Both the position numbers and the translations under genes were made by a program. A DNA stretch of 64,000 bases from Haploplasma axanthum (GTDB lineage: Bacteria > Bacillota_I > Bacilli_A > Acholeplasmatales > Acholeplasmataceae): the NCBI RefSeq assembly GCF_900660745.1, contig NZ_LR215048.1, forward strand, positions 1,798,001-1,862,000, given 5' to 3'. This document shows positions 1 through 64,000 of this stretch, piece after piece. How positions within the stretch are numbered: position 1 is the stretch's first letter; each line of letters begins with the position of its first letter. The notes beneath the pieces are model-generated. The model was not told the origin of the DNA, ran no database searches, and was given only the letters and a program-made list of their open reading frames with translations.

Positions 1-156
1 GTATGAATCACTACCATTTTTATAAGCAGCAACACTAACGTTTGCTGGTGCACCACCAGCATGTTTAGTAAAGTTATTAACTTCTTTTAATCTTGTTTCC
101 TTTTCGTGTGGAATAAAATCAATTAGAAGTTCTCCAAAACTAACGATTTTTTTCAT
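1..156 (-). CDS. PfkB-family carbohydrate kinase, probably fructokinase (3' end beyond window)
   Basis: Only the first 52 residues are present. They read MKKIVSFGELLIDFIP, followed by a segment with HAGGAPANVSVA, which is the N-terminal substrate-binding signature (GGAPAN) of PfkB/ribokinase-family sugar kinases. The family phosphorylates a sugar with ATP; fructokinases make fructose-6-phosphate. The gene lies 8 bases downstream of a GH32-type gene and a cytoplasmic GH32 hydrolase, so phosphorylating the fructose they release is the natural role (inference). The AGGTGATT ribosome-binding site overlaps the end of the upstream gene. The catalytic C-terminal motif is outside the window, so fructose specificity is not proven. 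Confidence 0.8.
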   Translation of the reverse strand, partial: MKKIVSFGELLIDFIPHEKETRLKEVNNFTKHAGGAPANVSVAAYKNGSDSY

Positions 157-164
157 GTAATCAC

Positions 165-1673
165 CTACTTATATAATTTTAAATTACTAATTTCAAGTTT
201 ACTATTTTGACTATAAAAACCAAAGTTAGTATCGCTTACTCTAAACATTCTTCCTGTTAAAGCAACTTGATTTTCAATATATAAAGTTACAATACTTCCT
301 GCTGCTTCTAATCTTTCTTCAAAAAGAATCGTAAAGTTTACTTGATCCTTTGTTAAAAACAAATCATTATTTGTGTAATTATATGTATCATTACCAATTA
401 CACTACCACGGTTAAATGACATTAACTTCTCTTTTACATTTAAATCATAGCGATAACCTGAATTTAAGCCATCAGTATCAAATAATATACCAAATTTATC
501 ATCTAATGAATCAATATTAATTGTTCCTGTTATTTTATTTATACCTGTTAAATCATCAAAAATAACATATTCATAATCGTTACCACCAAACTTGATTTTA
601 TCTTTATCAAATTTAGTATTCGTTTTTGTTACTGTTAATTTTTGATTGTTACTAATTTTTTTATCTAACTGGCTAATGATATCAACATATAATTCGCCAC
701 TTGCTTTTTGTTTTAACTCATGAGCAATAAAGTTTCCACCCCAACCAAATTCTACTGGACGGTTAAAGTCACTAGATACCCAACCCATTAATAACATTTG
801 TGAATCACTTGCTGCAATCTTACCTGCATAAAGTCCTGTTCCATCAAATACGTTTAGTGTTGGTTTAATAAATTCACCATCAATATCTTTTGAGTAAAGA
901 TAATGTGTGGCTCTTACGGGCCACTGATCACTAAATGTTAAGTACCAAGTACCATTATGAAATAATAATGTTGGACATTCAAGATTTGAACTTACATCTA
1001 ATGTTCCATTAACTTCATTATTTAAGAAAAAGATTCCATCATCTTCTTTCTCCCAGTTAACTAAATCTTTTGAAGTTAAGTATCCGATTGCTCCTTTATT
1101 TAAATATCTTGTTGTAAATAGCATATAGTATACTTCTTTTTCAGGAATATAAACAACATGTGGATCTCTAAAATCATTAGAATCAAAGTTATATTTTGGA
1201 TCTTTTGGATTAATTTCAAAGTTTTCATCTTTAACCCAAGTTTCCATATTATCACTACTTACAGATACTCTAATAGTTTCTTTCGGATTTAATCTTCCAT
1301 TATGTGCTGTATAAAACGCATAATATTTACCATCTTTTTCAATTACCGAACCTGTACCTAATGCAAGTTCTTGATTAGTTGTATCATGGACTACAGGAAT
1401 TACTTCCCCGTGGTCTTTAAACTCATAAAAGTTTTTCGTTGAAAATCTGTACCAAGGATGAAATCCTGGGTTTGGTACACTATCGTGAAGATAGAAGAAA
1501 TTCCAATCTTCACCATCATAAAATGGCATAACGTCACCAATATTACCATCTTTGTGATTAATAAAAAGTTCCATATTACTCTGATCAACATCGATATATT
1601 CTTCCTTCTTACATGAAGCAAGAATGATACTTGTAATAATTATTAAAATACTTAAGATTATTTTTCTATTCAT
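165..1673 (-). CDS. GH32-type glycoside hydrolase lipoprotein (extracellular fructan/sucrose hydrolase candidate)
   Basis: 502 residues with a lipoprotein signal peptide (hydrophobic stretch 5-20, lipobox LASC, Cys21), so the enzyme should be anchored outside the membrane. The five-bladed beta-propeller motifs of GH32/GH43-like enzymes are visible: GDVMPFYDGE in the nucleophile region near residue 47, FRDPHVVY for the transition-state Asp, and LECPTLL for the acid/base Glu. A C-terminal beta-sandwich-like segment follows from about 340. The first motif is not the classical WMNDPNG of invertases, so the substrate may be a fructan or another beta-fructoside. The ATG overlaps the end of the upstream GH32 gene by 8 bases, suggesting translational coupling. 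The hydrolase family is fairly secure; the exact substrate is inferred from the locus. Confidence 0.8.
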   Translation of the reverse strand: MNRKIILSILIIITSIILASCKKEEYIDVDQSNMELFINHKDGNIGDVMPFYDGEDWNFFYLHDSVPNPGFHPWYRFSTKNFYEFKDHGEVIPVVHDTTNQELALGTGSVIEKDGKYYAFYTAHNGRLNPKETIRVSVSSDNMETWVKDENFEINPKDPKYNFDSNDFRDPHVVYIPEKEVYYMLFTTRYLNKGAIGYLTSKDLVNWEKEDDGIFFLNNEVNGTLDVSSNLECPTLLFHNGTWYLTFSDQWPVRATHYLYSKDIDGEFIKPTLNVFDGTGLYAGKIAASDSQMLLMGWVSSDFNRPVEFGWGGNFIAHELKQKASGELYVDIISQLDKKISNNQKLTVTKTNTKFDKDKIKFGGNDYEYVIFDDLTGINKITGTINIDSLDDKFGILFDTDGLNSGYRYDLNVKEKLMSFNRGSVIGNDTYNYTNNDLFLTKDQVNFTILFEERLEAAGSIVTLYIENQVALTGRMFRVSDTNFGFYSQNSKLEISNLKLYK

Positions 1674-3051
1674 TTCTCTCCCACACTTTAATGTCGATGT
1701 TTTCTCTTTCCTTATTTAGTTTAACATTAATTGTCTCTTCATCAAAATAAACTAATGTTGTTATTGTTTTATCTACATTTTTCACAAATAATTCAATAGA
1801 TGATACATCCATATAAATTTCTATTTCTACATTATCTAAATTATCTACTTCAACATATCTCTTTTCAAGTGGATATAATTTTGTAGTATCTGTATCTAAT
1901 GTAACAAAGTCTTTGTTTATTGTTACTGTAAAGTAGTCATCTTCACTACCAAATTTAATAACACTTTCTTCTTTAGTATCTGCATTAATAATCGCTTTAA
2001 ATACTTTACTAATTGGTTTATTTATCTCTGATTCTTTATTAAAGATAGTCTCTGTATTAAATGACTCTTGCATTAATTTTCCATCTACGATACTTAACTT
2101 TCTTGCAAAAGTTAAAGCACCGGTCCAATTATGATTGATATCAGCTGTATAGTATGGTTTTTCCCACATATCCATCCATGCAATCATAATTCTTTCACCT
2201 TTATCATTTAAGATAGTTTGTGGTGCATAGAAATGATGACCTAAGTCTATTTCATCCACATATTCAATTTCATAGTGTCCTGTTTCTGTATCAAAGTTAC
2301 CAATTGCATATAATGAACTATTAACATTTCTAAATCTATTACCATCTTTTTTAAGACTTGTTCCTGAAAATAATAAAACATGTTTACCATCTAATTCGAA
2401 TAGATCTGGACATTCTGCCATTACACCAAACATTTTGTTTGGTCCTATTTTACTTAAATATTTATAGTTTTTAAAATCTTCAGTTTGATAAACTAAAAAC
2501 TGGCCTTCATCATTATTGTTTTTTGAACCAATTAAGATAAAGTTTTTACCATTGATTGTAATTGGATTTGGATCTCTAAAATCAACTTTTGAACTATCTT
2601 CTGGTAAATCATCAACTGTTAAAAACGGCTTATCTAGGTACTTCTTAAAGTTTATACCATCGTCAGAAATTGCTAGACTTTGTTCTTGTAATTGATGTCC
2701 GTCATCAAAATGTGATGTATATAATAAGTATAATTTGTCATCATGTACAACTGAACCACCTGAGAAACATCCACTTTCGTGTGGTAAATCTGGTGCTAAT
2801 GCTACTGGTAAATGTTCCCAGTTATAAGTATCTTTACTCTTAGCATGTCCCCAGTGCATTGGACCCCATTTACTATCATATGGATAGTATTGATAAAATG
2901 CATGGTACTCTCCCTTATAAAATACTAATCCATTCGGATCATTCATCCAACCAACTTCAGGCATTAAGTGTAGTTTATGACGATGTTTTAAATTAACTTT
3001 ATCTTTGTTTTCTAATATAAATTTGTTTGCATTATCTAATGTATATTTCAT
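1666..3051 (-). CDS. scrB: Cytoplasmic GH32 hydrolase (sucrose/sucrose-6-phosphate hydrolase, beta-fructosidase)
   Basis: 461 residues, no signal peptide. It carries the full GH32 set: WMNDPNG (nucleophile Asp, residues 35-41), FRDPNP near residue 160 and ECPDLF with the acid/base Glu near 215, followed by a C-terminal beta-sandwich. The length fits ScrB/SacA enzymes. It cleaves the beta-fructosyl bond of sucrose, sucrose-6-phosphate or small fructo-oligosaccharides. Uptake here is by an ABC transporter and not a PTS, so the unphosphorylated sugar is the likelier substrate (inference). It heads a short unit with the surface GH32-type lipoprotein and fructokinase. A hairpin terminator and a TATAAT element lie between it and the transporter operon. 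Confidence 0.88.
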   Translation of the reverse strand: MKYTLDNANKFILENKDKVNLKHRHKLHLMPEVGWMNDPNGLVFYKGEYHAFYQYYPYDSKWGPMHWGHAKSKDTYNWEHLPVALAPDLPHESGCFSGGSVVHDDKLYLLYTSHFDDGHQLQEQSLAISDDGINFKKYLDKPFLTVDDLPEDSSKVDFRDPNPITINGKNFILIGSKNNNDEGQFLVYQTEDFKNYKYLSKIGPNKMFGVMAECPDLFELDGKHVLLFSGTSLKKDGNRFRNVNSSLYAIGNFDTETGHYEIEYVDEIDLGHHFYAPQTILNDKGERIMIAWMDMWEKPYYTADINHNWTGALTFARKLSIVDGKLMQESFNTETIFNKESEINKPISKVFKAIINADTKEESVIKFGSEDDYFTVTINKDFVTLDTDTTKLYPLEKRYVEVDNLDNVEIEIYMDVSSIELFVKNVDKTITTLVYFDEETINVKLNKERENIDIKVWERNE

Positions 3052-3072
3052 AATAAATCATTCCTTCTAAGC

Positions 3073-3078
3073 ATTATA
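3073..3078 (-). promoter_or_regulatory. Candidate -10 element for the hydrolase/fructokinase unit
   Basis: On the minus strand TATAAT (context TGTATAATGC) lies 22 bases before the scrB-like start and just after the terminator hairpin. No convincing -35 is seen at 17 bases. Expression may combine this promoter with readthrough. Confidence 0.4.
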
Positions 3079-3097
3079 CATACTTCTATAATTTTAT

Positions 3098-3127
3098 AAA
3101 TAATAAGGGAAGATAAACTTCCCTTAT
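3098..3127 (-). terminator. Hairpin after the CBM-like lipoprotein gene
   Basis: A perfect 10-bp stem (ATAAGGGAAG with CTTCCCTTAT) and a 5-base loop, followed on the minus strand by an AT-rich TATTTAT tract and no strong U-run. It may be a partial terminator between transporter genes and hydrolase genes, tuning their ratio. Confidence 0.6.
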
Positions 3128-3132
3128 GTTTT

Positions 3133-4776
3133 TTAACCTTTAACTAATTGAGTAATTGTTATACTTTCAAAGAAAATTTTTGCGCTTCCTTCGTTAAATC
3201 CACCTAATTGGAATAATATCTCAAAGTTTTGATTAAAAGTTTGGAAACTTTCTGTTTCATAACTAAATGTTTGATATTCAGTTGTTAGTTTAATTGTATC
3301 TGCAATCTTTGGTTCCCACTGTCCCATAGGGTTAACAGCGAAGAATAATTCAGCAGCTTTATCAGCACGGATTTTAAGATCTATTCTATATCTTGAATCT
3401 GCTTTAAATAATAAGTCTTCAATGAAAACTTTATTGTGCCAGTCAACTTTACCAAATTGCTTAACGTCATAAACTAACTCTTTACTATCTAAATCAATAT
3501 ATAGTGATGCTTCTGCATCTTGTCCTTCAAAGCTTTTGATACCTGTAACTCCTGTAAATCTTGTTACTTCTTCTTCAAAGACATTATAGTATTCTAGGTT
3601 TACATCTGAGATTTCAATTGTAACTGGAGAATTTTGATTTCCAACTTGGAAAAACATTTCAAAATCATTAATATCTTTATCGTTTGTTTCAAATACGTGT
3701 TTAAAAGTTCTTTCTTCATTTTTCTTTACTTCTGGACCTGACCAAACATAGTTTTCATCACGGCCATTACTTTGTTGGTCTAATACACGTGCAATAAATT
3801 CATATTTAATATCTTCAGTTGCCTTAATTGTGTATGATAAGATGTATTTTTTATTAGCCACTAATTGTATTCCTTCTCTGATTAGTTTTTGTTCCCAAAT
3901 ACCGGCAGCAGGTTCTGTAATATCTAATATTGCTTTGTCATCTTTTACTTCAAATGTTGAAGCACCATTATCATTAATGTGTGAAAACTCTGATAGATCT
4001 ATTACTTGTAATTCTAATCCACTACTAATTTCAACAAATAATCTTTCTACTAACAGTTTATAGTCTTTATTTTGACCTAAGTCTAATACTAATTCTTCTA
4101 GTTTATGATCACTAAATGCATCAACTACAACTTCAAACACTTGTAACTCTTCATTAATATTAAATGTTTTTGTAACACCTAGAATGCTTAACTTAACATC
4201 TGTTAATTCTTTTGAAGCTTGTAAAAATAATTTGATTTTATATGATGATCCTTCATCTAAATCAATTGCTTTTACTAACTTAGCATTTTCAACATTATTA
4301 TCATATACTAAACTACCTTTAGAAACAGATAATATTCCTTCATTATCTCCTTCTAATACTTTAAAACCATTTAATGCTTCTGCTGAGATATCATCAAATT
4401 TATAGTCAATTACTTTACCTTCAATAACTGAATCATTAGCGATAGCATCAATAAATATTGTTTTTGATGTTTTAACTTTTTTGTTTTTTGAATCAGTAAC
4501 TGTTACTTTAACTAGTTCTGAACCTATTTCTTTAACTGTAATTTCTTTTCCTGAAATTTCTACATTTGATGATTCAGTTGTTAATTCGATTGAGTCTTTA
4601 ATATCATTGCCATCTTGGTCAAATGCTAAAATATCTGTTGTAATATCTGTTTTTACATTAACTTTTACAGTTATTTCCAGAGGTACTTCTAAACTTGGTT
4701 CTTCTCTTTTACTACTACATGCAACTAATACCATCGCTGATATAAGTATTGTTAATCCTAATATAATTTTTTTCAT
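3133..4776 (-). CDS. Multidomain lipoprotein with Ig-like and carbohydrate-binding-like modules
   Basis: 547 residues with a lipobox (LVAC, Cys20). Residues about 30-115 form a bacterial Ig-like (Big) domain. Three beta-rich modules follow (about 125-250, 255-400, 405-545). They resemble CBM4/9-type jelly rolls, with recurrent segments such as EDIKYEFIARVLDQ and the WEPKIADTIKLT region. No catalytic motif is seen. The gene overlaps the DUF624 gene by 4 bases and ends the transporter operon. A role in holding fructan or other glycans at the cell surface for the nearby GH32-type lipoprotein is plausible, but ligand specificity cannot be read from the sequence. Confidence 0.7.
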   Translation of the reverse strand: MKKIILGLTILISAMVLVACSSKREEPSLEVPLEITVKVNVKTDITTDILAFDQDGNDIKDSIELTTESSNVEISGKEITVKEIGSELVKVTVTDSKNKKVKTSKTIFIDAIANDSVIEGKVIDYKFDDISAEALNGFKVLEGDNEGILSVSKGSLVYDNNVENAKLVKAIDLDEGSSYKIKLFLQASKELTDVKLSILGVTKTFNINEELQVFEVVVDAFSDHKLEELVLDLGQNKDYKLLVERLFVEISSGLELQVIDLSEFSHINDNGASTFEVKDDKAILDITEPAAGIWEQKLIREGIQLVANKKYILSYTIKATEDIKYEFIARVLDQQSNGRDENYVWSGPEVKKNEERTFKHVFETNDKDINDFEMFFQVGNQNSPVTIEISDVNLEYYNVFEEEVTRFTGVTGIKSFEGQDAEASLYIDLDSKELVYDVKQFGKVDWHNKVFIEDLLFKADSRYRIDLKIRADKAAELFFAVNPMGQWEPKIADTIKLTTEYQTFSYETESFQTFNQNFEILFQLGGFNEGSAKIFFESITITQLVKG

Positions 4777-5348
4777 ACTTCATCGTCTCCTTTATGTGAC
4801 TTTACTTCTTCCATTGATTTATTTGTTAAATATGAGATTGTTTGAATAAATGGTACAAATAATAAAATAGTTAGAGGTTCTACAGTAACTAACCAAATTA
4901 AAATTGCTGTTATTATAAACATAAATAATGTTCTTTTGAATGTTACTAAAGATAAATATAAACTATTTTTAATTAACTCTTTAAAACTTACTTTCATTTC
5001 AATAATAATAATTGGAGGATATATTAATAAATAAACAATAATTCCTATTAATAAATATCTAACTACAATATTGAAGTTGTTACTAAAACCACTACTATCT
5101 ATAACTATTGTTAAATATACTAATCCTAAGAGCATGGTTAAAAGAACAGACATTAAAAGTATGTTTTTAAAGTTTTCTTTAATTGTTTTAAATATTGTTT
5201 TATAATTACTATCCTCTTTAAAAAATGCAATTAAACCTACATAGATCCCATAAAAAGGTACGATCAATATTGTAGATATAAGGATTAGTAATCCCGCAAA
5301 CAGATAATCAAATACATAATTACCTATTTTTGAATACCATTTAATCAT
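4773..5348 (-). CDS. DUF624 (YesL-like) integral membrane protein
   Basis: 191 residues with about five hydrophobic segments (about 12-38, 55-80, 85-108, 125-165). The N-terminus resembles the DUF624/YesL family, which is almost always encoded next to Lpl-type sugar ABC transporters. The molecular function of the family is not established. It shares one base with the stop of the solute-binding protein gene and overlaps the next gene by an ATGA junction, so it is co-translated with the transporter. Confidence 0.75.
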   Translation of the reverse strand: MIKWYSKIGNYVFDYLFAGLLILISTILIVPFYGIYVGLIAFFKEDSNYKTIFKTIKENFKNILLMSVLLTMLLGLVYLTIVIDSSGFSNNFNIVVRYLLIGIIVYLLIYPPIIIIEMKVSFKELIKNSLYLSLVTFKRTLFMFIITAILIWLVTVEPLTILLFVPFIQTISYLTNKSMEEVKSHKGDDEV

Positions 5349-7078
5349 TATTTATTTAAACGGTTATATGCTGCTTGATGAATATCTAATAATTCATTAA
5401 GCTTCATTTTATTTAATTGTGCAATATAAGAACTCCATTCAGAATCTGATACGCCACCATTTAATAACCATTTTGTAGTAGTTTGATATGTATAACTATC
5501 AATATCACTCTTTAGTCTTTGAATTTGATTAATTTCACTTAATGTATAAGTTACGTTAGGGAAATTAGTTACATTTTCATAAACATATGGTTTTATATAT
5601 TTTTCTAACATTACTAATCTTAAACGTGCACGGTATTCCATAACAATTGTATTTTCCCATTGTTCATGTGATAAATAGACAATTCCCATTGGTGCATTTT
5701 TAAGTCTTAACTCATCACTTGTTACACCTTCTGGTAATGGTTTTTCAACTAACATACCATCTTCATTTAACTCTTCCTGAAATACAATACCTTTTGGTCC
5801 ATAATTAATTTGAGCTGAAATAATTGGATCATAAAATCTGTCAATCCATGTTAGTAAAACTTCTGGGTTTTCAGCATTTTCAAATACTACGAATTGACCT
5901 TTAACAACTTCGTGGTTGTTTGAGATACCAACATTTTGTTTTCCATCATGTCCAATTAGTGGTGGAACTGCTACATAGTCATCTTGCCATTCAGGTTTAA
6001 TAACCGTTTCTTTTTCCCACCAGTAAAATGAACCTAATCTTTGTGCATTCCCTTTTCCTTTTGTTAGTAAATCAAAGTCACTTTGACTTAGTATTTCTTT
6101 ATCAATCAAACCTTTTGTAATCCAGCTTGCTGTACTATTTGTAGCATCTTTAAACTTCGAATCAGTTGCTGTAAATGTAACTTTACCATCAACTACTGTT
6201 AAATGATCGATATTTTCTGCAATACCAAATGCTGAGTATAAGTCAGCTTGGTTACCTTGCCAACCACCATATCTAAATGTTAATGGAATTAATTTGTCTG
6301 CTTCTTGTGTTAAAAAGCTAGCATTGTCTTTCATTGCCGTTAAGATTGCTTCATATTGGTCTAAGTTAAATCCACTTACTACTTCATTGTTGATTTTAAT
6401 TGTTAATTCATTTAATTTAATATCTTTATTTGTACTATCCTCTGCTAAATTACCACCAATAACTTCAACTTTAATTGTATTGTTATTTTTATCTTTAATT
6501 AAATTTGCATCTGATAGTTTATTGATCCATGTTTTGTTAACAAATAACATGTTTGGATGCTGTAATAATCCCATCTCTTCAACTCTTGGTAATGCATAGA
6601 TATGTCCATCAGGAGATGTAATAACTTCTTTGATGTCTGGACGTTTTTCTAAGATATTTTTAAAGTTTGGCATATTATCTAAATACTTATCTAAAGGAAT
6701 AATTGTTCCTGAAGCTGAGTACTGAATAATGTCACGGTCACTAAATCCTGCATGATACATTGCATCTGGACGGTTCTTTTTAGACCCGACAATCATGTTT
6801 CTTGTTGTTTGGAATGTTTCTTCTGATAAATTTTCCCAGTTAACTTTAACATTTGTGTCTGTTAACATTTCTTTAAAAATGTCCATATCATTATAATCAA
6901 GTGCTAATGCATTTTTAGGTGCAGTAATTTTATATTCTACTTGTTCTTTTACAATAGGTAAACCATTTGGATTATATCCAAGTTCTTCTAATGATTTTGC
7001 TGGGCCTTTTTTACCACCACATGAAACTAGTGTCAGTGATATTAAAGCTGTCGCAACAATTATTAAATATTTTTTCAT
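5348..7078 (-). CDS. Extracellular solute-binding lipoprotein of a CUT1-type (LplA-like) sugar ABC transporter
   Basis: 576 residues with a lipobox (LVSC, Cys20). The two-lobed binding-protein fold of the large LplA-like group is indicated by the RPDAMYHAGFSD segment, then PLDKYLDNMPNFK and PDGHIYALPR. These are typical of family 1 solute-binding proteins that capture oligosaccharides. The two permease genes lie directly upstream (17-base gap). No ATPase is encoded in the cluster, as is usual for this subclass, which borrows a shared MsmX-like ATPase. The substrate is probably sucrose or fructo-oligosaccharides, judging from the co-located GH32 enzymes. Confidence 0.85.
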   Translation of the reverse strand: MKKYLIIVATALISLTLVSCGGKKGPAKSLEELGYNPNGLPIVKEQVEYKITAPKNALALDYNDMDIFKEMLTDTNVKVNWENLSEETFQTTRNMIVGSKKNRPDAMYHAGFSDRDIIQYSASGTIIPLDKYLDNMPNFKNILEKRPDIKEVITSPDGHIYALPRVEEMGLLQHPNMLFVNKTWINKLSDANLIKDKNNNTIKVEVIGGNLAEDSTNKDIKLNELTIKINNEVVSGFNLDQYEAILTAMKDNASFLTQEADKLIPLTFRYGGWQGNQADLYSAFGIAENIDHLTVVDGKVTFTATDSKFKDATNSTASWITKGLIDKEILSQSDFDLLTKGKGNAQRLGSFYWWEKETVIKPEWQDDYVAVPPLIGHDGKQNVGISNNHEVVKGQFVVFENAENPEVLLTWIDRFYDPIISAQINYGPKGIVFQEELNEDGMLVEKPLPEGVTSDELRLKNAPMGIVYLSHEQWENTIVMEYRARLRLVMLEKYIKPYVYENVTNFPNVTYTLSEINQIQRLKSDIDSYTYQTTTKWLLNGGVSDSEWSSYIAQLNKMKLNELLDIHQAAYNRLNK

Positions 7079-7095
7079 AATTTGTTCCTTCTTTC

Positions 7096-7980
7096 TTATT
7101 TAAAACTTCCTACTAAAAATCCTTCTTCAAAATGTTTTTGGATAAATGGATAAATTAGTATAATTGGTAAACTTGAAACTATAATAATTCCATATTTTAT
7201 TTGGTTTGCAAGTTTCAATCTTTCATAAATATCTTCGCCTGTAATTCCTCCAGAGGAATTATCATTAACAATTAAGATGTTTCTTAAAATAATTTGTAAG
7301 GGATATAAATTCTCACTATGAATAAATAGCATCGCATCAAAGTATGAATTCCATCTTCCCACTGCATAAAATAAAACCATTACGGCTACGATCGGTTTAG
7401 ATATTGGTAATATAATTGACCAAAATGATCTAAAATGACCGGCACCATCTATCTCAGCTGCTTCTATTAACTCACCTGGGATATTTGATTCATAATAAGC
7501 TTTAACCATAAACATGTTCCATACTGACAATCCTTGCGGGATTATTAGTACTAATGGATTATCGATCAAACCTAATTTATCGATCAATACATAATATGGA
7601 ATTAATCCACCACCAAAGAACATTGTAATAATGAAGAACCACATAAAACCTTTTTTAAATGGTAATTCTTTTCTTGATAGTGCATATCCTGCTGGAATAG
7701 TTAATACAATATTTAATAACGTTCCAAAGAATGTATAAAGAATTGTATTTCTATACCCGACCCATATTTGCTTATCTGCAAATATTTTTTTATAACCACT
7801 AAAGTCGATGATATCTGGAAAAATCCAAACTTCACCATTTAATACTGCATCTGGTGAACTTACTGAAGCAATTAATACAAACCATAAAGGATATAGTATT
7901 ATTACTGCTAGTAAAATCATTAATGACATTACAAAAAAATGAAATATTTTATCGCTTTTCGCTCTACTTATATTGTTCAT
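7096..7980 (-). CDS. CUT1 ABC transporter permease (LplC-like)
   Basis: 294 residues from the chosen ATG at 7980, which follows a GGTGAT ribosome-binding site; a longer frame up to 8031 would overlap the preceding gene by 47 bases without a good site. Six membrane segments are visible. The EAA loop reads EAAEIDGAGHFRSFWSIILPISKP (about 180-205), the coupling helix to the ATPase. With the next permease it forms the translocation channel for the sugar bound by the lipoprotein encoded downstream. The end VGSFK is typical of LplC/YtcP proteins. Confidence 0.87.
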   Translation of the reverse strand: MNNISRAKSDKIFHFFVMSLMILLAVIILYPLWFVLIASVSSPDAVLNGEVWIFPDIIDFSGYKKIFADKQIWVGYRNTILYTFFGTLLNIVLTIPAGYALSRKELPFKKGFMWFFIITMFFGGGLIPYYVLIDKLGLIDNPLVLIIPQGLSVWNMFMVKAYYESNIPGELIEAAEIDGAGHFRSFWSIILPISKPIVAVMVLFYAVGRWNSYFDAMLFIHSENLYPLQIILRNILIVNDNSSGGITGEDIYERLKLANQIKYGIIIVSSLPIILIYPFIQKHFEEGFLVGSFK

Positions 7981-7984
7981 AATA

Positions 7985-8926
7985 TCACCACAGACTATTT
8001 TCGCTAAATTTCTTAGCACTATAATTAGCAATTACTAATAAGACAATATTTATTAGTGAGTTAAACAAACCAATCGCTGCAGCATATCCAGGCTCAGAGT
8101 TTCCAGTTAATCCAATCTTATATACATAAGTTGAGATTATTTCTGAAACTACTGAGTTAGGCCCAGTTTGCATTAACAACACTTTTTCATGTCCAACGCT
8201 TAGTAAACTACCAATAGACAAAATTAATAATATTGATATTGTCGGAAAGATTGCAGGTAGATCGATATTTTTAATTCTTTGCCATCTACTTGCTCCATCA
8301 ATTGTTGCTGATTCATGAAGTTGAGGATCAACTCCAGCTAAAGCAGCTAAATAAATAATTGAAGACCAACCCATTTCTTGCCAGTTACCTGATCCTATAA
8401 ATAAGGGTCTAAACCACTTAGACTCAAGCATGAAGGAAATACCATCTCCACCAAAAGTCTTAACGATACTATTGACTAATCCGTATTCACCAAAGAATAA
8501 GAATATCATCCCTACTAATACTACAACTGAAATAAAGTGTGGAGCATTGAATATCGTCTGAAAAACTCCCTTTGTTTTTTTACTTCTAATAGTATTAAGT
8601 AGTAAAGCAATAATAATAGGTAATGGAAATCCAATTATAAACCCTAAAAAACTTAAGATAAATGTATTAAACATTAGCGATCCAAAGTTATAAGCTTCGA
8701 AAAAGCGTCTAAAGTTATCAAATCCAATAAATGGGCTCTTAGAGATTCCAAGTGCTGGATTATAATCTTTAAATGCTATTGTAATTCCATACATTGGAAT
8801 ATACGAAAATACAAAAACAAAAATTAGCGCCCCTGATAACATTACTATTAAAGGCCAACTTTTTTTAAGGTTTGCATTTCGTCTTTTTTTACTAATGTCC
8901 ACTTCAAGAACATTCTGATTTTGCAT
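7985..8926 (-). CDS. CUT1 ABC transporter permease (LplB-like), first gene of the operon
   Basis: 313 residues from the ATG at 8926, which lies 5 bases after a GGAGGG ribosome-binding site; an upstream in-frame ATG at 8950 overlaps the -10 box and is rejected. Six membrane segments are visible. The EAA-type motif is HESATIDGASRWQRIKNI (about 205-225). The end FSENSLW is typical of LplB/UgpA-like permeases. It is the promoter-proximal gene of the sugar-uptake operon, transcribed away from the divergent LacI regulator gene. Confidence 0.87.
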   Translation of the reverse strand: MQNQNVLEVDISKKRRNANLKKSWPLIVMLSGALIFVFVFSYIPMYGITIAFKDYNPALGISKSPFIGFDNFRRFFEAYNFGSLMFNTFILSFLGFIIGFPLPIIIALLLNTIRSKKTKGVFQTIFNAPHFISVVVLVGMIFLFFGEYGLVNSIVKTFGGDGISFMLESKWFRPLFIGSGNWQEMGWSSIIYLAALAGVDPQLHESATIDGASRWQRIKNIDLPAIFPTISILLILSIGSLLSVGHEKVLLMQTGPNSVVSEIISTYVYKIGLTGNSEPGYAAAIGLFNSLINIVLLVIANYSAKKFSENSLW

Positions 8927-8949
8927 AAAAATCCCTCCGTTGTAGTTCA

Positions 8950-8978
8950 ATTATATAAACTCATTTTTTATGAGTCAA
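8950..8978 (-). promoter_or_regulatory. Promoter of the fructan/sucrose uptake operon
   Basis: On the minus strand a -35 TTGACT (8973-8978) and a -10 TATAAT (8950-8955) are separated by exactly 17 bases. The spacer and -35 overlap a perfect inverted repeat ACTCAT-TTTTT-ATGAGT (8959-8975), a further possible operator. Confidence 0.75.
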
Positions 8979-8994
8979 CTTTATTTTTTAATTA

Positions 8995-9006
8995 GTGCAT
9001 TTGCAT
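8995..9006. promoter_or_regulatory. Putative LacI operator, copy 1
   Basis: The 12-mer GTGCATTTGCAT is an imperfect inverted repeat nearly identical to copy 2 at 9026-9037. The centres are 31 bases apart, about three helical turns, so repressor dimers would sit on the same DNA face. It lies upstream of the uptake operon -35. The adjacent LacI-family gene is the likely binder. Confidence 0.6.
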
Positions 9007-9007
9007 A

Positions 9008-9021
9008 CGTAACCGCTTTAC
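9008..9021 (-). promoter_or_regulatory. cre-like catabolite control site
   Basis: On the minus strand GTAAAGCGGTTACG matches 11 of 14 positions of the CcpA cre consensus TGWAANCGNTNWCA. It sits between the two putative LacI operators in the divergent promoter region. A nearly identical core (GTAACCGCTTAC) occurs upstream of the pdh operon at 50271. Catabolite control is inferred; no ccpA gene is in this window. Confidence 0.5.
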
Positions 9022-9045
9022 TTTTGTGCATTTGCACTATATAAT
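9017..9045 (+). promoter_or_regulatory. Promoter of the LacI-family regulator gene, with internal operator (copy 2)
   Basis: The -10 is TATAAT at 9040-9045; a weak -35 TTTACT (9017-9022) lies 17 bases upstream. The perfect inverted repeat GTGCA-TT-TGCAC (9026-9037) fills the spacer, as expected for autorepression by the encoded regulator. Confidence 0.6.
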
Positions 9046-9063
9046 AGGGTTGGTGATAATAAT

Positions 9064-10083
9064 ATGAATAAAAATATAACAATTAATATGATTGCTGAAG
9101 AACTCGGTTTATCTAGAAATACCGTTTCAAAAGCATTAAATAATCAACATGTATCTGAATCAACAAAAAAATTAATTATAGATAAGGCTGAGGAACTAGG
9201 CTATAAAGGTTATGGGTTTTATAGAGAAAGAAAAGAACTTAACACTCTCAAAATATTACTCCTTGCAGGAAAGCCTATCTATGACTTAGATTTTTTCATT
9301 AGTTTTGCTCGAGGTGTTGAGAGAACCGACACCAAATATAATATTGAAATATTCCAATATACATTTGGTACTAATACTACATTCAAACAACTTGGAGATT
9401 ATTTAGACTCATTAAAGATTGACGGTATTATAGGAATCGAATTATATTCAAAAGATTTGCTTGAATATATTTTGAAAACCAAAATACCTACTGTTTTTAT
9501 CGATGCTAGTATTGATTTAAAACATAAAAATGGAAATTTTGATGTTTTACTTATGGAAAGTAGAGATAGTATATACAAACTCTGTAACTACTTAATAGCC
9601 AACGGATTTAACCGATTAACCTTCTGTGGTGACCGAGATCACTGTATTGGATTTAATGAACGCTTTTTAGGTATGCGAGACTCATTAAGTGATATTGGTC
9701 ATAGAATAGATATGGAACAACAACTCCTTCTACCCGATGATTCTCCATTCGGTGATATTTCTTGGATGACAAAACAAATAAGTGCTTTAAAATATAAACC
9801 TCAAGCGTTTATTTGTGCTAATGATAGTATTGCATCCAGTGTTATTAATGCTTTAAAAACTCTGAATTATAAAATCCCTCATGAGGTCCAAGTAATTGGA
9901 TTTGATAATACTATTGAATCAACAATTTCAATTCCTCCAATCACAACAGTTAACGTTGATAAAGAGTTACTTGGTCAAGAAGCTTTATACCTTTTGGTCG
10001 ATAGAATAAACAGACCAAATAGTGCAATTAAAACAATCTATATTGATACTAATATAATTTTTAGACAGTCTACTAAAAAGTAA
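9064..10083 (+). CDS. LacI-family transcriptional regulator of the fructan/sucrose locus
   Basis: 339 residues. The N-terminal LacI helix-turn-helix occupies residues 1-50 (TINMIAEELGLSRNTVSKAL, then the hinge region). The rest is a periplasmic-binding-protein-like sugar-sensing domain with the usual C-terminal QVIGFDNTIES segment. The GGTGATAAT ribosome-binding site is close to the ATG. Divergence from the uptake operon and two matching 12-bp operators in the shared promoter region suggest it represses both directions and responds to sucrose, fructose or a fructan fragment. The effector is inferred. Confidence 0.88.
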   Translation: MNKNITINMIAEELGLSRNTVSKALNNQHVSESTKKLIIDKAEELGYKGYGFYRERKELNTLKILLLAGKPIYDLDFFISFARGVERTDTKYNIEIFQYTFGTNTTFKQLGDYLDSLKIDGIIGIELYSKDLLEYILKTKIPTVFIDASIDLKHKNGNFDVLLMESRDSIYKLCNYLIANGFNRLTFCGDRDHCIGFNERFLGMRDSLSDIGHRIDMEQQLLLPDDSPFGDISWMTKQISALKYKPQAFICANDSIASSVINALKTLNYKIPHEVQVIGFDNTIESTISIPPITTVNVDKELLGQEALYLLVDRINRPNSAIKTIYIDTNIIFRQSTKK

Positions 10084-10180
10084 CTGTGTAGGGCTTCAAT
10101 TTTACTCTTATTTTTATTTAATAATAGTAATTTATACTTAAAAAATATATTCAGAGATTTTAAGTACATTCATCTATAAA

Positions 10181-10357
10181 ATGATATCCGTAAGTCCTAA
10201 TGAGATTGTATACTGTATTGCTGGAACCAAGAATTATTCAGACAATGAGTTCAAAGAACGACGTTTTGAGTTCTTAAAAACTGAACCAATCATTGTGGAA
10301 ACATATCACACACCCGATGGCTTAGCTAAAATGTTATATCGGGTTGTAGTGATATAA
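10181..10357 (+). CDS. Small open frame of unknown nature, possibly a gene remnant
   Basis: In the 446-base stretch between 10084 and 10529, a 58-codon frame starts at an ATG and encodes MISVSPNEIVYCIAGTKNYS and a charged middle, ending in MLYRVVVI. Codon use is less AT-biased than in the neighbours (GAACCAATCATTGTGG, CCCGATGGC). No ribosome-binding site precedes the ATG. I do not recognise the sequence; it could be the tail of a degraded mobile gene. The rest of the stretch holds a short direct repeat and a terminator. Confidence 0.2.
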   Translation: MISVSPNEIVYCIAGTKNYSDNEFKERRFEFLKTEPIIVETYHTPDGLAKMLYRVVVI

Positions 10358-10415
10358 TTTTTTACGAAATAGATGTTCTCACACTCAAGAAAATATATGC
10401 TTAAAGCATAGTTTG

Positions 10416-10451
10416 ATGTTTCCACATTGATTTCGATATGTTTCCACATTG
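10416..10451. repeat. Two direct 14-bp repeats
   Basis: ATGTTTCCACATTG occurs at 10416-10429 and again at 10438-10451, a 22-base period. The repeats lie between the unknown small frame and the terminator of the methyltransferase gene. Repeated subterminal motifs are seen at transposon ends, but no transposase is present here. Confidence 0.6.
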
Positions 10452-10455
10452 GGCA

Positions 10456-10506
10456 AAAAGTAAAAAAGAAGCATTTAACCCAGTTTTTAAGGGAAAAATG
10501 CTTCTT
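10456..10506 (-). terminator. Terminator of the RNA methyltransferase gene
   Basis: An 11-bp stem (AAGAAGCATTT with AAATGCTTCTT), extended by further pairs towards the loop, is followed on the minus strand by a TTTTTTACTTTTT tract, 24 bases after the stop codon. Confidence 0.8.
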
Positions 10507-10529
10507 GTTCTATTATACTAACGGCTTTG

Positions 10530-11861
10530 TTAAGCGGTTTTTAAAGAAAGCAATACGATGTTTTCAACGTGTGCTGTTTGTGGAAACATATCTAGTGGAG
10601 TTATTGATTTAACTTTATATTTTGTTGATAAAAGCTTTAAATCATTAACTAAAGTCTTTGGATTACATGAAACATAAATTACTTCTTTTGGTGCTGATTT
10701 AAGAATATACTTACATACTTCTTCACCTAGTCCAATTCTTGGTGGGTTAAAAATCATTTTATCAAACTTTTGTTTTAGAAAATCAATAATTTTGACAAAG
10801 TCACCAGTAATTGTTTTTATGTTTGTGATTTTATTATCTTCTAATGAATAATTCATATCATTAACTGCAGATTTAATTGATTCAATCGCTACTACTTGTT
10901 TAACATATTTGCTAACATGTGTGGCAATTGTTCCAACTCCAGAATATGCATCTAAGACAACATCTTCTTTATTGAATGTTGCTTTTTCAATAATCATGTT
11001 ATACATTTTTTCAGCTTGTTTCGTATTTAACTGGAAGAAAGCAAACGGAGTTAAATAAAACTTATAATCATTAAGATACATTGTTAAGTACTTTTCACCT
11101 TTTAAAAGTTTTAATTCTCCTTCATAGATATCTGGACTATTCTTATATTTTGGAACATAGTTTTCATATACACCAACAACATTAGGATTTTTTTTCATTA
11201 TTTCATCAACTAAGTTTGTTAATTTTGTTTTAACTTTAGTTACTAATGTTAATTGAACTTCACCAAATTTATTAACTCTTAATGATAAACTAATAATTGT
11301 TCCTTTTTTAGTCTTTAAATCATATGCATTAATCTTATGCTTATCTAAAATTGGTAAAATATTTTTAACAGTCTTTTCAATTGCTTCTTCTTCAATAATT
11401 AGACTATCAACAACAAATAATTGATTTCCACCTCTTATATAATTAGCCATCATATTTTTGCCATTTTGATATGCAAGTGGAATATATGCTTTATTACGAT
11501 AATGTAATTGATTATCTGAAGGGATTGTTGATCCTAATTTTACATCCTTAGTTTCTTTTTTTATTTTAGTCATTAACAAAAAACGAACAATGTCTTTTTT
11601 ATATCTTAATTGTTCTTGATAATCAAGATGTAATAAATTAATACTACCGCTTTTCATGTAATATGGCCAAGTAACATCTCTTCGATGTTTAGAAGGTGTT
11701 ATAACATGTTCAAGTTTTGCTTCTAATGCCCCTCTAATATTAGTGAACAGTTCTGCTTCAACTTCTTCACCTAAATATGCATAATAAATATATACTGGGC
11801 TTTTTTTATGATAGGCAATTCCTTCACCATCACTACCCATTCTTTCAATTTTAAATTTCAT
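10530..11861 (-). CDS. TrmA/RumA-family RNA (uracil-5-)-methyltransferase
   Basis: 443 residues. A TRAM-like N-terminal segment (1-55) is followed by the SAM-dependent methyltransferase fold: VVLDAYSGVGTIATHV (motif I, about 312-327), FNPPRIGLG (motif IV) and the catalytic VSCNPKTL with the nucleophilic Cys, then QTAHVENI near the end. These define 23S rRNA or tRNA m5U methyltransferases (RlmD/RlmCD/TrmA group). The Fe-S cluster cysteines normally placed before the HLDYQEQLRYK segment are absent; the positions read YYMKSGSINLL. The gene is therefore a cluster-free member and the target (rRNA U747/U1939 or tRNA U54) cannot be fixed. A GGAAG ribosome-binding site supports the start. Confidence 0.85.
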   Translation of the reverse strand: MKFKIERMGSDGEGIAYHKKSPVYIYYAYLGEEVEAELFTNIRGALEAKLEHVITPSKHRRDVTWPYYMKSGSINLLHLDYQEQLRYKKDIVRFLLMTKIKKETKDVKLGSTIPSDNQLHYRNKAYIPLAYQNGKNMMANYIRGGNQLFVVDSLIIEEEAIEKTVKNILPILDKHKINAYDLKTKKGTIISLSLRVNKFGEVQLTLVTKVKTKLTNLVDEIMKKNPNVVGVYENYVPKYKNSPDIYEGELKLLKGEKYLTMYLNDYKFYLTPFAFFQLNTKQAEKMYNMIIEKATFNKEDVVLDAYSGVGTIATHVSKYVKQVVAIESIKSAVNDMNYSLEDNKITNIKTITGDFVKIIDFLKQKFDKMIFNPPRIGLGEEVCKYILKSAPKEVIYVSCNPKTLVNDLKLLSTKYKVKSITPLDMFPQTAHVENIVLLSLKTA

Positions 11862-11981
11862 TTTTTCTACTTCCTTAAACTTATCTAAATAATCGTGTTT
11901 ATTATATCATTATTTCTTTTAATAACATATCATATGGTTTATCTTTTAATATGCTAATCAAATGTCTTTTTTGAATTGCTA

Positions 11982-11990
11982 TGCTATACT
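11982..11990 (+). promoter_or_regulatory. Extended -10 promoter element of the peroxidase gene
   Basis: TGCTATACT is a TGn-extended -10 box, 30 bases before the ATG. No strong -35 is evident at 17 bases; TTGAAT occurs closer, at 11971. Confidence 0.5.
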
Positions 11991-12020
11991 TTAATTATAA
12001 AATATAGGAGGAATAAATTT

Positions 12021-12530
12021 ATGAATTTATATGATATTTCAGTTGAAGATACTAACAACAAAGAAATAAAACTTGATAAATATCAAGGAAAGGTTTTATT
12101 AATTGTTAATACTGCAACAAAATGTGGTTTTACAAAACAATATGATGGACTACAAAAACTTTATGAAAAATATCGTGATCAAGGATTCGAAATTTTAGAT
12201 TTCCCTTGTAACCAGTTTCTTATGCAAGCTCCTGGAAGTAATCAAAAATTAGCTGAGTTTTGTTCAATAAACTTTGGAACTACTTTCCAAACATTTGCTA
12301 AAATTAATGTTAATGGGAAAAACGAACATCCTCTTTATCACTACTTAAAAAATTCAAATCCATCAAACATTAAAAGTCACTTAGAGTCATCACCTTTATC
12401 AGGAAAGATTAAATGGAATTTCACTAAGTTTTTAATTGATCGTGAAGGTAATACTGTTGGTCGATATGATTCTAGTGTAACTCCTGAATCATTAGATGAA
12501 ACACTATCTCACGTTTTAAATTCAAAATAA
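12021..12530 (+). CDS. gpx: Glutathione-peroxidase-family thiol peroxidase
   Basis: 169 residues from the ATG at 12021, which follows a perfect AGGAGG; an upstream in-frame ATG at 11976 lies within the promoter. The peroxidatic Cys35 is in NTATKCGFT, the resolving-Cys motif is FPCNQF (Cys63), and Gln and Trp of the catalytic tetrad are in the APGSNQ area and KWNFTKFL. The family reduces hydroperoxides; bacterial Cys-type members generally use thioredoxin and not glutathione. It is a monocistronic gene convergent with asnA and is cytoplasmic (no signal peptide). Confidence 0.9.
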   Translation: MNLYDISVEDTNNKEIKLDKYQGKVLLIVNTATKCGFTKQYDGLQKLYEKYRDQGFEILDFPCNQFLMQAPGSNQKLAEFCSINFGTTFQTFAKINVNGKNEHPLYHYLKNSNPSNIKSHLESSPLSGKIKWNFTKFLIDREGNTVGRYDSSVTPESLDETLSHVLNSK

Positions 12531-12539
12531 TTATTTAAG

Positions 12540-12565
12540 TACTCTTTTTAAAAGGGTATTTTTTT
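12540..12565. terminator. Terminator between the convergent gpx and asnA genes
   Basis: The stem TACTCTTT with AAAGGGTA (one G-U pair) and a short loop is followed on the plus strand by seven T residues. It serves gpx; the AT-rich other side may also serve asnA. Confidence 0.7.
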
Positions 12566-13547
12566 ATAGATAATCAATTTTGTTTTTAGCAAAATACTCC
12601 ATTTCGTCATCATTCCAAATTGATGCTTGAACTTCTGCAATATGAGTTTTTTCTAGTAATAACATACATAATCTTGATTGTCCAATTCCTCCACCAATTG
12701 TTAATGGTAATTCTTCATTCAAAATCATTTTATGATAAAGTGTATTAATATCTTCTTCTCTATTCACTTCTTCTAATTGTTCTAAAAGAGAATCTTTATC
12801 AACTCTAATTCCCATAGATGATATTTCAATAGCATCATCTAATATTTCACTCCAGATTAAGATATCACCGTTTAAATTCCAATCATCATAATCTGCTGCA
12901 CGTAAATCATGGATCATTCCGTTTTCAAATTTCTTACCAATTTTTTTAATAAAGACTGTTTTATGTTCTTTAGTGATTAATCTTTCTCGTTCTTTATCGT
13001 TTGAATTAGGATATAAATCATATAAATCACTAGCATCAATAAAAAATACCTCTTCTTTAATTTCATCTTTAAGCTCTTGATATGACTTTCTTACTAAGTC
13101 TTTTGTTTCTTTTAATGCTTTTACTATTTTTTTAACGATTTCTTCTAAAAAATCTTCATTACGATCTTTTCTATCAATAACTAATTCCCAATCCCATTGA
13201 TCAACATAGATTGAATGTGTTTTATCAGTAATATCTAAAGGTCTAATTGCATTCATATCAGTATATATGCCTTCATATAAATTATAACCATATTTTTTTA
13301 AAGCCATTCTTTTCCATTTAGCAAGTGATTGCACAATTTCAACGTTATATCCTAGTGTTTTTATATGAAAATTTAAAGCACTATTTTTTATTCCTAAATC
13401 ATCATTTATTCCTTTATTACTCTCAACAATTATTGGTGCTGATACACGATCAAGATTTAACTTCTTTGATAGTTCTTTTTCAAAATTATCTTTAACTATC
13501 TTAATTGCTTTTTGAGTTTCTTTCATTGTTAACTTAGACTTATACAT
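12564..13547 (-). CDS. asnA: Aspartate-ammonia ligase (asparagine synthetase A)
   Basis: 327 residues from the ATG at 13547 behind a GAGGAA site; an alternative in-frame start lies 21 bases upstream. It is colinear with E. coli AsnA throughout: LAKWKRMAL, the YVDQWDWELV motif, the RAADYDDW segment, SSMGIRVD and the GGGIGQSRLCMLLL nucleotide-binding end. The enzyme makes asparagine from aspartate, ammonia and ATP, a class II tRNA-synthetase-like fold, in the cytoplasm. It starts just after the metal-sensor gene terminator. No T-box leader is present in the short gap. Confidence 0.95.
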   Translation of the reverse strand: MYKSKLTMKETQKAIKIVKDNFEKELSKKLNLDRVSAPIIVESNKGINDDLGIKNSALNFHIKTLGYNVEIVQSLAKWKRMALKKYGYNLYEGIYTDMNAIRPLDITDKTHSIYVDQWDWELVIDRKDRNEDFLEEIVKKIVKALKETKDLVRKSYQELKDEIKEEVFFIDASDLYDLYPNSNDKERERLITKEHKTVFIKKIGKKFENGMIHDLRAADYDDWNLNGDILIWSEILDDAIEISSMGIRVDKDSLLEQLEEVNREEDINTLYHKMILNEELPLTIGGGIGQSRLCMLLLEKTHIAEVQASIWNDDEMEYFAKNKIDYL

Positions 13548-13588
13548 AATAGTAATTCCTCTTTTCATACATTATCTTTAATATTATA

Positions 13589-13620
13589 CCAAAAAAATAA
13601 AGGAAACGACTGTCTCCCTT
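13589..13620 (-). terminator. Terminator of the L31/lipoprotein/metal-sensor operon
   Basis: On the minus strand AAGGGAGAC and GTTTCCTT form an imperfect hairpin followed by ATTTTTTT. It overlaps the stop codon of the ArsR-family gene, separating that operon from asnA. Confidence 0.6.
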
Positions 13621-13918
13621 AGTTTTTTTCTTCATTAACATGTATTATCGCAGTTTCAAATATATCATATACATGTTTATCATATAAACTGTAGATTACT
13701 TCTTTTCCTTTTTTATCTTTAGTAACCAAATTAGCAACTCTTAAAACTCTTAATTGATGTGAAACTGCACTTTGTGTTACTCCAATTAATTCTGAAATAG
13801 TTGTTACATTAAGTTTAGTATCTTTTAATACATAAAGAATCTTAATTCTAGTTGGATCTGAAATAACTTTAAATAGATTACTTATACTAGTAATTGTTTT
13901 AATATCAATTTTTTTCAT
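13619..13918 (-). CDS. ArsR/SmtB-family metal-sensing repressor with an alpha5 zinc-site signature
   Basis: 99 residues: a winged helix-turn-helix (SDPTRIKILYVL, then GVTQSAVSHQLRVLR as recognition helix). The C-terminal helix carries Asp80, His82, His93 and Glu96 in the exact D-x-H-x10-H-x2-E spacing of the SmtB/CzrA alpha5 metal site, which binds Zn(II) or Co(II). There is no CxC alpha3 site. In characterised relatives metal binding releases DNA. It starts one base after the stop of the His-rich repeat lipoprotein, so it is the last gene of that operon and may autoregulate it. Metal identity is inferred from the ligand pattern. Confidence 0.85.
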   Translation of the reverse strand: MKKIDIKTITSISNLFKVISDPTRIKILYVLKDTKLNVTTISELIGVTQSAVSHQLRVLRVANLVTKDKKGKEVIYSLYDKHVYDIFETAIIHVNEEKN

Positions 13919-13919
13919 T

Positions 13920-16900
13920 TTATAAAATAATTATTATTACAGCTGTTTCAAACAAATCATCAAAAATAACTTCTATTTTAGTGTTTTCTTTAGTGAAAGC
14001 AGTACCTGTTTTTACAAATCCATTATTAGTTAAAATTGCTTCATATGTACTAACAAAACTTAAATCACTTCCATTCACATCAATAGCAATCGACTCTTTA
14101 CTATAACCATGAACTTTAGCACTATAAACTAAGTTCTCTAATTCAGAATCTTGATCAAATAAGGGTATTCCATATTCATTAAATAGTTTTGTTAAATCTT
14201 GATGTTCTTTTCCATATGACGGATCAGTTGTTATACTTATTGAAACAATACTAAAATCACTACTGTTTGAATAGTATATAAAATAATCATTATCTTCTTT
14301 ATATAATGCACCTGTGTATTCATTATTAAACCATCCTAAGTCTAATAGACTATTAATAAATGATTCTAATTCTTCTTTACTCGTATCATATATCTTGAAG
14401 TCAAAATCTTCATCATCTTGATATTTTTTAATAACATAATGAGTAGAATTTAATTCTCCATATTTTGGTAATTCATCTTTAATAATTGCATTTATTTCAT
14501 CACTTGGATATTCACTTATTTTTTGAATTGTAATATCTATTGTACGATATGTACTTAAATGATCTTCAATTACCATAATAAATGTTTTTTCATTGTTTAT
14601 ATATCCATCATGTTTCAAACTATAAACCCATCCTTCTAAACTATTTATATAGCTATCAATTGACGAAGACGTTGCTCCATAAATTAAGATTAATAATTTG
14701 CCAACTGATAAATCTTCGTCATTAAGTGAAATTGATGAAAAACCTGAATAAGCAATTAAATTATTATTAGGTAATAATTCATTAATCTCACTAACAGGCC
14801 ATTCTTCATAGAATCCCTCTGTAATTATTTTATGAATTTGGATTTCAATTACATCTCCACCGTGATATTTCAAATTATGAACAATAATAAAATAATCTAA
14901 TCCATCTTTAAAATATCTTGCTCCATGAGCATTTTTTATTTCAGAGTTTACCCATCCATCAGCCTCTAGTAATTCATAATAGTTAAATACTTCTGTTCTA
15001 TCATCTTCAACCCCAAGTATTTCAATAACACTATATTCTTCCTTTACATCAAAGAATGCACTTTTACTATTTGGAAATTCTGGAAGTTCAAATCCTACAT
15101 TCTCTTTTAACTCTTTATTTGGCCATTCATTTACAGTATCATCATTTAATTTAGTTATCTTATATTCAATTGTTTTTCCACCATGGTCCATACTATTATG
15201 ATATGTTATTAAAGCATTTACTCCATCTTTAGTATAACTACCACCATGAAAACTATTAGTTGATGATTTAATCCAACTATCATTTATTAGTAATAAATCA
15301 TACTTTTCTAGTGCCTCTTTATCATCTTCAATATCACTAATAACAATCTCTAAACCCCCATTTGACAAATGGTTCACTTTAAAATGAACATGTCCTGGAA
15401 ACTCTGGAAGTTTAAATCCAAAATGCTCAAAGATTTCATCATTAGGAAATCCATGTTCATGATCATGTTCTTTTGAAATTGTAAAATCAATTGTTTCAAT
15501 ATCATCATGTGATTCATGATATGAAATCTCAACATCATCTTTGATATAAGTACCTGCATGTGTTGTCGGAGTACCTTCTGGTACCCATCCATTACTAGTT
15601 AATAGTTCTTGATAAGCTATGATGCTTGCTTCTCTATTTGTAACTTTCGCATTAAATACAAATTCATTTGGAATATTTGTTATTTTGATACTTTTTATGT
15701 TTTCAAAATTAGGAATTTCAATTTTATATTCATTATTAATAAATCTAGTAATATCATCCCATGTTAATGCTAATTCTCTAAAAACAATATCAACGACTTC
15801 TGGACTACTTGGCATCATCATTATTGTAATTCTATAGTTATGCAAGTAATGATCCATCATTATTGTTACTGGGTTTGATTTAAAAATAGTCCATCCAAGT
15901 GTTTCTAATTGTTCAATATACTCATTAACTTTAACTACACGATCAATAACACCATTAATTGTTAATATTTTTTCTTTAGAATCATAAGCTGCTTGATTAA
16001 ACGTTTTAAAATCAGGCATTGAAAAACCTAAATCATTACTAATTTCATCACTTGGCCATCCAGTTGGTTCATCATCTATAATACTAAACGTAAATGTAAT
16101 TATATTTCTACCATGTGGCAATTCATTATGATAACTTAATGTGAGATTAGGTTTTTTATAAAGATATCCCACATGAGAATCATTATTAGGGTTTTTAATC
16201 CATTCTTCATTAAAAGTATTTAAGAAATCTTCTAAACTTGATTCCAATAGTTCACTCGCAATTGTAACATCAACAATTATTGAATTACTTTTTTCAATTA
16301 TAGTCATCTCATTAACATTTTCAAGTTTATTAATTGTAATCTTAAATTTATCACTAACAGCTTTTTGTGCATCATTCCATGTTTTTTCATGCTCATGATT
16401 ATGTTCTTTAGAGATTGTAAAATCAATTGTATCTTCATCATCATGTGATTCATGATATGAAATCTCAACATTATCTTTGATATAAGTACCTGCATGTGTT
16501 GTTGGAGTACCTTCTGGTACCCATCCATTTGTATTTAAAACATTTTGATATGCAGTTATTTTTTCTTTTCTATTATCCACTTTAATATTAAATTTAAATT
16601 CTGCTTCTTCACTTATAAAATTAAACTCTGTTATTCCTTCAAATAAAGGTAACTCAACATTAAAATGTATAAAAACTTCTTCACTTAATTCTTCCCATGT
16701 ATGTATTTCATGATTATGATCGTGATCTTTTTTACTTATTAGTAAATCAATTGTTGTTCCATTATGAACCATATTATTATGAAGGCTTATTGTATATTCA
16801 AAATCATTATGCTTGAATTTCCCTGCATGTTCATCAAAGCCTCCATCTAGTATCCACCCTAAAGATATTAACAAATCTTTATATTGATACATAGCACCAC

Positions 16901-17357
16901 TATCATTTGTAACACCACTTATTTCAAGTTTTAAACTCTCATCAGTCTTAACTTCATTAACACTTGTGAAATTAGGAAATGCTGGTAAGTCAAAACCTGC
17001 AAAAGATTTAATTGAAACACTTGGCCATAACTTATCAACAACATTTACTATTATTTCTTTTTTAATTTCTGGTTGTTCTTTAAGTGAGATTGTAACTATT
17101 GTGTTCCCTATTTTTAAACCTTTTAATACTCCGTTTGTTACTGTAGCAATTTCATCATTATTTGATACAATTGAAACATCTTTGTTTGTTGTATCAGCAG
17201 GGATAATTTTATACTCAAGCGTTACTTCACTATCAACATTTAAATAAATATTTTCATTTGTTATCGTGATATATTCCGCTTTAATTATTTTCTTATTACA
17301 TGCTAATAATGTAATTGAAATTATCATTAAAACAAATATGCTTAATACTTTTTTCAT
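13920..17357 (-). CDS. Large lipoprotein with an Ig-like domain and ten about 100-residue repeats, several His-rich
   Basis: 1145 residues with a lipobox (LLAC, Cys20). A Big-type Ig-like domain occupies about 27-108. Ten tandem repeats begin near residues 110, 219, 325, 432, 531, 636, 745, 852, 951 and 1051. Their pattern is WPxxEI, a G-F-x-LPEFP-like strand, a beta segment, an alpha helix ending near GW, then H-x-G-x-Y and Y-H-x(3-5)-H. Repeats 1-3 and 5-7 keep the His pairs, and linkers after 1, 2 and 5 are His clusters (KKDHDHNHEIH, EHNHEHEK, EHDHEHG). Repeats 4, 8, 9 and 10 have largely lost them. Surface zinc or other metal binding is the natural inference, because its neighbours are zinc-free L31 and an SmtB-type sensor. 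I do not recognise the repeat family. It overlaps the L31 gene by ATGA. Confidence 0.8.
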   Translation of the reverse strand: MKKVLSIFVLMIISITLLACNKKIIKAEYITITNENIYLNVDSEVTLEYKIIPADTTNKDVSIVSNNDEIATVTNGVLKGLKIGNTIVTISLKEQPEIKKEIIVNVVDKLWPSVSIKSFAGFDLPAFPNFTSVNEVKTDESLKLEISGVTNDSGAMYQYKDLLISLGWILDGGFDEHAGKFKHNDFEYTISLHNNMVHNGTTIDLLISKKDHDHNHEIHTWEELSEEVFIHFNVELPLFEGITEFNFISEEAEFKFNIKVDNRKEKITAYQNVLNTNGWVPEGTPTTHAGTYIKDNVEISYHESHDDEDTIDFTISKEHNHEHEKTWNDAQKAVSDKFKITINKLENVNEMTIIEKSNSIIVDVTIASELLESSLEDFLNTFNEEWIKNPNNDSHVGYLYKKPNLTLSYHNELPHGRNIITFTFSIIDDEPTGWPSDEISNDLGFSMPDFKTFNQAAYDSKEKILTINGVIDRVVKVNEYIEQLETLGWTIFKSNPVTIMMDHYLHNYRITIMMMPSSPEVVDIVFRELALTWDDITRFINNEYKIEIPNFENIKSIKITNIPNEFVFNAKVTNREASIIAYQELLTSNGWVPEGTPTTHAGTYIKDDVEISYHESHDDIETIDFTISKEHDHEHGFPNDEIFEHFGFKLPEFPGHVHFKVNHLSNGGLEIVISDIEDDKEALEKYDLLLINDSWIKSSTNSFHGGSYTKDGVNALITYHNSMDHGGKTIEYKITKLNDDTVNEWPNKELKENVGFELPEFPNSKSAFFDVKEEYSVIEILGVEDDRTEVFNYYELLEADGWVNSEIKNAHGARYFKDGLDYFIIVHNLKYHGGDVIEIQIHKIITEGFYEEWPVSEINELLPNNNLIAYSGFSSISLNDEDLSVGKLLILIYGATSSSIDSYINSLEGWVYSLKHDGYINNEKTFIMVIEDHLSTYRTIDITIQKISEYPSDEINAIIKDELPKYGELNSTHYVIKKYQDDEDFDFKIYDTSKEELESFINSLLDLGWFNNEYTGALYKEDNDYFIYYSNSSDFSIVSISITTDPSYGKEHQDLTKLFNEYGIPLFDQDSELENLVYSAKVHGYSKESIAIDVNGSDLSFVSTYEAILTNNGFVKTGTAFTKENTKIEVIFDDLFETAVIIIIL

Positions 17358-17611
17358 TTAACTGTTCCTCGTTTTTGGTATTTTTTATTAAACTTATCAA
17401 CTCTACCTTGAGCTTGTATAAATGTTTGTTCCCCTGTATAGAAAGGATGTGAACTTGCCGATGTATCCACCTTAACCAGTGGATAAGTATTACCATCTAT
17501 TGTATATATACCTGTTTCTTTAGTAGTAATTGCAGAATCAATTAAATATTGTGTCTTTGTTTGACTATCTTCAAATATTACTAATCTTGTTTCTGGATGT
17601 ATGTTTTTCAT
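17354..17611 (-). CDS. rpmE2: Ribosomal protein L31, type B (zinc-independent form)
   Basis: 85 residues from the ATG at 17611, behind GGAGG at 17618-17622; the upstream ATG at 17629 precedes that site and is rejected. It aligns with type B L31 (YtiA-like): MKNIHPETRLVIFEDSQT at the start, SSHPFYTGEQ and a basic end. It has no cysteine, so it lacks the zinc ribbon of type A L31. In several bacteria the type B protein replaces the zinc form during zinc shortage; in others it is the only L31. Which applies here cannot be seen. Its stop codon overlaps the start of the His-rich lipoprotein gene (ATGA). Confidence 0.93.
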   Translation of the reverse strand: MKNIHPETRLVIFEDSQTKTQYLIDSAITTKETGIYTIDGNTYPLVKVDTSASSHPFYTGEQTFIQAQGRVDKFNKKYQKRGTVK

Positions 17612-17624
17612 AATTATTCCTCCT

Positions 17625-17639
17625 TGCAAATCATTCGCA
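17625..17639. promoter_or_regulatory. Second putative operator, between -10 and ribosome-binding site of the L31 gene
   Basis: TGCAAAT-C-ATTCGCA is a 7-1-7 inverted repeat with one mismatch. It shares the TTGCAAAT half-site with the operator at 17658-17674 and abuts the AGGAGG of rpmE2. A site for the operon-encoded SmtB-like protein or a Fur/Zur-type protein (7-1-7 geometry) are both possible. Confidence 0.5.
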
Positions 17640-17645
17640 TTTACT

Positions 17646-17674
17646 ATTCTATATCATTTGCAAACTATTTGCAA
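17646..17674 (-). promoter_or_regulatory. Promoter of the L31 operon with a perfect inverted-repeat operator over the -35
   Basis: On the minus strand the -35 TTGCAA (17669-17674) and -10 TAGAAT (17646-17651) are 17 bases apart. A perfect 7-bp inverted repeat with 3-base spacer, TTGCAAA-n3-TTTGCAA (17658-17674), covers the -35 and spacer. Confidence 0.65.
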
Positions 17675-17682
17675 GTCAAAAA

Positions 17683-17713
17683 CAAAAAAACTAGACTTTA
17701 ATAAATCTAGTTT
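17683..17713 (-). terminator. Terminator of the mscS-ogt unit
   Basis: On the minus strand AAACTAGA and TCTAGTTT form an 8-bp stem with a 10-base loop, followed by TTTTTTTG. It lies 30 bases after the ogt stop. Confidence 0.85.
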
Positions 17714-17742
17714 CATTAATCCTTTATTTAATATCTCTGTTT

Positions 17743-18228
17743 TTAAATACGATAATCTGTTATTCCTTCTAATCTCAGTAATTCTTCTTTTACATCAAGG
17801 CCTTCAGAATAACCTGTAAGTTTCTTATTTTTTCCTATAACACGATGACAAGGAACAACAATCATCACTGGATTTCTACCAATGGCACCTGCAACAGCAC
17901 GTGTTTTTTTAGTATCTCCTAGTTCTTTTGCTACATCAATATACGATACTGTTTTACCAAAAGGAATTTTAAGTAGTTCATTCCAAACTGAAAGTTCAAA
18001 GTCGGTTCCTTCTAAATCAAGTGGTAAAGTAAATACTTTCCTTTTTCCACCAAAGTACTCTTTTAATTGATCTATATACTTACTAGTTTTAACTTCATCT
18101 TTTACTAATTTATACTTATTATTATCGTTAAAACCCTTTGTTGTTAAATGAAATAACCCTTTATCACTTACAACAATTAAGTATTCACGATTATTTTCTT
18201 TGAAGAAATCATAGTATAAAGTTCTCAT
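17743..18228 (-). CDS. ogt: Methylated-DNA-protein cysteine methyltransferase
   Basis: 161 residues. The C-terminal domain contains the active-site PCHRVIG (Cys127), preceded by the FELSVWNELLKIPFGKTVSY and RAVAGAIGRNP segments that build the DNA-binding wing and Asn hinge. The protein takes the alkyl group from O6-alkylguanine onto Cys127 in a single suicide reaction. The N-terminal 70 residues form the usual degenerate RNase-H-like domain. Its start overlaps the stop of the MscS-type gene by ATGA, so both are co-transcribed. Confidence 0.93.
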   Translation of the reverse strand: MRTLYYDFFKENNREYLIVVSDKGLFHLTTKGFNDNNKYKLVKDEVKTSKYIDQLKEYFGGKRKVFTLPLDLEGTDFELSVWNELLKIPFGKTVSYIDVAKELGDTKKTRAVAGAIGRNPVMIVVPCHRVIGKNKKLTGYSEGLDVKEELLRLEGITDYRI

Positions 18229-19079
18229 TTTTGTTCCTCCATCTTAACAAACACTGTATTTTCAAATCTTATATTATTCTTTATTAAATGCTCAGCCAAC
18301 TTATTTCTAAAATCAGGTTCAATTGCATTTTGTTTTCTAATTTGAGTTTTAAAAACAATTCTTAAGTTCATCCCATTATCAAAAGATGTAATTACTGCTG
18401 TTTCAGGTGCACTTATAATATCTGGATTTGAATTTTTATAATCTAAAATAAATTTTTTAAAATTAGCAGAATTAATATAACTGATATCAAATTTAGCATT
18501 AATCTTAAAATCAATAATAGCCACCGAGAAAAGAACCGTTTGATTAACAACTGTTTTAATATCACCATTATTAATGGTAATTACTTGACCACGCCAATTT
18601 TGCATTTTTGTTCTTCTTATTCCGATATCAGTAACTGTTCCAACATTTCCGTTGATTTCAACATCATCACCAATGCTAAATGTTTTTTCAATTATTAAGA
18701 AAAAACCACTTATTACGTCTTTAATTAGTTCTTGTGCACCAAAACCTACTGCAAACGCTAAAACACCAGCACCGGCTAAAACAGGCATAATATCTATACC
18801 TAATTCTTTCAGGATCATAATAACAATCCAAAAAGCAAAAAGTGCTTTTACAATATTATTAATTAATCTTCTAACCGTCATTTGCTCTTTAGTTTCTTTT
18901 TTCTCATATTTCTTTGTCTTAATTAAGAATCTCTTTACTAGTTTAAAGACAATACTTGCAAGAAGTAACCAAAAAATAATCATTACGATAGCAGCAAAAA
19001 AATCAACTAATTCTGAATTTGTAATAAATTTTTCAAAAAGTTTTTTTATTAAATTTCTAATTTGATCAGCAATATTCAT
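18225..19079 (-). CDS. Small-conductance mechanosensitive channel (MscS family)
   Basis: 284 residues. Membrane helices are at about 25-47, 72-92 and the pore-lining TM3 region (VLAGAGVLAFAVGFGAQELI, about 95-115), with the Ala/Gly packing typical of MscS TM3. The beta domain follows (GDDVEINGNVGTVTDIGIRRT, about 140-160), then an alpha-beta C-terminal domain. It opens under membrane tension to release solutes after hypo-osmotic shock. It resembles the YkuT/MscS-type channels of Bacillota and is the first gene of a two-gene unit with ogt. Confidence 0.9.
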   Translation of the reverse strand: MNIADQIRNLIKKLFEKFITNSELVDFFAAIVMIIFWLLLASIVFKLVKRFLIKTKKYEKKETKEQMTVRRLINNIVKALFAFWIVIMILKELGIDIMPVLAGAGVLAFAVGFGAQELIKDVISGFFLIIEKTFSIGDDVEINGNVGTVTDIGIRRTKMQNWRGQVITINNGDIKTVVNQTVLFSVAIIDFKINAKFDISYINSANFKKFILDYKNSNPDIISAPETAVITSFDNGMNLRIVFKTQIRKQNAIEPDFRNKLAEHLIKNNIRFENTVFVKMEEQK

Positions 19080-19125
19080 AATATCTAACTCACTTTCTTA
19101 TGTTTATTATACCTTTTTTTCAATC

Positions 19126-19155
19126 AAAAAAAAAGGGAGCAACTAGAGTCACTCC
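19126..19155 (-). terminator. Terminator of the nrdD-nrdG unit
   Basis: On the minus strand GGAGT and GCTCC bracket a loop, followed by CTTTTTTTTTT. It lies nine bases downstream of the nrdG stop. Confidence 0.7.
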
Positions 19156-19163
19156 ATTTAAAT

Positions 19164-19688
19164 TTATTCAAATGATTCAATTATAGCAAGTTCTTTTTTA
19201 CTCCAACTATTCTTTAAATCAATAATTCTTTGATTACTACTACCCCTAAATAAAAGATTTAAGTTTTTTAAAATATATTCAAAAGGTCCATCAACTAAAT
19301 AATCAGCCTCCATTAATATATTATTAACATGAACATTATTCATCTTTATTAGTTCTTCATAATAATATCCACTATATAATAAAACATTTAAATCTAATTC
19401 TTTAGCTTTTCTAACCAAATATAAAACTTTATCAGGTTGGATAAATGGCTCTCCACCACTAATCGTAATTCCACTTAATAATGGATTTTTACTAAACCCA
19501 TCAACAATTTTATCTAGTTTTTCAATATATCCACCAATTAATGGTTGAGTAGCTTCGTTATGGCACATAAAACAACGCTTTGGACATCCTTGCGTAAAGA
19601 CAACATATCTCATACCAGGACCATCTACTATTGACTCTTGAATTATTCCTGATAATCTTATTTCATCTTTATTTAATATGCTTGACAC
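19164..19688 (-). CDS. nrdG: Anaerobic ribonucleotide reductase activating protein (radical SAM)
   Basis: 174 residues from a GTG at 19688. I chose this start because the family begins shortly before RLSGIIQESIVDGPG and an AAGGAAG sequence lies about 10 bases upstream; an ATG at 19718 would give 184 residues with no ribosome-binding site. The radical-SAM cluster motif is CPKRCFMC (CX3CX2C). Glycine-rich SAM contacts follow in GITISGGEPF. It generates the glycyl radical on NrdD from S-adenosylmethionine. It overlaps the end of nrdD by 20 bases. Confidence 0.9.
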   Translation of the reverse strand: MSSILNKDEIRLSGIIQESIVDGPGMRYVVFTQGCPKRCFMCHNEATQPLIGGYIEKLDKIVDGFSKNPLLSGITISGGEPFIQPDKVLYLVRKAKELDLNVLLYSGYYYEELIKMNNVHVNNILMEADYLVDGPFEYILKNLNLLFRGSSNQRIIDLKNSWSKKELAIIESFE

Positions 19689-21948
19689 GTTCTTCAACTT
19701 CCTTACGTTTAGCGTCATTGAATCGGTCTAATGTTCCTACTAAATAACCAGTAATTCTTCTAATACGATTAAATTTAGCACCTTCAACTTCTTTTCTTCC
19801 ACATTTAGGACATTCATCATTAATAATTCCTACAAATCCACATACAGGATCGTGATCAACAGCATGATTAATTGAACCATATCCAATATTTTTCTTTTGC
19901 ATATAACGAACTATTTTTTCTAATGCAAGAACATTCTTAGATGCATCCCCATCTAATTCAACATAACTTATATGTCCACCATTAGTTAATGCATGATATG
20001 GAGCTTCTAGATCAATCTTTTCAAATGCAGTTAGTGAATAATAAACTGGAACATGGAATGAGTTTGTATAGAATTCGTGATTTGTTACACCTTCAATACT
20101 TCCAAATCTCTTTCGATCCATTTTCACAAATCTTCCAGATAGACCTTCTGCTGGTGTTGCTATTAAGCTAAAGTTTAATTTATATTGTTTAGCTAACTCA
20201 TCAGTACGTTTACGCATATGTGAAATAATCTTTAATCCTAAGTCTTGTGATTCTTTTGACTCACCATGATGTTTACCTGTTAATGTCTTTAACGTTTCAG
20301 CAAGTCCAATAAATCCGATTGCTAATGTACCGTGTTTAATTACTTCATCAATTTTATCATTTTTAGATAGTTTTTCACTGTCAATCCAAACACCTTGTCC
20401 CATTAAGAATGGAAAATTATAAACATGGAAATTCTTTTGAATATCTAGTCTTTCTAACAATTGATCTGCAACTAAATCAATTTTTTTATCTAATTCCTTG
20501 AAAAATTCATCAATATTTTTATGTTCTAGTGCAATTCTTGGTAAGTTAATACTTGTAAAACTTAAATTACCTCTACCAGTAACAACTTCTTGTTCTGGAT
20601 CATGAACGTTTGCCATAACTCTAGTACGACAACCCATATATGCAATTTCAGTATCAGGATTACCTTCTTTATAATATACTTTATTAAAATCAGCATCAAT
20701 AAATGAAAAGTTAGGGAATAATCTTTTAGCACTTGTTTTTAATGACAGTTTAAATAAATCATAGTTTGGTTCACCTGGATTTAAATTAACTCCTTCTTTA
20801 ACTTTGAAAATTTGAATTGGGAATATTGGAGTCTCACTTTCTCCCATTCCTGCTTCAGTAGCTAACAATATTTGTTCAACAACTAATCTTCCTTCGTGAG
20901 ATGTGTCTGTTCCATAGTTAATTGAACTAAATGGAACTTGTGCTCCAGCTCTTGAATGCATTGTGTTTAAATTATGAATTAATGATTCCATTGCTTGATA
21001 AGTATCTCTAATTGTCTCCTTTGTTGCTCTTTCTTTAACATAATCAAGGATATGTCTAGCTTTATCTTTTGGTAAAACTTTAACTAATTCTTGCTCAATT
21101 TCATCGTTATAAAGTTTAGGTACTAACCCCTTATTTTCTAACTCATCTAAAACTGATTTAACATTCAAATTTATGCCTTCAAAATCAAGGATATTTTCTA
21201 AATTATAACGATATTTTCTACGATATGTTTTTCTTACACCAATAGCTAAATCATAGTCGAATTTTGGAACACTTTGCCCACCATGTTGATCATTTTGGTT
21301 TGACTGTATTGCAATACATGCAAGTGCAGCATACGTTTTAATATCTTGTGGTTCACGCACAGATCCATGGCCTGTTTGAAAACCATTTGTAAAGAGTTTA
21401 GTTAAGTCGATTTGACAACATGTCATAGTCATTGTTAAAAAGTCTAAGTCATGTATATGGATATCTCCTTGTTCATGAGCTTTTGCATGTTCTGGTTTTA
21501 AAACAAAGGTTTTATTAAACTCTTTTGCTCCTTCACTTCCATATTTAAGCATCGCTCCCATAGGTGTATCACTATTAATGTTGGCATTTTCTCTTTTTAA
21601 ATCTGAATCATCGCTCTTTGAAAAAGTAATGTCATGAAAAGTCTTCATTAAGCGGTTTTGTTGGTCTCTTATTCTACTTCTTTCTTCTCTATATAGAATA
21701 TAAGCCTTAGCAACTTCCTTCATTTGATATTGAATTAGAATCTCCTCAACAATATCTTGAATATCTTCAACCGAAGGCACTTGATCTTTATATCTTGTAT
21801 GAGCAGTATCAATCACTTTAGTTGTTAATTCTACTGCTTTTTTACTATCACCGTTAATTGATTCAATTGCTTTTTGAATTGCAGATCTAATTTTAAGTGA
21901 ATCAAACGGAACCTCTCTTCCATCTCTTTTTCTTATTTTTTTAATCAT
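19669..21948 (-). CDS. nrdD: Anaerobic ribonucleoside-triphosphate reductase
   Basis: 759 residues from the ATG at 21948, after a GGGGGGA site. An ATP-cone allosteric domain spans residues 1-95 (KKIRKRDGREVPFDSLKI). The glycyl-radical enzyme core includes ASLE-type barrel segments such as RAGAQVPFSSINYGTDTS. The C-terminal zinc-binding Cys residues are in VCGFVGIINDECPKCGRK and the glycyl-radical loop is RRITGYLVG. It reduces ribonucleoside triphosphates under anaerobic conditions after activation by NrdG, supplying dNTPs. It points to a strictly or facultatively anaerobic lifestyle. Confidence 0.96.
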   Translation of the reverse strand: MIKKIRKRDGREVPFDSLKIRSAIQKAIESINGDSKKAVELTTKVIDTAHTRYKDQVPSVEDIQDIVEEILIQYQMKEVAKAYILYREERSRIRDQQNRLMKTFHDITFSKSDDSDLKRENANINSDTPMGAMLKYGSEGAKEFNKTFVLKPEHAKAHEQGDIHIHDLDFLTMTMTCCQIDLTKLFTNGFQTGHGSVREPQDIKTYAALACIAIQSNQNDQHGGQSVPKFDYDLAIGVRKTYRRKYRYNLENILDFEGINLNVKSVLDELENKGLVPKLYNDEIEQELVKVLPKDKARHILDYVKERATKETIRDTYQAMESLIHNLNTMHSRAGAQVPFSSINYGTDTSHEGRLVVEQILLATEAGMGESETPIFPIQIFKVKEGVNLNPGEPNYDLFKLSLKTSAKRLFPNFSFIDADFNKVYYKEGNPDTEIAYMGCRTRVMANVHDPEQEVVTGRGNLSFTSINLPRIALEHKNIDEFFKELDKKIDLVADQLLERLDIQKNFHVYNFPFLMGQGVWIDSEKLSKNDKIDEVIKHGTLAIGFIGLAETLKTLTGKHHGESKESQDLGLKIISHMRKRTDELAKQYKLNFSLIATPAEGLSGRFVKMDRKRFGSIEGVTNHEFYTNSFHVPVYYSLTAFEKIDLEAPYHALTNGGHISYVELDGDASKNVLALEKIVRYMQKKNIGYGSINHAVDHDPVCGFVGIINDECPKCGRKEVEGAKFNRIRRITGYLVGTLDRFNDAKRKEVEERVKHIK

Positions 21949-22056
21949 ATTTTTTCCCCCCAACATTTTTTGTAAATCAATTATAAGTCATTTAGACTAG
22001 ATATACAAGGGCAAAATTATGTTTACATCATTTTCATTTTCAAATGAAAAGACATG

Positions 22057-22085
22057 AAAAAAAACCATTTATTCTTTCATAAATA
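22057..22085 (-). terminator. Terminator of the pst-phoU-phoPR operon
   Basis: On the minus strand ATTTAT-GAAAGA-ATAAAT, extended by two G-U pairs, is followed by eight T residues. The stem is weak but correctly placed 12 bases beyond the kinase stop. Confidence 0.55.
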
Positions 22086-22096
22086 AGCTTCCAATT

Positions 22097-23197
22097 TCAT
22101 TTAAATTTAACTGTTATTGTTGTACCTTTATTAATCTCTGATTCTACCTCAATTTTGCCATGATATTTAATCATAATATGCTTAACAATGGCAAGTCCAA
22201 GACCAGTTCCTGGCTCTAATCGTCCTTTATCTATTCGATAGAAACGTTCAAAGATTCTTTGATGGTGTTCTGGAGCAATTCCTATTCCATTATCTTTAAC
22301 TGTAAAGACTATTTCATTTAATTTATTTTTATATAGATTAATAAAAATACTACTATTTTTCGGACTATACTTAATTGCATTTTCAATTAAATTCTTAAAT
22401 AGTTTATTCATATCAAGTAAAACTGCTTCATATTTAACATCTGTTGTTTGATAATTAACCTTAATATTTTTATCAACGATAAATCGATCAAGTGTTTCTA
22501 ACGTATCTTCTAAAACACGTTTTAGTGCCACAGTTTCTTTATTCTCATCATTTGGAACTGCTTCTAATCTTGATAAAGTTGACATATCATCAACTAGTAA
22601 TGACATATGATTAGCTTGTTTATAGATTCTATTTATTATATCTTTATAGTCATTTTCTTCGACCATATCAAGTGAAACTAACTCACTATAACCAAGAATT
22701 GCAGTCAAAGGTGATTTTAATTCATGTGATGCATGAGCAAAGAAATCTTTTTTTGTTTGCTCAACTACTCTAGTTTCTGTTACATTTTTTAAAATAACAA
22801 TAATAGCAACATCTTGATTTCCACTTTTGGGACGATCTTTAATCGAATATACATTAACAGCATAGATATCACGTTTGTAATTAATATCAAATAATGAATA
22901 ATCAATTTTATTTTCAATAGCATGTTTAATTTTGTCATTTTTTAAAATCGCTTCAGCATCTAATCCTATACTTTTATTATCAAGTGATAAAACTTCTGCT
23001 GCATCTTTATTATAAAAAAGTAGTTTGCTTTGATCATTAAATAAAAGAATAGCTTGGTGCATTGTATCAAGAATTTTTTCAAGTTGTTGTTCGATAAGCA
23101 AATTATTCTTATGATTATTAATATTAATTTTATCTCTTAAGAGAAAATATAAAAGAACAAGATTAATTATTAATAAAACAACTGCAACATATATCAT
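22097..23197 (-). CDS. phoR: PhoR-like sensor histidine kinase
   Basis: 366 residues. It has a single N-terminal membrane helix (1-22) and no large external domain, then a PAS-like domain (about 38-145). HisKA follows with FFAHASHELKSPLTAILGYS (phosphorylated His near 157), then HATPase with NLIENAIKYSP (N box), DNGIGI (G1), FERFYR (F box) and GTGLGLAIVKHI (G2). It starts right after the response regulator stop (TAG-ATG). Position at the end of a pst operon supports the PhoR role: sensing phosphate through the Pst-PhoU complex and phosphorylating PhoP. Confidence 0.9.
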   Translation of the reverse strand: MIYVAVVLLIINLVLLYFLLRDKININNHKNNLLIEQQLEKILDTMHQAILLFNDQSKLLFYNKDAAEVLSLDNKSIGLDAEAILKNDKIKHAIENKIDYSLFDINYKRDIYAVNVYSIKDRPKSGNQDVAIIVILKNVTETRVVEQTKKDFFAHASHELKSPLTAILGYSELVSLDMVEENDYKDIINRIYKQANHMSLLVDDMSTLSRLEAVPNDENKETVALKRVLEDTLETLDRFIVDKNIKVNYQTTDVKYEAVLLDMNKLFKNLIENAIKYSPKNSSIFINLYKNKLNEIVFTVKDNGIGIAPEHHQRIFERFYRIDKGRLEPGTGLGLAIVKHIMIKYHGKIEVESEINKGTTITVKFK

Positions 23198-23863
23198 CTA
23201 CTCAACCCCTAATTTATATCCAACACCATAAACTGTTTCAATCACTACTTTTGAATTAACATCCGCTAATTTTTTTCTAATTGCTTTAACATGCATATCT
23301 AATGCTCTAGTTTCACCCATAAAACTTGTTCTCCAAACATCAAGAAAAATTTGTTCTTTCGATAAAACTTCATCATTCTTTTTAATTAAGTACATAAAGA
23401 TTTCATACTCTTTATTTGTAAAAATGATTTCTTCACCTGCAGCAATAACTTTATGCTTTTTAGTATCAATCTCAACATCATGATATTTAATGATTTTATT
23501 GCTTGAAACTTTTCTAAGTTTCGCTTGAATTCTTGAAGTTAATTCTAAAATACCAAAAGGCTTAGTTAAATAGTCATCTGCTCCTGCATCAAGAGCAATA
23601 ACTTTATCCATTTCACTAAATAATGCTGAAACAATAATAATCGGTAATTCTTTATTAGTTTCGCGAACTTTTTTTAATAGTTCTAAACCAGAAGTATCTG
23701 GAAGCATAATGTCTAATAAAATTAGATTAGGCTCTTTTTTTGCATATGCATCAAGAAATTCTTTACCTGTTTGGAACCCTTGTCTTTCCAAACCCATTTT
23801 TTCCAAAGTTTTATCAATAATATAAGATATACTTTGATCGTCTTCAACAAAATAAATTAACAA
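23198..23863 (-). CDS. phoP: PhoP/PhoB-like response regulator (OmpR family)
   Basis: 221 residues, TTG start at 23863 supported by AGGAGGG eight bases upstream. Receiver domain 1-115: acidic pocket at EDD (7-9), phosphoacceptor Asp51 in LILLDIMLPDTSG, conserved Lys in DDYLTKPFG. A winged-helix OmpR-type output domain occupies about 128-221 (ETRALDMHVKAIRKKL and ETVYGVGYKL). It should bind PhoP boxes such as the three-hexamer site at 29286-29313 in front of the same operon. Confidence 0.92.
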   Translation of the reverse strand: MLIYFVEDDQSISYIIDKTLEKMGLERQGFQTGKEFLDAYAKKEPNLILLDIMLPDTSGLELLKKVRETNKELPIIIVSALFSEMDKVIALDAGADDYLTKPFGILELTSRIQAKLRKVSSNKIIKYHDVEIDTKKHKVIAAGEEIIFTNKEYEIFMYLIKKNDEVLSKEQIFLDVWRTSFMGETRALDMHVKAIRKKLADVNSKVVIETVYGVGYKLGVE

Positions 23864-23875
23864 TTTCGTGCCCTC

Positions 23876-24541
23876 CTAAAATAATGGTGTTGATTTATGA
23901 TTTCCACTTACAATAAATATAATCCATTCACAAATATTAACAGCATGATCTCCAATTCTTTCAATATATTTAGCTACCATTAATAGATATACTGATAAAT
24001 CAGGATCGATTGTTTCTTCTTTTAATTCTTTAACGATTCTTTTAATAATTTTTTGGAATAATTTATCCACTTCATCATCAACAGCAATAACTTTATTTGC
24101 TAATTCGATATTAGTCTTAAATAATGCTTCAACACTGTCTAAAACCATTTTTTTAGCAATCTCAGCCATTTTAACTGTTGTAGGAATTACACGTTCACTT
24201 TTAAGATTAGCAGTATTAATTGTAATCTCTGCTATATCAATAGCATGATCTCCAATTCTTTCTAAATCTGTAATTAATTTTAAAATACCTGTTACTAATC
24301 TAAGGTCACCTGCAAGTGGTTGTTCCTTCCAAATTATTTTTAATGCTCTTTTAGATATTTCTTCTTCATATCGATCAACAACATCATCTCGCAAAATAAT
24401 TTCTTTTGCTAAGTCAATGTTATTATCTGCAAATGCTTTAATACTATCATTAATATTTTTAATAACCGTATTAGCCATCTCAATTACTTCTTTTTTTAAT
24501 TCATCTACTGCTTCTTGTAGTCCTCTTCTTAGTGCTGTCAT
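23876..24541 (-). CDS. phoU: Phosphate transport regulator PhoU
   Basis: 221 residues forming two homologous three-helix PhoU repeats. ERIGDHAIDIAE (about 96) and ERIGDHAVNICEW (about 197) carry the metal-binding E-x-x-x-D-H motifs. GGAGGT precedes the ATG. PhoU links the PstSCAB transporter to the PhoR kinase and prevents toxic phosphate over-uptake. It lies between pstB and phoP in one operon. Confidence 0.95.
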   Translation of the reverse strand: MTALRRGLQEAVDELKKEVIEMANTVIKNINDSIKAFADNNIDLAKEIILRDDVVDRYEEEISKRALKIIWKEQPLAGDLRLVTGILKLITDLERIGDHAIDIAEITINTANLKSERVIPTTVKMAEIAKKMVLDSVEALFKTNIELANKVIAVDDEVDKLFQKIIKRIVKELKEETIDPDLSVYLLMVAKYIERIGDHAVNICEWIIFIVSGNHKSTPLF

Positions 24542-24564
24542 ATAGATACCTCCATTATATCATA

Positions 24565-25320
24565 TTAACCAAAGCGTCCAGTAATATAACTTTCAGTTTG
24601 TTCTTTTTTAGGATTCGAAAAGATAACTGATGTTTCATCAAACTCAATCAACTCTCCTAATAAGAAAAATGCTGTTTTATCTGAAATCCTTGCTGCCTGT
24701 TGCATATTATGAGTAACGATAATAATTGTATAATCTTTTTTCAAATCATTAATTAAATCTTCTATCTTTTGCGTAGCAATTGGATCCAATGCACTAGTTG
24801 GTTCATCCATAAGAATAACTTCTGGATTCATAGCAAGTGTTCTTGCTATACAAAGTCTTTGTTGCTGACCACCTGAAAGCTTCATTGCTGATTCATGTGT
24901 ACGATCACTAACTTCTTCCCATAATGCGGCTTGTTTTAACGCTTTTTCAACAATTTCTGTTAATACTTTCTTATTTTTAATTCCTTGTCTTCTAGGTCCA
25001 TAAGCAACATTGTCAAAAATGCTCATTGGAAAAGGATTTGGTTTTTGAAATACCATTCCAACTTTAGTTCTTAAACTTATTACATCAAACTTTTTGTCGT
25101 AAATATCATCATCATGATATTTAATTAATCCTTCAATTCTAGCATCTTCAATTAAATCATTCATTCTATTCAAACTTCTTAAAAAACTTGATTTACCACA
25201 ACCTGAAGGTCCAATAAATGCTGTTACTTCTTTTTCTTTAATTTCCATATTAATATTAATTAATGCTTGTTTATTTCCATAATATAGATTCATATTCTCA
25301 ATTATAAATGTTTTTTTCAT
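24565..25320 (-). CDS. pstB: Phosphate ABC transporter ATP-binding protein
   Basis: 251 residues. Walker [10 protein letters not shown] (about 37), PstB-specific [13 protein letters not shown]-loop [16 protein letters not shown], signature LSGGQQQRL, Walker [14 protein letters not shown] and switch His in VTHNMQQA. It energises high-affinity phosphate import by PstA and PstC. It starts after the pstA stop with a six-base gap. Confidence 0.97.
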
Positions 25321-25326
25321 TTTTGA

Positions 25327-26538
25327 CTACCCCCTGAATTTTTTCTCTAATCTGCTTGAGATTAGTTTTACAAGTAGATTTAATACTAATACCATTGCAA
25401 GGATAATAATTGCAATACTTGCTGCTACTTCAACATTCGGCGTTTCTTTGTTCATTACTGACCAAATATGTACTGCTAATGATGTTCCTTTACCACTTAT
25501 CTTTATATTATCATTAATTACTGTTCCTATCGCATAAATTAATGCTGCTGATTCACCAATTACTCTTCCTATTGTTAAAAGTGCTGCTGATAAGATACCA
25601 GGTAATGCATTTGGAAGAATTACTTTAAAGGTTGTTTGTATTTCATTTGCTCCAAGAGCAAGTGATGCTAATTTATAATCTTTTGGAACAACATCTAATG
25701 CTGATTCGGTTGCTTTAATAACAACCGGCAACACCATAATTGATAATGTTAAAGCTCCAGATAAAATATTACCACCTATCTCATTTGTTGAAATAATTTG
25801 TTTTGAAACAGGGATTAATAATGCAGCACCCAACAATCCATAAATAATTGATGGAATCCCTGTTAACATATCAATAAATGATCTTAAGATATTAATGAAT
25901 TTACCTCTAGGTGCAATTTCATGTAAATATACTGCTGTTAAGATACCGATTGGTAATCCTATTGCTAGTGTCAAAATAACAAGATAAAACGTTGTAACAA
26001 TTGATCCTCTAATTCCTCCACCTTCATTTGATAATGACCAACTATTAATTATTCTTGCTTGATCAAGTTTTGTTGCAACATTAACAGCTCCTTCTCTTGC
26101 AAAAATATAATCAGTACTCCCAATATCATTAGTAAAATCAATATATGTTGTAAAATAGAAACCTTGATTAACAGATGTTTTTTCCCCATTCTCAACTAAC
26201 AACATTTCTTTAAGTGGAGAATTAGGATCAATATAGATAATTTCTATTATAACTTCTTTTGAAATATTAACTGAATCCTTAAAAGCAATCCCATAACGAT
26301 TTGAGAAAAATTCATAATTACCTTTATTCTCAAATTTTTTATCATAATTATTCTCATTAGATTTCACAATATAACTTTCTTCTTTATTATCACTAGTTAT
26401 AAATTTCCAACTAAGATTTTTACTTCCTTTTGAAAAAATAAAGAAAATAATTGCAAATAATATCACAACAGAAATTGCTGATGCTAAATATGTAATTACT
26501 TGTAGTATTCCATCATACACTTTTCTTTTAGTTTTCAT
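25327..26538 (-). CDS. pstA: Phosphate ABC transporter permease PstA with an enlarged external loop
   Basis: 403 residues against about 280-300 for usual PstA. TM1 is at about 14-36. Residues about 40-165 form an extracytoplasmic insertion of mixed strands with no Cys, ending at SNEGGGIRGS. The conserved permease core then follows with the EAA-type loop ASLALGANEIQTTFKVILPNALPG (about 290-313). The core is clearly PstA. The extra domain might contact the double PstS lipoprotein encoded in the same operon (inference). It overlaps pstC by 11 bases. Confidence 0.92.
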   Translation of the reverse strand: MKTKRKVYDGILQVITYLASAISVVILFAIIFFIFSKGSKNLSWKFITSDNKEESYIVKSNENNYDKKFENKGNYEFFSNRYGIAFKDSVNISKEVIIEIIYIDPNSPLKEMLLVENGEKTSVNQGFYFTTYIDFTNDIGSTDYIFAREGAVNVATKLDQARIINSWSLSNEGGGIRGSIVTTFYLVILTLAIGLPIGILTAVYLHEIAPRGKFINILRSFIDMLTGIPSIIYGLLGAALLIPVSKQIISTNEIGGNILSGALTLSIMVLPVVIKATESALDVVPKDYKLASLALGANEIQTTFKVILPNALPGILSAALLTIGRVIGESAALIYAIGTVINDNIKISGKGTSLAVHIWSVMNKETPNVEVAASIAIIILAMVLVLNLLVKLISSRLEKKFRG

Positions 26539-27451
26539 ATTTACTACTTATCCTCTTTCTTACATAATTTAAAATAAAGTTTACTAATAAAATGATTGTT
26601 ATTAAAACTAAACCAATTGAAAATCTTATATCATAGTCTAATCCTTCAGTTTCTTTAAATCCCATTAAGATTGTTGAAGTTAATGTTCTTGTTGGATCAA
26701 AGAGTGAAAAACTAGGACCACTTGGAATGTTACCAGCAACTAAAGAAATAGCAGTTGCCTCTCCTAAAGCACGACCTACCCCTAAGATAATTCCAGCAAA
26801 AATCCCTGGAACAGCAGCTTTTAATGTGATATTAAACATTGTTTGGGTTTTACTTGTTCCAAGAGCGAGTGAACCTTCTTCAATATTACTTGGAACGGAT
26901 TTAATTGCTGTAATAGATAACATTGTTATTGTTGGTAATATCATCATTGTTAAAACAATCACACTCGATAATACCGATAACCCACCAGCAGTTGATATTC
27001 CAAACTTATCAGCAATGTTTTTAACTAAAACTGTAATATATCCTGAACCAAAAACCCCAAAGATAATTGAGGGAATTGCTGCTAAAACTTCAACGACTGT
27101 TGTTAATGTTTTACCTATTACTTTAGGTGCTATTTTAGCGATAAAAAGGGCTGTTAACACACTAATTGGAACACTAATTAATACTGATAAAAAAACAACA
27201 TACAACGTATTTATAATTATAAATCCTATTTGATAGTTTGTTTGACTATAACTAGTTCCTCTTATAAATTTTAAAAAATCAACTCTATTATCACCATATA
27301 CATTAGTAAATGGTCTAATACCATGACTTGCGATTTGCCAAATAATTAAAATGATTATAGAAGCGGATAAAACAGTCGCGAGTAATAAGATACTCTTGAC
27401 TGTTATATTCATTATTTTATTTATTTTTACATTTTTACTTTCAACGTTCAT
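26528..27451 (-). CDS. pstC: Phosphate ABC transporter permease PstC
   Basis: 307 residues with six membrane segments. The EAA motif is EEGSLALGTSKTQTMFNITLKAAVPGI region (about 195-220), followed by GRALGEATAISLVAGN. The residue order matches PstC. With PstA it forms the phosphate channel. Its ATG overlaps the pstS stop (ATGA), indicating coupled translation. Confidence 0.95.
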   Translation of the reverse strand: MNVESKNVKINKIMNITVKSILLLATVLSASIIILIIWQIASHGIRPFTNVYGDNRVDFLKFIRGTSYSQTNYQIGFIIINTLYVVFLSVLISVPISVLTALFIAKIAPKVIGKTLTTVVEVLAAIPSIIFGVFGSGYITVLVKNIADKFGISTAGGLSVLSSVIVLTMMILPTITMLSITAIKSVPSNIEEGSLALGTSKTQTMFNITLKAAVPGIFAGIILGVGRALGEATAISLVAGNIPSGPSFSLFDPTRTLTSTILMGFKETEGLDYDIRFSIGLVLITIILLVNFILNYVRKRISSKYEN

Positions 27452-29223
27452 CTAATAACCTCTAACCAATTTTTTAATTCGCCTTGATAAATTTGTTTTA
27501 ATACTTGGCTAGTAATATTATCTAATGGATTTTTCACATTTACTGCTGCAACTACTGCATCCCATGCTAATTGTCCAAATGTACCTTCAACTCCCGCTTC
27601 TGTGTCTTTAAAGGCACGTGAGGCAAATCCAATATGTAATGCCGAATCACTATCTTTTCCACTACCTTGAGTATTCTTATAAGCATCGCCTGAACCACTA
27701 TGACTATGTTCTGCTTTAAAGTTACCTGCTTTAGCACTAAAGTCTTTACTTAATTCTTTAGCTATTGATTCAACTGATGTTGATCCACCAAAGATTACTG
27801 TTACATCTTTATTATCTTTGTTTGCAACAGGGTATTCTGATTTAATACTTTCCCATGTTGGTGCCGCAGGATTAACATCAATTATTCCACCTTTTGATTT
27901 AATAATTAATTCTGCATCTTTTGTTCCCATATATGCTACAAATGCTTTTGCTAATTTATCTGCATCTGTTACATCATTACTTGTAACAATATACATGAAT
28001 GGTCTTTTAAGTCCATATGTGTTATTTAATACGTTTGCTTCATTAGCTTCTACACCATTGAATTTTAAACCTTTTAGTCCAGATGTTGCTAAACTTGTTA
28101 ATGAAATATAGCCAATACCTTTATCATCATTTTTAAGTTTAGTAATCATATCACCATTACCATCAGTAATTAAAACACCTTTAACTAGTATTTCATCATC
28201 TTTAATTGCATCTGCAAAATCAATTGCTGTAAAGAATGCGTCTCTTGTTCCTGATGCTGTATCTCTTGTATAAACTTTAACTTCACCATTAAATACTTCT
28301 TTTTCAACTACATCAGCCCATTTTGCTGTATCACCTTTATAAACTTCTTTAGCTTGTTCTGGAGTAATTGAATTTAATTTGTTTTTTGAATTAACAACAA
28401 TAACTACTGCGTCAAATGCTAATTGACCAAAAGTTCCAACAGCCCCTGCTTCATCTGCTTTAAATCCACGTGAAGCAAATCCAATGTGTAATGCTGAATC
28501 GCCATCTTTTCCACTACCTTGAGTATTCTTATAAGCATCACCTGAACCTGTATGTTTATGTTCTGCTTTAAAGTTACCAGCTTTTGAACTAAAATCTTTA
28601 CTTAATTCTTTAGCTATTGATTCAACTGATGTTGATCCACCAAAGATTACTGTTACATCTTTATTATCTTTGTTTGCAACTGTATGTTGTGATTTAATAC
28701 TTTCCCATGTTGGTGCATTTGCATCTACTTCAATAATTCCACCTTTTGATTTAATAATTGTTTCTGCATCTTTCGTTCCCATATAAGCAACGAATGCTTT
28801 TGCTAATTTGTCAGCATCTGTTGTATCATTACTTGTAACAATGTAATTAAAAGGTCTTTTCAGTGCATATGATCCATTTAAGACATTTTGTTCTGTAGCT
28901 TCAACACCGTTAAATTTCAAGCCTTTTAATTCTGATGTTGCTAAACTTGTTAATGAAATATAACCAATACCATTTTCATCATTTTTGATTTTTGAAATCA
29001 TATCGCCATTACCATCAACAATTAAAACACCATTAACTAATTTTTGATCATCTTTGATTGCATCTGTAAAATCAATTGCTGTGAAGAATGCATCTCTTGT
29101 TCCTGATGCTGTATCTCTTGTATAAACTGTTATTTTATCATCTTTAGGGCTATTATCATTTGTACATGCCACTAAAGTAACTCCCAATAATACTGTAAAT
29201 AAAATCGCAAATATTTTTCTCAT
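27448..29223 (-). CDS. pstS: Phosphate-binding lipoprotein: permuted tandem fusion of two PstS copies
   Basis: 591 residues with a lipobox (LVAC, Cys20). A usual PstS has the order N-half (GGSTSV...AKEL, G-x-G-x-G, IGFASR, FDAVVIVVN) then C-half (TRDTASGTRDAF, GIGYISL). Here the order is C-half (31-187), N-half (188-311), C-half (313-468), N-half (469-591), so the protein begins and ends in the middle of PstS. One complete unit lies in the centre; a second could be completed by the terminal halves. The period is 284 residues and the copies are highly similar. Phosphate-contact motifs (STS, SGTRD) are intact in both. It heads the pst-pho operon downstream of a PhoP box. Confidence 0.9.
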   Translation of the reverse strand: MRKIFAILFTVLLGVTLVACTNDNSPKDDKITVYTRDTASGTRDAFFTAIDFTDAIKDDQKLVNGVLIVDGNGDMISKIKNDENGIGYISLTSLATSELKGLKFNGVEATEQNVLNGSYALKRPFNYIVTSNDTTDADKLAKAFVAYMGTKDAETIIKSKGGIIEVDANAPTWESIKSQHTVANKDNKDVTVIFGGSTSVESIAKELSKDFSSKAGNFKAEHKHTGSGDAYKNTQGSGKDGDSALHIGFASRGFKADEAGAVGTFGQLAFDAVVIVVNSKNKLNSITPEQAKEVYKGDTAKWADVVEKEVFNGEVKVYTRDTASGTRDAFFTAIDFADAIKDDEILVKGVLITDGNGDMITKLKNDDKGIGYISLTSLATSGLKGLKFNGVEANEANVLNNTYGLKRPFMYIVTSNDVTDADKLAKAFVAYMGTKDAELIIKSKGGIIDVNPAAPTWESIKSEYPVANKDNKDVTVIFGGSTSVESIAKELSKDFSAKAGNFKAEHSHSGSGDAYKNTQGSGKDSDSALHIGFASRAFKDTEAGVEGTFGQLAWDAVVAAVNVKNPLDNITSQVLKQIYQGELKNWLEVIR

Positions 29224-29248
29224 CTGAAATTACCTCACTTTCACATAT

Positions 29249-29254
29249 ATTATA
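29249..29254 (-). promoter_or_regulatory. Candidate -10 of the pst operon
   Basis: TATAAT on the minus strand, 26 bases before the pstS start. It is 31 bases from the PhoP box, more than usual, so an alternative -10 closer to the box is possible. Confidence 0.4.
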
Positions 29255-29285
29255 ATTTTTATTTTTTTTTGAAACTATCATGTTG

Positions 29286-29313
29286 TGTAAGTAGTTTGTA
29301 AAAATCATGTAAA
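29286..29313 (-). promoter_or_regulatory. PhoP box: three TTTACA-type hexamers in 11-base register
   Basis: On the minus strand TTTACA (29308-29313), TTTACA (29297-29302) and CTTACA (29286-29291) recur at exactly 11-base intervals. This is the direct-repeat arrangement (TT[A/T/C]ACA with about 5-base spacers) known for Bacillus PhoP. It lies in front of the pst-pho operon that encodes the PhoP-like regulator. Confidence 0.75.
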
Positions 29314-29332
29314 GGTTTTCATTAACTATTCT

Positions 29333-29368
29333 AAAAAAAACGATCAAATCAATTAAGATTCAATCGTT
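29333..29368 (-). terminator. Terminator of the membrane protein gene at 29375
   Basis: On the minus strand AACGATTGAATC pairs with GATTTGATCGTT (12 bp with G-U pairs), loop TTAATT region, then eight T residues. Confidence 0.85.
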
Positions 29369-29374
29369 ATTTTC

Positions 29375-30376
29375 TTATTTACTGTTTTTATTTTCATTCT
29401 TTTTTAAATCATTTATATGTTTTTCAACAAATCGTACTGCTTCATCAAATGATTTAACATCAATTTGTTTTACTCCTAATAATTCCCAATAACTAACTTT
29501 GTTATCATCATATCCAAATGATGGCCATGAAGATAACATTTCTTCAATTATGAAGAATATTCCTTCATGTTCATATGGTTTAATTCGATATATTGATTCT
29601 TCATCATAATAGAATGTTGGATCATTATATTTTTCTTTATTATTTTCATAATATGCTTGAATATATTCATAGTTCTTCTTCATATCAGTATTTGCATTAG
29701 TATCAATATCATTAAATCTTAGTTTATAAAAATCAGCATGTCTTACTGCAAAAGCAATTTTTTCAGAATCACCAACTATTTTATATGCAATTAAAAATTT
29801 GAATGTTTTTCCTTTAACATAAATAATTTCATCACTTTCATATTCTCGATTATCAATACTTAAAATAATTCTTTTATCAATAACTTCGTAATTATTATTA
29901 TCAAGAATATTAACTCCATTTAAGTAGTACTCATCACCAACTAATACTCCTAGATATCTTTTAGTAATTTTGTTATTAAAGTTTTTATCATCTCTGAATA
30001 AACTTTTATATAAAACTATAAAACCAGAAAGTACTAAAAGGTATACAACACCAATAATAATAACAAAGTAGTTTTTCAATAATACTCCTGAAACTATTAT
30101 TCCTAAACTTAATAATAAAACAATACTTATAATTGTATATCTAAAACCTTTTTTAGCTACTAATTCTAAAATAGATCTATTTTTAATTTTCAAGAAGTAT
30201 TGAACTAATGATGCAATACCAATAATAACAAATAAAGGAACCATTGAAAATCCCATAACAAGATTATCAGTTTTAGTTCTTGAATTCTTATCAGATACTA
30301 TAAGTACTAAAATAATTATTGCAAGGATTATATATAGTATTCCTGTATATAGGAATGTTTTAATTTTTCTTTTCAT
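29375..30376 (-). CDS. Membrane protein of unknown function
   Basis: 333 residues. Four hydrophobic helices lie in the first 135 residues (about 8-28, 40-62, 78-98, 103-125), followed by a hydrophilic, mostly beta then alpha, probably cytoplasmic domain (about 135-333) with no cofactor or catalytic motif I can identify. The end contains a helix-rich segment WELLGVKQIDVKSFDEAVRF. It has its own terminator and a 74-base gap (with another terminator) from the ABC exporter genes. No function is proposed. Confidence 0.75.
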   Translation of the reverse strand: MKRKIKTFLYTGILYIILAIIILVLIVSDKNSRTKTDNLVMGFSMVPLFVIIGIASLVQYFLKIKNRSILELVAKKGFRYTIISIVLLLSLGIIVSGVLLKNYFVIIIGVVYLLVLSGFIVLYKSLFRDDKNFNNKITKRYLGVLVGDEYYLNGVNILDNNNYEVIDKRIILSIDNREYESDEIIYVKGKTFKFLIAYKIVGDSEKIAFAVRHADFYKLRFNDIDTNANTDMKKNYEYIQAYYENNKEKYNDPTFYYDEESIYRIKPYEHEGIFFIIEEMLSSWPSFGYDDNKVSYWELLGVKQIDVKSFDEAVRFVEKHINDLKKNENKNSK

Positions 30377-30403
30377 TATTTCACCTTTTTCTTATATTTA
30401 TAT

Positions 30404-30433
30404 TTTAAAAAATGAAAGACCTTAAATCTTTCA
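30404..30433 (-). terminator. Terminator of the ABC exporter operon
   Basis: On the minus strand TGAAAGA-TTTAAGG-TCTTTCA is followed by TTTTTT. Confidence 0.85.
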
Positions 30434-30450
30434 CTCTTTAAAATAATCAA

Positions 30451-32466
30451 TTAACTCTTTATTTGTGCACGATATATATTAGCATATACAGAATCATTAG
30501 CAAGCAACTCTTGATGAGTTCCTTCCTCTACTTTTAGTCCCTTTTGTAACACAATTATTTTATTTGCACTTTTAATTGTTGATAATCTATGAGCTATAAC
30601 AATCAAAGTTCTTCCTTTTTTAACTTTTTCTAATGCATTTTGAATCATTGTTTCTGTTTCAGTATCAATGTTAGCCGTCGCCTCATCCATAATCAAAATT
30701 CTTGGATTATGAGCAATTACTCTAGCAAATGATATAATTTGGCGTTCACCAATACTCATATTTTTACCACCACGAGTCATTTCTTCATGTATTCCATTTG
30801 GAAGTTTATTTAATAATGATTCACCACCAACAGACTTTAAAATCTCAATTGCTTCTTCATCACTAATATCAGCACCAAATTTAATATTGTCTGCTAGTGT
30901 ACCTGTAAATAACATTGGATCTTGTAAAATAATTCCAATATCTTTTCGATATGATCGTTTTGAGTTTGTTGTTATATCAATATCATCAATAAGAATTCTT
31001 CCGCTATCATATGTCTTAAAATCATAGAATCTAAGTAATAGATTCATTAATGTTGATTTACCACTTCCGGTATGTCCAACAATTCCTACCATGCTATTTT
31101 CTTTTATATCAAATGAAACACCCTTTAAGACTGGTTGTCCTTCAACATAAGAAAACCAAACATCATCAAACTTAATATTTCCATTAACTCTTGGAAGAAT
31201 TTCAAATGAATCATCTTCTTGTTCACCATCAATTACTTTAAAAATTCTTTCTGTTCTTACTAGTGAGTGTTGTAGATTACCTATTTCTCTAAATAGAACA
31301 CCTACTGGTTCAATTATTCCTGTTAAATAAGTATTATAAGCATAAATTGTTCCTGCTGTTACTGTAAATCCTACAACTGTCAAATATCCATTACCAAAAT
31401 AGAAAACAATTAATGCTGTAACTAATGATCCAATTAATCTAATCATATTCCATCCTAAAGATAGATGAAGTCTAGTTTCTTTTAATTGTTCATTCATATA
31501 ACTTCTTGATAAATCGTTAAATTTACCAATTGTTTCTTCCTCATAGTTGAAAATTTGGAGAATACTTACACCATTGATTATTTCGTTTAATTGAGCAGTA
31601 ATTAACGATCCTTGCTCATTAACTTTTTCAGCAATTGAGTTTAAATTTCTAACAAAGTATTTAAGCCATATGTATACAAGTGGGAAAATTATAAAACTGA
31701 TAAGTGCTAAATTCTTATCAAGATAAAACATCCCAATATAAGCAAAAACAATTGACATAGAAGCGTTTAATAAAAGATTCATTAATGTTGAAAATAATCC
31801 CATCATTCCACCAACATCATTAATAACTCTATTAGCAATCTTTCCTGCTGGTTCTTCTTCAAAATATTTCATCGGCATTCTTTGAAGCGATGTTACGGCA
31901 TCAATTCTCGCATCTTTTACTATATTAACATTAAGTCTAGCTGTTGAAATTCTTTGAATATATGTAAATAAGATTTGCATAAATAATCTAACTGCTAAAA
32001 TAATTACTAAGACCATTAATGGATTAACCACTGGTTCATAGAATAATCTTACTTCTTTACTAGTCAAAAGCTTTGAATCATATGTAACAACACTTCCACT
32101 TTGACTCTTAAAAGTTATTTTAGAGCCATTATCAATAATTTCTTTATTACCTCTAACATATTCTTCACTAATTAAATCATCAATAAAATAATATTTACCT
32201 TTACTAATAACTACCATTATTCCATTAGTACTTTCATCGTCTTGTGAATAGTATTTATTATTATATAGAACAGCACCATCTTTATTTTCATTTATTTCAT
32301 ACCAAGGTTTTTCAATAGCCACCAAATAATCATCCATGATTGCTTTTACAATTAATGGTGATGCTAGATTTAAAACTTGAACTGTAATCATTGCGAGGAT
32401 TGCAAATGTTAATAATGCTTTATATTTTCTAATATAACGCCAAACTTTTTTAATTGTTTTAAACAT
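30451..32466 (-). CDS. ABC exporter half-transporter with the catalytic Walker B (type IV, heterodimer partner 2)
   Basis: 671 residues. TM1 is at about 17-38, then an unusual extracytoplasmic insertion (about 50-140, with VVISKGKYYFIDD) before TM2, and six helices in all. In the nucleotide-binding domain Walker A is GHTGSGKST and Walker B is ILIMDEATANID with a catalytic Glu, but the signature reads MSIGERQ instead of LSGGQ. It would pair with the next-upstream protein, whose features are complementary. Such LmrCD/TM287-288-like pairs export drugs, lipids or peptides; the substrate is unknown. It starts 12 bases after the partner gene. Confidence 0.9.
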   Translation of the reverse strand: MFKTIKKVWRYIRKYKALLTFAILAMITVQVLNLASPLIVKAIMDDYLVAIEKPWYEINENKDGAVLYNNKYYSQDDESTNGIMVVISKGKYYFIDDLISEEYVRGNKEIIDNGSKITFKSQSGSVVTYDSKLLTSKEVRLFYEPVVNPLMVLVIILAVRLFMQILFTYIQRISTARLNVNIVKDARIDAVTSLQRMPMKYFEEEPAGKIANRVINDVGGMMGLFSTLMNLLLNASMSIVFAYIGMFYLDKNLALISFIIFPLVYIWLKYFVRNLNSIAEKVNEQGSLITAQLNEIINGVSILQIFNYEEETIGKFNDLSRSYMNEQLKETRLHLSLGWNMIRLIGSLVTALIVFYFGNGYLTVVGFTVTAGTIYAYNTYLTGIIEPVGVLFREIGNLQHSLVRTERIFKVIDGEQEDDSFEILPRVNGNIKFDDVWFSYVEGQPVLKGVSFDIKENSMVGIVGHTGSGKSTLMNLLLRFYDFKTYDSGRILIDDIDITTNSKRSYRKDIGIILQDPMLFTGTLADNIKFGADISDEEAIEILKSVGGESLLNKLPNGIHEEMTRGGKNMSIGERQIISFARVIAHNPRILIMDEATANIDTETETMIQNALEKVKKGRTLIVIAHRLSTIKSANKIIVLQKGLKVEEGTHQELLANDSVYANIYRAQIKS

Positions 32467-32478
32467 TGTTATTCCCCC

Positions 32479-34212
32479 TTAAATCATTGTTATCTGGTTA
32501 ATATATTGTTCTTTATACCAACCATCTTCTTTTAATAACTCTTCGTGTGTTCCACGTTGAGTAATTCGACCATTTTCTAAAACTAAAATAATGTCAGCAT
32601 CTCTTACTGCACTAAATCTATGTGCAATAATAATATTAGTTTTATCTCTTCTAAATCTCTTTAAATCATTAATAATATTATCCTCTGTTTTAGCATCAAC
32701 AGCAGATAATGAATCATCTAAAATTAGAATTTCAGGATCTTTAATTAACGCTCTGGCAATTGAAAGTCTTTGTTTTTGTCCACCAGATAATGTTGATCCG
32801 GATTCACCAACCATTGTATGTAATCCACGTTCTAAAAATTCTAAATCTTTTTTAAAGTCCGCAATTTTAACTGCTTTGTCTAATGCTTCAACAGTTGCTT
32901 TTGGACCACCAACTCTAATATTATCAACAACTTCACGTTTAAAAATTGTATGTGCTTGTGGTACATATCCAACTAAATTTCTAACTTCATCAATGCGATA
33001 TTCTTTAATATTACTATCATCAATATAAATATCACCATCACTAACATTAAACTCTCTTAACAATTGTCTAATTAATGTTGATTTACCTGCACCAGTTGGT
33101 CCAACAATCCCAATTGTTTGACCTTTCTTAATTTCAAAATTGATGTTTTTAATAACCGGTTTACTATCAAAAGGATATTTAAATGTTACATTTTCAAATC
33201 TTATAACATTGAAATCAATAATATGTTTAGAATCATCAGTATTAATCACTTCTGTTTTTTCATTTAAAATCTCATCATATCGATCAAGAGAAATCGTTGC
33301 ATTGTTAATTTGCGTGAAAATTGTTGACATAGCAATAATTGGACCATAAAGCATTCCAATATATGAAACAAATGTTACCAAGTCTCCTAAACTAATTTCG
33401 CTATTAATAATATAATAAACACCAAAAGCAAACGCTAAAACATATGCAATACCATAAATAACTTCAAACAATGGAGCAAACCAGTTTTCATAGTTAACAA
33501 TATATCCCCATGAATTTATATCGTTCATGATTGCTTCTTTTTGTTTCTTTAAATCATTATTTTCTTCACCATATGCTCTAATTGTTTTTTGACCTTCAAC
33601 AGATTCTAAAACAACTTCTGTCATCTTTGCATATATTTCACGATGTCTTAAAACATATTTTCTTTTACGATGGCGTATCATATTAAGAATTGTTAATCCA
33701 ATTGGCATAATAGTAACAGAAATTAATGTCAGTTTCCAACTTATTGTAACAATCATTAATACAAGTGTAATTATTATTAAACCAAAGTTAAAAATAATTC
33801 CTTCAAAAAGATTCGTAGCAGCAACAGTAATTGCCTCTAAGTCACTTGTTACACGATTAATTAAATCACCTTTTTCATATTTAGAATAAAAACTTAGATC
33901 CATTTGGAACAAATGTCTTAAATATTTATCTCTAAGTTCGAAAGATAGTTTTTGAGCCAACTTACTGATTTGATAATTATAAATAAAACTCATAAAGTAT
34001 CTGATTAACGGTATTAATCCAAGTGCTCCCACTAAATAAAGTAAAGTTGCACTTGTTAATTCTCCTGAAACGATTGTATCAATCGCTTGACCTAAAAAAT
34101 AAGCAGGCATTAGAGATAATACTGCTAACAAAATAAGCATTATAAGTAATAAAAGATATGTCTTCCACTCTTTTTTCATAAACCATTTAATTTTCAAAAA
34201 TATGTTTTTCAT
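32479..34212 (-). CDS. ABC exporter half-transporter with the degenerate catalytic site (heterodimer partner 1)
   Basis: 577 residues from the ATG at 34212, after GGTGAT; a longer frame to 34284 has no ribosome-binding site. Six membrane helices (about 18-310) precede a nucleotide-binding domain with Walker A GPTGAGKST, signature LSGGQKQRL and Walker B ILILDDSLSAVD. The second Asp replaces the catalytic Glu. Together with the altered signature of the partner this gives one canonical and one degenerate ATP site, the hallmark of heterodimeric ABC exporters. It is cytoplasmic-membrane located; the cargo is unknown. Confidence 0.9.
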   Translation of the reverse strand: MKNIFLKIKWFMKKEWKTYLLLLIMLILLAVLSLMPAYFLGQAIDTIVSGELTSATLLYLVGALGLIPLIRYFMSFIYNYQISKLAQKLSFELRDKYLRHLFQMDLSFYSKYEKGDLINRVTSDLEAITVAATNLFEGIIFNFGLIIITLVLMIVTISWKLTLISVTIMPIGLTILNMIRHRKRKYVLRHREIYAKMTEVVLESVEGQKTIRAYGEENNDLKKQKEAIMNDINSWGYIVNYENWFAPLFEVIYGIAYVLAFAFGVYYIINSEISLGDLVTFVSYIGMLYGPIIAMSTIFTQINNATISLDRYDEILNEKTEVINTDDSKHIIDFNVIRFENVTFKYPFDSKPVIKNINFEIKKGQTIGIVGPTGAGKSTLIRQLLREFNVSDGDIYIDDSNIKEYRIDEVRNLVGYVPQAHTIFKREVVDNIRVGGPKATVEALDKAVKIADFKKDLEFLERGLHTMVGESGSTLSGGQKQRLSIARALIKDPEILILDDSLSAVDAKTEDNIINDLKRFRRDKTNIIIAHRFSAVRDADIILVLENGRITQRGTHEELLKEDGWYKEQYINQITMI

Positions 34213-34362
34213 TATATCACCATCGCTATATTTATATATATAATTATAAAACAAGTTTAACATTTTTTTACATTTAATGAACATAAAAACATTAACTTTA
34301 GTTGTTTTATCACTATATTATAGATTGAACATCAAAATGTTTAATTTTTATGACTTAAACTC

Positions 34363-34392
34363 TAAAAAAAGATACAAAAAAATGTATCTTTT
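34363..34392 (-). terminator. Terminator of the membrane protein gene at 34424
   Basis: On the minus strand AAAAGATACA and TGTATCTTTT form a perfect 10-bp stem followed by TTTTTTT. Confidence 0.9.
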
Positions 34393-34423
34393 CAAATCAC
34401 TAAAACTTAGTTATCATAAATAT

Positions 34424-34987
34424 TTATTCAGTCTTACTAACAATTTTTTTATTAACAAGTAATCCTTTCAAAAAGAAATAGATTGCTATTAGGATAAGAC
34501 CTGCCACAATAATAATATTAATATACTTATCTAATAAATTACCTCCAACAATTGCTCCACCTAAAAATAATAAAACCAAATATAAGAAAAATAATAAACT
34601 ACTTGTTTTCTCATTAAAGTTTCCTAGAATTAAATATGTTGCTGCATGGAATGCTACTACAAGACCAATCCATAGAGATGGAGTACCTAGATTACTTCCA
34701 AAGTCTTTATTAATACCTGGAATAATAAAACCAATAGTTGAAGCAGCAATTACAATAATTAATTCAATTATAAACAACCATTCATAATTATACTTCTTAC
34801 TTTTTAAAATAGGAATAATCGTTAAACAGCCAACGGTTATTAATATTCCACCTGTAACTATCTTCTTTAAGTTTAATCCAAAGACATCATCTGCAAAATC
34901 AAAGATAAATGCAATTCCAAGTGCTAAGAATAATCCTGCAATGATCCAATAAATAACTTTTAATACTTTATGATTTTTTTCTTTCAT
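34424..34987 (-). CDS. Small integral membrane protein, unknown
   Basis: 187 residues with six hydrophobic segments (about 10-30, 40-60, 68-90, 102-122, 128-150, 155-175) joined by very short loops, with Lys-rich N- and C-termini that should face the cytoplasm. It resembles HdeD/DUF308-like or DUF-type small membrane proteins only in general architecture. It is a single-gene unit with its own terminator. The ATG follows GGGAGGAATTACT, a good ribosome-binding site. No function is proposed. Confidence 0.75.
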   Translation of the reverse strand: MKEKNHKVLKVIYWIIAGLFLALGIAFIFDFADDVFGLNLKKIVTGGILITVGCLTIIPILKSKKYNYEWLFIIELIIVIAASTIGFIIPGINKDFGSNLGTPSLWIGLVVAFHAATYLILGNFNEKTSSLLFFLYLVLLFLGGAIVGGNLLDKYINIIIVAGLILIAIYFFLKGLLVNKKIVSKTE

Positions 34988-35135
34988 AGTAATTCCTCCC
35001 TTAATATATTTTATAATATAACTTTTTTTGTTTTAGATACCTTTTATGTTCTAAAATGCTAGTTTAATGTAATGAATGACAAAAAACAGTTATTAACATT
35101 AACCAAACTTAAAAAAGCAAACATATTTTTGCATC

Positions 35136-35174
35136 AAAAAAGAAGGATTTCTATAATTTCAGATATCCTTCTTT
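35136..35174 (-). terminator. Terminator downstream of the giant lipoprotein gene
   Basis: On the minus strand AAAGAAGGAT and ATCCTTCTTT form the stem with a 17-base loop that can pair further, followed by TTTTTTGATG. It lies about 100 bases after the stop. Nothing else is seen in 34988-35269. Confidence 0.8.
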
Positions 35175-35269
35175 CGAATTTACATATTTAATACCCCAGT
35201 TATTTTAAAGTTATCTTTTAAAAAACATATTTTTCTAAATATTATTAATATTTTAAGTCACACTTTTAA

Positions 35270-38200
35270 TCAATTTAATAACTCAAATATTTCTTTAAAT
35301 ATATCTGATTTATCTAAATTACCAATTCGTACTAGTTCATAATATAACTCAAATATATTTTCATCTTCATTTACAACTAGATAGTTAACTAATTCTTGAT
35401 ATGTCATACTTCTTATATTGTTTTTCTCATTTTGTGAGTATATTCCCTCACCAGCATAAATATATCCTGTAGTTTCTACACCGAATTTTCTAATATTTTT
35501 TTCATCTTTTACTGGTACTTCATAATAAAAATCTACATACTCTCCATAAACTAGTTCGGTTCCTGTTACAAAATTTGTTTTAATATCATATTTATTCGTA
35601 TAAACTGATTTCTTAAGTTTAGCTTCTTTAACTTCAACTTTACTATTAAGTGAAAAATCAATAGCAATGTAATCAATACCATAATTAATTACTCCAGGCA
35701 TAACTAATCTAACAACAATGTATTCATCACTTACATTACTTAAATCAAGTTCGATAATTTGATTTTCATCCAAATATGTCTTTGGTTGTATACTACCTTG
35801 TTTAATCCAAGTTCCATTAACTTTTAACTGTATTTCCAATTCAAGTGTTTCAAAAATATTATTCAAAGAAATCTTTGAATCATTATTCTTGTTAAATAAT
35901 TGATCCATTAACCAAAGATTATCAATAGACCCAAGTGATGATGTAACATCATTAAACATCTTCATTGATTTTCCTAATTCCCTAGCTGATATTATTAATT
36001 TTGCGAATGAATTATACTCACTTCTTTTAAACATTGCATCATAATATATTAAACCTAAATTTTGTTCAGATTTAAGTGCATAATTACCATCTTTTACCAA
36101 TACATTTTCAATCATTGAATTGTTATTTTCATCAACAAAACTTATGGGCTTTGTATAATTCTTTATAGTTTGAACATTACCGTTTATATCAAATACTACA
36201 TCTAGTATATCTTCATCACTATAGTCAAAAACATATAAAACAGTATCTTTTAAAGTTGTAACAGAAGTACCTTCTTCTACAACTCTAATTATATATTCAC
36301 CATTTACTTCTTCTAAATATCTTAAACTACCATAAGTTGTACCTTCTATACTTTCTAGCATTGAGAATGGAAATGGTTCATGTTCAAATATCACATTACC
36401 ATTTGAGTCTACACTGTATAAGAATGGCGATTCTCCAGATGATTTAGTAACTTTAACTTCTTGCCTATATTCAGCATCATCAATTATTACTCTTACATTA
36501 TAGTTTTCTCCGCTTGCCTCTTCAACAGAATAACTTGCTATTGCTATACCAGAACTATCGGTATTTACTGTAAATTCCCATCCAATAGAATCAATAATAA
36601 ATTTTACATTTGTATTGTTAATTGCTATACCATTCACATCACGGACAAGTGCATAAATATTAAGATCCAACTTACTTCCTTCTTTAATTATCGTAGGATT
36701 ACTATAAATACTTACTAAATTAGTATTTTCTTCAGACCAATAACTAACTGTTCTGGAATTAACATTTGCTCCACTACCAGTTCCCATAACATAATTAATT
36801 GTGTATTCTGTCTTAGCATTATCTTTTATATCTATTATTCCATTTTCTTGTTTATTTACTCTTCCTGCAATTCCACCTTCAACATTTAATCTCCCCTTTA
36901 AATTTAATTCCGCTATAGTCGAATTATTGAAATCAAATTTTGGAGCCATTCGATATCTATTATATACAGCTGTATCTCCGTATTTAGTATATGCGTTTGT
37001 TCCATCCAAAATATATTGGTATGGATTAAAAATTGTTAATCTTCCACTAGTAGAGATATTAAGTTCTGCATTTTCTTCAACAGTTATTGTTGCTCCGGGC
37101 AATAATGATACATAAGAATTTATCTGTAGAACACTTCCACTTTTAAGATTAAAATGCCACTTACCATCAAATGGCATATCTTTTCCAGAACTAGAAGCAG
37201 TAATACCACCAACTTTAACCACAGCATTATTTAATTCTGCATTACCATAAAGAGATAAAGTTATTTCACCATTTAATGAATTATATTTTTTCTCAACAAA
37301 TCCTTCGTTTATTTTAATTAAGCTTGTTGAACTAGTTCCAATAATTTCTAATTCAGCAAAATTAAAACTACTACTCATATATAAAAGAACAGAGACTCTA
37401 TATATAGAACCACTTTTTATATTCATTTTACTTTCAATGTTATTAACAGTAAATTGATCGAAAGGAAAAACATCACTTTGTACATTAAAAGTTGCACTTC
37501 CTCCTCTAAATGATTGTATAAACATTGTTTCAAGCACTTTTGCTCCATTCTCTATGTTTATTTCTCCATCACCATAAATAAAACCAATTACGTTAAGTTG
37601 CCCATTTTTTAAGACGTTAAGAGAACTTTCATTTTCTAATCTAACCATTGAATAGTTTGCCCCAGTTACAAACCCCATAAATCTAGTGCTTGCATGTGAT
37701 CTTTGAGCATTTACTGTGAAAGTGCCAATTACTTCTATATTAATTCCACTTGTCACATTAAGTTTTACATACCCAGCATTTCTATTTATTGCTGCAGCAG
37801 TATTTGTCTCATTTAATGTAGTTATTAATTCTGCATTAAATGGCAACAACAATGTAACACCTTGTTTAACTTGAAATGTTGTTTTACCATATACTTCATT
37901 TGCAATATTCTCTTTAGAAAATGATGTGTTAAATCTCACAAAAATAACATCGCCACTCTTAGCTATATTAATTGCATCTTCAATTGTCATATACTTATCA
38001 GTATTTCCTATTGTTACTGATTGATACTTAATAACTACTCTTCCTGAAAAATCATCATATAGTTCACTTTTTGCTATAACATCAAAAACAAATGTTGTTG
38101 CACCATCAGCTAAATTAACTGTAGTTATTTTTTTTCCTGTTGAATCTTTATACTCAAAAGTATAATTACTTGAAATATCATTTGACCCAAAGACAATAGG

Positions 38201-41200
38201 AATCAAGCCAATAGATTCAGTTTTAATAGTACTATTGTTATATACTCTATTAACAACATAATAATTATCATTTAATTCCTCACCAATAAAGATTACATCT
38301 TCATATAAAGCTCTTACTTCTATGTTTTCTGTTACTGAAATAAATTCTTTATCCCAACCTATATGTTTGAATCCCCTTCTAAATGTAAGAGCGGGTGCAT
38401 TTGCATTTAATCCATAATCAACTATTTGTTCCTTCAATTTAGTTTCATCATAATCAATAAACTTTACTATATATTTGTTTATTTCATATACTGCAAATAT
38501 TTCTGTTTCTTCAGTTATATTAGTAAAATCTTTATTCCAACTAACAAATGTGTACCCCAATCTATTTGGTTCTTCAGGTGCTATTGCTGATTTTCCGTAT
38601 TCTACTTCTTCACTTTTTAATGTTACATTATTATAGTCAATAAATACTACTTCATACTTATTTCTTATTTCACTATATACTGCTTTATATGTTGTATTTT
38701 CTAGTACTTCAGTTAAGTCTTTATCCCATTCTAAAAAACTATATGTAAACTCTTGTGTTCTAAATCTTGTTGGCTCATCTTTTGGATATACCACTATTTC
38801 TCCGTGTTCTACTTCAACCTCAACTAGTAATTTGTCATCATGATCTATGAATCTCACCACATATTTGTTTATCTCATATATTGTTTTTACTTCTATATTT
38901 TTTGTTATTCTTGAAAACTCCACACTCCAGCCTTTAAATGTATATCCTATTCTTGTCGGATTTTCTGGTGCAATCGCTGATTCACCATACTCTACTTCTT
39001 CACTCTTAATTATTTGATTATTATAGTCTAAGAATTTTACTTCGTATTTATAGATAAGAAAAACCGCTGTTATACTTTTATCACCATATACTATCCTATC
39101 TCTTCTTACTGGATTTGTATCGCCATCGCTCCAATGTGAAAAAAAGTACCCCTCATTTGGAACAGCAGTAACTTCTTCCCCTAATGTTCCTTCAACTAGA
39201 ATTTGGTTTGTTAAACCAACAATACTTCCATTACCGGTAACCCCATATACAAGAGAAAACTCCTTTGATAAAGGAGTTATTTCAAATCTTATTGTTCCAT
39301 TTAATTTAATTTCTACACTTTCATAATCAACCAATGCTGTATATGTAATATTAATCGGTTCTCCATTTTCAAGAAATTCTTGAGGACTAATATCTTCTAA
39401 TATTGCACCCGCCAATTCACTTGCAGTTATTGTTTGTAAATTAAAAGTTTTATCTTTAATAGTTATTGTACTATTTATACCAACATTTTCTCTTAATGCA
39501 TTAATTAATGATTCTGCAGCTAATTGTACCAAATTAATATCTACACCTTCATTAAAATTAACATTGATATCTTCATTTGATAATTCAACATTTGCTGCTG
39601 TTATCTGATTAAGTAAATCATTAAATCTCGTTAAAAACTCTGTTTTTGTTCCAACTTCAAAAGCTACAAACCATATTTGATCTTTACCAAATGGTTTAAA
39701 TGAGTTTAATTGTAATCCTTCAACTAAATCATCACCTATTTCACCTACTTTATCAATCCATACAGCAGGTAATACAGCAGATTCAAATTTGATTATTCCA
39801 TCAACAGTAAGTTTAGGTAATCTTGAACCAGTCTTCCCTTTAGATACTTCTATACCTCCCCAAATATTATTTTCAAGTACTATGTTTCTTATAGTTACTT
39901 CTGAACTATTAACTAAAATCCCACCCTTTGATGAGTTTAAAACTGATACAGTATCAATAACTACATTAACTCTATTAAATATTTGGATTCCAAAGCCATG
40001 TTTATATGAATCAACTATTAAATCTTTTAATATTACATCATTTGATTGAACAATTATTCCATGATTAAAGCTAGGATTCGTATCTTGAATCGCATTAGAA
40101 AAATCTAATGCATGTCCCTTTCCATCAATTGTTAACTTTCTGTTTATTTTCAAGGATTCAGTTACTTCAAATCCATTTAGCAAATTTATTCTTACAATAT
40201 TCTCATTTCTAAGAGCATTTAATAATTCATTTTGATTTGCTACATTTGCTTCAGTGATAAGTTCATGCTTTGCTACTAAAACAACATTTTTTGTTAATGG
40301 TTGGCCAAAATCAAATAATTCATCTGTTTCTTCGTCAAACCATCCTAAAAATTCGTATCCATCCTTGTTACCTTTTGTACTACCAGTTATCAAAGATTGA
40401 TTATCTTTTTGTCCTCTATATTCAACTATAACATTATCAACTTTAAATGTTGCATAATATCTCTGAGGCATTGTCTCAACAGCATAGTATAGTACATCAT
40501 TGATAATATATACTACTCCATATTCACCTATAATTGTGCTTCCAACCCAAGTTCCTACTACATCTTCTCTAATATATTCTGTTAAATCTCTCCAACTTCC
40601 ATTTATTCTATCTAACCATTTTGTTCCTTTACCTTCAACATTATTTCCATTCACTTTTAACATATATTGATAAAAATATTGGCTTTGTGTTAATGATCTA
40701 CCATGGTTGTTCGTATATTCAAAAGTTGCAGTTACTACTAAACCATCTAGATTAATACTTGCATCATAAAATTTACTTTCATATTCTTTATCGTAAGTTA
40801 ATTCATTTGACTCAAGTGGAACCCAAACCAAATCATTATTAGATAATTTTATTTGATATTCAACAATATTATCAACAATTCTAATTTCTCCGGTTAATTC
40901 AGCAGTAACACTAACAATCGGTTCTACAAACCATCTTTGTTCTCTATTATTAGAAACTGTTTTTTCAACTTGCTTTAAATTTGAACCTACAACCCATTCA
41001 TCATTTGTTAGTTTACCATCAATCCAAATGATAGCCTCAGCATCACTAGTTCCTTTAATGTAAGTTATTGTTCCCTCAACAGTTAATTTAGGTGTTACAG
41101 TTCCAGTTTTTCCTTCTGATACTTCAATACCACCCCATACATTATTTTGAAGTGTTACATTTTTAACCATTACTTCAGAACTATTAACTAAAATTCCACC

Positions 41201-44200
41201 TTTTAATGAATTGCTAACAGTTACGTTTTCAATAACTACACCGATTCTATTAAAAATTTGAATACCAAATCCATATCTGTATGAATCAACTACTAGGTTT
41301 TTAACTATTACATTACTAGATTGAATGATTATTCCATGATTAAAACTATTATTTGAATCTTGAACAGCACTAGAAAAATCTAGTGCATGTCCATTACCAT
41401 TAATAGTTACTGCTCTATTAATTTTCACAGAACTTAAAATATTAAATCCTTGTGACAATTCTATAGTACTTATTTTAGGATTAGAAAGCGCTAATCTAAG
41501 TTGATTTTCATTAGAAATACTTACAGCTCTTGCTGTTCCTTCTACTCCAAACACTAACTCTCCTGTTAAGTTTAGTTCTGTTCTTAAGTAGTCTACTTTT
41601 GCACTATATTCTACTACTATATCTTTTCCTTCTAATAAGAATTCTGTTGGATTTACTCCATCTAAGATCGCTCTTGCTAAATCTGCTACATTTACTGTTG
41701 CTAAATTGAATTCTGTTCCATTTACTGTGATTGTGCTTCCCGCTCCTGCATATTCTCTTAATGCCAGAACTAATCTTTCTGCTGCTGCTTTCACTGCTGC
41801 TACTTCTACACCTTCACTAAATATTACTTCAATATTTCTTCCATCTAATGTTGCTTTTGCTTCTGTTATTTCTTCTAAACTTGCTTCTAATTTAGCTAAG
41901 AATTCTGCTTCTGTTCCTTCTACTCCAAACACTAACTCTCCTGTTAAGTTTAGTTCTGTTCTTAAGTAGTCTACTTTTGCACTATATTCTACTACTATAT
42001 CTTTTCCTTCTAATAAGAATTCTGTTGGATTTACTCCATCTAAGATCGCTCTTGCTAAATCTGCTACATTTACTGTTGCTAAATTGAATTCTGTTCCATT
42101 TACTGTGATTGTGCTTCCCGCTCCTGCATATTCTCTTAATGCCAGAACTAATCTTTCTGCTGCTGCTTTCACTGCTGCTACTTCTACACCTTCACTAAAT
42201 ATTACTTCAATATTTCTTCCATCTAATGTTGCTTTTGCTTCTGTTATTTCTTCTAAACTTGCTTCTAATTTAGCTAAGAATCCTGCTTCTGTTCCTTCTA
42301 CTCCAAACACTAACTCTCCTGTTAAGTTTAGTTCTGTTCTTAAGTAGTCTACTTTTGCACTATATTCTACTACTATATCTTTTCCTTCTAATAAGAATTC
42401 TGTTGGATTTACTCCATCTAAGATCGCTCTTGCTAAATCTGCTACATTTACTGTTGCTAAATTGAATTCTGTTCCATTTACTGTGATTGTGCTTCCCGCT
42501 CCTGCATATTCTCTTAATGCCAGAACTAATCTTTCTGCTGCTGCTTTCACTGCTGCTACTTCTACACCTTCACTAAATATTACTTCAATATTTCTTCCAT
42601 CTAATGTTGCTTTTGCTTCTGTTATTTCTTCTAAACTTGCTTCTAATTTAGCTAAGAATCCTGCTTCTGTTCCTTCTACTCCAAACACTAACTCTCCTGT
42701 TAAGTTTAGTTCTGTTCTTAAGTAGTCTACTTTTGCACTATATTCTACTACTATATCTTTTCCTTCTAATAAGAATTCTGTTGGATTTACTCCATCTAAG
42801 ATCGCTCTTGCTAAATCTGCTACATTTACTGTTGCTAAATTGAATTCTGTTCCATTTACTGTGATTGTGCTTCCCGCTCCTGCATATTCTCTTAATGCCA
42901 GAACTAATCTTTCTGCTGCTGCTTTCACTGCTGCTACTTCTACACCTTCACTAAATATTACTTCAATATTTCTTCCATCTAATGTTGCTTTTGCTTCTGT
43001 TATTTCTTCTAAACTTGCTTCTAATTTAGCTAAGAATTCTGCTTCATATGTTACATCAGGATCTTTTTCAGTCCATCTTGCTTCTAAAATAATATCTTCT
43101 AATCTTGTTGTTTTTATTTGTGTAACTTTTTCTTCTCCATCATACCAACCATTAAAGATATATCCTGCTCTTGTTGGATCAAGAAGTGTTATTGTATCAT
43201 TTTCTATTGTATATTTTAGAGGATTTCCTGTATGGTTTGTTCCACCATCTAATTCATATGTAATTGTATATTCAGTTACTTCCCATACTACTTCTATTAA
43301 TAACTCACTAGTTATTGGAGTTTCAGTTGTAAAATCAATTCCATTTGAAATCCATTTTACAAAAGTATATCCTGCTCTTACTGGATCAGTTAATGTTACT
43401 GTTTCATTCCAATTAACTGTTTGTGTTGTTGGAGTTGTTCCATCTTTTAAATCAATTGTTATTTCAAAAGTATTAATTTCCCATTTAGCTACTAATGTCA
43501 ACTCTTCTGTTACTGGTGTAGCGAAATTATAAGTTACACCATTTAATTGCCATTCAACAAAAGTATGACCTTCTTTAGTTGGATTTACTGGTTTAGTTAC
43601 AGTTTCTCCTTCTTTTATTTCTTGACTAGAAACCAAACTTCCTTCGTTACTATTAAAAATAACATCAAAATATGTTACATCTGGTTCTTTTTCAGTCCAT
43701 CTTGCTTCTAATGTAACATTTTCTAATCTTGTTGTTTCTATTTGTGTAACTTTTTCTTCTCCATCATACCAACCATCAAAGATATATCCTGTTCTTGTTG
43801 GATCAAGAAGTGTTATTGTATCATTTTCTATTGTATATTTTAGAGGATTTTCTGTATGGTTTGTTCCACCATCTAATTCATATGTAATCGTATATTCAAG
43901 TACTTCCCATTTAGTAGTTATTGTTAAATTAGAAGTAACTTTTGTTGCAACATCAAATTCATTATCTCCAATAAACCAACCAACAAATGTATAACCTGCT
44001 TTTGTTGTTACTGGGAATGCAATATTTCCATTAAATGCTATAGTTTGTTTTGTTTCAGTATCTCCTGTAATTAATGTTACTTCAAATGTTTTTATTTCCC
44101 ATTTGGCATATAATTTTTGATTAGCGTTAACTACTGCTTCAAAATTAAATAAAGCTGTTCCATTTTCTACTGTAGTCCATCCTAAGAAATTGTATCCTTC

Positions 44201-44830
44201 TCTTACTGGATTAGTAGGTTTAGTTGCTTTTGCACCCTTATTTATTTCTTGATTAGGAATAGCAGTTCCTTCATAACCTAAAATAAACTCAACAGTAACT
44301 TTTTCTACTGGAGCTTCCTTATTTTCTAGAACTAATACAATCGTTGTATTTGCCATAATATTAAATTTAAATTGATTACTACTAATATTATTTTTTTGGT
44401 CTGTTCCATTGACTGTAAATGTTTTGATTTGTTTATCCACTGGTACTGTAACTGTAATAGTTACTGCTGTTCCTTTTGCAATCTCATTATTATTTGCTTG
44501 ATTGCTTGATAAACCTTCTGATAACGTAAGTTTGAACTTTTCAACTACTGGAGTTTTTTCTTTCCATGTTGCTTTAAGTGTTGTATCTTTTTCAACTTTT
44601 CTTGTTGTAAAGATCCATTCTTTATTATCTTCATCTACCCAAAATTGGAAATCATAATTATCCTTTGTTGGATTGTCAGGCTTTGTAGCAAGATCTCCCT
44701 TTTTTACTTCTTCCTTTGCTACGCTACTTCCACCATCGCTGTTAAATGTTACTGTGTAAACTTTGGTTTTACATGATATCAGTAAAACTGTTAGTAAAAG
44801 TGTACTAATTAATAGTAAAACTTTTTTCAT
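35270..44830 (-). CDS. Giant repeat-rich surface lipoprotein (3186 residues)
   Basis: Lipobox LISC (Cys20) behind a hydrophobic signal; GGAGG before the ATG. In order: InlB B-repeat/Flg_new-type modules (about 25-590, e.g. VTFNSDGGS, GYTFVGW, LYAKWE); four nearly identical 126-residue repeats (596-1099) without Cys; a right-handed beta-helix-like domain (about 1102-1265, with HGIIIQSSNVIVKNL); a spacer; a second copy of that beta-helix (about 1523-1680); one diverged 126-residue repeat (about 1729-1853); a second InlB-type cluster (about 1920-2175); and long beta-rich and alpha-rich C-terminal regions. There is no LPXTG, so anchoring is by lipid. Architecture suggests an adhesin or polysaccharide-binding surface protein; the beta-helices could bind or cleave glycans, but no catalytic residues were identified. 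Confidence 0.85.
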   Translation of the reverse strand: MKKVLLLISTLLLTVLLISCKTKVYTVTFNSDGGSSVAKEEVKKGDLATKPDNPTKDNYDFQFWVDEDNKEWIFTTRKVEKDTTLKATWKEKTPVVEKFKLTLSEGLSSNQANNNEIAKGTAVTITVTVPVDKQIKTFTVNGTDQKNNISSNQFKFNIMANTTIVLVLENKEAPVEKVTVEFILGYEGTAIPNQEINKGAKATKPTNPVREGYNFLGWTTVENGTALFNFEAVVNANQKLYAKWEIKTFEVTLITGDTETKQTIAFNGNIAFPVTTKAGYTFVGWFIGDNEFDVATKVTSNLTITTKWEVLEYTITYELDGGTNHTENPLKYTIENDTITLLDPTRTGYIFDGWYDGEEKVTQIETTRLENVTLEARWTEKEPDVTYFDVIFNSNEGSLVSSQEIKEGETVTKPVNPTKEGHTFVEWQLNGVTYNFATPVTEELTLVAKWEINTFEITIDLKDGTTPTTQTVNWNETVTLTDPVRAGYTFVKWISNGIDFTTETPITSELLIEVVWEVTEYTITYELDGGTNHTGNPLKYTIENDTITLLDPTRAGYIFNGWYDGEEKVTQIKTTRLEDIILEARWTEKDPDVTYEAEFLAKLEASLEEITEAKATLDGRNIEVIFSEGVEVAAVKAAAERLVLALREYAGAGSTITVNGTEFNLATVNVADLARAILDGVNPTEFLLEGKDIVVEYSAKVDYLRTELNLTGELVFGVEGTEAGFLAKLEASLEEITEAKATLDGRNIEVIFSEGVEVAAVKAAAERLVLALREYAGAGSTITVNGTEFNLATVNVADLARAILDGVNPTEFLLEGKDIVVEYSAKVDYLRTELNLTGELVFGVEGTEAGFLAKLEASLEEITEAKATLDGRNIEVIFSEGVEVAAVKAAAERLVLALREYAGAGSTITVNGTEFNLATVNVADLARAILDGVNPTEFLLEGKDIVVEYSAKVDYLRTELNLTGELVFGVEGTEAEFLAKLEASLEEITEAKATLDGRNIEVIFSEGVEVAAVKAAAERLVLALREYAGAGSTITVNGTEFNLATVNVADLARAILDGVNPTEFLLEGKDIVVEYSAKVDYLRTELNLTGELVFGVEGTARAVSISNENQLRLALSNPKISTIELSQGFNILSSVKINRAVTINGNGHALDFSSAVQDSNNSFNHGIIIQSSNVIVKNLVVDSYRYGFGIQIFNRIGVVIENVTVSNSLKGGILVNSSEVMVKNVTLQNNVWGGIEVSEGKTGTVTPKLTVEGTITYIKGTSDAEAIIWIDGKLTNDEWVVGSNLKQVEKTVSNNREQRWFVEPIVSVTAELTGEIRIVDNIVEYQIKLSNNDLVWVPLESNELTYDKEYESKFYDASINLDGLVVTATFEYTNNHGRSLTQSQYFYQYMLKVNGNNVEGKGTKWLDRINGSWRDLTEYIREDVVGTWVGSTIIGEYGVVYIINDVLYYAVETMPQRYYATFKVDNVIVEYRGQKDNQSLITGSTKGNKDGYEFLGWFDEETDELFDFGQPLTKNVVLVAKHELITEANVANQNELLNALRNENIVRINLLNGFEVTESLKINRKLTIDGKGHALDFSNAIQDTNPSFNHGIIVQSNDVILKDLIVDSYKHGFGIQIFNRVNVVIDTVSVLNSSKGGILVNSSEVTIRNIVLENNIWGGIEVSKGKTGSRLPKLTVDGIIKFESAVLPAVWIDKVGEIGDDLVEGLQLNSFKPFGKDQIWFVAFEVGTKTEFLTRFNDLLNQITAANVELSNEDINVNFNEGVDINLVQLAAESLINALRENVGINSTITIKDKTFNLQTITASELAGAILEDISPQEFLENGEPINITYTALVDYESVEIKLNGTIRFEITPLSKEFSLVYGVTGNGSIVGLTNQILVEGTLGEEVTAVPNEGYFFSHWSDGDTNPVRRDRIVYGDKSITAVFLIYKYEVKFLDYNNQIIKSEEVEYGESAIAPENPTRIGYTFKGWSVEFSRITKNIEVKTIYEINKYVVRFIDHDDKLLVEVEVEHGEIVVYPKDEPTRFRTQEFTYSFLEWDKDLTEVLENTTYKAVYSEIRNKYEVVFIDYNNVTLKSEEVEYGKSAIAPEEPNRLGYTFVSWNKDFTNITEETEIFAVYEINKYIVKFIDYDETKLKEQIVDYGLNANAPALTFRRGFKHIGWDKEFISVTENIEVRALYEDVIFIGEELNDNYYVVNRVYNNSTIKTESIGLIPIVFGSNDISSNYTFEYKDSTGKKITTVNLADGATTFVFDVIAKSELYDDFSGRVVIKYQSVTIGNTDKYMTIEDAINIAKSGDVIFVRFNTSFSKENIANEVYGKTTFQVKQGVTLLLPFNAELITTLNETNTAAAINRNAGYVKLNVTSGINIEVIGTFTVNAQRSHASTRFMGFVTGANYSMVRLENESSLNVLKNGQLNVIGFIYGDGEINIENGAKVLETMFIQSFRGGSATFNVQSDVFPFDQFTVNNIESKMNIKSGSIYRVSVLLYMSSSFNFAELEIIGTSSTSLIKINEGFVEKKYNSLNGEITLSLYGNAELNNAVVKVGGITASSSGKDMPFDGKWHFNLKSGSVLQINSYVSLLPGATITVEENAELNISTSGRLTIFNPYQYILDGTNAYTKYGDTAVYNRYRMAPKFDFNNSTIAELNLKGRLNVEGGIAGRVNKQENGIIDIKDNAKTEYTINYVMGTGSGANVNSRTVSYWSEENTNLVSIYSNPTIIKEGSKLDLNIYALVRDVNGIAINNTNVKFIIDSIGWEFTVNTDSSGIAIASYSVEEASGENYNVRVIIDDAEYRQEVKVTKSSGESPFLYSVDSNGNVIFEHEPFPFSMLESIEGTTYGSLRYLEEVNGEYIIRVVEEGTSVTTLKDTVLYVFDYSDEDILDVVFDINGNVQTIKNYTKPISFVDENNNSMIENVLVKDGNYALKSEQNLGLIYYDAMFKRSEYNSFAKLIISARELGKSMKMFNDVTSSLGSIDNLWLMDQLFNKNNDSKISLNNIFETLELEIQLKVNGTWIKQGSIQPKTYLDENQIIELDLSNVSDEYIVVRLVMPGVINYGIDYIAIDFSLNSKVEVKEAKLKKSVYTNKYDIKTNFVTGTELVYGEYVDFYYEVPVKDEKNIRKFGVETTGYIYAGEGIYSQNEKNNIRSMTYQELVNYLVVNEDENIFELYYELVRIGNLDKSDIFKEIFELLN
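41533..43044. repeat. Four tandem 378-bp repeats inside the giant lipoprotein gene
   Basis: Exactly 4 x 378 bases (126 codons), in frame, with essentially identical DNA. The only difference I noticed is GAATTC versus GAATCC at the copy junctions (Glu or Gly in the protein). Base composition is clearly richer in G+C than the flanks (e.g. CCCGCTCCTGC, Ala-rich helices), and codon choice is uniform. A diverged fifth copy lies separately at about 39270-39643. The perfect identity implies recent amplification or ongoing homogenisation, and copy number is likely to vary. Confidence 0.95.
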
Positions 44831-44904
44831 ACTTTCCTCCTTGAATTTACTTTTTACACATTCCTTCTTTCAGTAATCAATCATCATGTAACTGTGATTC
44901 TTTA

Positions 44905-44933
44905 ATATTAGCACATTTTACACAAGATGTCAA
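44905..44933 (-). promoter_or_regulatory. Strong consensus promoter of the giant lipoprotein gene
   Basis: On the minus strand -35 TTGACA (44928-44933), 17-base spacer and -10 TAATAT (44905-44910), giving a leader of about 70 bases before the ATG at 44830. Confidence 0.8.
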
Positions 44934-45048
44934 TAAGGTGACTTGACAACTTTTTGTAAAAAATAAAGCGCTTCACTACATATATTTCGTAATTTTTCGC
45001 TGAAAAGTTTAAATTCGCATCTTATCACACACAGTTACTCAGATAATT

Positions 45049-45081
45049 AAAAAAAAGACTAACTTTAATTAAAAGTCAGTC
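45049..45081 (-). terminator. Terminator of the pdhABC-lpdA operon
   Basis: On the minus strand GACTGACTTT and AAAGTTAGTC (one G-U) form a 10-bp stem followed by eight T residues, 13 bases after the lpdA stop. Confidence 0.9.
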
Positions 45082-45093
45082 ATATTTTTTTAT

Positions 45094-46458
45094 TTAAATG
45101 TGAATTGGTTTATCCATTGAAGCTTCCATAATTATTTCAGATAACGATGGATGCGCATGAATTGTTTCAGAAACTTCATAATTTGTTGATTCTAATTTCA
45201 TAGCAAGACCAATCTCACCAATCATATCAACTGCATTATATGCATATATATGAGCACCTAATATTTCATCTAATTCAGATCCTTTAATCATTTTAATGAA
45301 TCCTTCAGTTTCACCATCAGCAAGTGCTTTACCGTTACCAGCCAATGGGAACTTAGTTACAGTATATTTTAAACCTTGTGCCTTAGCTTCACGTTCAGTT
45401 AATCCAACCATTGCTATTTCTGGATGTCCATAAATTGCAGCTGGAATTTGATTATAGTCAATTGATTTTTCTTCACCTAGAATATTTTCAATCGCAATCA
45501 CACCTTCAGCAGATGCAACGTGTGCTAACATATGTTCACCAGTAACGTCACCTATTGCATAAACACCTTTGATACTTGTTCCCATGTGTTTATCAACTTT
45601 AATACCACGGCCTTTCATTTCTAAACCAAGTTTAGAAACAGCACCAGTATTCGGTCCAATACCAACAGCAATTAACACTAAATCTGTTTTAATTGTTTCT
45701 TGTTTACCATCTTTTTCATATGTAACTTCATCTGTACCAATTTTTTTAACAGCAGCTTCAGTTAAAATTTTAACTCCATCTTTTGTTAATGATTTTGTAT
45801 AAGCAGTGATTACTTCATCATCCATTGGAGTAATAATAGTTTTTGCCATTTCAACGATTGTTACTTCAGTACCAAGTGATTTAAAGATTGTTGCAAATTC
45901 AACACCAATAACACCACCACCAACAATAACTAATTTCTTAGGAGCTTTTCTAACTTGTAATAACTCTCTACTTGTTACAGCAAATCCTTTTTCATATGCT
46001 TCTTTTGCTCCAGGAATTGGTGGAACAATTGCTGTTCCTCCTGTTGCAATAATTAAATTCTTAGTAGTTAATGTTTCGTCATTAACTTTAACTTCTGTTG
46101 GACTTACAACTTCACCGTATCCGTTATAAACATCTACACCATTTTTCTTTAAAAGTAATGCAACCCCACCAGTTAATTTTTTAACAACATCATCTTTTCT
46201 ATCAACAATTTTATCTAAATCAAAACCAATAACAGCTGGATCAACAGTGATTCCGTATTTATCAGCGTGTTTAAATAAATCATATGTTTTAGCACTTTTC
46301 AAAATAGCTTTTGTTGGAATACATCCGTGATTTAAACAAATACCTCCAACAACTTCTTTTTCTATTAAAGCAACTTTTTGTTTTAATTGTGCGGCTTTAA
46401 TTGCTGCAACATATCCACCTGGCCCACCGCCAAGTACTATAATATCATAATTTTTCAT
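45094..46458 (-). CDS. lpdA: Dihydrolipoamide dehydrogenase (E3)
   Basis: 454 residues. FAD-binding GGGPGGYVAA (9-18), redox disulfide Cys41/Cys46 in GGICLNHGCIP, NAD-binding IVGGGVIGVEFA (about 177), FAD-pyrophosphate AIGDVTG, and C-terminal HAHPSLSE with the catalytic His-Glu dyad. It reoxidises dihydrolipoyl groups of the E2 core, passing electrons to NAD+. It has no N-terminal lipoyl domain. It is the last gene of the pdh operon. Confidence 0.96.
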   Translation of the reverse strand: MKNYDIIVLGGGPGGYVAAIKAAQLKQKVALIEKEVVGGICLNHGCIPTKAILKSAKTYDLFKHADKYGITVDPAVIGFDLDKIVDRKDDVVKKLTGGVALLLKKNGVDVYNGYGEVVSPTEVKVNDETLTTKNLIIATGGTAIVPPIPGAKEAYEKGFAVTSRELLQVRKAPKKLVIVGGGVIGVEFATIFKSLGTEVTIVEMAKTIITPMDDEVITAYTKSLTKDGVKILTEAAVKKIGTDEVTYEKDGKQETIKTDLVLIAVGIGPNTGAVSKLGLEMKGRGIKVDKHMGTSIKGVYAIGDVTGEHMLAHVASAEGVIAIENILGEEKSIDYNQIPAAIYGHPEIAMVGLTEREAKAQGLKYTVTKFPLAGNGKALADGETEGFIKMIKGSELDEILGAHIYAYNAVDMIGEIGLAMKLESTNYEVSETIHAHPSLSEIIMEASMDKPIHI

Positions 46459-46469
46459 ATATTTTCACC

Positions 46470-48071
46470 TTAGCTTAATAGCATTAATTCTGGGTTACTT
46501 AATAACTCTTTGACTCTTAATAAGAATCTACCTGCATCTGCACCATCAATTATTCTATGGTCAACAGCTATTGATAATGGTAGTGTACTACCGATTTTAA
46601 TTTCATCGCCAACTACAATTGGTTTCTTAGAAATCTTACCAACACCAAGTATCGCTACTTCTGGATAATTAATAACTGGTGTACCATATGATACTCCAAC
46701 TGAACCGAAGTTTGTAATTGTAAATGTACCATTTTGAATATCAGCTAATTGAACTTTACGAGCAATTGCTTTATCAGCTAATTCTCTTACTTGTTTTGCA
46801 AGAGCAAATACACTTAAAGTATCAGCATCTTTAATATTTGGAACGATTAATCCTGATGGTGTATCAACTGCAAACCCTAAATTAATAAAGTTTTTATAAA
46901 TGATTTCATTTTTATCATGATCAAAACTTGAGTTAAAGATTCTAAATTCTTTTAATGCAATTACTACTGCTTTTGAAATAAATGCCATAAATGTTAAGTT
47001 AATTCCTTGAGCTTCAGCAAGTGGTTTAGCACGTTTTCTAAGTTCAATTAAATTATCAATAACAACTTCATCCATTAATACAGTTTCTGGAATAATTGTT
47101 TTAGCAGTTGTCATTGCTTTTGAAATTGATTTTCTAGTTGAAGTGATTGCTTCAATAGTTACATCACCTTGACGTGAAACATTTGCTGCTGGAACATTAA
47201 CTGTTGTTGCTTTAGCAGCAACTGGAGCTTCTGTTTTACTTCCTTTATTAGCGAATTTTTCAATATCTTCTTTCATTACACGACCGTTAGATCCTGTTCC
47301 TGTAATCTCATTAATATTTACACCTAATTTTTTAGCTAAATTTCTAGCAACTGGTGTAGCTAAAGCTTTTTTATTAGTTTTAACTTCTGATTTATGTGTC
47401 TCATCACTTGAATCAATTAAATCTGAAGAAACGCTTAATTCACCAATAACAGAAGCACCATTTTCTTCAACTGCTTCAGTTTTAGCATCTGATCCACCAA
47501 TATATTTTCCGCTTCCATCATCAAGTAAAACAACAGTTTCTCCAACTTTGATTACTTCACCTTCAGCTTTTCCAATTTTAACAATTGTTCCTGTAACTGG
47601 TGATGGTAATTCAGCATTTACTTTATCTGTTTCAACGATAACAAGTGTATCGCCTTCTTTTACTTTATCTCCAACTTTGAATTTCCATTCTAAAATTTTT
47701 CCTTCTTCAATACCATCTCCGATATCTGCAAATTTAAAATCATAAGTTGCTTTCACGCCTGCAACTGGTGCTTGTTTTGTTTCTTCTTTTTTAGGTGCTG
47801 GTGCAGCAGCTTCAGCTTTAGGTAAATCTCCACCTTTGCCATCATCAATAACAACAACAGTTTCTCCAACTAAAATAACTTCGCCTTCAGCTTTTCCAAC
47901 TTTAGTAATTACTCCATCTACCGGTGATGGTAATTCAGCATTTACCTTATCTGTTTCAACAATAACAAGTGTATCGCCTTCTTTTACCTTGTCACCAACT
48001 TTAACTTTCCACTCTAAAATTTTTCCTTCTTCAATACCGTCTCCGATATCTGCAAATCTAAAATCATACAT
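46470..48071 (-). CDS. pdhC: Pyruvate dehydrogenase E2, dihydrolipoamide acetyltransferase, with two lipoyl domains
   Basis: 533 residues. Two lipoyl domains (about 2-77 and 111-187) each carry the lipoylated Lys in VETDKVNAELPSPV. Ala/Pro/Glu-rich linkers separate them. The peripheral-subunit-binding domain is at about 233-270 (ATPVARNLAKKLG, GSNGRVMKEDI). The catalytic domain spans 300-533 with HRIIDGADAGRFL near the end (active-site His and Asp). It transfers the acetyl group to CoA and forms the core of the complex. The two lipoyl domains are almost identical, a recent internal duplication. Confidence 0.95.
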   Translation of the reverse strand: MYDFRFADIGDGIEEGKILEWKVKVGDKVKEGDTLVIVETDKVNAELPSPVDGVITKVGKAEGEVILVGETVVVIDDGKGGDLPKAEAAAPAPKKEETKQAPVAGVKATYDFKFADIGDGIEEGKILEWKFKVGDKVKEGDTLVIVETDKVNAELPSPVTGTIVKIGKAEGEVIKVGETVVLLDDGSGKYIGGSDAKTEAVEENGASVIGELSVSSDLIDSSDETHKSEVKTNKKALATPVARNLAKKLGVNINEITGTGSNGRVMKEDIEKFANKGSKTEAPVAAKATTVNVPAANVSRQGDVTIEAITSTRKSISKAMTTAKTIIPETVLMDEVVIDNLIELRKRAKPLAEAQGINLTFMAFISKAVVIALKEFRIFNSSFDHDKNEIIYKNFINLGFAVDTPSGLIVPNIKDADTLSVFALAKQVRELADKAIARKVQLADIQNGTFTITNFGSVGVSYGTPVINYPEVAILGVGKISKKPIVVGDEIKIGSTLPLSIAVDHRIIDGADAGRFLLRVKELLSNPELMLLS

Positions 48072-48090
48072 TATTTGTTCATCTCCTTAA

Positions 48091-49071
48091 TTAAAACTCA
48101 ACAACTTTTTTGATTTCAGCTTTAATTTGTTCCTTATTAATCATATGGTGATGTTCACCACGTGCTAAAGGAATAACAATATCAAATCCTGTTAATCTAG
48201 TTGCAGGAGCTTCTAAATACAAGAATGCTTTTTCATTCACTAATGCAATTAATTCTGCCCCTGGTCCATATGTACGCATTGCTTCGTGTACTACTAAGAA
48301 TCTACCTGTTTTTTTAACAGACTCAATTATAGTTTCACTATCAATTGGGCTAATTGTTCTTAAGTCAATTACTTCGATTGTAATGTTTAATTCTTCTTCC
48401 ATTTCTTTAACTGCTGCGTTGATTTCTCTTAATTGAGCACCCCAACCAACAATAGTTAAATTTTCACCTTGTTTTAACACTTTTGCTTTTCCAATTGGAA
48501 TTTCATATGATTCTTCTGGAACTTCTTGTTTACCTGAACGATAAATTCTCTTTGGTTCTAAGAATATAACTGGATCTTTACTATTAATTGCTGCAGTTAA
48601 TAACCCTTTAGCATCATATGGTGTTGAAGGCATAACTACCTTAATACCTGGAATATGTCCTAAATAAGTTTCCAAACTTTCTGAATGGTGTTCTAATCCT
48701 TTAAATCCACCACCTGCAGGGATTCTAATAACAATTGGTGCTGTCCAATTTCCTCTTGAACGGTTTCTTGTTCTTGCAAGTTGAGTAACAATTTGATTAA
48801 ATGCTGGGAACATAAATCCGTCAAATTGAATTTCAACAATTGGCTTCATTCCACCAATCGCCATACCAATAGCAGTTCCGACAATTGAAGACTCAGCAAT
48901 TGGTGTATCAAATACTCTTGTAACACCATATTTCTTTTGAAGTCCAGCTGTTGCTCTAAAAACTCCACCTTGAACCCCAACGTCTTCACCATACACAACA
49001 ACATTAGGATTTTTTTCTAATTGTTGGTCCAATGTGTGATTAATTGCTTGAATTAAATTTAATACTGCCAT
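48091..49071 (-). CDS. pdhB: Pyruvate dehydrogenase E1 beta subunit
   Basis: 326 residues, colinear with PdhB: VYGEDVGVQGGVFRAT, the GMAIGGMKPIVEIQ segment, IPAGGGFKGLEHHSES and a C-terminal transketolase-like domain (VEVIDLRTISPID). Together with the alpha subunit it decarboxylates pyruvate using thiamine diphosphate and acetylates the E2 lipoyl arm. GGAGGT at the end of pdhA supports the start two bases beyond that gene. Confidence 0.95.
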   Translation of the reverse strand: MAVLNLIQAINHTLDQQLEKNPNVVVYGEDVGVQGGVFRATAGLQKKYGVTRVFDTPIAESSIVGTAIGMAIGGMKPIVEIQFDGFMFPAFNQIVTQLARTRNRSRGNWTAPIVIRIPAGGGFKGLEHHSESLETYLGHIPGIKVVMPSTPYDAKGLLTAAINSKDPVIFLEPKRIYRSGKQEVPEESYEIPIGKAKVLKQGENLTIVGWGAQLREINAAVKEMEEELNITIEVIDLRTISPIDSETIIESVKKTGRFLVVHEAMRTYGPGAELIALVNEKAFLYLEAPATRLTGFDIVIPLARGEHHHMINKEQIKAEIKKVVEF

Positions 49072-49073
49072 TG

Positions 49074-50162
49074 TTATTTACCTCCTTCAAGAAACTTTTT
49101 GTAATTTTCATATTGTTCTACTTGATTTGGAGTCATTTCTTCATAAACATATTTAAAGACTTCTATTAAATCTAAGTCTCCAGTTTTTTCAACTCGTCCA
49201 AAGACTTCTTGAACATAATCATTATTTTCTTTATCTAATGCTTCTTCTTCTTTTTGACTCCACCATTTTTTGCTAATTAAATACTTTTTCAATCTTTCAA
49301 TCGGATCTTTCTTAGCCCATTCTTCAACTTCTTTACTATCACGATATAATGTTGGATCATCAGATGTTGTATGAGCACCCATACGATATGTTAATGCTTC
49401 AATAACAACTGGAACGCCTGCTTTAGCACTTTCTCTTGCTTCTCTCATTGCAACATACATTGCAAGAACATCATTTCCATCAACTTGGATTCCTTTAATA
49501 CCTGCTGCAACTGCTTTTTGAGCTAATGTTTCAGCTTTTGAAGCAACACTTCTTGGTGTTGAAATACCCCATTTGTTATTTTGAACTATAACAACAAGTG
49601 GAGATTGCATTGAACCAGCAAAGTTTAATGCTTCATTAAAATCACCATGTGATGTACCACCATCACCAATTGATGCAACAGCAATTTCATCTTTACCTTG
49701 TCTTTGTGCCGCCATACCAAGTCCAGCTGCAATAGCTACTTGTGAACCAATAATAATATTTACTGGTAAAACGTGCGCTTCTCTTGGGAACTTACTTCCC
49801 ATTTCATTACCGTACCAATATAAATAAATATTTTCTAGTGGTACTCCTTTATATAACATCATGTTCAATTCTCTAAATGCTGGCGATAACCAGTCACCTT
49901 CTTTTAATGCTGCCATAGCACCTACTTGTGTAGCTTCTTGGCCAATATTTGGTGGGAATGTTAGCATTCTACCTTGTCTTTGATATTGAACTGCTCTTGT
50001 ATCTGCAACTCTTCCTAAAGTCATTGTTTTGTACATTTTTAATAATGTTTCTTTATCTAATTTAGGGTCTAAATCAGGGTTAACAATTTTTCCATTTTGA
50101 TCCAAAATTTCTAATTTTTTCAGCTTTAATGGATCGTAAGTTTTAATTAATACGTGACTCAT
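49074..50162 (-). CDS. pdhA: Pyruvate dehydrogenase E1 alpha subunit
   Basis: 362 residues. The thiamine-diphosphate/Mg site is GDGGTSHGDFNEALNFA followed by VQNNKWGIS (about 165-205), and the phosphorylation-loop-like region is YRMGAHTTSDDPTLYR. First gene of pdhABC-lpdA, behind TCCTCC-complement AGGAGG. The complex converts pyruvate to acetyl-CoA, feeding acetate/ATP production in fermentative Mollicutes-like organisms. Confidence 0.95.
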   Translation of the reverse strand: MSHVLIKTYDPLKLKKLEILDQNGKIVNPDLDPKLDKETLLKMYKTMTLGRVADTRAVQYQRQGRMLTFPPNIGQEATQVGAMAALKEGDWLSPAFRELNMMLYKGVPLENIYLYWYGNEMGSKFPREAHVLPVNIIIGSQVAIAAGLGMAAQRQGKDEIAVASIGDGGTSHGDFNEALNFAGSMQSPLVVIVQNNKWGISTPRSVASKAETLAQKAVAAGIKGIQVDGNDVLAMYVAMREARESAKAGVPVVIEALTYRMGAHTTSDDPTLYRDSKEVEEWAKKDPIERLKKYLISKKWWSQKEEEALDKENNDYVQEVFGRVEKTGDLDLIEVFKYVYEEMTPNQVEQYENYKKFLEGGK

Positions 50163-50197
50163 GTTATATTTTTCCTCCTAATCGTTTCATTACCTTC

Positions 50198-50226
50198 ATT
50201 ATACATTCTTTCATTTTTTTTTACAA
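50198..50226 (-). promoter_or_regulatory. Promoter of the pdh operon
   Basis: On the minus strand -35 TTGTAA (50221-50226), 17-base spacer and -10 TATAAT (50198-50203), about 35 bases before the pdhA start. Confidence 0.75.
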
Positions 50227-50244
50227 AGTCTTTGCTTACTAAAC

Positions 50245-50258
50245 TTGTATCGCTTACA
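50245..50258 (-). promoter_or_regulatory. cre-like site 1 upstream of the pdh promoter
   Basis: On the minus strand TGTAAGCGATACAA matches 12 of 14 positions of TGWAANCGNTNWCA. Its centre is about 60 bases upstream of the expected transcription start, similar to the activating cre positions of Bacillus ackA and pta (established knowledge). Confidence 0.6.
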
Positions 50259-50269
50259 TAGTAAAAAAT

Positions 50270-50283
50270 AGTAACCGCTTACA
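50270..50283 (-). promoter_or_regulatory. cre-like site 2 upstream of the pdh promoter
   Basis: On the minus strand TGTAAGCGGTTACT matches 13 of 14 cre positions, 25 bases from site 1. The core is the same as the cre-like site in the fructan locus promoter (9008-9021). Confidence 0.65.
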
Positions 50284-50326
50284 CGTTTATAAATGATAGA
50301 TAATCCTTTCAAAAAGGACTTTAAAA

Positions 50327-50357
50327 TTAAAAACCGTATAGTTTTTATACTATACAG
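50327..50357 (-). terminator. Terminator of the hipBA-like operon
   Basis: On the minus strand CTGTATAGT and ACTATACGG (one G-U-type mismatch at the base) form a stem with loop ATAAAA, followed by TTTTTAATTTT. It separates the toxin operon from the pdh promoter. Confidence 0.75.
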
Positions 50358-50443
50358 TCTCATTGATTAATACTTTTCTTGTTTTAAAATGAATAACAGT
50401 TAACTAAGTTATTTCACATATATTATAGGTACATAATTCTTTT

Positions 50444-51553
50444 TTATATTCTATCCTTTTCATTAACAATTATATTTTTTATTCTTTCAATTATTCCTTC
50501 ACATATTTTTCTTGATAATCTAAACTCATCTGCAATACTTAGCAAATCAGATTCATTAGGTTTCGAATTACCATTTACAGTCATTTCATGTTCTAATTTA
50601 TAATCTGTTTTTGTTATGTCATATGCTGGTGTTAGCCTATAGCCTTTTAACTCTTCATCATATAAAAAGGAAAAATTCTTTCCATGATCATCTCTATTCC
50701 CATATAAAACATTAAAACTCATTCTTCTAAATGCTTCATATAAATCCATTTTGTCTATAGAAATTTTTTGAATTACTTGAAACAAATGATAATAATCCAT
50801 ATTAGGTATTTGATGTGTTGTCTCTAGTATTGCAGAAAGTGAAATAACATGAACTTTTTGCTTATTTTTTCTATCAAATCTTTTAGCGCCGAAATAGCCT
50901 TTACATCTATTTGATTCAAAAAGTTTAAACTCATTAACATTTATAGAAGCTTCACTAGCTTTCTTATTTGCAATATATTCATCAAATCCAACATCAAGTG
51001 AATCATTTAAAGCACCAAATTTAACTATCCACTCTTCATCATTAAATGATATATGAACCTTTGGTCTTGCTCCTCCTGAAGCACCACCAAAATTAAACAA
51101 ATCATCTAAATTCTCATTCTCAGTTTTACTCTCTAATATTTTTTTTGTATTTAGAGCTAGGTTATCTAAATCCATATTATCATTTTTCACATATTCTCTT
51201 TGAATAGGTTCATAAGTTAATCCCCCAAGTCCATTACTACCAATTAAAGTTAATCTTTCAAGTGGTGTCAATTTCTCAAAATTTATTCCCTTTTTTGCGA
51301 GCATTCTTCTGACTAAAAACTCTCCCCATCCATCAGGAAGAGAATCATTAAACACTCCATATAAGCCTTTAAAATAAGGACTTTTTGATATGTAAACATC
51401 ATCACTTAGTGGAAGTGAAAAAGGTGAAATAGAAAAACCATTCTTAACCCACTCTTCATCATATTGAAATCCAATTCTATTATTTTCTAATATTTGCAAA
51501 TACCCAACTAATCTCTCATTGTATTTAACTAAAACTCTGTCTATATTTTTCAC
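50444..51553 (-). CDS. hipA: HipA-like toxin kinase
   Basis: 369 residues. The N-terminal HipA domain includes LVGYLQILENNRIGFQYDEE-like strands and LPDGWGEFLVRRML (about 75). The kinase domain has GGASGGARPKVHI (P-loop region), KFG for the ATP Lys, the catalytic NRDDHGKN (about residue 288) and a DI-T metal motif in LTPAYDITKT. HipA-family kinases phosphorylate translation factors such as glutamyl-tRNA synthetase, causing dormancy. It sits two bases after the HTH antitoxin gene. The length is shorter than E. coli HipA (440) but normal for many paralogues. Confidence 0.9.
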   Translation of the reverse strand: MKNIDRVLVKYNERLVGYLQILENNRIGFQYDEEWVKNGFSISPFSLPLSDDVYISKSPYFKGLYGVFNDSLPDGWGEFLVRRMLAKKGINFEKLTPLERLTLIGSNGLGGLTYEPIQREYVKNDNMDLDNLALNTKKILESKTENENLDDLFNFGGASGGARPKVHISFNDEEWIVKFGALNDSLDVGFDEYIANKKASEASINVNEFKLFESNRCKGYFGAKRFDRKNKQKVHVISLSAILETTHQIPNMDYYHLFQVIQKISIDKMDLYEAFRRMSFNVLYGNRDDHGKNFSFLYDEELKGYRLTPAYDITKTDYKLEHEMTVNGNSKPNESDLLSIADEFRLSRKICEGIIERIKNIIVNEKDRI

Positions 51554-51555
51554 TA

Positions 51556-51840
51556 CTATCTACCTCTCAAATTTTTAACTATTTGATTTTTAAATAGCTC
51601 ATTAAAATCATCTAAACATCCAATTACATCACTAAGTTTTAAAAGCGAAGATAATGAAATATCTCCAGTGGATTCAAACCTCCTAATCGATCCATAACTT
51701 ACCCCCGATCTACTACTTAACTCTTTTTGGGTAAGCCCGATTTCTTTTCTTCTCTTTTTAAATCTTTCAACCAAGTTATTTATAATTGTTTGTTCCGTTT
51801 CAACTGTAACAAAATCTCCTATATCAAACTTTTTATTCAT
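51556..51840 (-). CDS. hipB: HipB-like XRE-family antitoxin
   Basis: 94 residues with a helix-turn-helix at about 28-85 (RRKEIGLTQKELSSRSGVSY, then IRRFESTGDIS). Paired with a HipA-like kinase, it should neutralise the toxin and repress the operon. The ATG at 51840 lies only about 10 bases from the -10 hexamer, so the mRNA is leaderless or nearly so; no ribosome-binding site exists. An internal TTG start just before the helix-turn-helix is an alternative. Confidence 0.87.
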   Translation of the reverse strand: MNKKFDIGDFVTVETEQTIINNLVERFKKRRKEIGLTQKELSSRSGVSYGSIRRFESTGDISLSSLLKLSDVIGCLDDFNELFKNQIVKNLRGR

Positions 51841-51843
51841 ATC

Positions 51844-51897
51844 GCTAATATTTTAGCATTTTTAACTTATTTTGTCAATTATTGCTAATATATTAAC
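51844..51897 (-). promoter_or_regulatory. hipBA promoter flanked by two matching operators
   Basis: On the minus strand -35 TTGACA (51873-51878), 17-base spacer, -10 TAAAAT (51850-51855). Inverted repeat GCTAA-TATT-TTAGC (51844-51857) covers the -10; GCTAA-TATA-TTAAC (51884-51897) lies just upstream of the -35, 40 bases away. Two similar operators around one promoter fit autorepression by the HipB-like protein. Confidence 0.7.
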
Positions 51898-52025
51898 TAT
51901 TACAGTTATGAAAAAGTAATGAAAGATTAATAATCAAAATGCTTAATTTATATAATCAGTAAAATATATTGATACTTTTTATATTTTCAAAAACTTCACC
52001 CTATCCATTAAATAACCTTTTATTA

Positions 52026-52058
52026 TAAAAATACATCCTATGCAAATCTAGGATGTAT
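52026..52058 (-). terminator. Terminator downstream of the HAD/ParE-fragment region
   Basis: ATACATCCTA and TAGGATGTAT form a perfect 10-bp stem; the minus strand continues with TTTTTAT. The rest of the 496-base gap 51841-52336 holds the hipBA promoter, AT-rich sequence without a credible gene, and the ParE-like fragment. Confidence 0.8.
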
Positions 52059-52147
52059 ATATATTTCAAAACTATTTATAAAAATCTTTGATATTCACTT
52101 TTTTGGTGCAAAATTATATTAACTATAACTATCTTTTTTCTCTTCAT

Positions 52148-52318
52148 TTATTTGTAAAATATTATATGATTTTCAGCAACAATAAATTTATAACCTTGAT
52201 TCTTCAATATTTTATATCTAGGATTTGCTCTTCTTTCAGTAAATTTATCAAGTAATAAAATAACTTTTTCTAATTTATTCAAACAACTTATTGCGTCATT
52301 ATAACTATATTGCTTATA
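52148..52318 (-). pseudogene. ParE/RelE-family toxin fragment
   Basis: An open stretch of 56 codons with no start codon, bounded upstream by TAA. It reads YKQYSYNDAISCLNKLEKVI, then RRANPRYKILKNQGYKF and AENHIIFYK. That is the middle of a ParE-type toxin: helix hairpin with Lys/Arg loop, the central beta strands and the IIFY strand. The N-terminal strand and the C-terminal strand are missing and no antitoxin gene remains. It is therefore a relic of a type II toxin-antitoxin module. Confidence 0.6.
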
Positions 52319-52336
52319 TTACATTCTTAATATCTA

Positions 52337-53149
52337 TTAAATACTTTTATTTCTTATGATTTTAATCATTTCTACTAATGCACCATCATTATGATGACAA
52401 ACCACATGCTTAGCCGCATCTTTTACTTCATCATGTGCATTAAGTGGAGCAAATCCATACGCATTTTTAACCATTTCATAATCATTTATATGATCTCCAA
52501 TAGTATATAAATCATATTCTTTAATATTTGCATACTTTAAAGCAATCTCAATTGCTGATCTTTTTGAAGTGTCTTTATTAACTAATTCAACATAAGATGA
52601 ACCTGATGGAATAACTTCAATTTTATCAAAACTTTTAAAAGCTTTTGCTTCTTCTCTAACTTTTTCATTTTGACTTGGATCTACAACAAAACTTGCTTTA
52701 GTAATATTTTTATAATCAATTTCATCAACATAAACTTTTGTATATGGAAAACCAACTTCAATTATACTTTTTTCTTTATCTTGCACAATAATATAATGTT
52801 CATATGGTGACATTATTGCAAGAACAACATCATTTTTAAAAGCATAGCCAATAGCTTCTTGAAGTGCTTCTTTATTTAAAATTTCTTGATAAATTATTTT
52901 AGAATGTGCATAATCGTAGACTAATGTTCCATTTGATAATACAAATGGTAAATTAAATTTTAGTTTTGTGTCTTTAAAAAAAGGTGATACACTTGAAATA
53001 TTTCTTCCTGTTGCTACACCAAATAAATTACCATCTCGAATCCAGTCATTAATTGCAGAAATATTTTCATTTGAAAAATAACTCTTATTATTACTATCAA
53101 GATTGAATAACGTTCCATCTAAATCAGAATATATTATTTTTTTCTTCAC
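52337..53149 (-). CDS. Cof-type HAD-superfamily hydrolase
   Basis: 270 residues, GTG start overlapping the cutC stop (GTGA). HAD motifs: SDLDGTLFN (8-16), VLSNGT, a conserved Lys in the NKDTSKRSAIE region, and GDHINDYEM (motif IV). The C2-type cap places it in the Cof/YidA family of sugar-phosphate or pyridoxal-phosphate phosphatases; the substrate is not predictable. A close paralogue lies at 56566-57387. Both have the CHHNDGA motif near the C-terminus. Confidence 0.9.
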   Translation of the reverse strand: MKKKIIYSDLDGTLFNLDSNNKSYFSNENISAINDWIRDGNLFGVATGRNISSVSPFFKDTKLKFNLPFVLSNGTLVYDYAHSKIIYQEILNKEALQEAIGYAFKNDVVLAIMSPYEHYIIVQDKEKSIIEVGFPYTKVYVDEIDYKNITKASFVVDPSQNEKVREEAKAFKSFDKIEVIPSGSSYVELVNKDTSKRSAIEIALKYANIKEYDLYTIGDHINDYEMVKNAYGFAPLNAHDEVKDAAKHVVCHHNDGALVEMIKIIRNKSI

Positions 53150-53826
53150 TTTATAATTTCCTTTACAACTTTTATTTTTTCAGAATCAATTTCCTTAAAA
53201 TTATTATTATCAAATTTCACGCCTGATCCAAAATGTACTTCTGAAACATTTGCTTTAGTAACAAAATCTTTGATGTTTGTAATATTAAGACCTGAACCTG
53301 CAAGAAGTATTATATCATTTTTAATTGCTATTTCATTCATTTGACTTAAAAGTTCAATAGAATCAACCACAGAATCACTACCAGCTGATGTTAATATTCT
53401 ATCAATATCATAGTTTTTCAAAATATTCATTGATTCAATTAAATCTCTTGATCTATCAATTGCTCTATGAAAAGTTAAACTTAAATTACCTTTAGCATCA
53501 ATTACTTTTTTTAATACTTCTTCATCAATTTGATTATCTTTAGTTAATGCTCCAAAGACTATTCCATATGCATTCGTTAGTCTAATCCTTTTAATATCTT
53601 CAATAATTACTTCTAGATCATTATTGTCATAAACAAAAGATTTTGAATGTGGTCTAACCATTACCATAACTGGAATTTTAACACTATTTACTATTTTTTC
53701 AATTAACCCAATTGATGGTGTTAATCCACCTTCTTTAATCCCTGTTACAAGTTCAATACGATCTGCACCAGAAGATTCAATATCGATTGCTTCTTTAAGA
53801 GTAGTTGCTATTACTTCTAATAACAC
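53146..53826 (-). CDS. cutC: CutC-family protein
   Basis: 226 residues from a GTG at 53826 behind AGGTGAT; an in-frame GTG at 53835 lies within that site. A TIM-barrel of the CutC family: LLEVIATTLKEAIDIE, SGADRIELV, GGLTPSIGLI, VMVRPHSKSFVYDNNDLEVI and the TFHRAIDRSRD segment are all typical. CutC was named for copper tolerance, but its role is uncertain (some work suggests enzymatic carbohydrate or copper-related function). It heads a two-gene unit with a HAD phosphatase and is divergent from nagA. Confidence 0.9.
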   Translation of the reverse strand: MLLEVIATTLKEAIDIESSGADRIELVTGIKEGGLTPSIGLIEKIVNSVKIPVMVMVRPHSKSFVYDNNDLEVIIEDIKRIRLTNAYGIVFGALTKDNQIDEEVLKKVIDAKGNLSLTFHRAIDRSRDLIESMNILKNYDIDRILTSAGSDSVVDSIELLSQMNEIAIKNDIILLAGSGLNITNIKDFVTKANVSEVHFGSGVKFDNNNFKEIDSEKIKVVKEIIK

Positions 53827-53904
53827 AAAAATCACCTCGCGTTGTTTGTACTATTATATCATATAAATTAATACTTTCTTAACTTGACTTTACAAGTTTG
53901 GTAG

Positions 53905-53910
53905 TATAAT
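53905..53910 (+). promoter_or_regulatory. -10 element of nagA
   Basis: TATAAT, 20 bases before the ATG and followed by AGGAGG. A TTGACT lies upstream (53884-53889) with a short 15-base spacing, so the -35 is uncertain. Confidence 0.55.
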
Positions 53911-53930
53911 AGATATAGGAGGATAATTAC

Positions 53931-55061
53931 ATGACTACATTAAAAAACTTAACTATCTATACTGAGGAAGGCATATTAAAAAATGCTTATATTAAATTCG
54001 ATAAAACTATTTCAGAAATTGGAACAGGGAATATCGACGGGATTGATATGAAAGGAAAAATTCTTATTCCTGGATATATTGAACAACATATTCATGGCGT
54101 TTCAGGGGCTGATACAATGGATGCAACATTTGAAGCAATAGATGCTATGGTAACAAACTTACCTAAGGAAGGAATCACTTCTTTCTTTCCAACAACAATG
54201 ACTGAAACAGAAGAAAACATTATCAATGCCTTAAAGAACATTAAAGAATATAAAGAAAAAAGCACTTCAAAGGGTGCTGATATTGTTGGTGTTCATCTTG
54301 AAGGACCATTTATTAATATCAAATTTAAAGGTGCTCAACGAGGGGATGCAATTAGAAAACCAAGTGTTGAACTTTTCAAAAAGTTTAATGAAGCATCTGG
54401 TAATCTTGTAAAACATGTTACCTTTGCACCAGAAATTGAAGGTGCTGATGAATTTATTAAATATTTAAAAGCTAATAAAATCGTTGCATCAATCGGTCAC
54501 ACAAATGCAACTGATGAAGAGGCGTTTAATGCAATTAAACTTGGTGCAAACCATTTCACACATGCATACAATGCAATGAGTCCCTTCCACCACCGTAATA
54601 TTGGGGTCATTGGTGCTATGTTATTAAGTGATAATACTTTTGCAGAAGTTATTACTGATGGGATCCATTCAAGTTTTAACGCTGTAAAAATGTTATATAA
54701 ATCAAAAGGATATAAAAATATTGTTTTGATTACTGACTCAATGCGTGCAAAATTATTACCTGATGGTGAATCTGAAATAGGTGGACAAAAGGTTTATGTT
54801 AAAGGCTTAGAAGCTAGACTAGAAGACGGAACACTTGCTGGAAGTATTTTACGTTTTGAAGATGGTGTTAAAAACTTTAGACGTGTTAACAACTGTTCAA
54901 TTGAAGAAATAATTGAAATGGCTTCAGTAAATCCTGCAAAGCTTCACAATCTTTTTGATTCTAAAGGATCAATTAAAGTTGGAAAAGATGCTGATTTTAT
55001 TATTACTAATGATAATCTTGATGTTTTAGAAACATACTGCTTAGGAGTTCGTTTAAAATAA
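53931..55061 (+). CDS. nagA: N-acetylglucosamine-6-phosphate deacetylase
   Basis: 376 residues of the amidohydrolase fold. Metal and substrate motifs: EQHIHGVSGADTMDA (57-71), HLEGPFIN (about 124), IGHTNATDEEAF (His), FTHAYNAMSPFHHR and the catalytic Asp in ITDSMRA (about 270). It removes acetate from GlcNAc-6-P to give GlcN-6-P, for amino-sugar catabolism or wall recycling. No nagB is in the window. AGGAGG precedes the ATG. Its terminator hairpin contains its own stop codon. Confidence 0.95.
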   Translation: MTTLKNLTIYTEEGILKNAYIKFDKTISEIGTGNIDGIDMKGKILIPGYIEQHIHGVSGADTMDATFEAIDAMVTNLPKEGITSFFPTTMTETEENIINALKNIKEYKEKSTSKGADIVGVHLEGPFINIKFKGAQRGDAIRKPSVELFKKFNEASGNLVKHVTFAPEIEGADEFIKYLKANKIVASIGHTNATDEEAFNAIKLGANHFTHAYNAMSPFHHRNIGVIGAMLLSDNTFAEVITDGIHSSFNAVKMLYKSKGYKNIVLITDSMRAKLLPDGESEIGGQKVYVKGLEARLEDGTLAGSILRFEDGVKNFRRVNNCSIEEIIEMASVNPAKLHNLFDSKGSIKVGKDADFIITNDNLDVLETYCLGVRLK

Positions 55062-55075
55062 CGAACTCTTTTTTT
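55045..55075 (+). terminator. Terminator of nagA, overlapping the stop codon
   Basis: GAGTTCGTT-TAAAAT-AACGAACTC is a perfect 9-bp stem with the TAA of nagA at the loop/stem boundary, followed by seven T residues. The convergent cyclase gene ends at 55074. Confidence 0.9.
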
Positions 55076-55688
55076 ATTCAACTAATGCAAATGCTCTTAC
55101 TAAACTTGCTTCTGTTTCAATTTTTAAAGGTATAGCGAAAAACTCGATTTTTTGATAGTTTAATAGTTCTTTTAAATTTGTTGCATTTTCAACAATAAAA
55201 ATTCCTTCATTAAAGAGTATCTTATGAACATTAAAAGGTTCATAATCAGGGCTAGGTGTATCTAACACAAGCATCTTAATCTTCTTACTAGCAAGTTTTC
55301 TAGCCATATTTTCTGTTATATTTGGATGCTTTAAATAATAATTTTCTTGTTTAATGTTAAATCCTGTATAAATTATCAAAATACAATTTTCTCTAATAAG
55401 ATTTTCATATTCTAGTGACCACTCGATAATGTCTCTACCTTCTGAATCAATAACTATTGCTTCACCAAAAAAGTTTGTGAGTGAATAATCACTAACAGAC
55501 AAATCACTTTTTATTAAATGTTTAGGTACGTCAATATGTGTTCCAATATGCATATTAGTTTTTATTTCATTAATCACATAACCATCTGTTTCAAGATTTT
55601 TTTGTTGCTTAATTTCAAATTTGGAATCACCCGGATAAATTGATATCTCTTCATTTATTAAATAAGTTAAATCAATTACTTTTTTCAT
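55074..55688 (-). CDS. Cyclase/kynurenine-formamidase-like metal hydrolase
   Basis: 204 residues of the putative cyclase family (PF04199-type). The metal-binding HxGTHxDxPxH motif is present as HIGTHIDVPKHL (about 48-59), preceded by IYPGDSKFE. The family includes arylformamidases and isatin hydrolases; the substrate here is unknown, and no tryptophan-degradation genes are nearby. It overlaps the NYN gene by ATGA. Confidence 0.8.
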   Translation of the reverse strand: MKKVIDLTYLINEEISIYPGDSKFEIKQQKNLETDGYVINEIKTNMHIGTHIDVPKHLIKSDLSVSDYSLTNFFGEAIVIDSEGRDIIEWSLEYENLIRENCILIIYTGFNIKQENYYLKHPNITENMARKLASKKIKMLVLDTPSPDYEPFNVHKILFNEGIFIVENATNLKELLNYQKIEFFAIPLKIETEASLVRAFALVE

Positions 55689-56566
55689 TTTTTCACTTTC
55701 ACAGAAAATGTTTGCTCATTAACTTCATAACCAAGATTTTTTAATAATGCACTGAATTTTGAAAAACCAAAATTTTTAACATTAAAGTTTTCAAACTCTT
55801 TATCCATTGAATTCTTAAGTTTTCCAATATTTCCTTTTTTAGAATTACCTAAAAATTCTACAATATACTTTTTAACTTGTTCTAACGTTAAACTATTTTC
55901 ATACTTAACAAATGTCGTTGTATTTTCAGTACTTGTATTAAAGCCTAATTTCGTTACTAGTGAAGTTAAATTTGATGAGCCATATTTTCTAGGATCAAAA
56001 TCTGAAAACTGATTAACTAAAATATCTCCAAGTCTTGATAATTGCAACTTATTATCTGTTCCATTTTCTAAAATGATATTTTCAATTGTTATTCTTAAAC
56101 TTTCATATTTGTTTGTAACTTTAACTTCTTCAATCTCATCTTCAAAATATTCAAAATATTTAAACTCACTACAAGCAGATTTAAAAGCATTTGTTACTTT
56201 CTTTTCTTCCCCAATTCCAATAACAATTGCCCCTGCTTCTTTTAATCTAATAGCTAGTGGTGTAAAATCTGAATCACTTGAAACAATGAAAAATATATCA
56301 GCTTTATCTTGATATTTTATTTCAATTGTATCAAGCGCCATTTCCATATCAGCAGAATTCTTTCCACTTGCAACATTAAACTGATGCATCGGCTTAATAG
56401 CATAATCTAGAGCCTTCTTTTTCCATTCATCAGCAAGTCTATTTATATCCCCATAAAATCTCGCTATTACAAGTTTTCCATATTTTGATATTTCTTTAAT
56501 TATATGATCAATGTATTTATATCCTACATTTTCCGCATCAATCATTAAAGCTACTCTATTGTCCAT
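55685..56566 (-). CDS. NYN-domain nuclease with two OST-HTH/LOTUS-like domains
   Basis: 293 residues. The NYN (PIN-like) domain spans 1-140 with catalytic acidic residues visible in ALMIDAENVGY (Asp10), ARFYGDINR, GKNSADMEMALD and VSSDSDFTPLA. Two helical LOTUS-type repeats follow (about 155-225 and 230-293), each ending in a FSKFSALLKNLGYEV-like helix. Limkain-b1/MARF1-like proteins with this architecture bind and cleave RNA. It is co-translated with a HAD phosphatase (one-base overlap) and a cyclase. The RNA target is unknown. Confidence 0.85.
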   Translation of the reverse strand: MDNRVALMIDAENVGYKYIDHIIKEISKYGKLVIARFYGDINRLADEWKKKALDYAIKPMHQFNVASGKNSADMEMALDTIEIKYQDKADIFFIVSSDSDFTPLAIRLKEAGAIVIGIGEEKKVTNAFKSACSEFKYFEYFEDEIEEVKVTNKYESLRITIENIILENGTDNKLQLSRLGDILVNQFSDFDPRKYGSSNLTSLVTKLGFNTSTENTTTFVKYENSLTLEQVKKYIVEFLGNSKKGNIGKLKNSMDKEFENFNVKNFGFSKFSALLKNLGYEVNEQTFSVKVKK

Positions 56567-57387
56567 TATTTACTTCCTTTCAATTCATTTATTTTCTTAA
56601 TCATATCACTAATTGCTCCATCATTATGGTGACAAACAACATGATCCGCAATTTCTAAGATATCTTGGTGAGCATTAAGTGGAGCAAATCCTACATCTGC
56701 ATTTTTTATCATTTCATAATCATTTATATAATCACCAATTGTATAGATTGTATAGTCATTAATTCCTACATATTCTAATATTCTTTTAATTCCAGTTATT
56801 TTTGATGTTCCTTTATTAATCATTTCAATATAAGTTGGGGCAGATGGAATAAGTTCTAATAAATCAAAAGATTTAAAACCTTTAACATCTTTTAATACTT
56901 CTTCACTTCTATCTTTTGTAACAGAAAAACTAACCTTTGTAATCGAATCATATGGAATTTGATCCTTTGTTATTAATGTATAATCAAATACTGGCATCTT
57001 AAATTTTTCTTTATTTTTTGGTTCTAGCATATAATGTTTATCTGCTGTAATTAAAAACATTAGTGCTTTCTCTTCACTCAATATATACTTAACAGCATCA
57101 TCAATTATCTTAGAATTTAAAATTTCTTGATAGATTATATGATTTTTCTTTATATCATATAAAACAGTTCCATTTGATAATACTAATGGGAGATTATAGT
57201 TGAATTTATTGTGTTCTAAGAATCGCTTTGCACTTTTTATATTTCTTCCTGTTGCTACTGAAAAGAAGTTTCCATTTTCGATCCATGAGTCAATCGCCTT
57301 TAAATTTTTCTCTGATATAAATGATTTTCTATCTTCATAATTAAGTAATGTACCATCTAAATCTGAGAATATAACATTTTTTTTCAT
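56566..57387 (-). CDS. Cof-type HAD-superfamily hydrolase, paralogue of the gene at 52337
   Basis: 273 residues from the ATG at 57387, 6 bases after GAGGA; a TTG two codons earlier is less likely. Motifs: SDLDGTLLN, VLSNGT, NKGTSKITGI (Lys) and GDYINDYEM. It is similar to the 52337 protein along its whole length, including VCHHNDGAI near the C-terminus. First gene of an operon with the NYN-LOTUS and cyclase genes. Probably a sugar-phosphate phosphatase; substrate unknown. Confidence 0.9.
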   Translation of the reverse strand: MKKNVIFSDLDGTLLNYEDRKSFISEKNLKAIDSWIENGNFFSVATGRNIKSAKRFLEHNKFNYNLPLVLSNGTVLYDIKKNHIIYQEILNSKIIDDAVKYILSEEKALMFLITADKHYMLEPKNKEKFKMPVFDYTLITKDQIPYDSITKVSFSVTKDRSEEVLKDVKGFKSFDLLELIPSAPTYIEMINKGTSKITGIKRILEYVGINDYTIYTIGDYINDYEMIKNADVGFAPLNAHQDILEIADHVVCHHNDGAISDMIKKINELKGSK

Positions 57388-57445
57388 ATTCAATCCTCGT
57401 ACTTCGTTTATTTATCTATACTTTATTATAGCATTTTTAAGGCGA

Positions 57446-57495
57446 AAAAGAAAAAACTCTCATTATTCGCACTGATTATCGTGCTAATGAAAGTT
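57446..57495 (-). terminator. Terminator of the TAC operon
   Basis: On the minus strand CTTTCATTAGCAC and GTGCGAATAATGAGAG form a long imperfect stem with an 8-base loop, followed by TTTTTTCTTTTTC. Confidence 0.8.
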
Positions 57496-57525
57496 CTATT
57501 TTTAAAATTGGAATCTAAAGTATTT

Positions 57526-57927
57526 CTATTTATCCTTATTTATTTCTTTATTAAAAAAACTTGCAATATTTATAATAGGTAAAACATATGGTGGTAATGG
57601 GTGATTCATTGTTAACTCAGCCAATTTACTTCGTAAATATGGATATAATATCGCGGTAGCATTATCAATATAATTAGTATTTTTTTTCCATTCATTAAGT
57701 TTAAATTGACCTATTACACTTACTTTAACTTCAAACGGAATAATCTTATTTTGCTGGTTTTTAATAATTTTAACCTCAAGAAGTACCTCAAAAGAATCAT
57801 TACCTCTATCTATTATTTCGCGTGTAAATTCAGGGTTAATAACAATATCCTCTTCTATATTAGTTTTCACTAGTTTATAGTAAAGTTCTTGATTATATAT
57901 ATTTTCTAATTTTAGCAAACTTGACAT
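57526..57927 (-). CDS. SecB-like chaperone of a toxin-antitoxin-chaperone (TAC) system
   Basis: 133 residues of the SecB fold: EVLLEVKIIKNQQNKIIPFE strands and the diagnostic NATAILYPYLRSKLAELT helix followed by PPYVLPIINIASFF. Classical SecB belongs to the Proteobacteria; solitary SecB-like genes elsewhere are mostly TAC chaperones, which fold and protect a chaperone-addicted antitoxin. The gene overlaps the antitoxin gene by 16 bases and is third in the order toxin, antitoxin, chaperone. The SecB assignment is strong; the TAC role follows from context. Confidence 0.87.
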   Translation of the reverse strand: MSSLLKLENIYNQELYYKLVKTNIEEDIVINPEFTREIIDRGNDSFEVLLEVKIIKNQQNKIIPFEVKVSVIGQFKLNEWKKNTNYIDNATAILYPYLRSKLAELTMNHPLPPYVLPIINIASFFNKEINKDK

Positions 57928-58457
57928 ATATCTTCATTTCCTTTCCCTATCTCGAAAGCAGTCTTGAAGGTAACTTTATTAGTTGGACTATATGTAAATA
58001 CAGCATTTTGATTTTGAAATACAAGTTTTTTTATTTTAGCGACCAATTTACCATTATTGCTTAATTTCAATATTTGTTCAAATGATTCTTTATCATCAAC
58101 CAATCTCATCAAAATATCATTTGATTTATCTTGAATATATCCATTTTCATATCTTGTTACTGTTTTTTCTCCAAAACCTAAAAGTTGAGACATTTCTTTT
58201 TGACTAATATTATATTTCGATCTTATTTTTCTTATTTCTTCACTTGTTAATAAACCTTTAATTTTTCTATATTCATCATAAACGATGATATCATTATTAA
58301 CTTCATTTTTTTTATCATAAATTAATTCATTACATTCAGCACAATAAATTCTAGTAATAGTAACATCGATAATTTCATCTTTAACTTCATATGTTTTCTT
58401 TTCTTTTTTCTTTATCACTTCAACATCTTTATCGCATTGTGCACAATACATTTTCAT
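57912..58457 (-). CDS. mqsA: MqsA-like antitoxin with zinc finger, XRE domain and C-terminal extension
   Basis: 181 residues from the ATG at 58457, placed 6 bases after AAGGAG. An N-terminal YgiT-type zinc finger has Cys5-x2-Cys8 and Cys39-x2-Cys42. A helix-turn-helix follows at about 72-125 (KYNISQKEMSQLLGFGEKTV, then RYENGYIQDKS), as in MqsA. Residues about 135-181 are an extra tail (FQNQNAVFTYSPTNK, ending CQVC). It probably corresponds to the chaperone-addiction domain that makes TAC antitoxins depend on their SecB. It should bind the palindrome in front of the toxin gene. Confidence 0.87.
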   Translation of the reverse strand: MKMYCAQCDKDVEVIKKKEKKTYEVKDEIIDVTITRIYCAECNELIYDKKNEVNNDIIVYDEYRKIKGLLTSEEIRKIRSKYNISQKEMSQLLGFGEKTVTRYENGYIQDKSNDILMRLVDDKESFEQILKLSNNGKLVAKIKKLVFQNQNAVFTYSPTNKVTFKTAFEIGKGNEDICQVC

Positions 58458-58473
58458 ATTTTTCTCCTTCATT

Positions 58474-58788
58474 CTAATGTAAACTAATAACAATACATTT
58501 TCTCTTATCATCTTTCATAGTAATCTTAATGTAAAATTCATAGTTATACTTTGAAATATACTTCTTAAAAATCCAGACTTCGCCTTTATTAGAATCATAA
58601 TTTAATTCTGGACCATAACAATAATCTCCATGACTTAATCCTCTTATTATCTCATCTCTATCATCATCAAGAAGTGCATATTTTCTCCATACCATTTCAT
58701 TTTTATCTCTTAATATGTATATCAAATCATACTCCTTAATATTCCCTATACATTCATCAAGCGTCAATAAAATCATCCCCCCATTCAT
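58474..58788 (-). CDS. mqsR: MqsR-like mRNA interferase toxin
   Basis: Up to 104 residues from the ATG at 58788; inner starts (ATG at 58776 or a TTG) are possible because no clear ribosome-binding site precedes the first ATG. It follows the MqsR pattern: LTLDECIGNI at the start, DEIIRGLSHGDYCYGPELN in the middle and YEFYIKITM then KCIVISLH strands at the end, as in the RelE-fold toxin MqsR (VIIGLSESDFY, VYLKITV). MqsR cleaves mRNA and blocks translation. Toxin-first gene order matches mqsRA. Confidence 0.82.
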   Translation of the reverse strand: MNGGMILLTLDECIGNIKEYDLIYILRDKNEMVWRKYALLDDDRDEIIRGLSHGDYCYGPELNYDSNKGEVWIFKKYISKYNYEFYIKITMKDDKRKCIVISLH

Positions 58789-58793
58789 AAAAA

Positions 58794-58838
58794 GGTATCA
58801 TTTGATACCATTATAGCGTATTTAGACTAGTTTTGCAA
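58794..58838 (-). promoter_or_regulatory. TAC promoter with perfect palindromic operator at the start site
   Basis: On the minus strand -35 TTGCAA (58833-58838), 17-base spacer and -10 TATAAT (58810-58815). Immediately downstream lies GGTATCA-TT-TGATACC (58794-58809), a perfect 16-bp palindrome covering the expected transcription start, ideally placed for repression by the MqsA-like antitoxin. The 5' leader would be only about a dozen bases. Confidence 0.8.
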
Positions 58839-58848
58839 GTTCTATAGA

Positions 58849-59072
58849 TTATCTATCATAAATTGTATCAACGACTGAAAATGAATTTAGTTTCTTCTTT
58901 TGCATCAATAATATTATCATAGCAAATAGCAATGTAAAAATTAACAAAAAAGCGAAAACAACTAAATTAAAATTAATCCCTCATCTATTAATTCCAAGTT
59001 CAAATTACTTAAAGCAGCAATTTCATTTTCTTTATTCTTATAAAATGTTTTTGTAATATTTTGTAATCTCAT
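58849..59072 (-). pseudogene. Deletion remnant of an ABC transporter (ATPase start joined to permease end)
   Basis: On the minus strand an ATG at 59072 behind GGGAG encodes MRLQNITKTFYKNKENEIAA and LSNLNLELIDEGLILI, then stops at 58962. This is the start of a LolD/MacB-type ATPase just before Walker A. Directly after, in another frame, comes LVVFAFLLIFTLLFAMIILL followed by MQKKKLNSFSVVDTIYDR and a stop at 58849, a final membrane helix and basic tail like those of FtsX-type permeases. Everything between has been deleted. The remnant abuts the TAC promoter. Confidence 0.65.
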
Positions 59073-59301
59073 ATATACTTCTCCCATTTTTATGCTTATC
59101 CTTAAAACGATTACTTCTATGTAAATTCTAAAACTATTCTTTTTTATTTTCAACTTCAATTGACATTCTTTTGGCAATTAAAATATTTCATGATGCCAAG
59201 CATATTCTATTTATAAATTTCTTATGTGTAATAGGTATGTTATTTTATCTTTTTATAATTTGAATCTTATGATTACAGTGAATAGATTTAAATCAAGCAA
59301 A

Positions 59302-60192
59302 CTAAATTGTTTCTTTTGAATACCAACTTGGTATTACATTATTGAAATTATCAAAGTATTCCAAGATATTATTAGCAATTTCAATTGATAAATCGATTTG
59401 TTCTTGATCAAACTTATGTGCCCATGGTATATGCGAAATAATTGATTCAGCAGCATATAGCGCTAAGATATTAAAGAATTTTGTTTTATCCTTATTTTTA
59501 AAATAACTATTTATAAAACCATTTTCAAAATGAACACTTTCTCTTACATTCCAGATAAAAGGCTTAAATTCTGAATAAATATCTTCAAATCCTAATTTAT
59601 CAAAATCAATTATGTAAATATCATCATTATTAATAATCATATTACCTAAATGATAATCGGTATGTGCTAATACTCTTCTAATATTTTTTATTAAATGACG
59701 ATTATCTTTTATATATTGAATTACTAAATCATACTTTGGAATAATATTTTTATATTTTATACTTTCATTTATTTTTCTATCAAGTTTCTTATTATATATC
59801 TTACTCCATGAATCTTTATACTCTATTTTTGTCTTATGAATTCTTTTTAATATTTCTCCAACTTTATATCCAAACATATATTGCTCATGCTCAGTATAAT
59901 TCTTTATGATGCTAGTAGCATCCACTCCATCAATATACTCAAAAACAGTATATACTTTTTCTTCATTAAATAATCCAAAATCAATTACTTTAGCAATATT
60001 AATATCTAGAGTCTTAAGCTTTAGAAGTTCATCATATTGCTTCTTTCGATATTCATATCTTTTAATATCTGATATCCTAACTAGATACTTTTGGTCAAAA
60101 GTATTAGTAACAATATATTTTACATCACTACTAAATCCCTTATTTAATTTTTTAATATCTTTAATCCTACCTAACACTTTAATCTTATCCAT
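59302..60192 (-). CDS. Aminoglycoside/choline-type phosphotransferase (APH family)
   Basis: 296 residues of the protein-kinase-like APH fold: N-terminal lobe with KYLVRISD (ATP Lys), hinge VFEYIDGVD, catalytic loop VLAHTDYHLGNMII (Asp of HxDxxxxN near 178) and YIIDFDKLGFED (metal-binding DFD). The family phosphorylates aminoglycosides, choline, macrolides or other hydroxyl substrates. Similar Bacillota genes are annotated as kanamycin kinase-like, but resistance is not demonstrated. It is a single gene downstream of tRNA-Glu and its terminator. Confidence 0.82.
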   Translation of the reverse strand: MDKIKVLGRIKDIKKLNKGFSSDVKYIVTNTFDQKYLVRISDIKRYEYRKKQYDELLKLKTLDINIAKVIDFGLFNEEKVYTVFEYIDGVDATSIIKNYTEHEQYMFGYKVGEILKRIHKTKIEYKDSWSKIYNKKLDRKINESIKYKNIIPKYDLVIQYIKDNRHLIKNIRRVLAHTDYHLGNMIINNDDIYIIDFDKLGFEDIYSEFKPFIWNVRESVHFENGFINSYFKNKDKTKFFNILALYAAESIISHIPWAHKFDQEQIDLSIEIANNILEYFDNFNNVIPSWYSKETI

Positions 60193-60213
60193 GCAATCAC
60201 CTCACATACTCTT

Positions 60214-60241
60214 AAAAAGAAAAAACACTCTAAAAGTGTTT
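60214..60241 (-). terminator. Terminator of tRNA-Glu
   Basis: On the minus strand AACACT-TTTAG-AGTGTT, followed by TTTTTTCTTTTT. A second small hairpin (AAGGCT/AGCCTT, 60263-60280) precedes it. Confidence 0.8.
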
Positions 60242-60294
60242 ATTTTTCCTTACTATCTCTATAAGGCTAAGACAAGCCTTAATCTATTCCTAAT

Positions 60295-60370
60295 TGGTGA
60301 CCCGTACGGGATTCGAACCCGTGAATGCATGCGTGAAAGGCATGTGAGTTAACCGTTTCTCCAACGGGCC
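60295..60370 (-). tRNA. tRNA-Glu (anticodon UUC)
   Basis: 76 bases including encoded CCA. On the minus strand acceptor GGCCCGT pairs with ACGGGTC. The T arm contains GGTTCGAATCC and the anticodon loop reads CCTTTCACG with TTC at 34-36, within a stem ATG/CAT. Sequence strongly resembles Bacillota tRNA-Glu. Confidence 0.95.
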
Positions 60371-60372
60371 AA

Positions 60373-60395
60373 TGGCGGAGTGAGAGGGAGTCGAA
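60373..60395 (-). other. Detached 3' end of a tRNA-Ser gene: left attachment (att) site of an integrated element
   Basis: On the minus strand the 23 bases start TTCGACTCCC and end CACTCCGCCA. That is the T-loop, the 3' half of the T stem, the 3' acceptor strand, discriminator G and CCA of a tRNA; G73 and the CTCCGCCA end fit tRNA-Ser. The 5' part is absent: the preceding bases GGGTTAAATAA do not form a T stem. It lies two bases upstream of tRNA-Glu. Site-specific elements that integrate into tRNA genes leave exactly such a duplicate 3' end at one boundary. Confidence 0.7.
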
Positions 60396-60427
60396 TTATT
60401 TAACCCTTATAAATAAGATTGAATTAT

Positions 60428-60451
60428 AAACGCATATTAGCGTTTTTTTTA
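60428..60451 (+). terminator. Plus-strand terminator at the element boundary
   Basis: AAACGC-ATATTA-GCGTTT followed by eight T in all. It could insulate element genes from outside transcription. Confidence 0.7.
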
Positions 60452-60523
60452 TTTTATGGGCGAAACATTAATAACATTTTAAAGGGATAAATTAAAGGAG
60501 CCCATGCCTTAATTTGTCCGTTT

Positions 60524-60597
60524 AAAGTGTTATTTTTATTTAACACTTTGTGTCCCTTTATTCCTACGACGTTAACGCCGGCATTGTTGACGTCGTA
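60524..60597. other. Structured leader: two strong inverted repeats before the methyltransferase gene
   Basis: Hairpin 1: AAAGTGTTA (60524-60532) with TAACACTTT (60541-60549), perfect. Hairpin 2: TACGACGT (60565-60572) with ACGTCGTA (60590-60597), continuing inward with AAC/GTT across one mismatch. Hairpin 2 is strikingly GC-rich for this genome. The stretch 60396-60639 otherwise holds only a terminator and a ribosome-binding site. An element-specific origin, regulator site or RNA structure is possible. Confidence 0.55.
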
Positions 60598-60639
60598 ATT
60601 GGAGGGGGAACAAACAACAATTAAAGGGAGGTTCATCAT

Positions 60640-61128
60640 ATGAACAAAGATTTACAAGCAGTATTTAGCAATCGTACAGACGATTGGGCGACACCAGAGA
60701 TTATATTTGATTATCTGGAACGTTATTGTGAGGTTAAAAAAGACGAATGGTTTGACCCATGTCCTCTTGGTGCATTCGATAAAGGTTATGACGGTTTAAA
60801 AGTTGATTGGAGTAATCACGAAAATATTTACATCAATCCACCTTATAGCAATATTAAAGGTTTTGTTGAGAAAGCAATTGAAACACATACTAACGATAGA
60901 ACTAAAGCAATTTACTTCTTAATACCTGCAAGAACTGACACAAAGTATTATAAGCTTCTTTTCGAGTATGGTTGTAATTTCGAGTTCATTGAGGGACGTT
61001 TGAAGTTTGGAAAATCAAAACATTCAAGTACTTTTCCTAGCGTATTGGTTCAACTAAATGGCGACGGAGTAATGAGAAATCAAATATATTATATTAGCAA
61101 AAATAAATTACATGGGGGCAATAAATAA
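60640..61128 (+). CDS. Phage-type DNA N6-adenine methyltransferase (Dam-like)
   Basis: 162 residues. The catalytic motif IV reads YINPPYSNIKGFVEKA (NPPY, about 67-82). DEWFDPCPLGAFDKGYDGL is the SAM-site-proximal segment typical of phage Dam (PF05869-type) proteins. LIPARTDTKYYK and FGKSKHSSTFPSVLV complete the pattern. It methylates adenine in double-stranded DNA, often to evade host restriction. First gene of the element operon, behind AAAGGGAGG. It shares one base with the next gene (TAATG). Confidence 0.9.
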   Translation: MNKDLQAVFSNRTDDWATPEIIFDYLERYCEVKKDEWFDPCPLGAFDKGYDGLKVDWSNHENIYINPPYSNIKGFVEKAIETHTNDRTKAIYFLIPARTDTKYYKLLFEYGCNFEFIEGRLKFGKSKHSSTFPSVLVQLNGDGVMRNQIYYISKNKLHGGNK

Positions 61129-61340
61129 TGAAAAAAAGAATTAATAAAAAAGATTTAATGGCGTTTTTAAAAAGCGAAAAAGGCTTTTTAAAATTAGATA
61201 CAATGTGTTGGCGTGCTTTTGTTGAAATTGATGGTGTTGATTACACTGTCAATTTCGATACATATTTAAAACTTGATTTAATCAAATTGAAAAGCGACTT
61301 TATGACTAAATACTATGTACTTAGAAAGGTGGCTAACTAA
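61128..61340 (+). CDS. Small unknown protein of the element
   Basis: 70 residues, Lys-rich (MKKRINKKDLMAFLKSEKGF), predicted alpha then beta, no membrane segment. Joined by one-base TAATG overlaps to both neighbours, so it is certainly translated in series. No family recognised. Confidence 0.65.
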   Translation: MKKRINKKDLMAFLKSEKGFLKLDTMCWRAFVEIDGVDYTVNFDTYLKLDLIKLKSDFMTKYYVLRKVAN

Positions 61341-61561
61341 TGAAAAAAAGAATGTTGGAATATAAAGGAATGTTATATACTGAGGAAGATTTATTTGAAA
61401 AACTGGAAGACGATGAAATAATTGAATCATCTGTACTTGTTAATTATTATTACAATGGAAATTTTATAGGTAATGACAATGGATTTTCAACTAAAGAAAT
61501 GCTTGATGAGATTATAGAAAGCGGCAATTTAAGTATATCAGAGGTAAAAACTAATGACTAA
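61340..61561 (+). CDS. Small acidic unknown protein of the element
   Basis: 73 residues, strongly acidic (EEDLFEKLEDDEIIESS), mixed alpha-beta. AGAAAGGTGG precedes the start. It overlaps the next gene by 8 bases. No family recognised; small acidic phage early proteins often inhibit host factors, but this is speculation. Confidence 0.65.
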   Translation: MKKRMLEYKGMLYTEEDLFEKLEDDEIIESSVLVNYYYNGNFIGNDNGFSTKEMLDEIIESGNLSISEVKTND

Positions 61562-61850
61562 AAATGAAATGTTAGAACTCAAAAATGGCGACTTTGTGCA
61601 AGTAAAAAAAGGAAATAAATGGTACAACGGCATAGCAATTCAACATAAAGAGAATAGTCTTCTTTTTGATGATGACGACTTATTTTTATATGTTATTTAT
61701 TTTCCTGATAGTGAAACTAATATGTATGACGCCCATAATTTTTTTAGCCGTAACGAAATTAGACTACCAAATTATGACGTCACAAACAATGAAACTCTTA
61801 AAAAAGTTAAAAAGTTAGTAGATCAATTAGTTGTTAAAGGTGGTAAATAA
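61554..61850 (+). CDS. Small unknown protein of the element
   Basis: 98 residues; an SH3-like beta-barrel start is suggested by LKNGDFVQVKKGNKWYNGIA, followed by an acidic stretch DDDDLFLYVIYF and a C-terminal helix (TLKKVKKLVDQL). AGAGGT lies upstream of the ATG. No family recognised. Confidence 0.65.
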   Translation: MTKNEMLELKNGDFVQVKKGNKWYNGIAIQHKENSLLFDDDDLFLYVIYFPDSETNMYDAHNFFSRNEIRLPNYDVTNNETLKKVKKLVDQLVVKGGK

Positions 61851-61851
61851 T

Positions 61852-62025
61852 ATGTATATTTTAGAAAAAAATAATCAATATGTTTCAAATATTATCGTAG
61901 TTTTTAACAACAAAAAAGCAAAATGTATCTTATCTGATAACGTTAATTTCGCAGTGAAATTCTATGATAAAAAAGATGCAAAAGCACAGGCAAAACGATT
62001 TAAATGTAATCTAAAGGAGTTGTAG
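61852..62025 (+). CDS. Very small basic protein of the element
   Basis: 57 residues from the ATG at 61852, which follows AAAGGTGG and the stop of the previous gene; an in-frame ATG at 61831 lies inside that gene. It is rich in Lys and Asn, ending KDAKAQAKRFKCNLKEL. No family recognised. Confidence 0.6.
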   Translation: MYILEKNNQYVSNIIVVFNNKKAKCILSDNVNFAVKFYDKKDAKAQAKRFKCNLKEL

Positions 62026-62028
62026 AAA

Positions 62029-62781
62029 TTGAGTAAGAAAAAAGATTTTATTGTTGAAAAAGCAAGTTTCACAACGATAGAAAATGATATATTTTTCTAT
62101 CAAAATAATGGTGAAAAACTATCACTTGAAGCGTGGGGATTGTACGCGTTCATGTTATCACTTCCCGACGCTTGGGACTACACTATTAACGGGCTGAAAT
62201 CAGTTGTAAACGCTGGACGTGATAAGGTTTCAAAAACGTTAAAAGAACTTGAAAATGCAGGCTTTTTAGAGCGTCAACAAAGTAATGAAAATGGGCGTTT
62301 TGGTAACATGCAATACAAGATAATTCGTAGACTTCAAACACCGTTGACTGAAAAACCGTTAACGGAAATACCGTCGACGGAAAATCAGATACAACTAATT
62401 ACTAAAGAACTAAAAGATCTTGATAAATTTAAAGATAAAGGGGAAATTTCTTTCCCCCAAACGTTCCACTACCTAACTAAAGAATTGATTAATAAAAAAT
62501 ACATCAGTGCTTTAGATTTTGATGTCGAAAAATATAACGATTTGTTTAGTACATTAGATTCAAGATATGGTTATCAAAATGTACTTGAAGTCACTAGGTA
62601 TGCATTAACTTATTCGCTGAAAAATGTTGAACGAATTAATAACAAATTATCGTATTTATCAAGTGCCATTATGAGCGAACTTGTTAAACGTGAAAAAGCA
62701 TCATCAAATGAACCTGCTTGGTTAGATGCATACATGAAAGAATTATTTCATAAGGATGAGTTGACTGATGAATATTTTTAG
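62029..62781 (+). CDS. Replication-initiation/DNA-binding wHTH protein (DnaD-like replisome organiser type)
   Basis: 250 residues with a TTG start at 62029 behind AAGGAG. The N-terminal 100 residues form the winged helix typical of these proteins: FTTIENDIFFYQN, LSLEAWGLYAFMLSLPDAWDYT, then VVNAGRDKVSKTLKELENAG. A repetitive TEKPLTEIPSTEN linker follows, a feature common in Gram-positive phage and ICE replication proteins. The C-terminal half is helical. It probably binds the element origin and recruits host helicase; there is no separate helicase loader in the window. Confidence 0.75.
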   Translation: MSKKKDFIVEKASFTTIENDIFFYQNNGEKLSLEAWGLYAFMLSLPDAWDYTINGLKSVVNAGRDKVSKTLKELENAGFLERQQSNENGRFGNMQYKIIRRLQTPLTEKPLTEIPSTENQIQLITKELKDLDKFKDKGEISFPQTFHYLTKELINKKYISALDFDVEKYNDLFSTLDSRYGYQNVLEVTRYALTYSLKNVERINNKLSYLSSAIMSELVKREKASSNEPAWLDAYMKELFHKDELTDEYF

Positions 62782-62992
62782 AATGATTTTAGATAATGTA
62801 TTTTCGATTACTAATTGCGAATATAACATTCAAGAAATTGATACTAATAAAATTGACGTCATAACTAATAGTGCAGTCTTTCATTTTGAAAATCAAACTT
62901 TAATAATGGTTAACGGAAATTATGATTTTGTTAAAGTTAAGCACATTAAAAATATTGTTGAAAGGATGGTTCAAGATTTTGGAGAAAACTAA
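62768..62992 (+). CDS. Small unknown protein of the element
   Basis: 74 residues; the ATG at 62768 overlaps the previous gene by 14 bases, with AAGGA about 10 bases upstream. Short alternating strands (KIDVITNSAVFHFENQTLIM) and a C-terminal helix. No family recognised. Confidence 0.6.
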   Translation: MNIFRMILDNVFSITNCEYNIQEIDTNKIDVITNSAVFHFENQTLIMVNGNYDFVKVKHIKNIVERMVQDFGEN

Positions 62993-63542
62993 CGACAACA
63001 TAAAACAACTTTTAGAAAAAATCAAAGCATTAGCAATTAATGGAGTTGACGGCGAAAAAGAAAATGCGCAACTTCTTCTTAAAAAGTTAATGCATAAATA
63101 TAAAATCACTGATAATGATCTAGAGATTAACAAACGTGATTGGAGAAATGTTACTCTACCACGTTTTAGATTACATAACAAACTTTTCTGGGCAATCATT
63201 CAATCAACATACGATATTACTGCGTATCGTAAAACTTCCAAACGTGACGTCATAAAACTATTTATAACGCAAAGTGAATTAGTTGAGATTATTGCTAAGT
63301 ACAATTTTTATGTTTATCACTTCGATGTTGACATTGATGCCTTTGCTATTTCTTTCATTTCTAAAAATAAACTCTTTCCAGTGACTGAACGTGCTGGAAC
63401 TCCTAGAGAAATGACAGAGCGTGAATATCAACGCTGGCTTAAAGCTCACGCAATCGAAACATCAAAATATAACTATAATTCTGGGCAACTTGGTAAGGAA
63501 CAGTTGCAACTAGATTTTGAAGAAAAGGAGGAATTGCAATGA
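62979..63542 (+). CDS. DUF2786-type protein
   Basis: 187 residues from a probable TTG at 62979 with GGATGG upstream; a longer frame from 62922 lies inside the previous gene. The N-terminal segment IKQLLEKIKALAINGVDGE, then ENAQLLLKKLMHKYKITDNDLE, is the DUF2786 signature found in phage and plasmid proteins of unknown role. The C-terminal part (about 70-187) has HFDVDIDAFAISFISKNK and a polar helical end. Confidence 0.75.
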   Translation: MEKTNDNIKQLLEKIKALAINGVDGEKENAQLLLKKLMHKYKITDNDLEINKRDWRNVTLPRFRLHNKLFWAIIQSTYDITAYRKTSKRDVIKLFITQSELVEIIAKYNFYVYHFDVDIDAFAISFISKNKLFPVTERAGTPREMTEREYQRWLKAHAIETSKYNYNSGQLGKEQLQLDFEEKEELQ

Positions 63543-63766
63543 ATGAATTAAAACAGCTTATAAGTGATTTATTGGTTGAATATGACGAGGTTAGCATGGA
63601 GCATAGAGCAACAATGCCACTTGATTATGACTTTCGAAAAAAATGGCTACTTCCTCTTGCTGAAAAAATTAACAATCTAGATATGAAAATCGAGGTTATA
63701 AAAATATCTTCTAAAATCATTCATGAAAGCAATGCACTAGATGCTTATGACGACGAAGAGGATTAA
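63539..63766 (+). CDS. Small helical unknown protein of the element
   Basis: 75 residues, mostly alpha-helical and acidic at the end (ALDAYDDEED). It overlaps the DUF2786 gene by ATGA, with AGGAGG upstream. No family recognised. Confidence 0.6.
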   Translation: MNELKQLISDLLVEYDEVSMEHRATMPLDYDFRKKWLLPLAEKINNLDMKIEVIKISSKIIHESNALDAYDDEED

Positions 63767-63780
63767 GGAGGTGATTAAAA

Positions 63781-64000
63781 ATGAAATCAACTAAACAAGC
63801 ATTTATAACTAAATTGATAGATTATACGTTAGACTTTTTTAAAGTCAAAACTGAGGATCAAGAGCACATCATAAGTTTTAAAGGTGAGCATGTCATAATC
63901 TCACTGAAAACAAAAGAAACAATACATGAACTTGCTAAGATTGCTTTTGACTTCGAGGAAGATGACGGACTTGATTTTCTAGCATCTGTAATTAATGAAT
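63781..64000 (+). CDS. Unknown protein of the element (3' end beyond window)
   Basis: The first 73 residues are visible from an ATG behind a perfect AGGAGGTGA. It starts MKSTKQAFITKLIDYTLDFF and continues with a strand-rich acidic segment. No family recognised. Confidence 0.55.
   Translation, partial: MKSTKQAFITKLIDYTLDFFKVKTEDQEHIISFKGEHVIISLKTKETIHELAKIAFDFEEDDGLDFLASVINE

Follow-up and report, generated by a model that had tools for sequence, protein, structure and literature searches.

In the 64,000-nucleotide stretch of Haploplasma axanthum DNA analyzed here (the window), the lipoprotein predicted to bind phosphate for the Pst importer probably consists of two PstS copies, joined head to tail and permuted before they were duplicated, each of which closes on itself with its C-terminal half preceding its N-terminal half. 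The gene, pstS (27448–29223, minus strand, as are all features below), is one unbroken open reading frame encoding a 591-residue lipoprotein in which two circularly permuted units stand in tandem, and it heads the operon pstS-pstC-pstA-pstB-phoU.

Profiles for the two halves of PstS read C-N-C-N after the lipoprotein signal, with the SGTRD-bearing half first. Their matches extend over C(33–166)-N(189–305)-C(317–449)-N(473–589), in a numbering that runs two residues ahead because the open frame begins two codons upstream of the ATG. Counted from the ATG, the signal peptide read from the sequence comprises residues 1–19 (29167–29223), with the lipobox LVAC and Cys 20. The C half of unit 1 (residues 31–166; 28726–29133) carries the phosphate-contact motif RDTASGTRDAF and is followed by a C-to-N linker (APTWESIK..DNKD; 28660–28725) that connects the former C terminus with the former N terminus. 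The N half of unit 1 (residues 189–305; 28309–28659) contains the motifs GGSTS, HTGSGDA and GFASR. A tandem junction, VEKEVFNGE (residues 306–314; 28282–28308), then leads from N1 to the C half of unit 2 (residues 315–449; 27877–28281), which passes through a second linker (APTWESIKSEYPVANKDNKD; 27808–27876) into the N half of unit 2 (residues 473–591; 27451–27807), where the chain ends. The coordinates, the 284-residue period and the C-N-C-N order given in a preliminary description of this DNA all agree with these open reading frame, repeat and half-profile analyses.

The claim of a tandem duplication made there is likewise borne out by a direct repeat of 852 nt (284 codons), whose units are 79% identical in protein (219/277) and 82.6% identical in DNA. 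The units are under purifying selection, with an inter-unit pS of 0.34, a pN of 0.13 and a dN/dS of 0.32, and the ratio stays below 1 in both the C half (0.23) and the N half (0.42). PF12849 (PBP_like_2) matches the protein with 138.7 bits against a cut-off of 27 (E = 4e-40), in three stretches of which the central N-C is the best, and in a whole-genome profile search the only matches to this family in the 1.88-Mb, one-contig genome lie within the pstS frame. When aligned with 4Q8R/4GD5, both units possess the phosphate-contact motifs GSTS, GSG/GSS, ASR and RxxxSGTR, a conservation consistent with the two potential phosphate sites proposed earlier. Lacking the single-domain N-C order of canonical PstS, the protein is a permuted variant and not a canonical PF12849 member.

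Relatives were sought in the order, class and phylum, the phylum search spanning the same class, and their half order was read from the portion of the C-N-C-N query that they matched. Canonical PstS match approximately residues 185–450 of the query, whereas permuted PstS match 1–306 or 309–589; both half-profiles were also run on all collected loci to assign the order. The permuted order recurs as a single C-N protein at 125 non-identical loci, nearly all adjoining pst genes, and this is the commonest state of PstS in the order and the class. Named members include Acholeplasma granularum, Paracholeplasma vituli, Peloplasma, Izemoplasma and Anaeroplasma. There are also seven C-N-C-N tandems including that of the window, one C-N-C-N-C-N triple in an Acholeplasmataceae MAG (L042, also L075), one second permutation in the same genus as the window (L022), and 18 N-C loci, of which one (L182) is unconvincing as PstS. 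Because the relatives are mostly single permuted proteins, the shift of the start predates the duplication, and, as judged from the sequences, the window gene arose by duplication of a PstS that had already been permuted. The opposite order of events, in which duplication preceded loss or shift of the start, had been suggested initially and does not hold.

Some loci depart from these patterns. In one genome (G210, L162), two neighboring separate genes each encode a permuted C-N PstS, and two IMG/VR contigs classed as viral (L143, L144) carry permuted PstS-like genes without pst neighbors. The tandem of another genome (G018; L005/L188) is broken by a frameshift near its start into frames of 123 and 497 residues, reflecting either a sequencing error or a pseudogene.

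This split gene, and the general susceptibility of repeats in MAGs to misjoining, could be taken to mean that the window tandem is an artefact of assembly or annotation. We rejected this reading and assign it a negligible probability, as the window units differ at 17% of bases within a one-contig genome. Moreover, the units of the other arrays differ by 2–19% in DNA, and the same permuted order is found in the singles of many independent genomes, named isolates included.

The fold of a single permuted unit was predicted by AlphaFold2 for A. granularum (L090) with high confidence (pLDDT 96.1, pTM 0.90). Among solved structures, only that of Streptococcus pneumoniae PstS (4H1X) matches this model over its full length in the same chain order, with 252 collinear residues, a Z score of 29.9, an r.m.s.d. 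of 2.4 Å and a Foldseek E value of 1e-23. The A. granularum unit thus has the C-N fold of 4H1X and aligns with it end to end, whereas the canonical structures 4GD5, 4Q8R and 1TWY align over only 128–130 residues, or one half, with Z scores of ~10. A phmmer search concurs, giving one collinear stretch with 4H1X and two swapped stretches with canonical PstS. Since 4H1X matches the permuted unit from end to end and canonical structures match only a half of it, pneumococcal PstS is permuted in the same sense, in a structure already deposited; a search of open-licence papers found no description of its permuted order. Monoglobus pectinilyticus and Treponema saccharophilum also encode similar permuted PstS within pst operons, annotated there as nothing more than a substrate-binding domain-containing protein. 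In the tree, permuted PstS of the Clostridia, Treponema and 4H1X type are mixed with canonical rows, but the AU test does not reject a single origin of the permutation (p = 0.234), so that an independent origin of this type is no more than a possibility. Profile-based annotation undervalues the permuted form: NCBIfam TIGR02136 gives a single permuted unit 108 bits against a cut-off of 206.6 bits.

How the four halves pair in the tandem can be approached through the segments that join them. The C-to-N linker is mostly 22–24 residues long, contains a Trp in 191 of 207 cases and sits within the confidently predicted region of the L090 model. The spacers between the C-N units of the triple array are rich in Glu and Pro and measure 25 and 30 residues from Trp to Arg, which fits C-N as the structural unit. 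Pairing as (C1N1)(C2N2) is the simpler solution because lone C-N units exist and are predicted to fold, and because the linker is conserved. AlphaFold2 prediction of the whole window tandem, for which only a 3-row alignment was used, gave a pLDDT of 42.6 and a pTM of 0.25, and the model was discarded because so shallow an alignment did not suffice; a 56-row tandem alignment was set aside, as every single in it aligned to unit 1 only.

Alternatively, N1 and C2 at the center could fold together as a canonical PstS domain, leaving C1 and N2 at the two ends to pair as a second site in a ring. The N1-to-C2 junction of the window spans 18 residues from Trp to the Arg of RDTASGTR, a length that recurs in four other tandems (L002, L003, L004 and L005), and a central domain would also be suited because this is near the 15 residues of the canonical loop. 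TIGR02136, which has the canonical order, gives the window protein 251.6 bits with its best match over residues 177–444. We nevertheless regard the ring as improbable. Most relatives have lone C-N units that fold confidently in prediction, the C-to-N linkers stay conserved even though in a ring they would have to bridge two domains, and the junctions in other arrays reach 22 to 30 residues. The halves at the center of the chain do run N then C, as noted in the preliminary description, but they need not be the complete unit that it saw there, since lone C-N units exist and are predicted to fold. The most probable arrangement is two self-contained permuted domains in succession, which would provide two phosphate sites.

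Downstream of pstS, the permease gene pstC (26528–27451; BPD_transp_1) overlaps the pstS stop and is followed by the genes for the permease PstA (25327–26538; 403 residues), the ATPase PstB (24565–25320) and PhoU (23876–24541). The permease domain of PstA begins only at residue 194 and is preceded by ~120 extra residues, for which no Pfam match was found. A long PstA (median 402 residues) is a mark of the permuted clade; PstA has ~270–290 residues in canonical operons and in permuted operons of the Clostridia type. The insert is possibly a docking element for PstS. Upstream of pstS, a gene at 29375–30376 encodes a predicted membrane protein of 333 residues without a Pfam match.

On whether the tandems stem from one old array or from repeated duplication, the units themselves point both ways. 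Whole-unit trees pair the units within each genome, which fits repeated duplication. By eye, the ends of the unit-1 N halves of three tandems (L002, L003 and L005) are closer to each other than to their own unit 2, which fits an older tandem whose units were kept alike by gene conversion. A scheme of many independent duplications was withdrawn, as these ends near the junction point to shared tandems that evolved in concert. Taken further, the tandem could be the ancestral state of the permuted clade, with most C-N singles being recombination collapses and gene conversion homogenizing the units that remain. In keeping with this, one single (L113) sits within a tandem clade in the PstA tree, and synonymous divergence is uneven over the length of the window repeat, with pS ranging from 0.12 to 0.53. 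However, grouping of units within genomes would also result from independent duplications, and singles are far commoner than tandems and occur in all deep permuted branches. An ancestral tandem therefore seems rather unlikely to us, though less so than the ring.

Within the same clade, the chain has been cut again. For the PstS trees, units were rotated to one order, their halves were aligned separately, and a mixture model was used for tree building. Three N-C genes (L145, L146 and L147) fall within the permuted clade of their own family, and a topology that moves them to the remaining N-C genes is rejected (ΔlnL = 82, AU p = 0.0003). The tree of the neighboring gene pstA, on which the permutation of PstS has no bearing, agrees on their nesting among permuted genes (AU p = 1e-9), and their operons carry the long PstA of the permuted clade, with 397–401 residues against the usual 270–290. 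Their C-terminal tails are 25–26 residues long (APSWDSILEANPKFKEIC), compared with 2–10 in canonical PstS, and resemble the C-to-N linker of permuted proteins (L142: ATKWSDILKKAENTDVKEIC). At the internal junction, two of the three have F-D-T-S-K, a motif that belongs to the N-terminal linker of permuted PstS: 63 of the 125 permuted singles have F[DN] 11 residues ahead of the Arg, vs 0 of 16 canonical genes. These three PstS have returned to the N-C order while retaining sequence of the permuted form at both old junctions.

A second, different permutation is found in a full pst operon (L022/L180, genome G001). Its PstS opens with the C-terminal helix, stops after LKRPFMFVTRY and has an N-to-C loop of 15 residues, as long as the canonical one. 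The PstS tree places it with A. granularum (98/98), and the PstA tree with A. granularum and the window (100/98). In both trees, the window falls among single and re-permuted relatives; single, tandem, triple, second permutation and N-C reversion coexist in one clade. We think it likely that the group has gone through a full cycle, from N-C to C-N to C-N-C-N and on to a second permutation or to N-C again, leaving scars at the junctions.

A history of the following kind would account for the window gene. Long before the duplication, an ancestral N-C PstS is likely to have been permuted, its old termini, neighbors in lobe I, becoming joined by the linker and the chain opening anew in lobe II, immediately ahead of the strand that runs into the SGTRD loop. 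Along the window lineage, the permuted unit would then have been duplicated in frame to give C1-N1-C2-N2, with each C-N pair most likely forming one bilobed phosphate-binding domain. One lipid-anchored chain would thereby offer two phosphate sites to a single PstCAB permease, delivering its ligand to PstCA. Such a tandem plausibly feeds re-cutting, and its trimming elsewhere in the chain would be the simplest path both to the second permutation in G001 and to the N-C return in the three relatives.

Permutation by duplication is a textbook model, but its intermediates and reversals are rarely found side by side. In these closely related genomes, a single essential-type importer protein displays all of the states with its scars readable, an unusually clear record of how a protein is re-cut during evolution. 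The system allows experiments on the effects of permutation and copy number in the binding protein of an ABC importer, the features at stake being the presumed two phosphate sites per lipid anchor and the shift of the anchor from lobe I to lobe II.

In fold, operon and motifs, the window protein is a PstS, and the permuted topology has a solved but unremarked example. A search of open-licence papers returned no account of a permuted PstS or of PstS permutation in Acholeplasma, in line with the preliminary remark that the arrangement was not known; as far as this literature reaches, permuted PstS as the rule of a group, the tandem, the triple, the second cut and the return to N-C are new. Canonical PstS (Clostridium perfringens PBP-1, 4Q8R/4GD5; TIGR02136) shares the fold halves, phosphate motifs and operon, but is a single N-C unit and matches the permuted model in just one half. 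Pneumococcal PstS (SP_2084, 4H1X) resembles the window units in placing the C half before the N half, but is a single unit and ~24% identical. Among the binding lipoproteins of ABC importers, natural circular permutation has been reported for Treponema pallidum MglB-2 (Tp0684), proposed as a Type Ic ligand-binding protein; it has a Type I sugar-binding fold, a different cut and a single unit, and the consulted part of that report describes neither re-permutation nor a tandem (PMC4990184). The window PstS, in contrast, gave only PstS-type (type II) matches. In GlnPQ, two tandem substrate-binding domains serve one ABC importer, but they are unpermuted, fused to the permease and bind amino acids (PMC8025302). 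Permutation by duplication, with a tandem duplicate as intermediate, is the standard model for saposin/swaposin and DNA methyltransferases (PMC3320104); unlike in those cases, the tandem, the single, the second permutation and the return of PstS coexist in one bacterial family.
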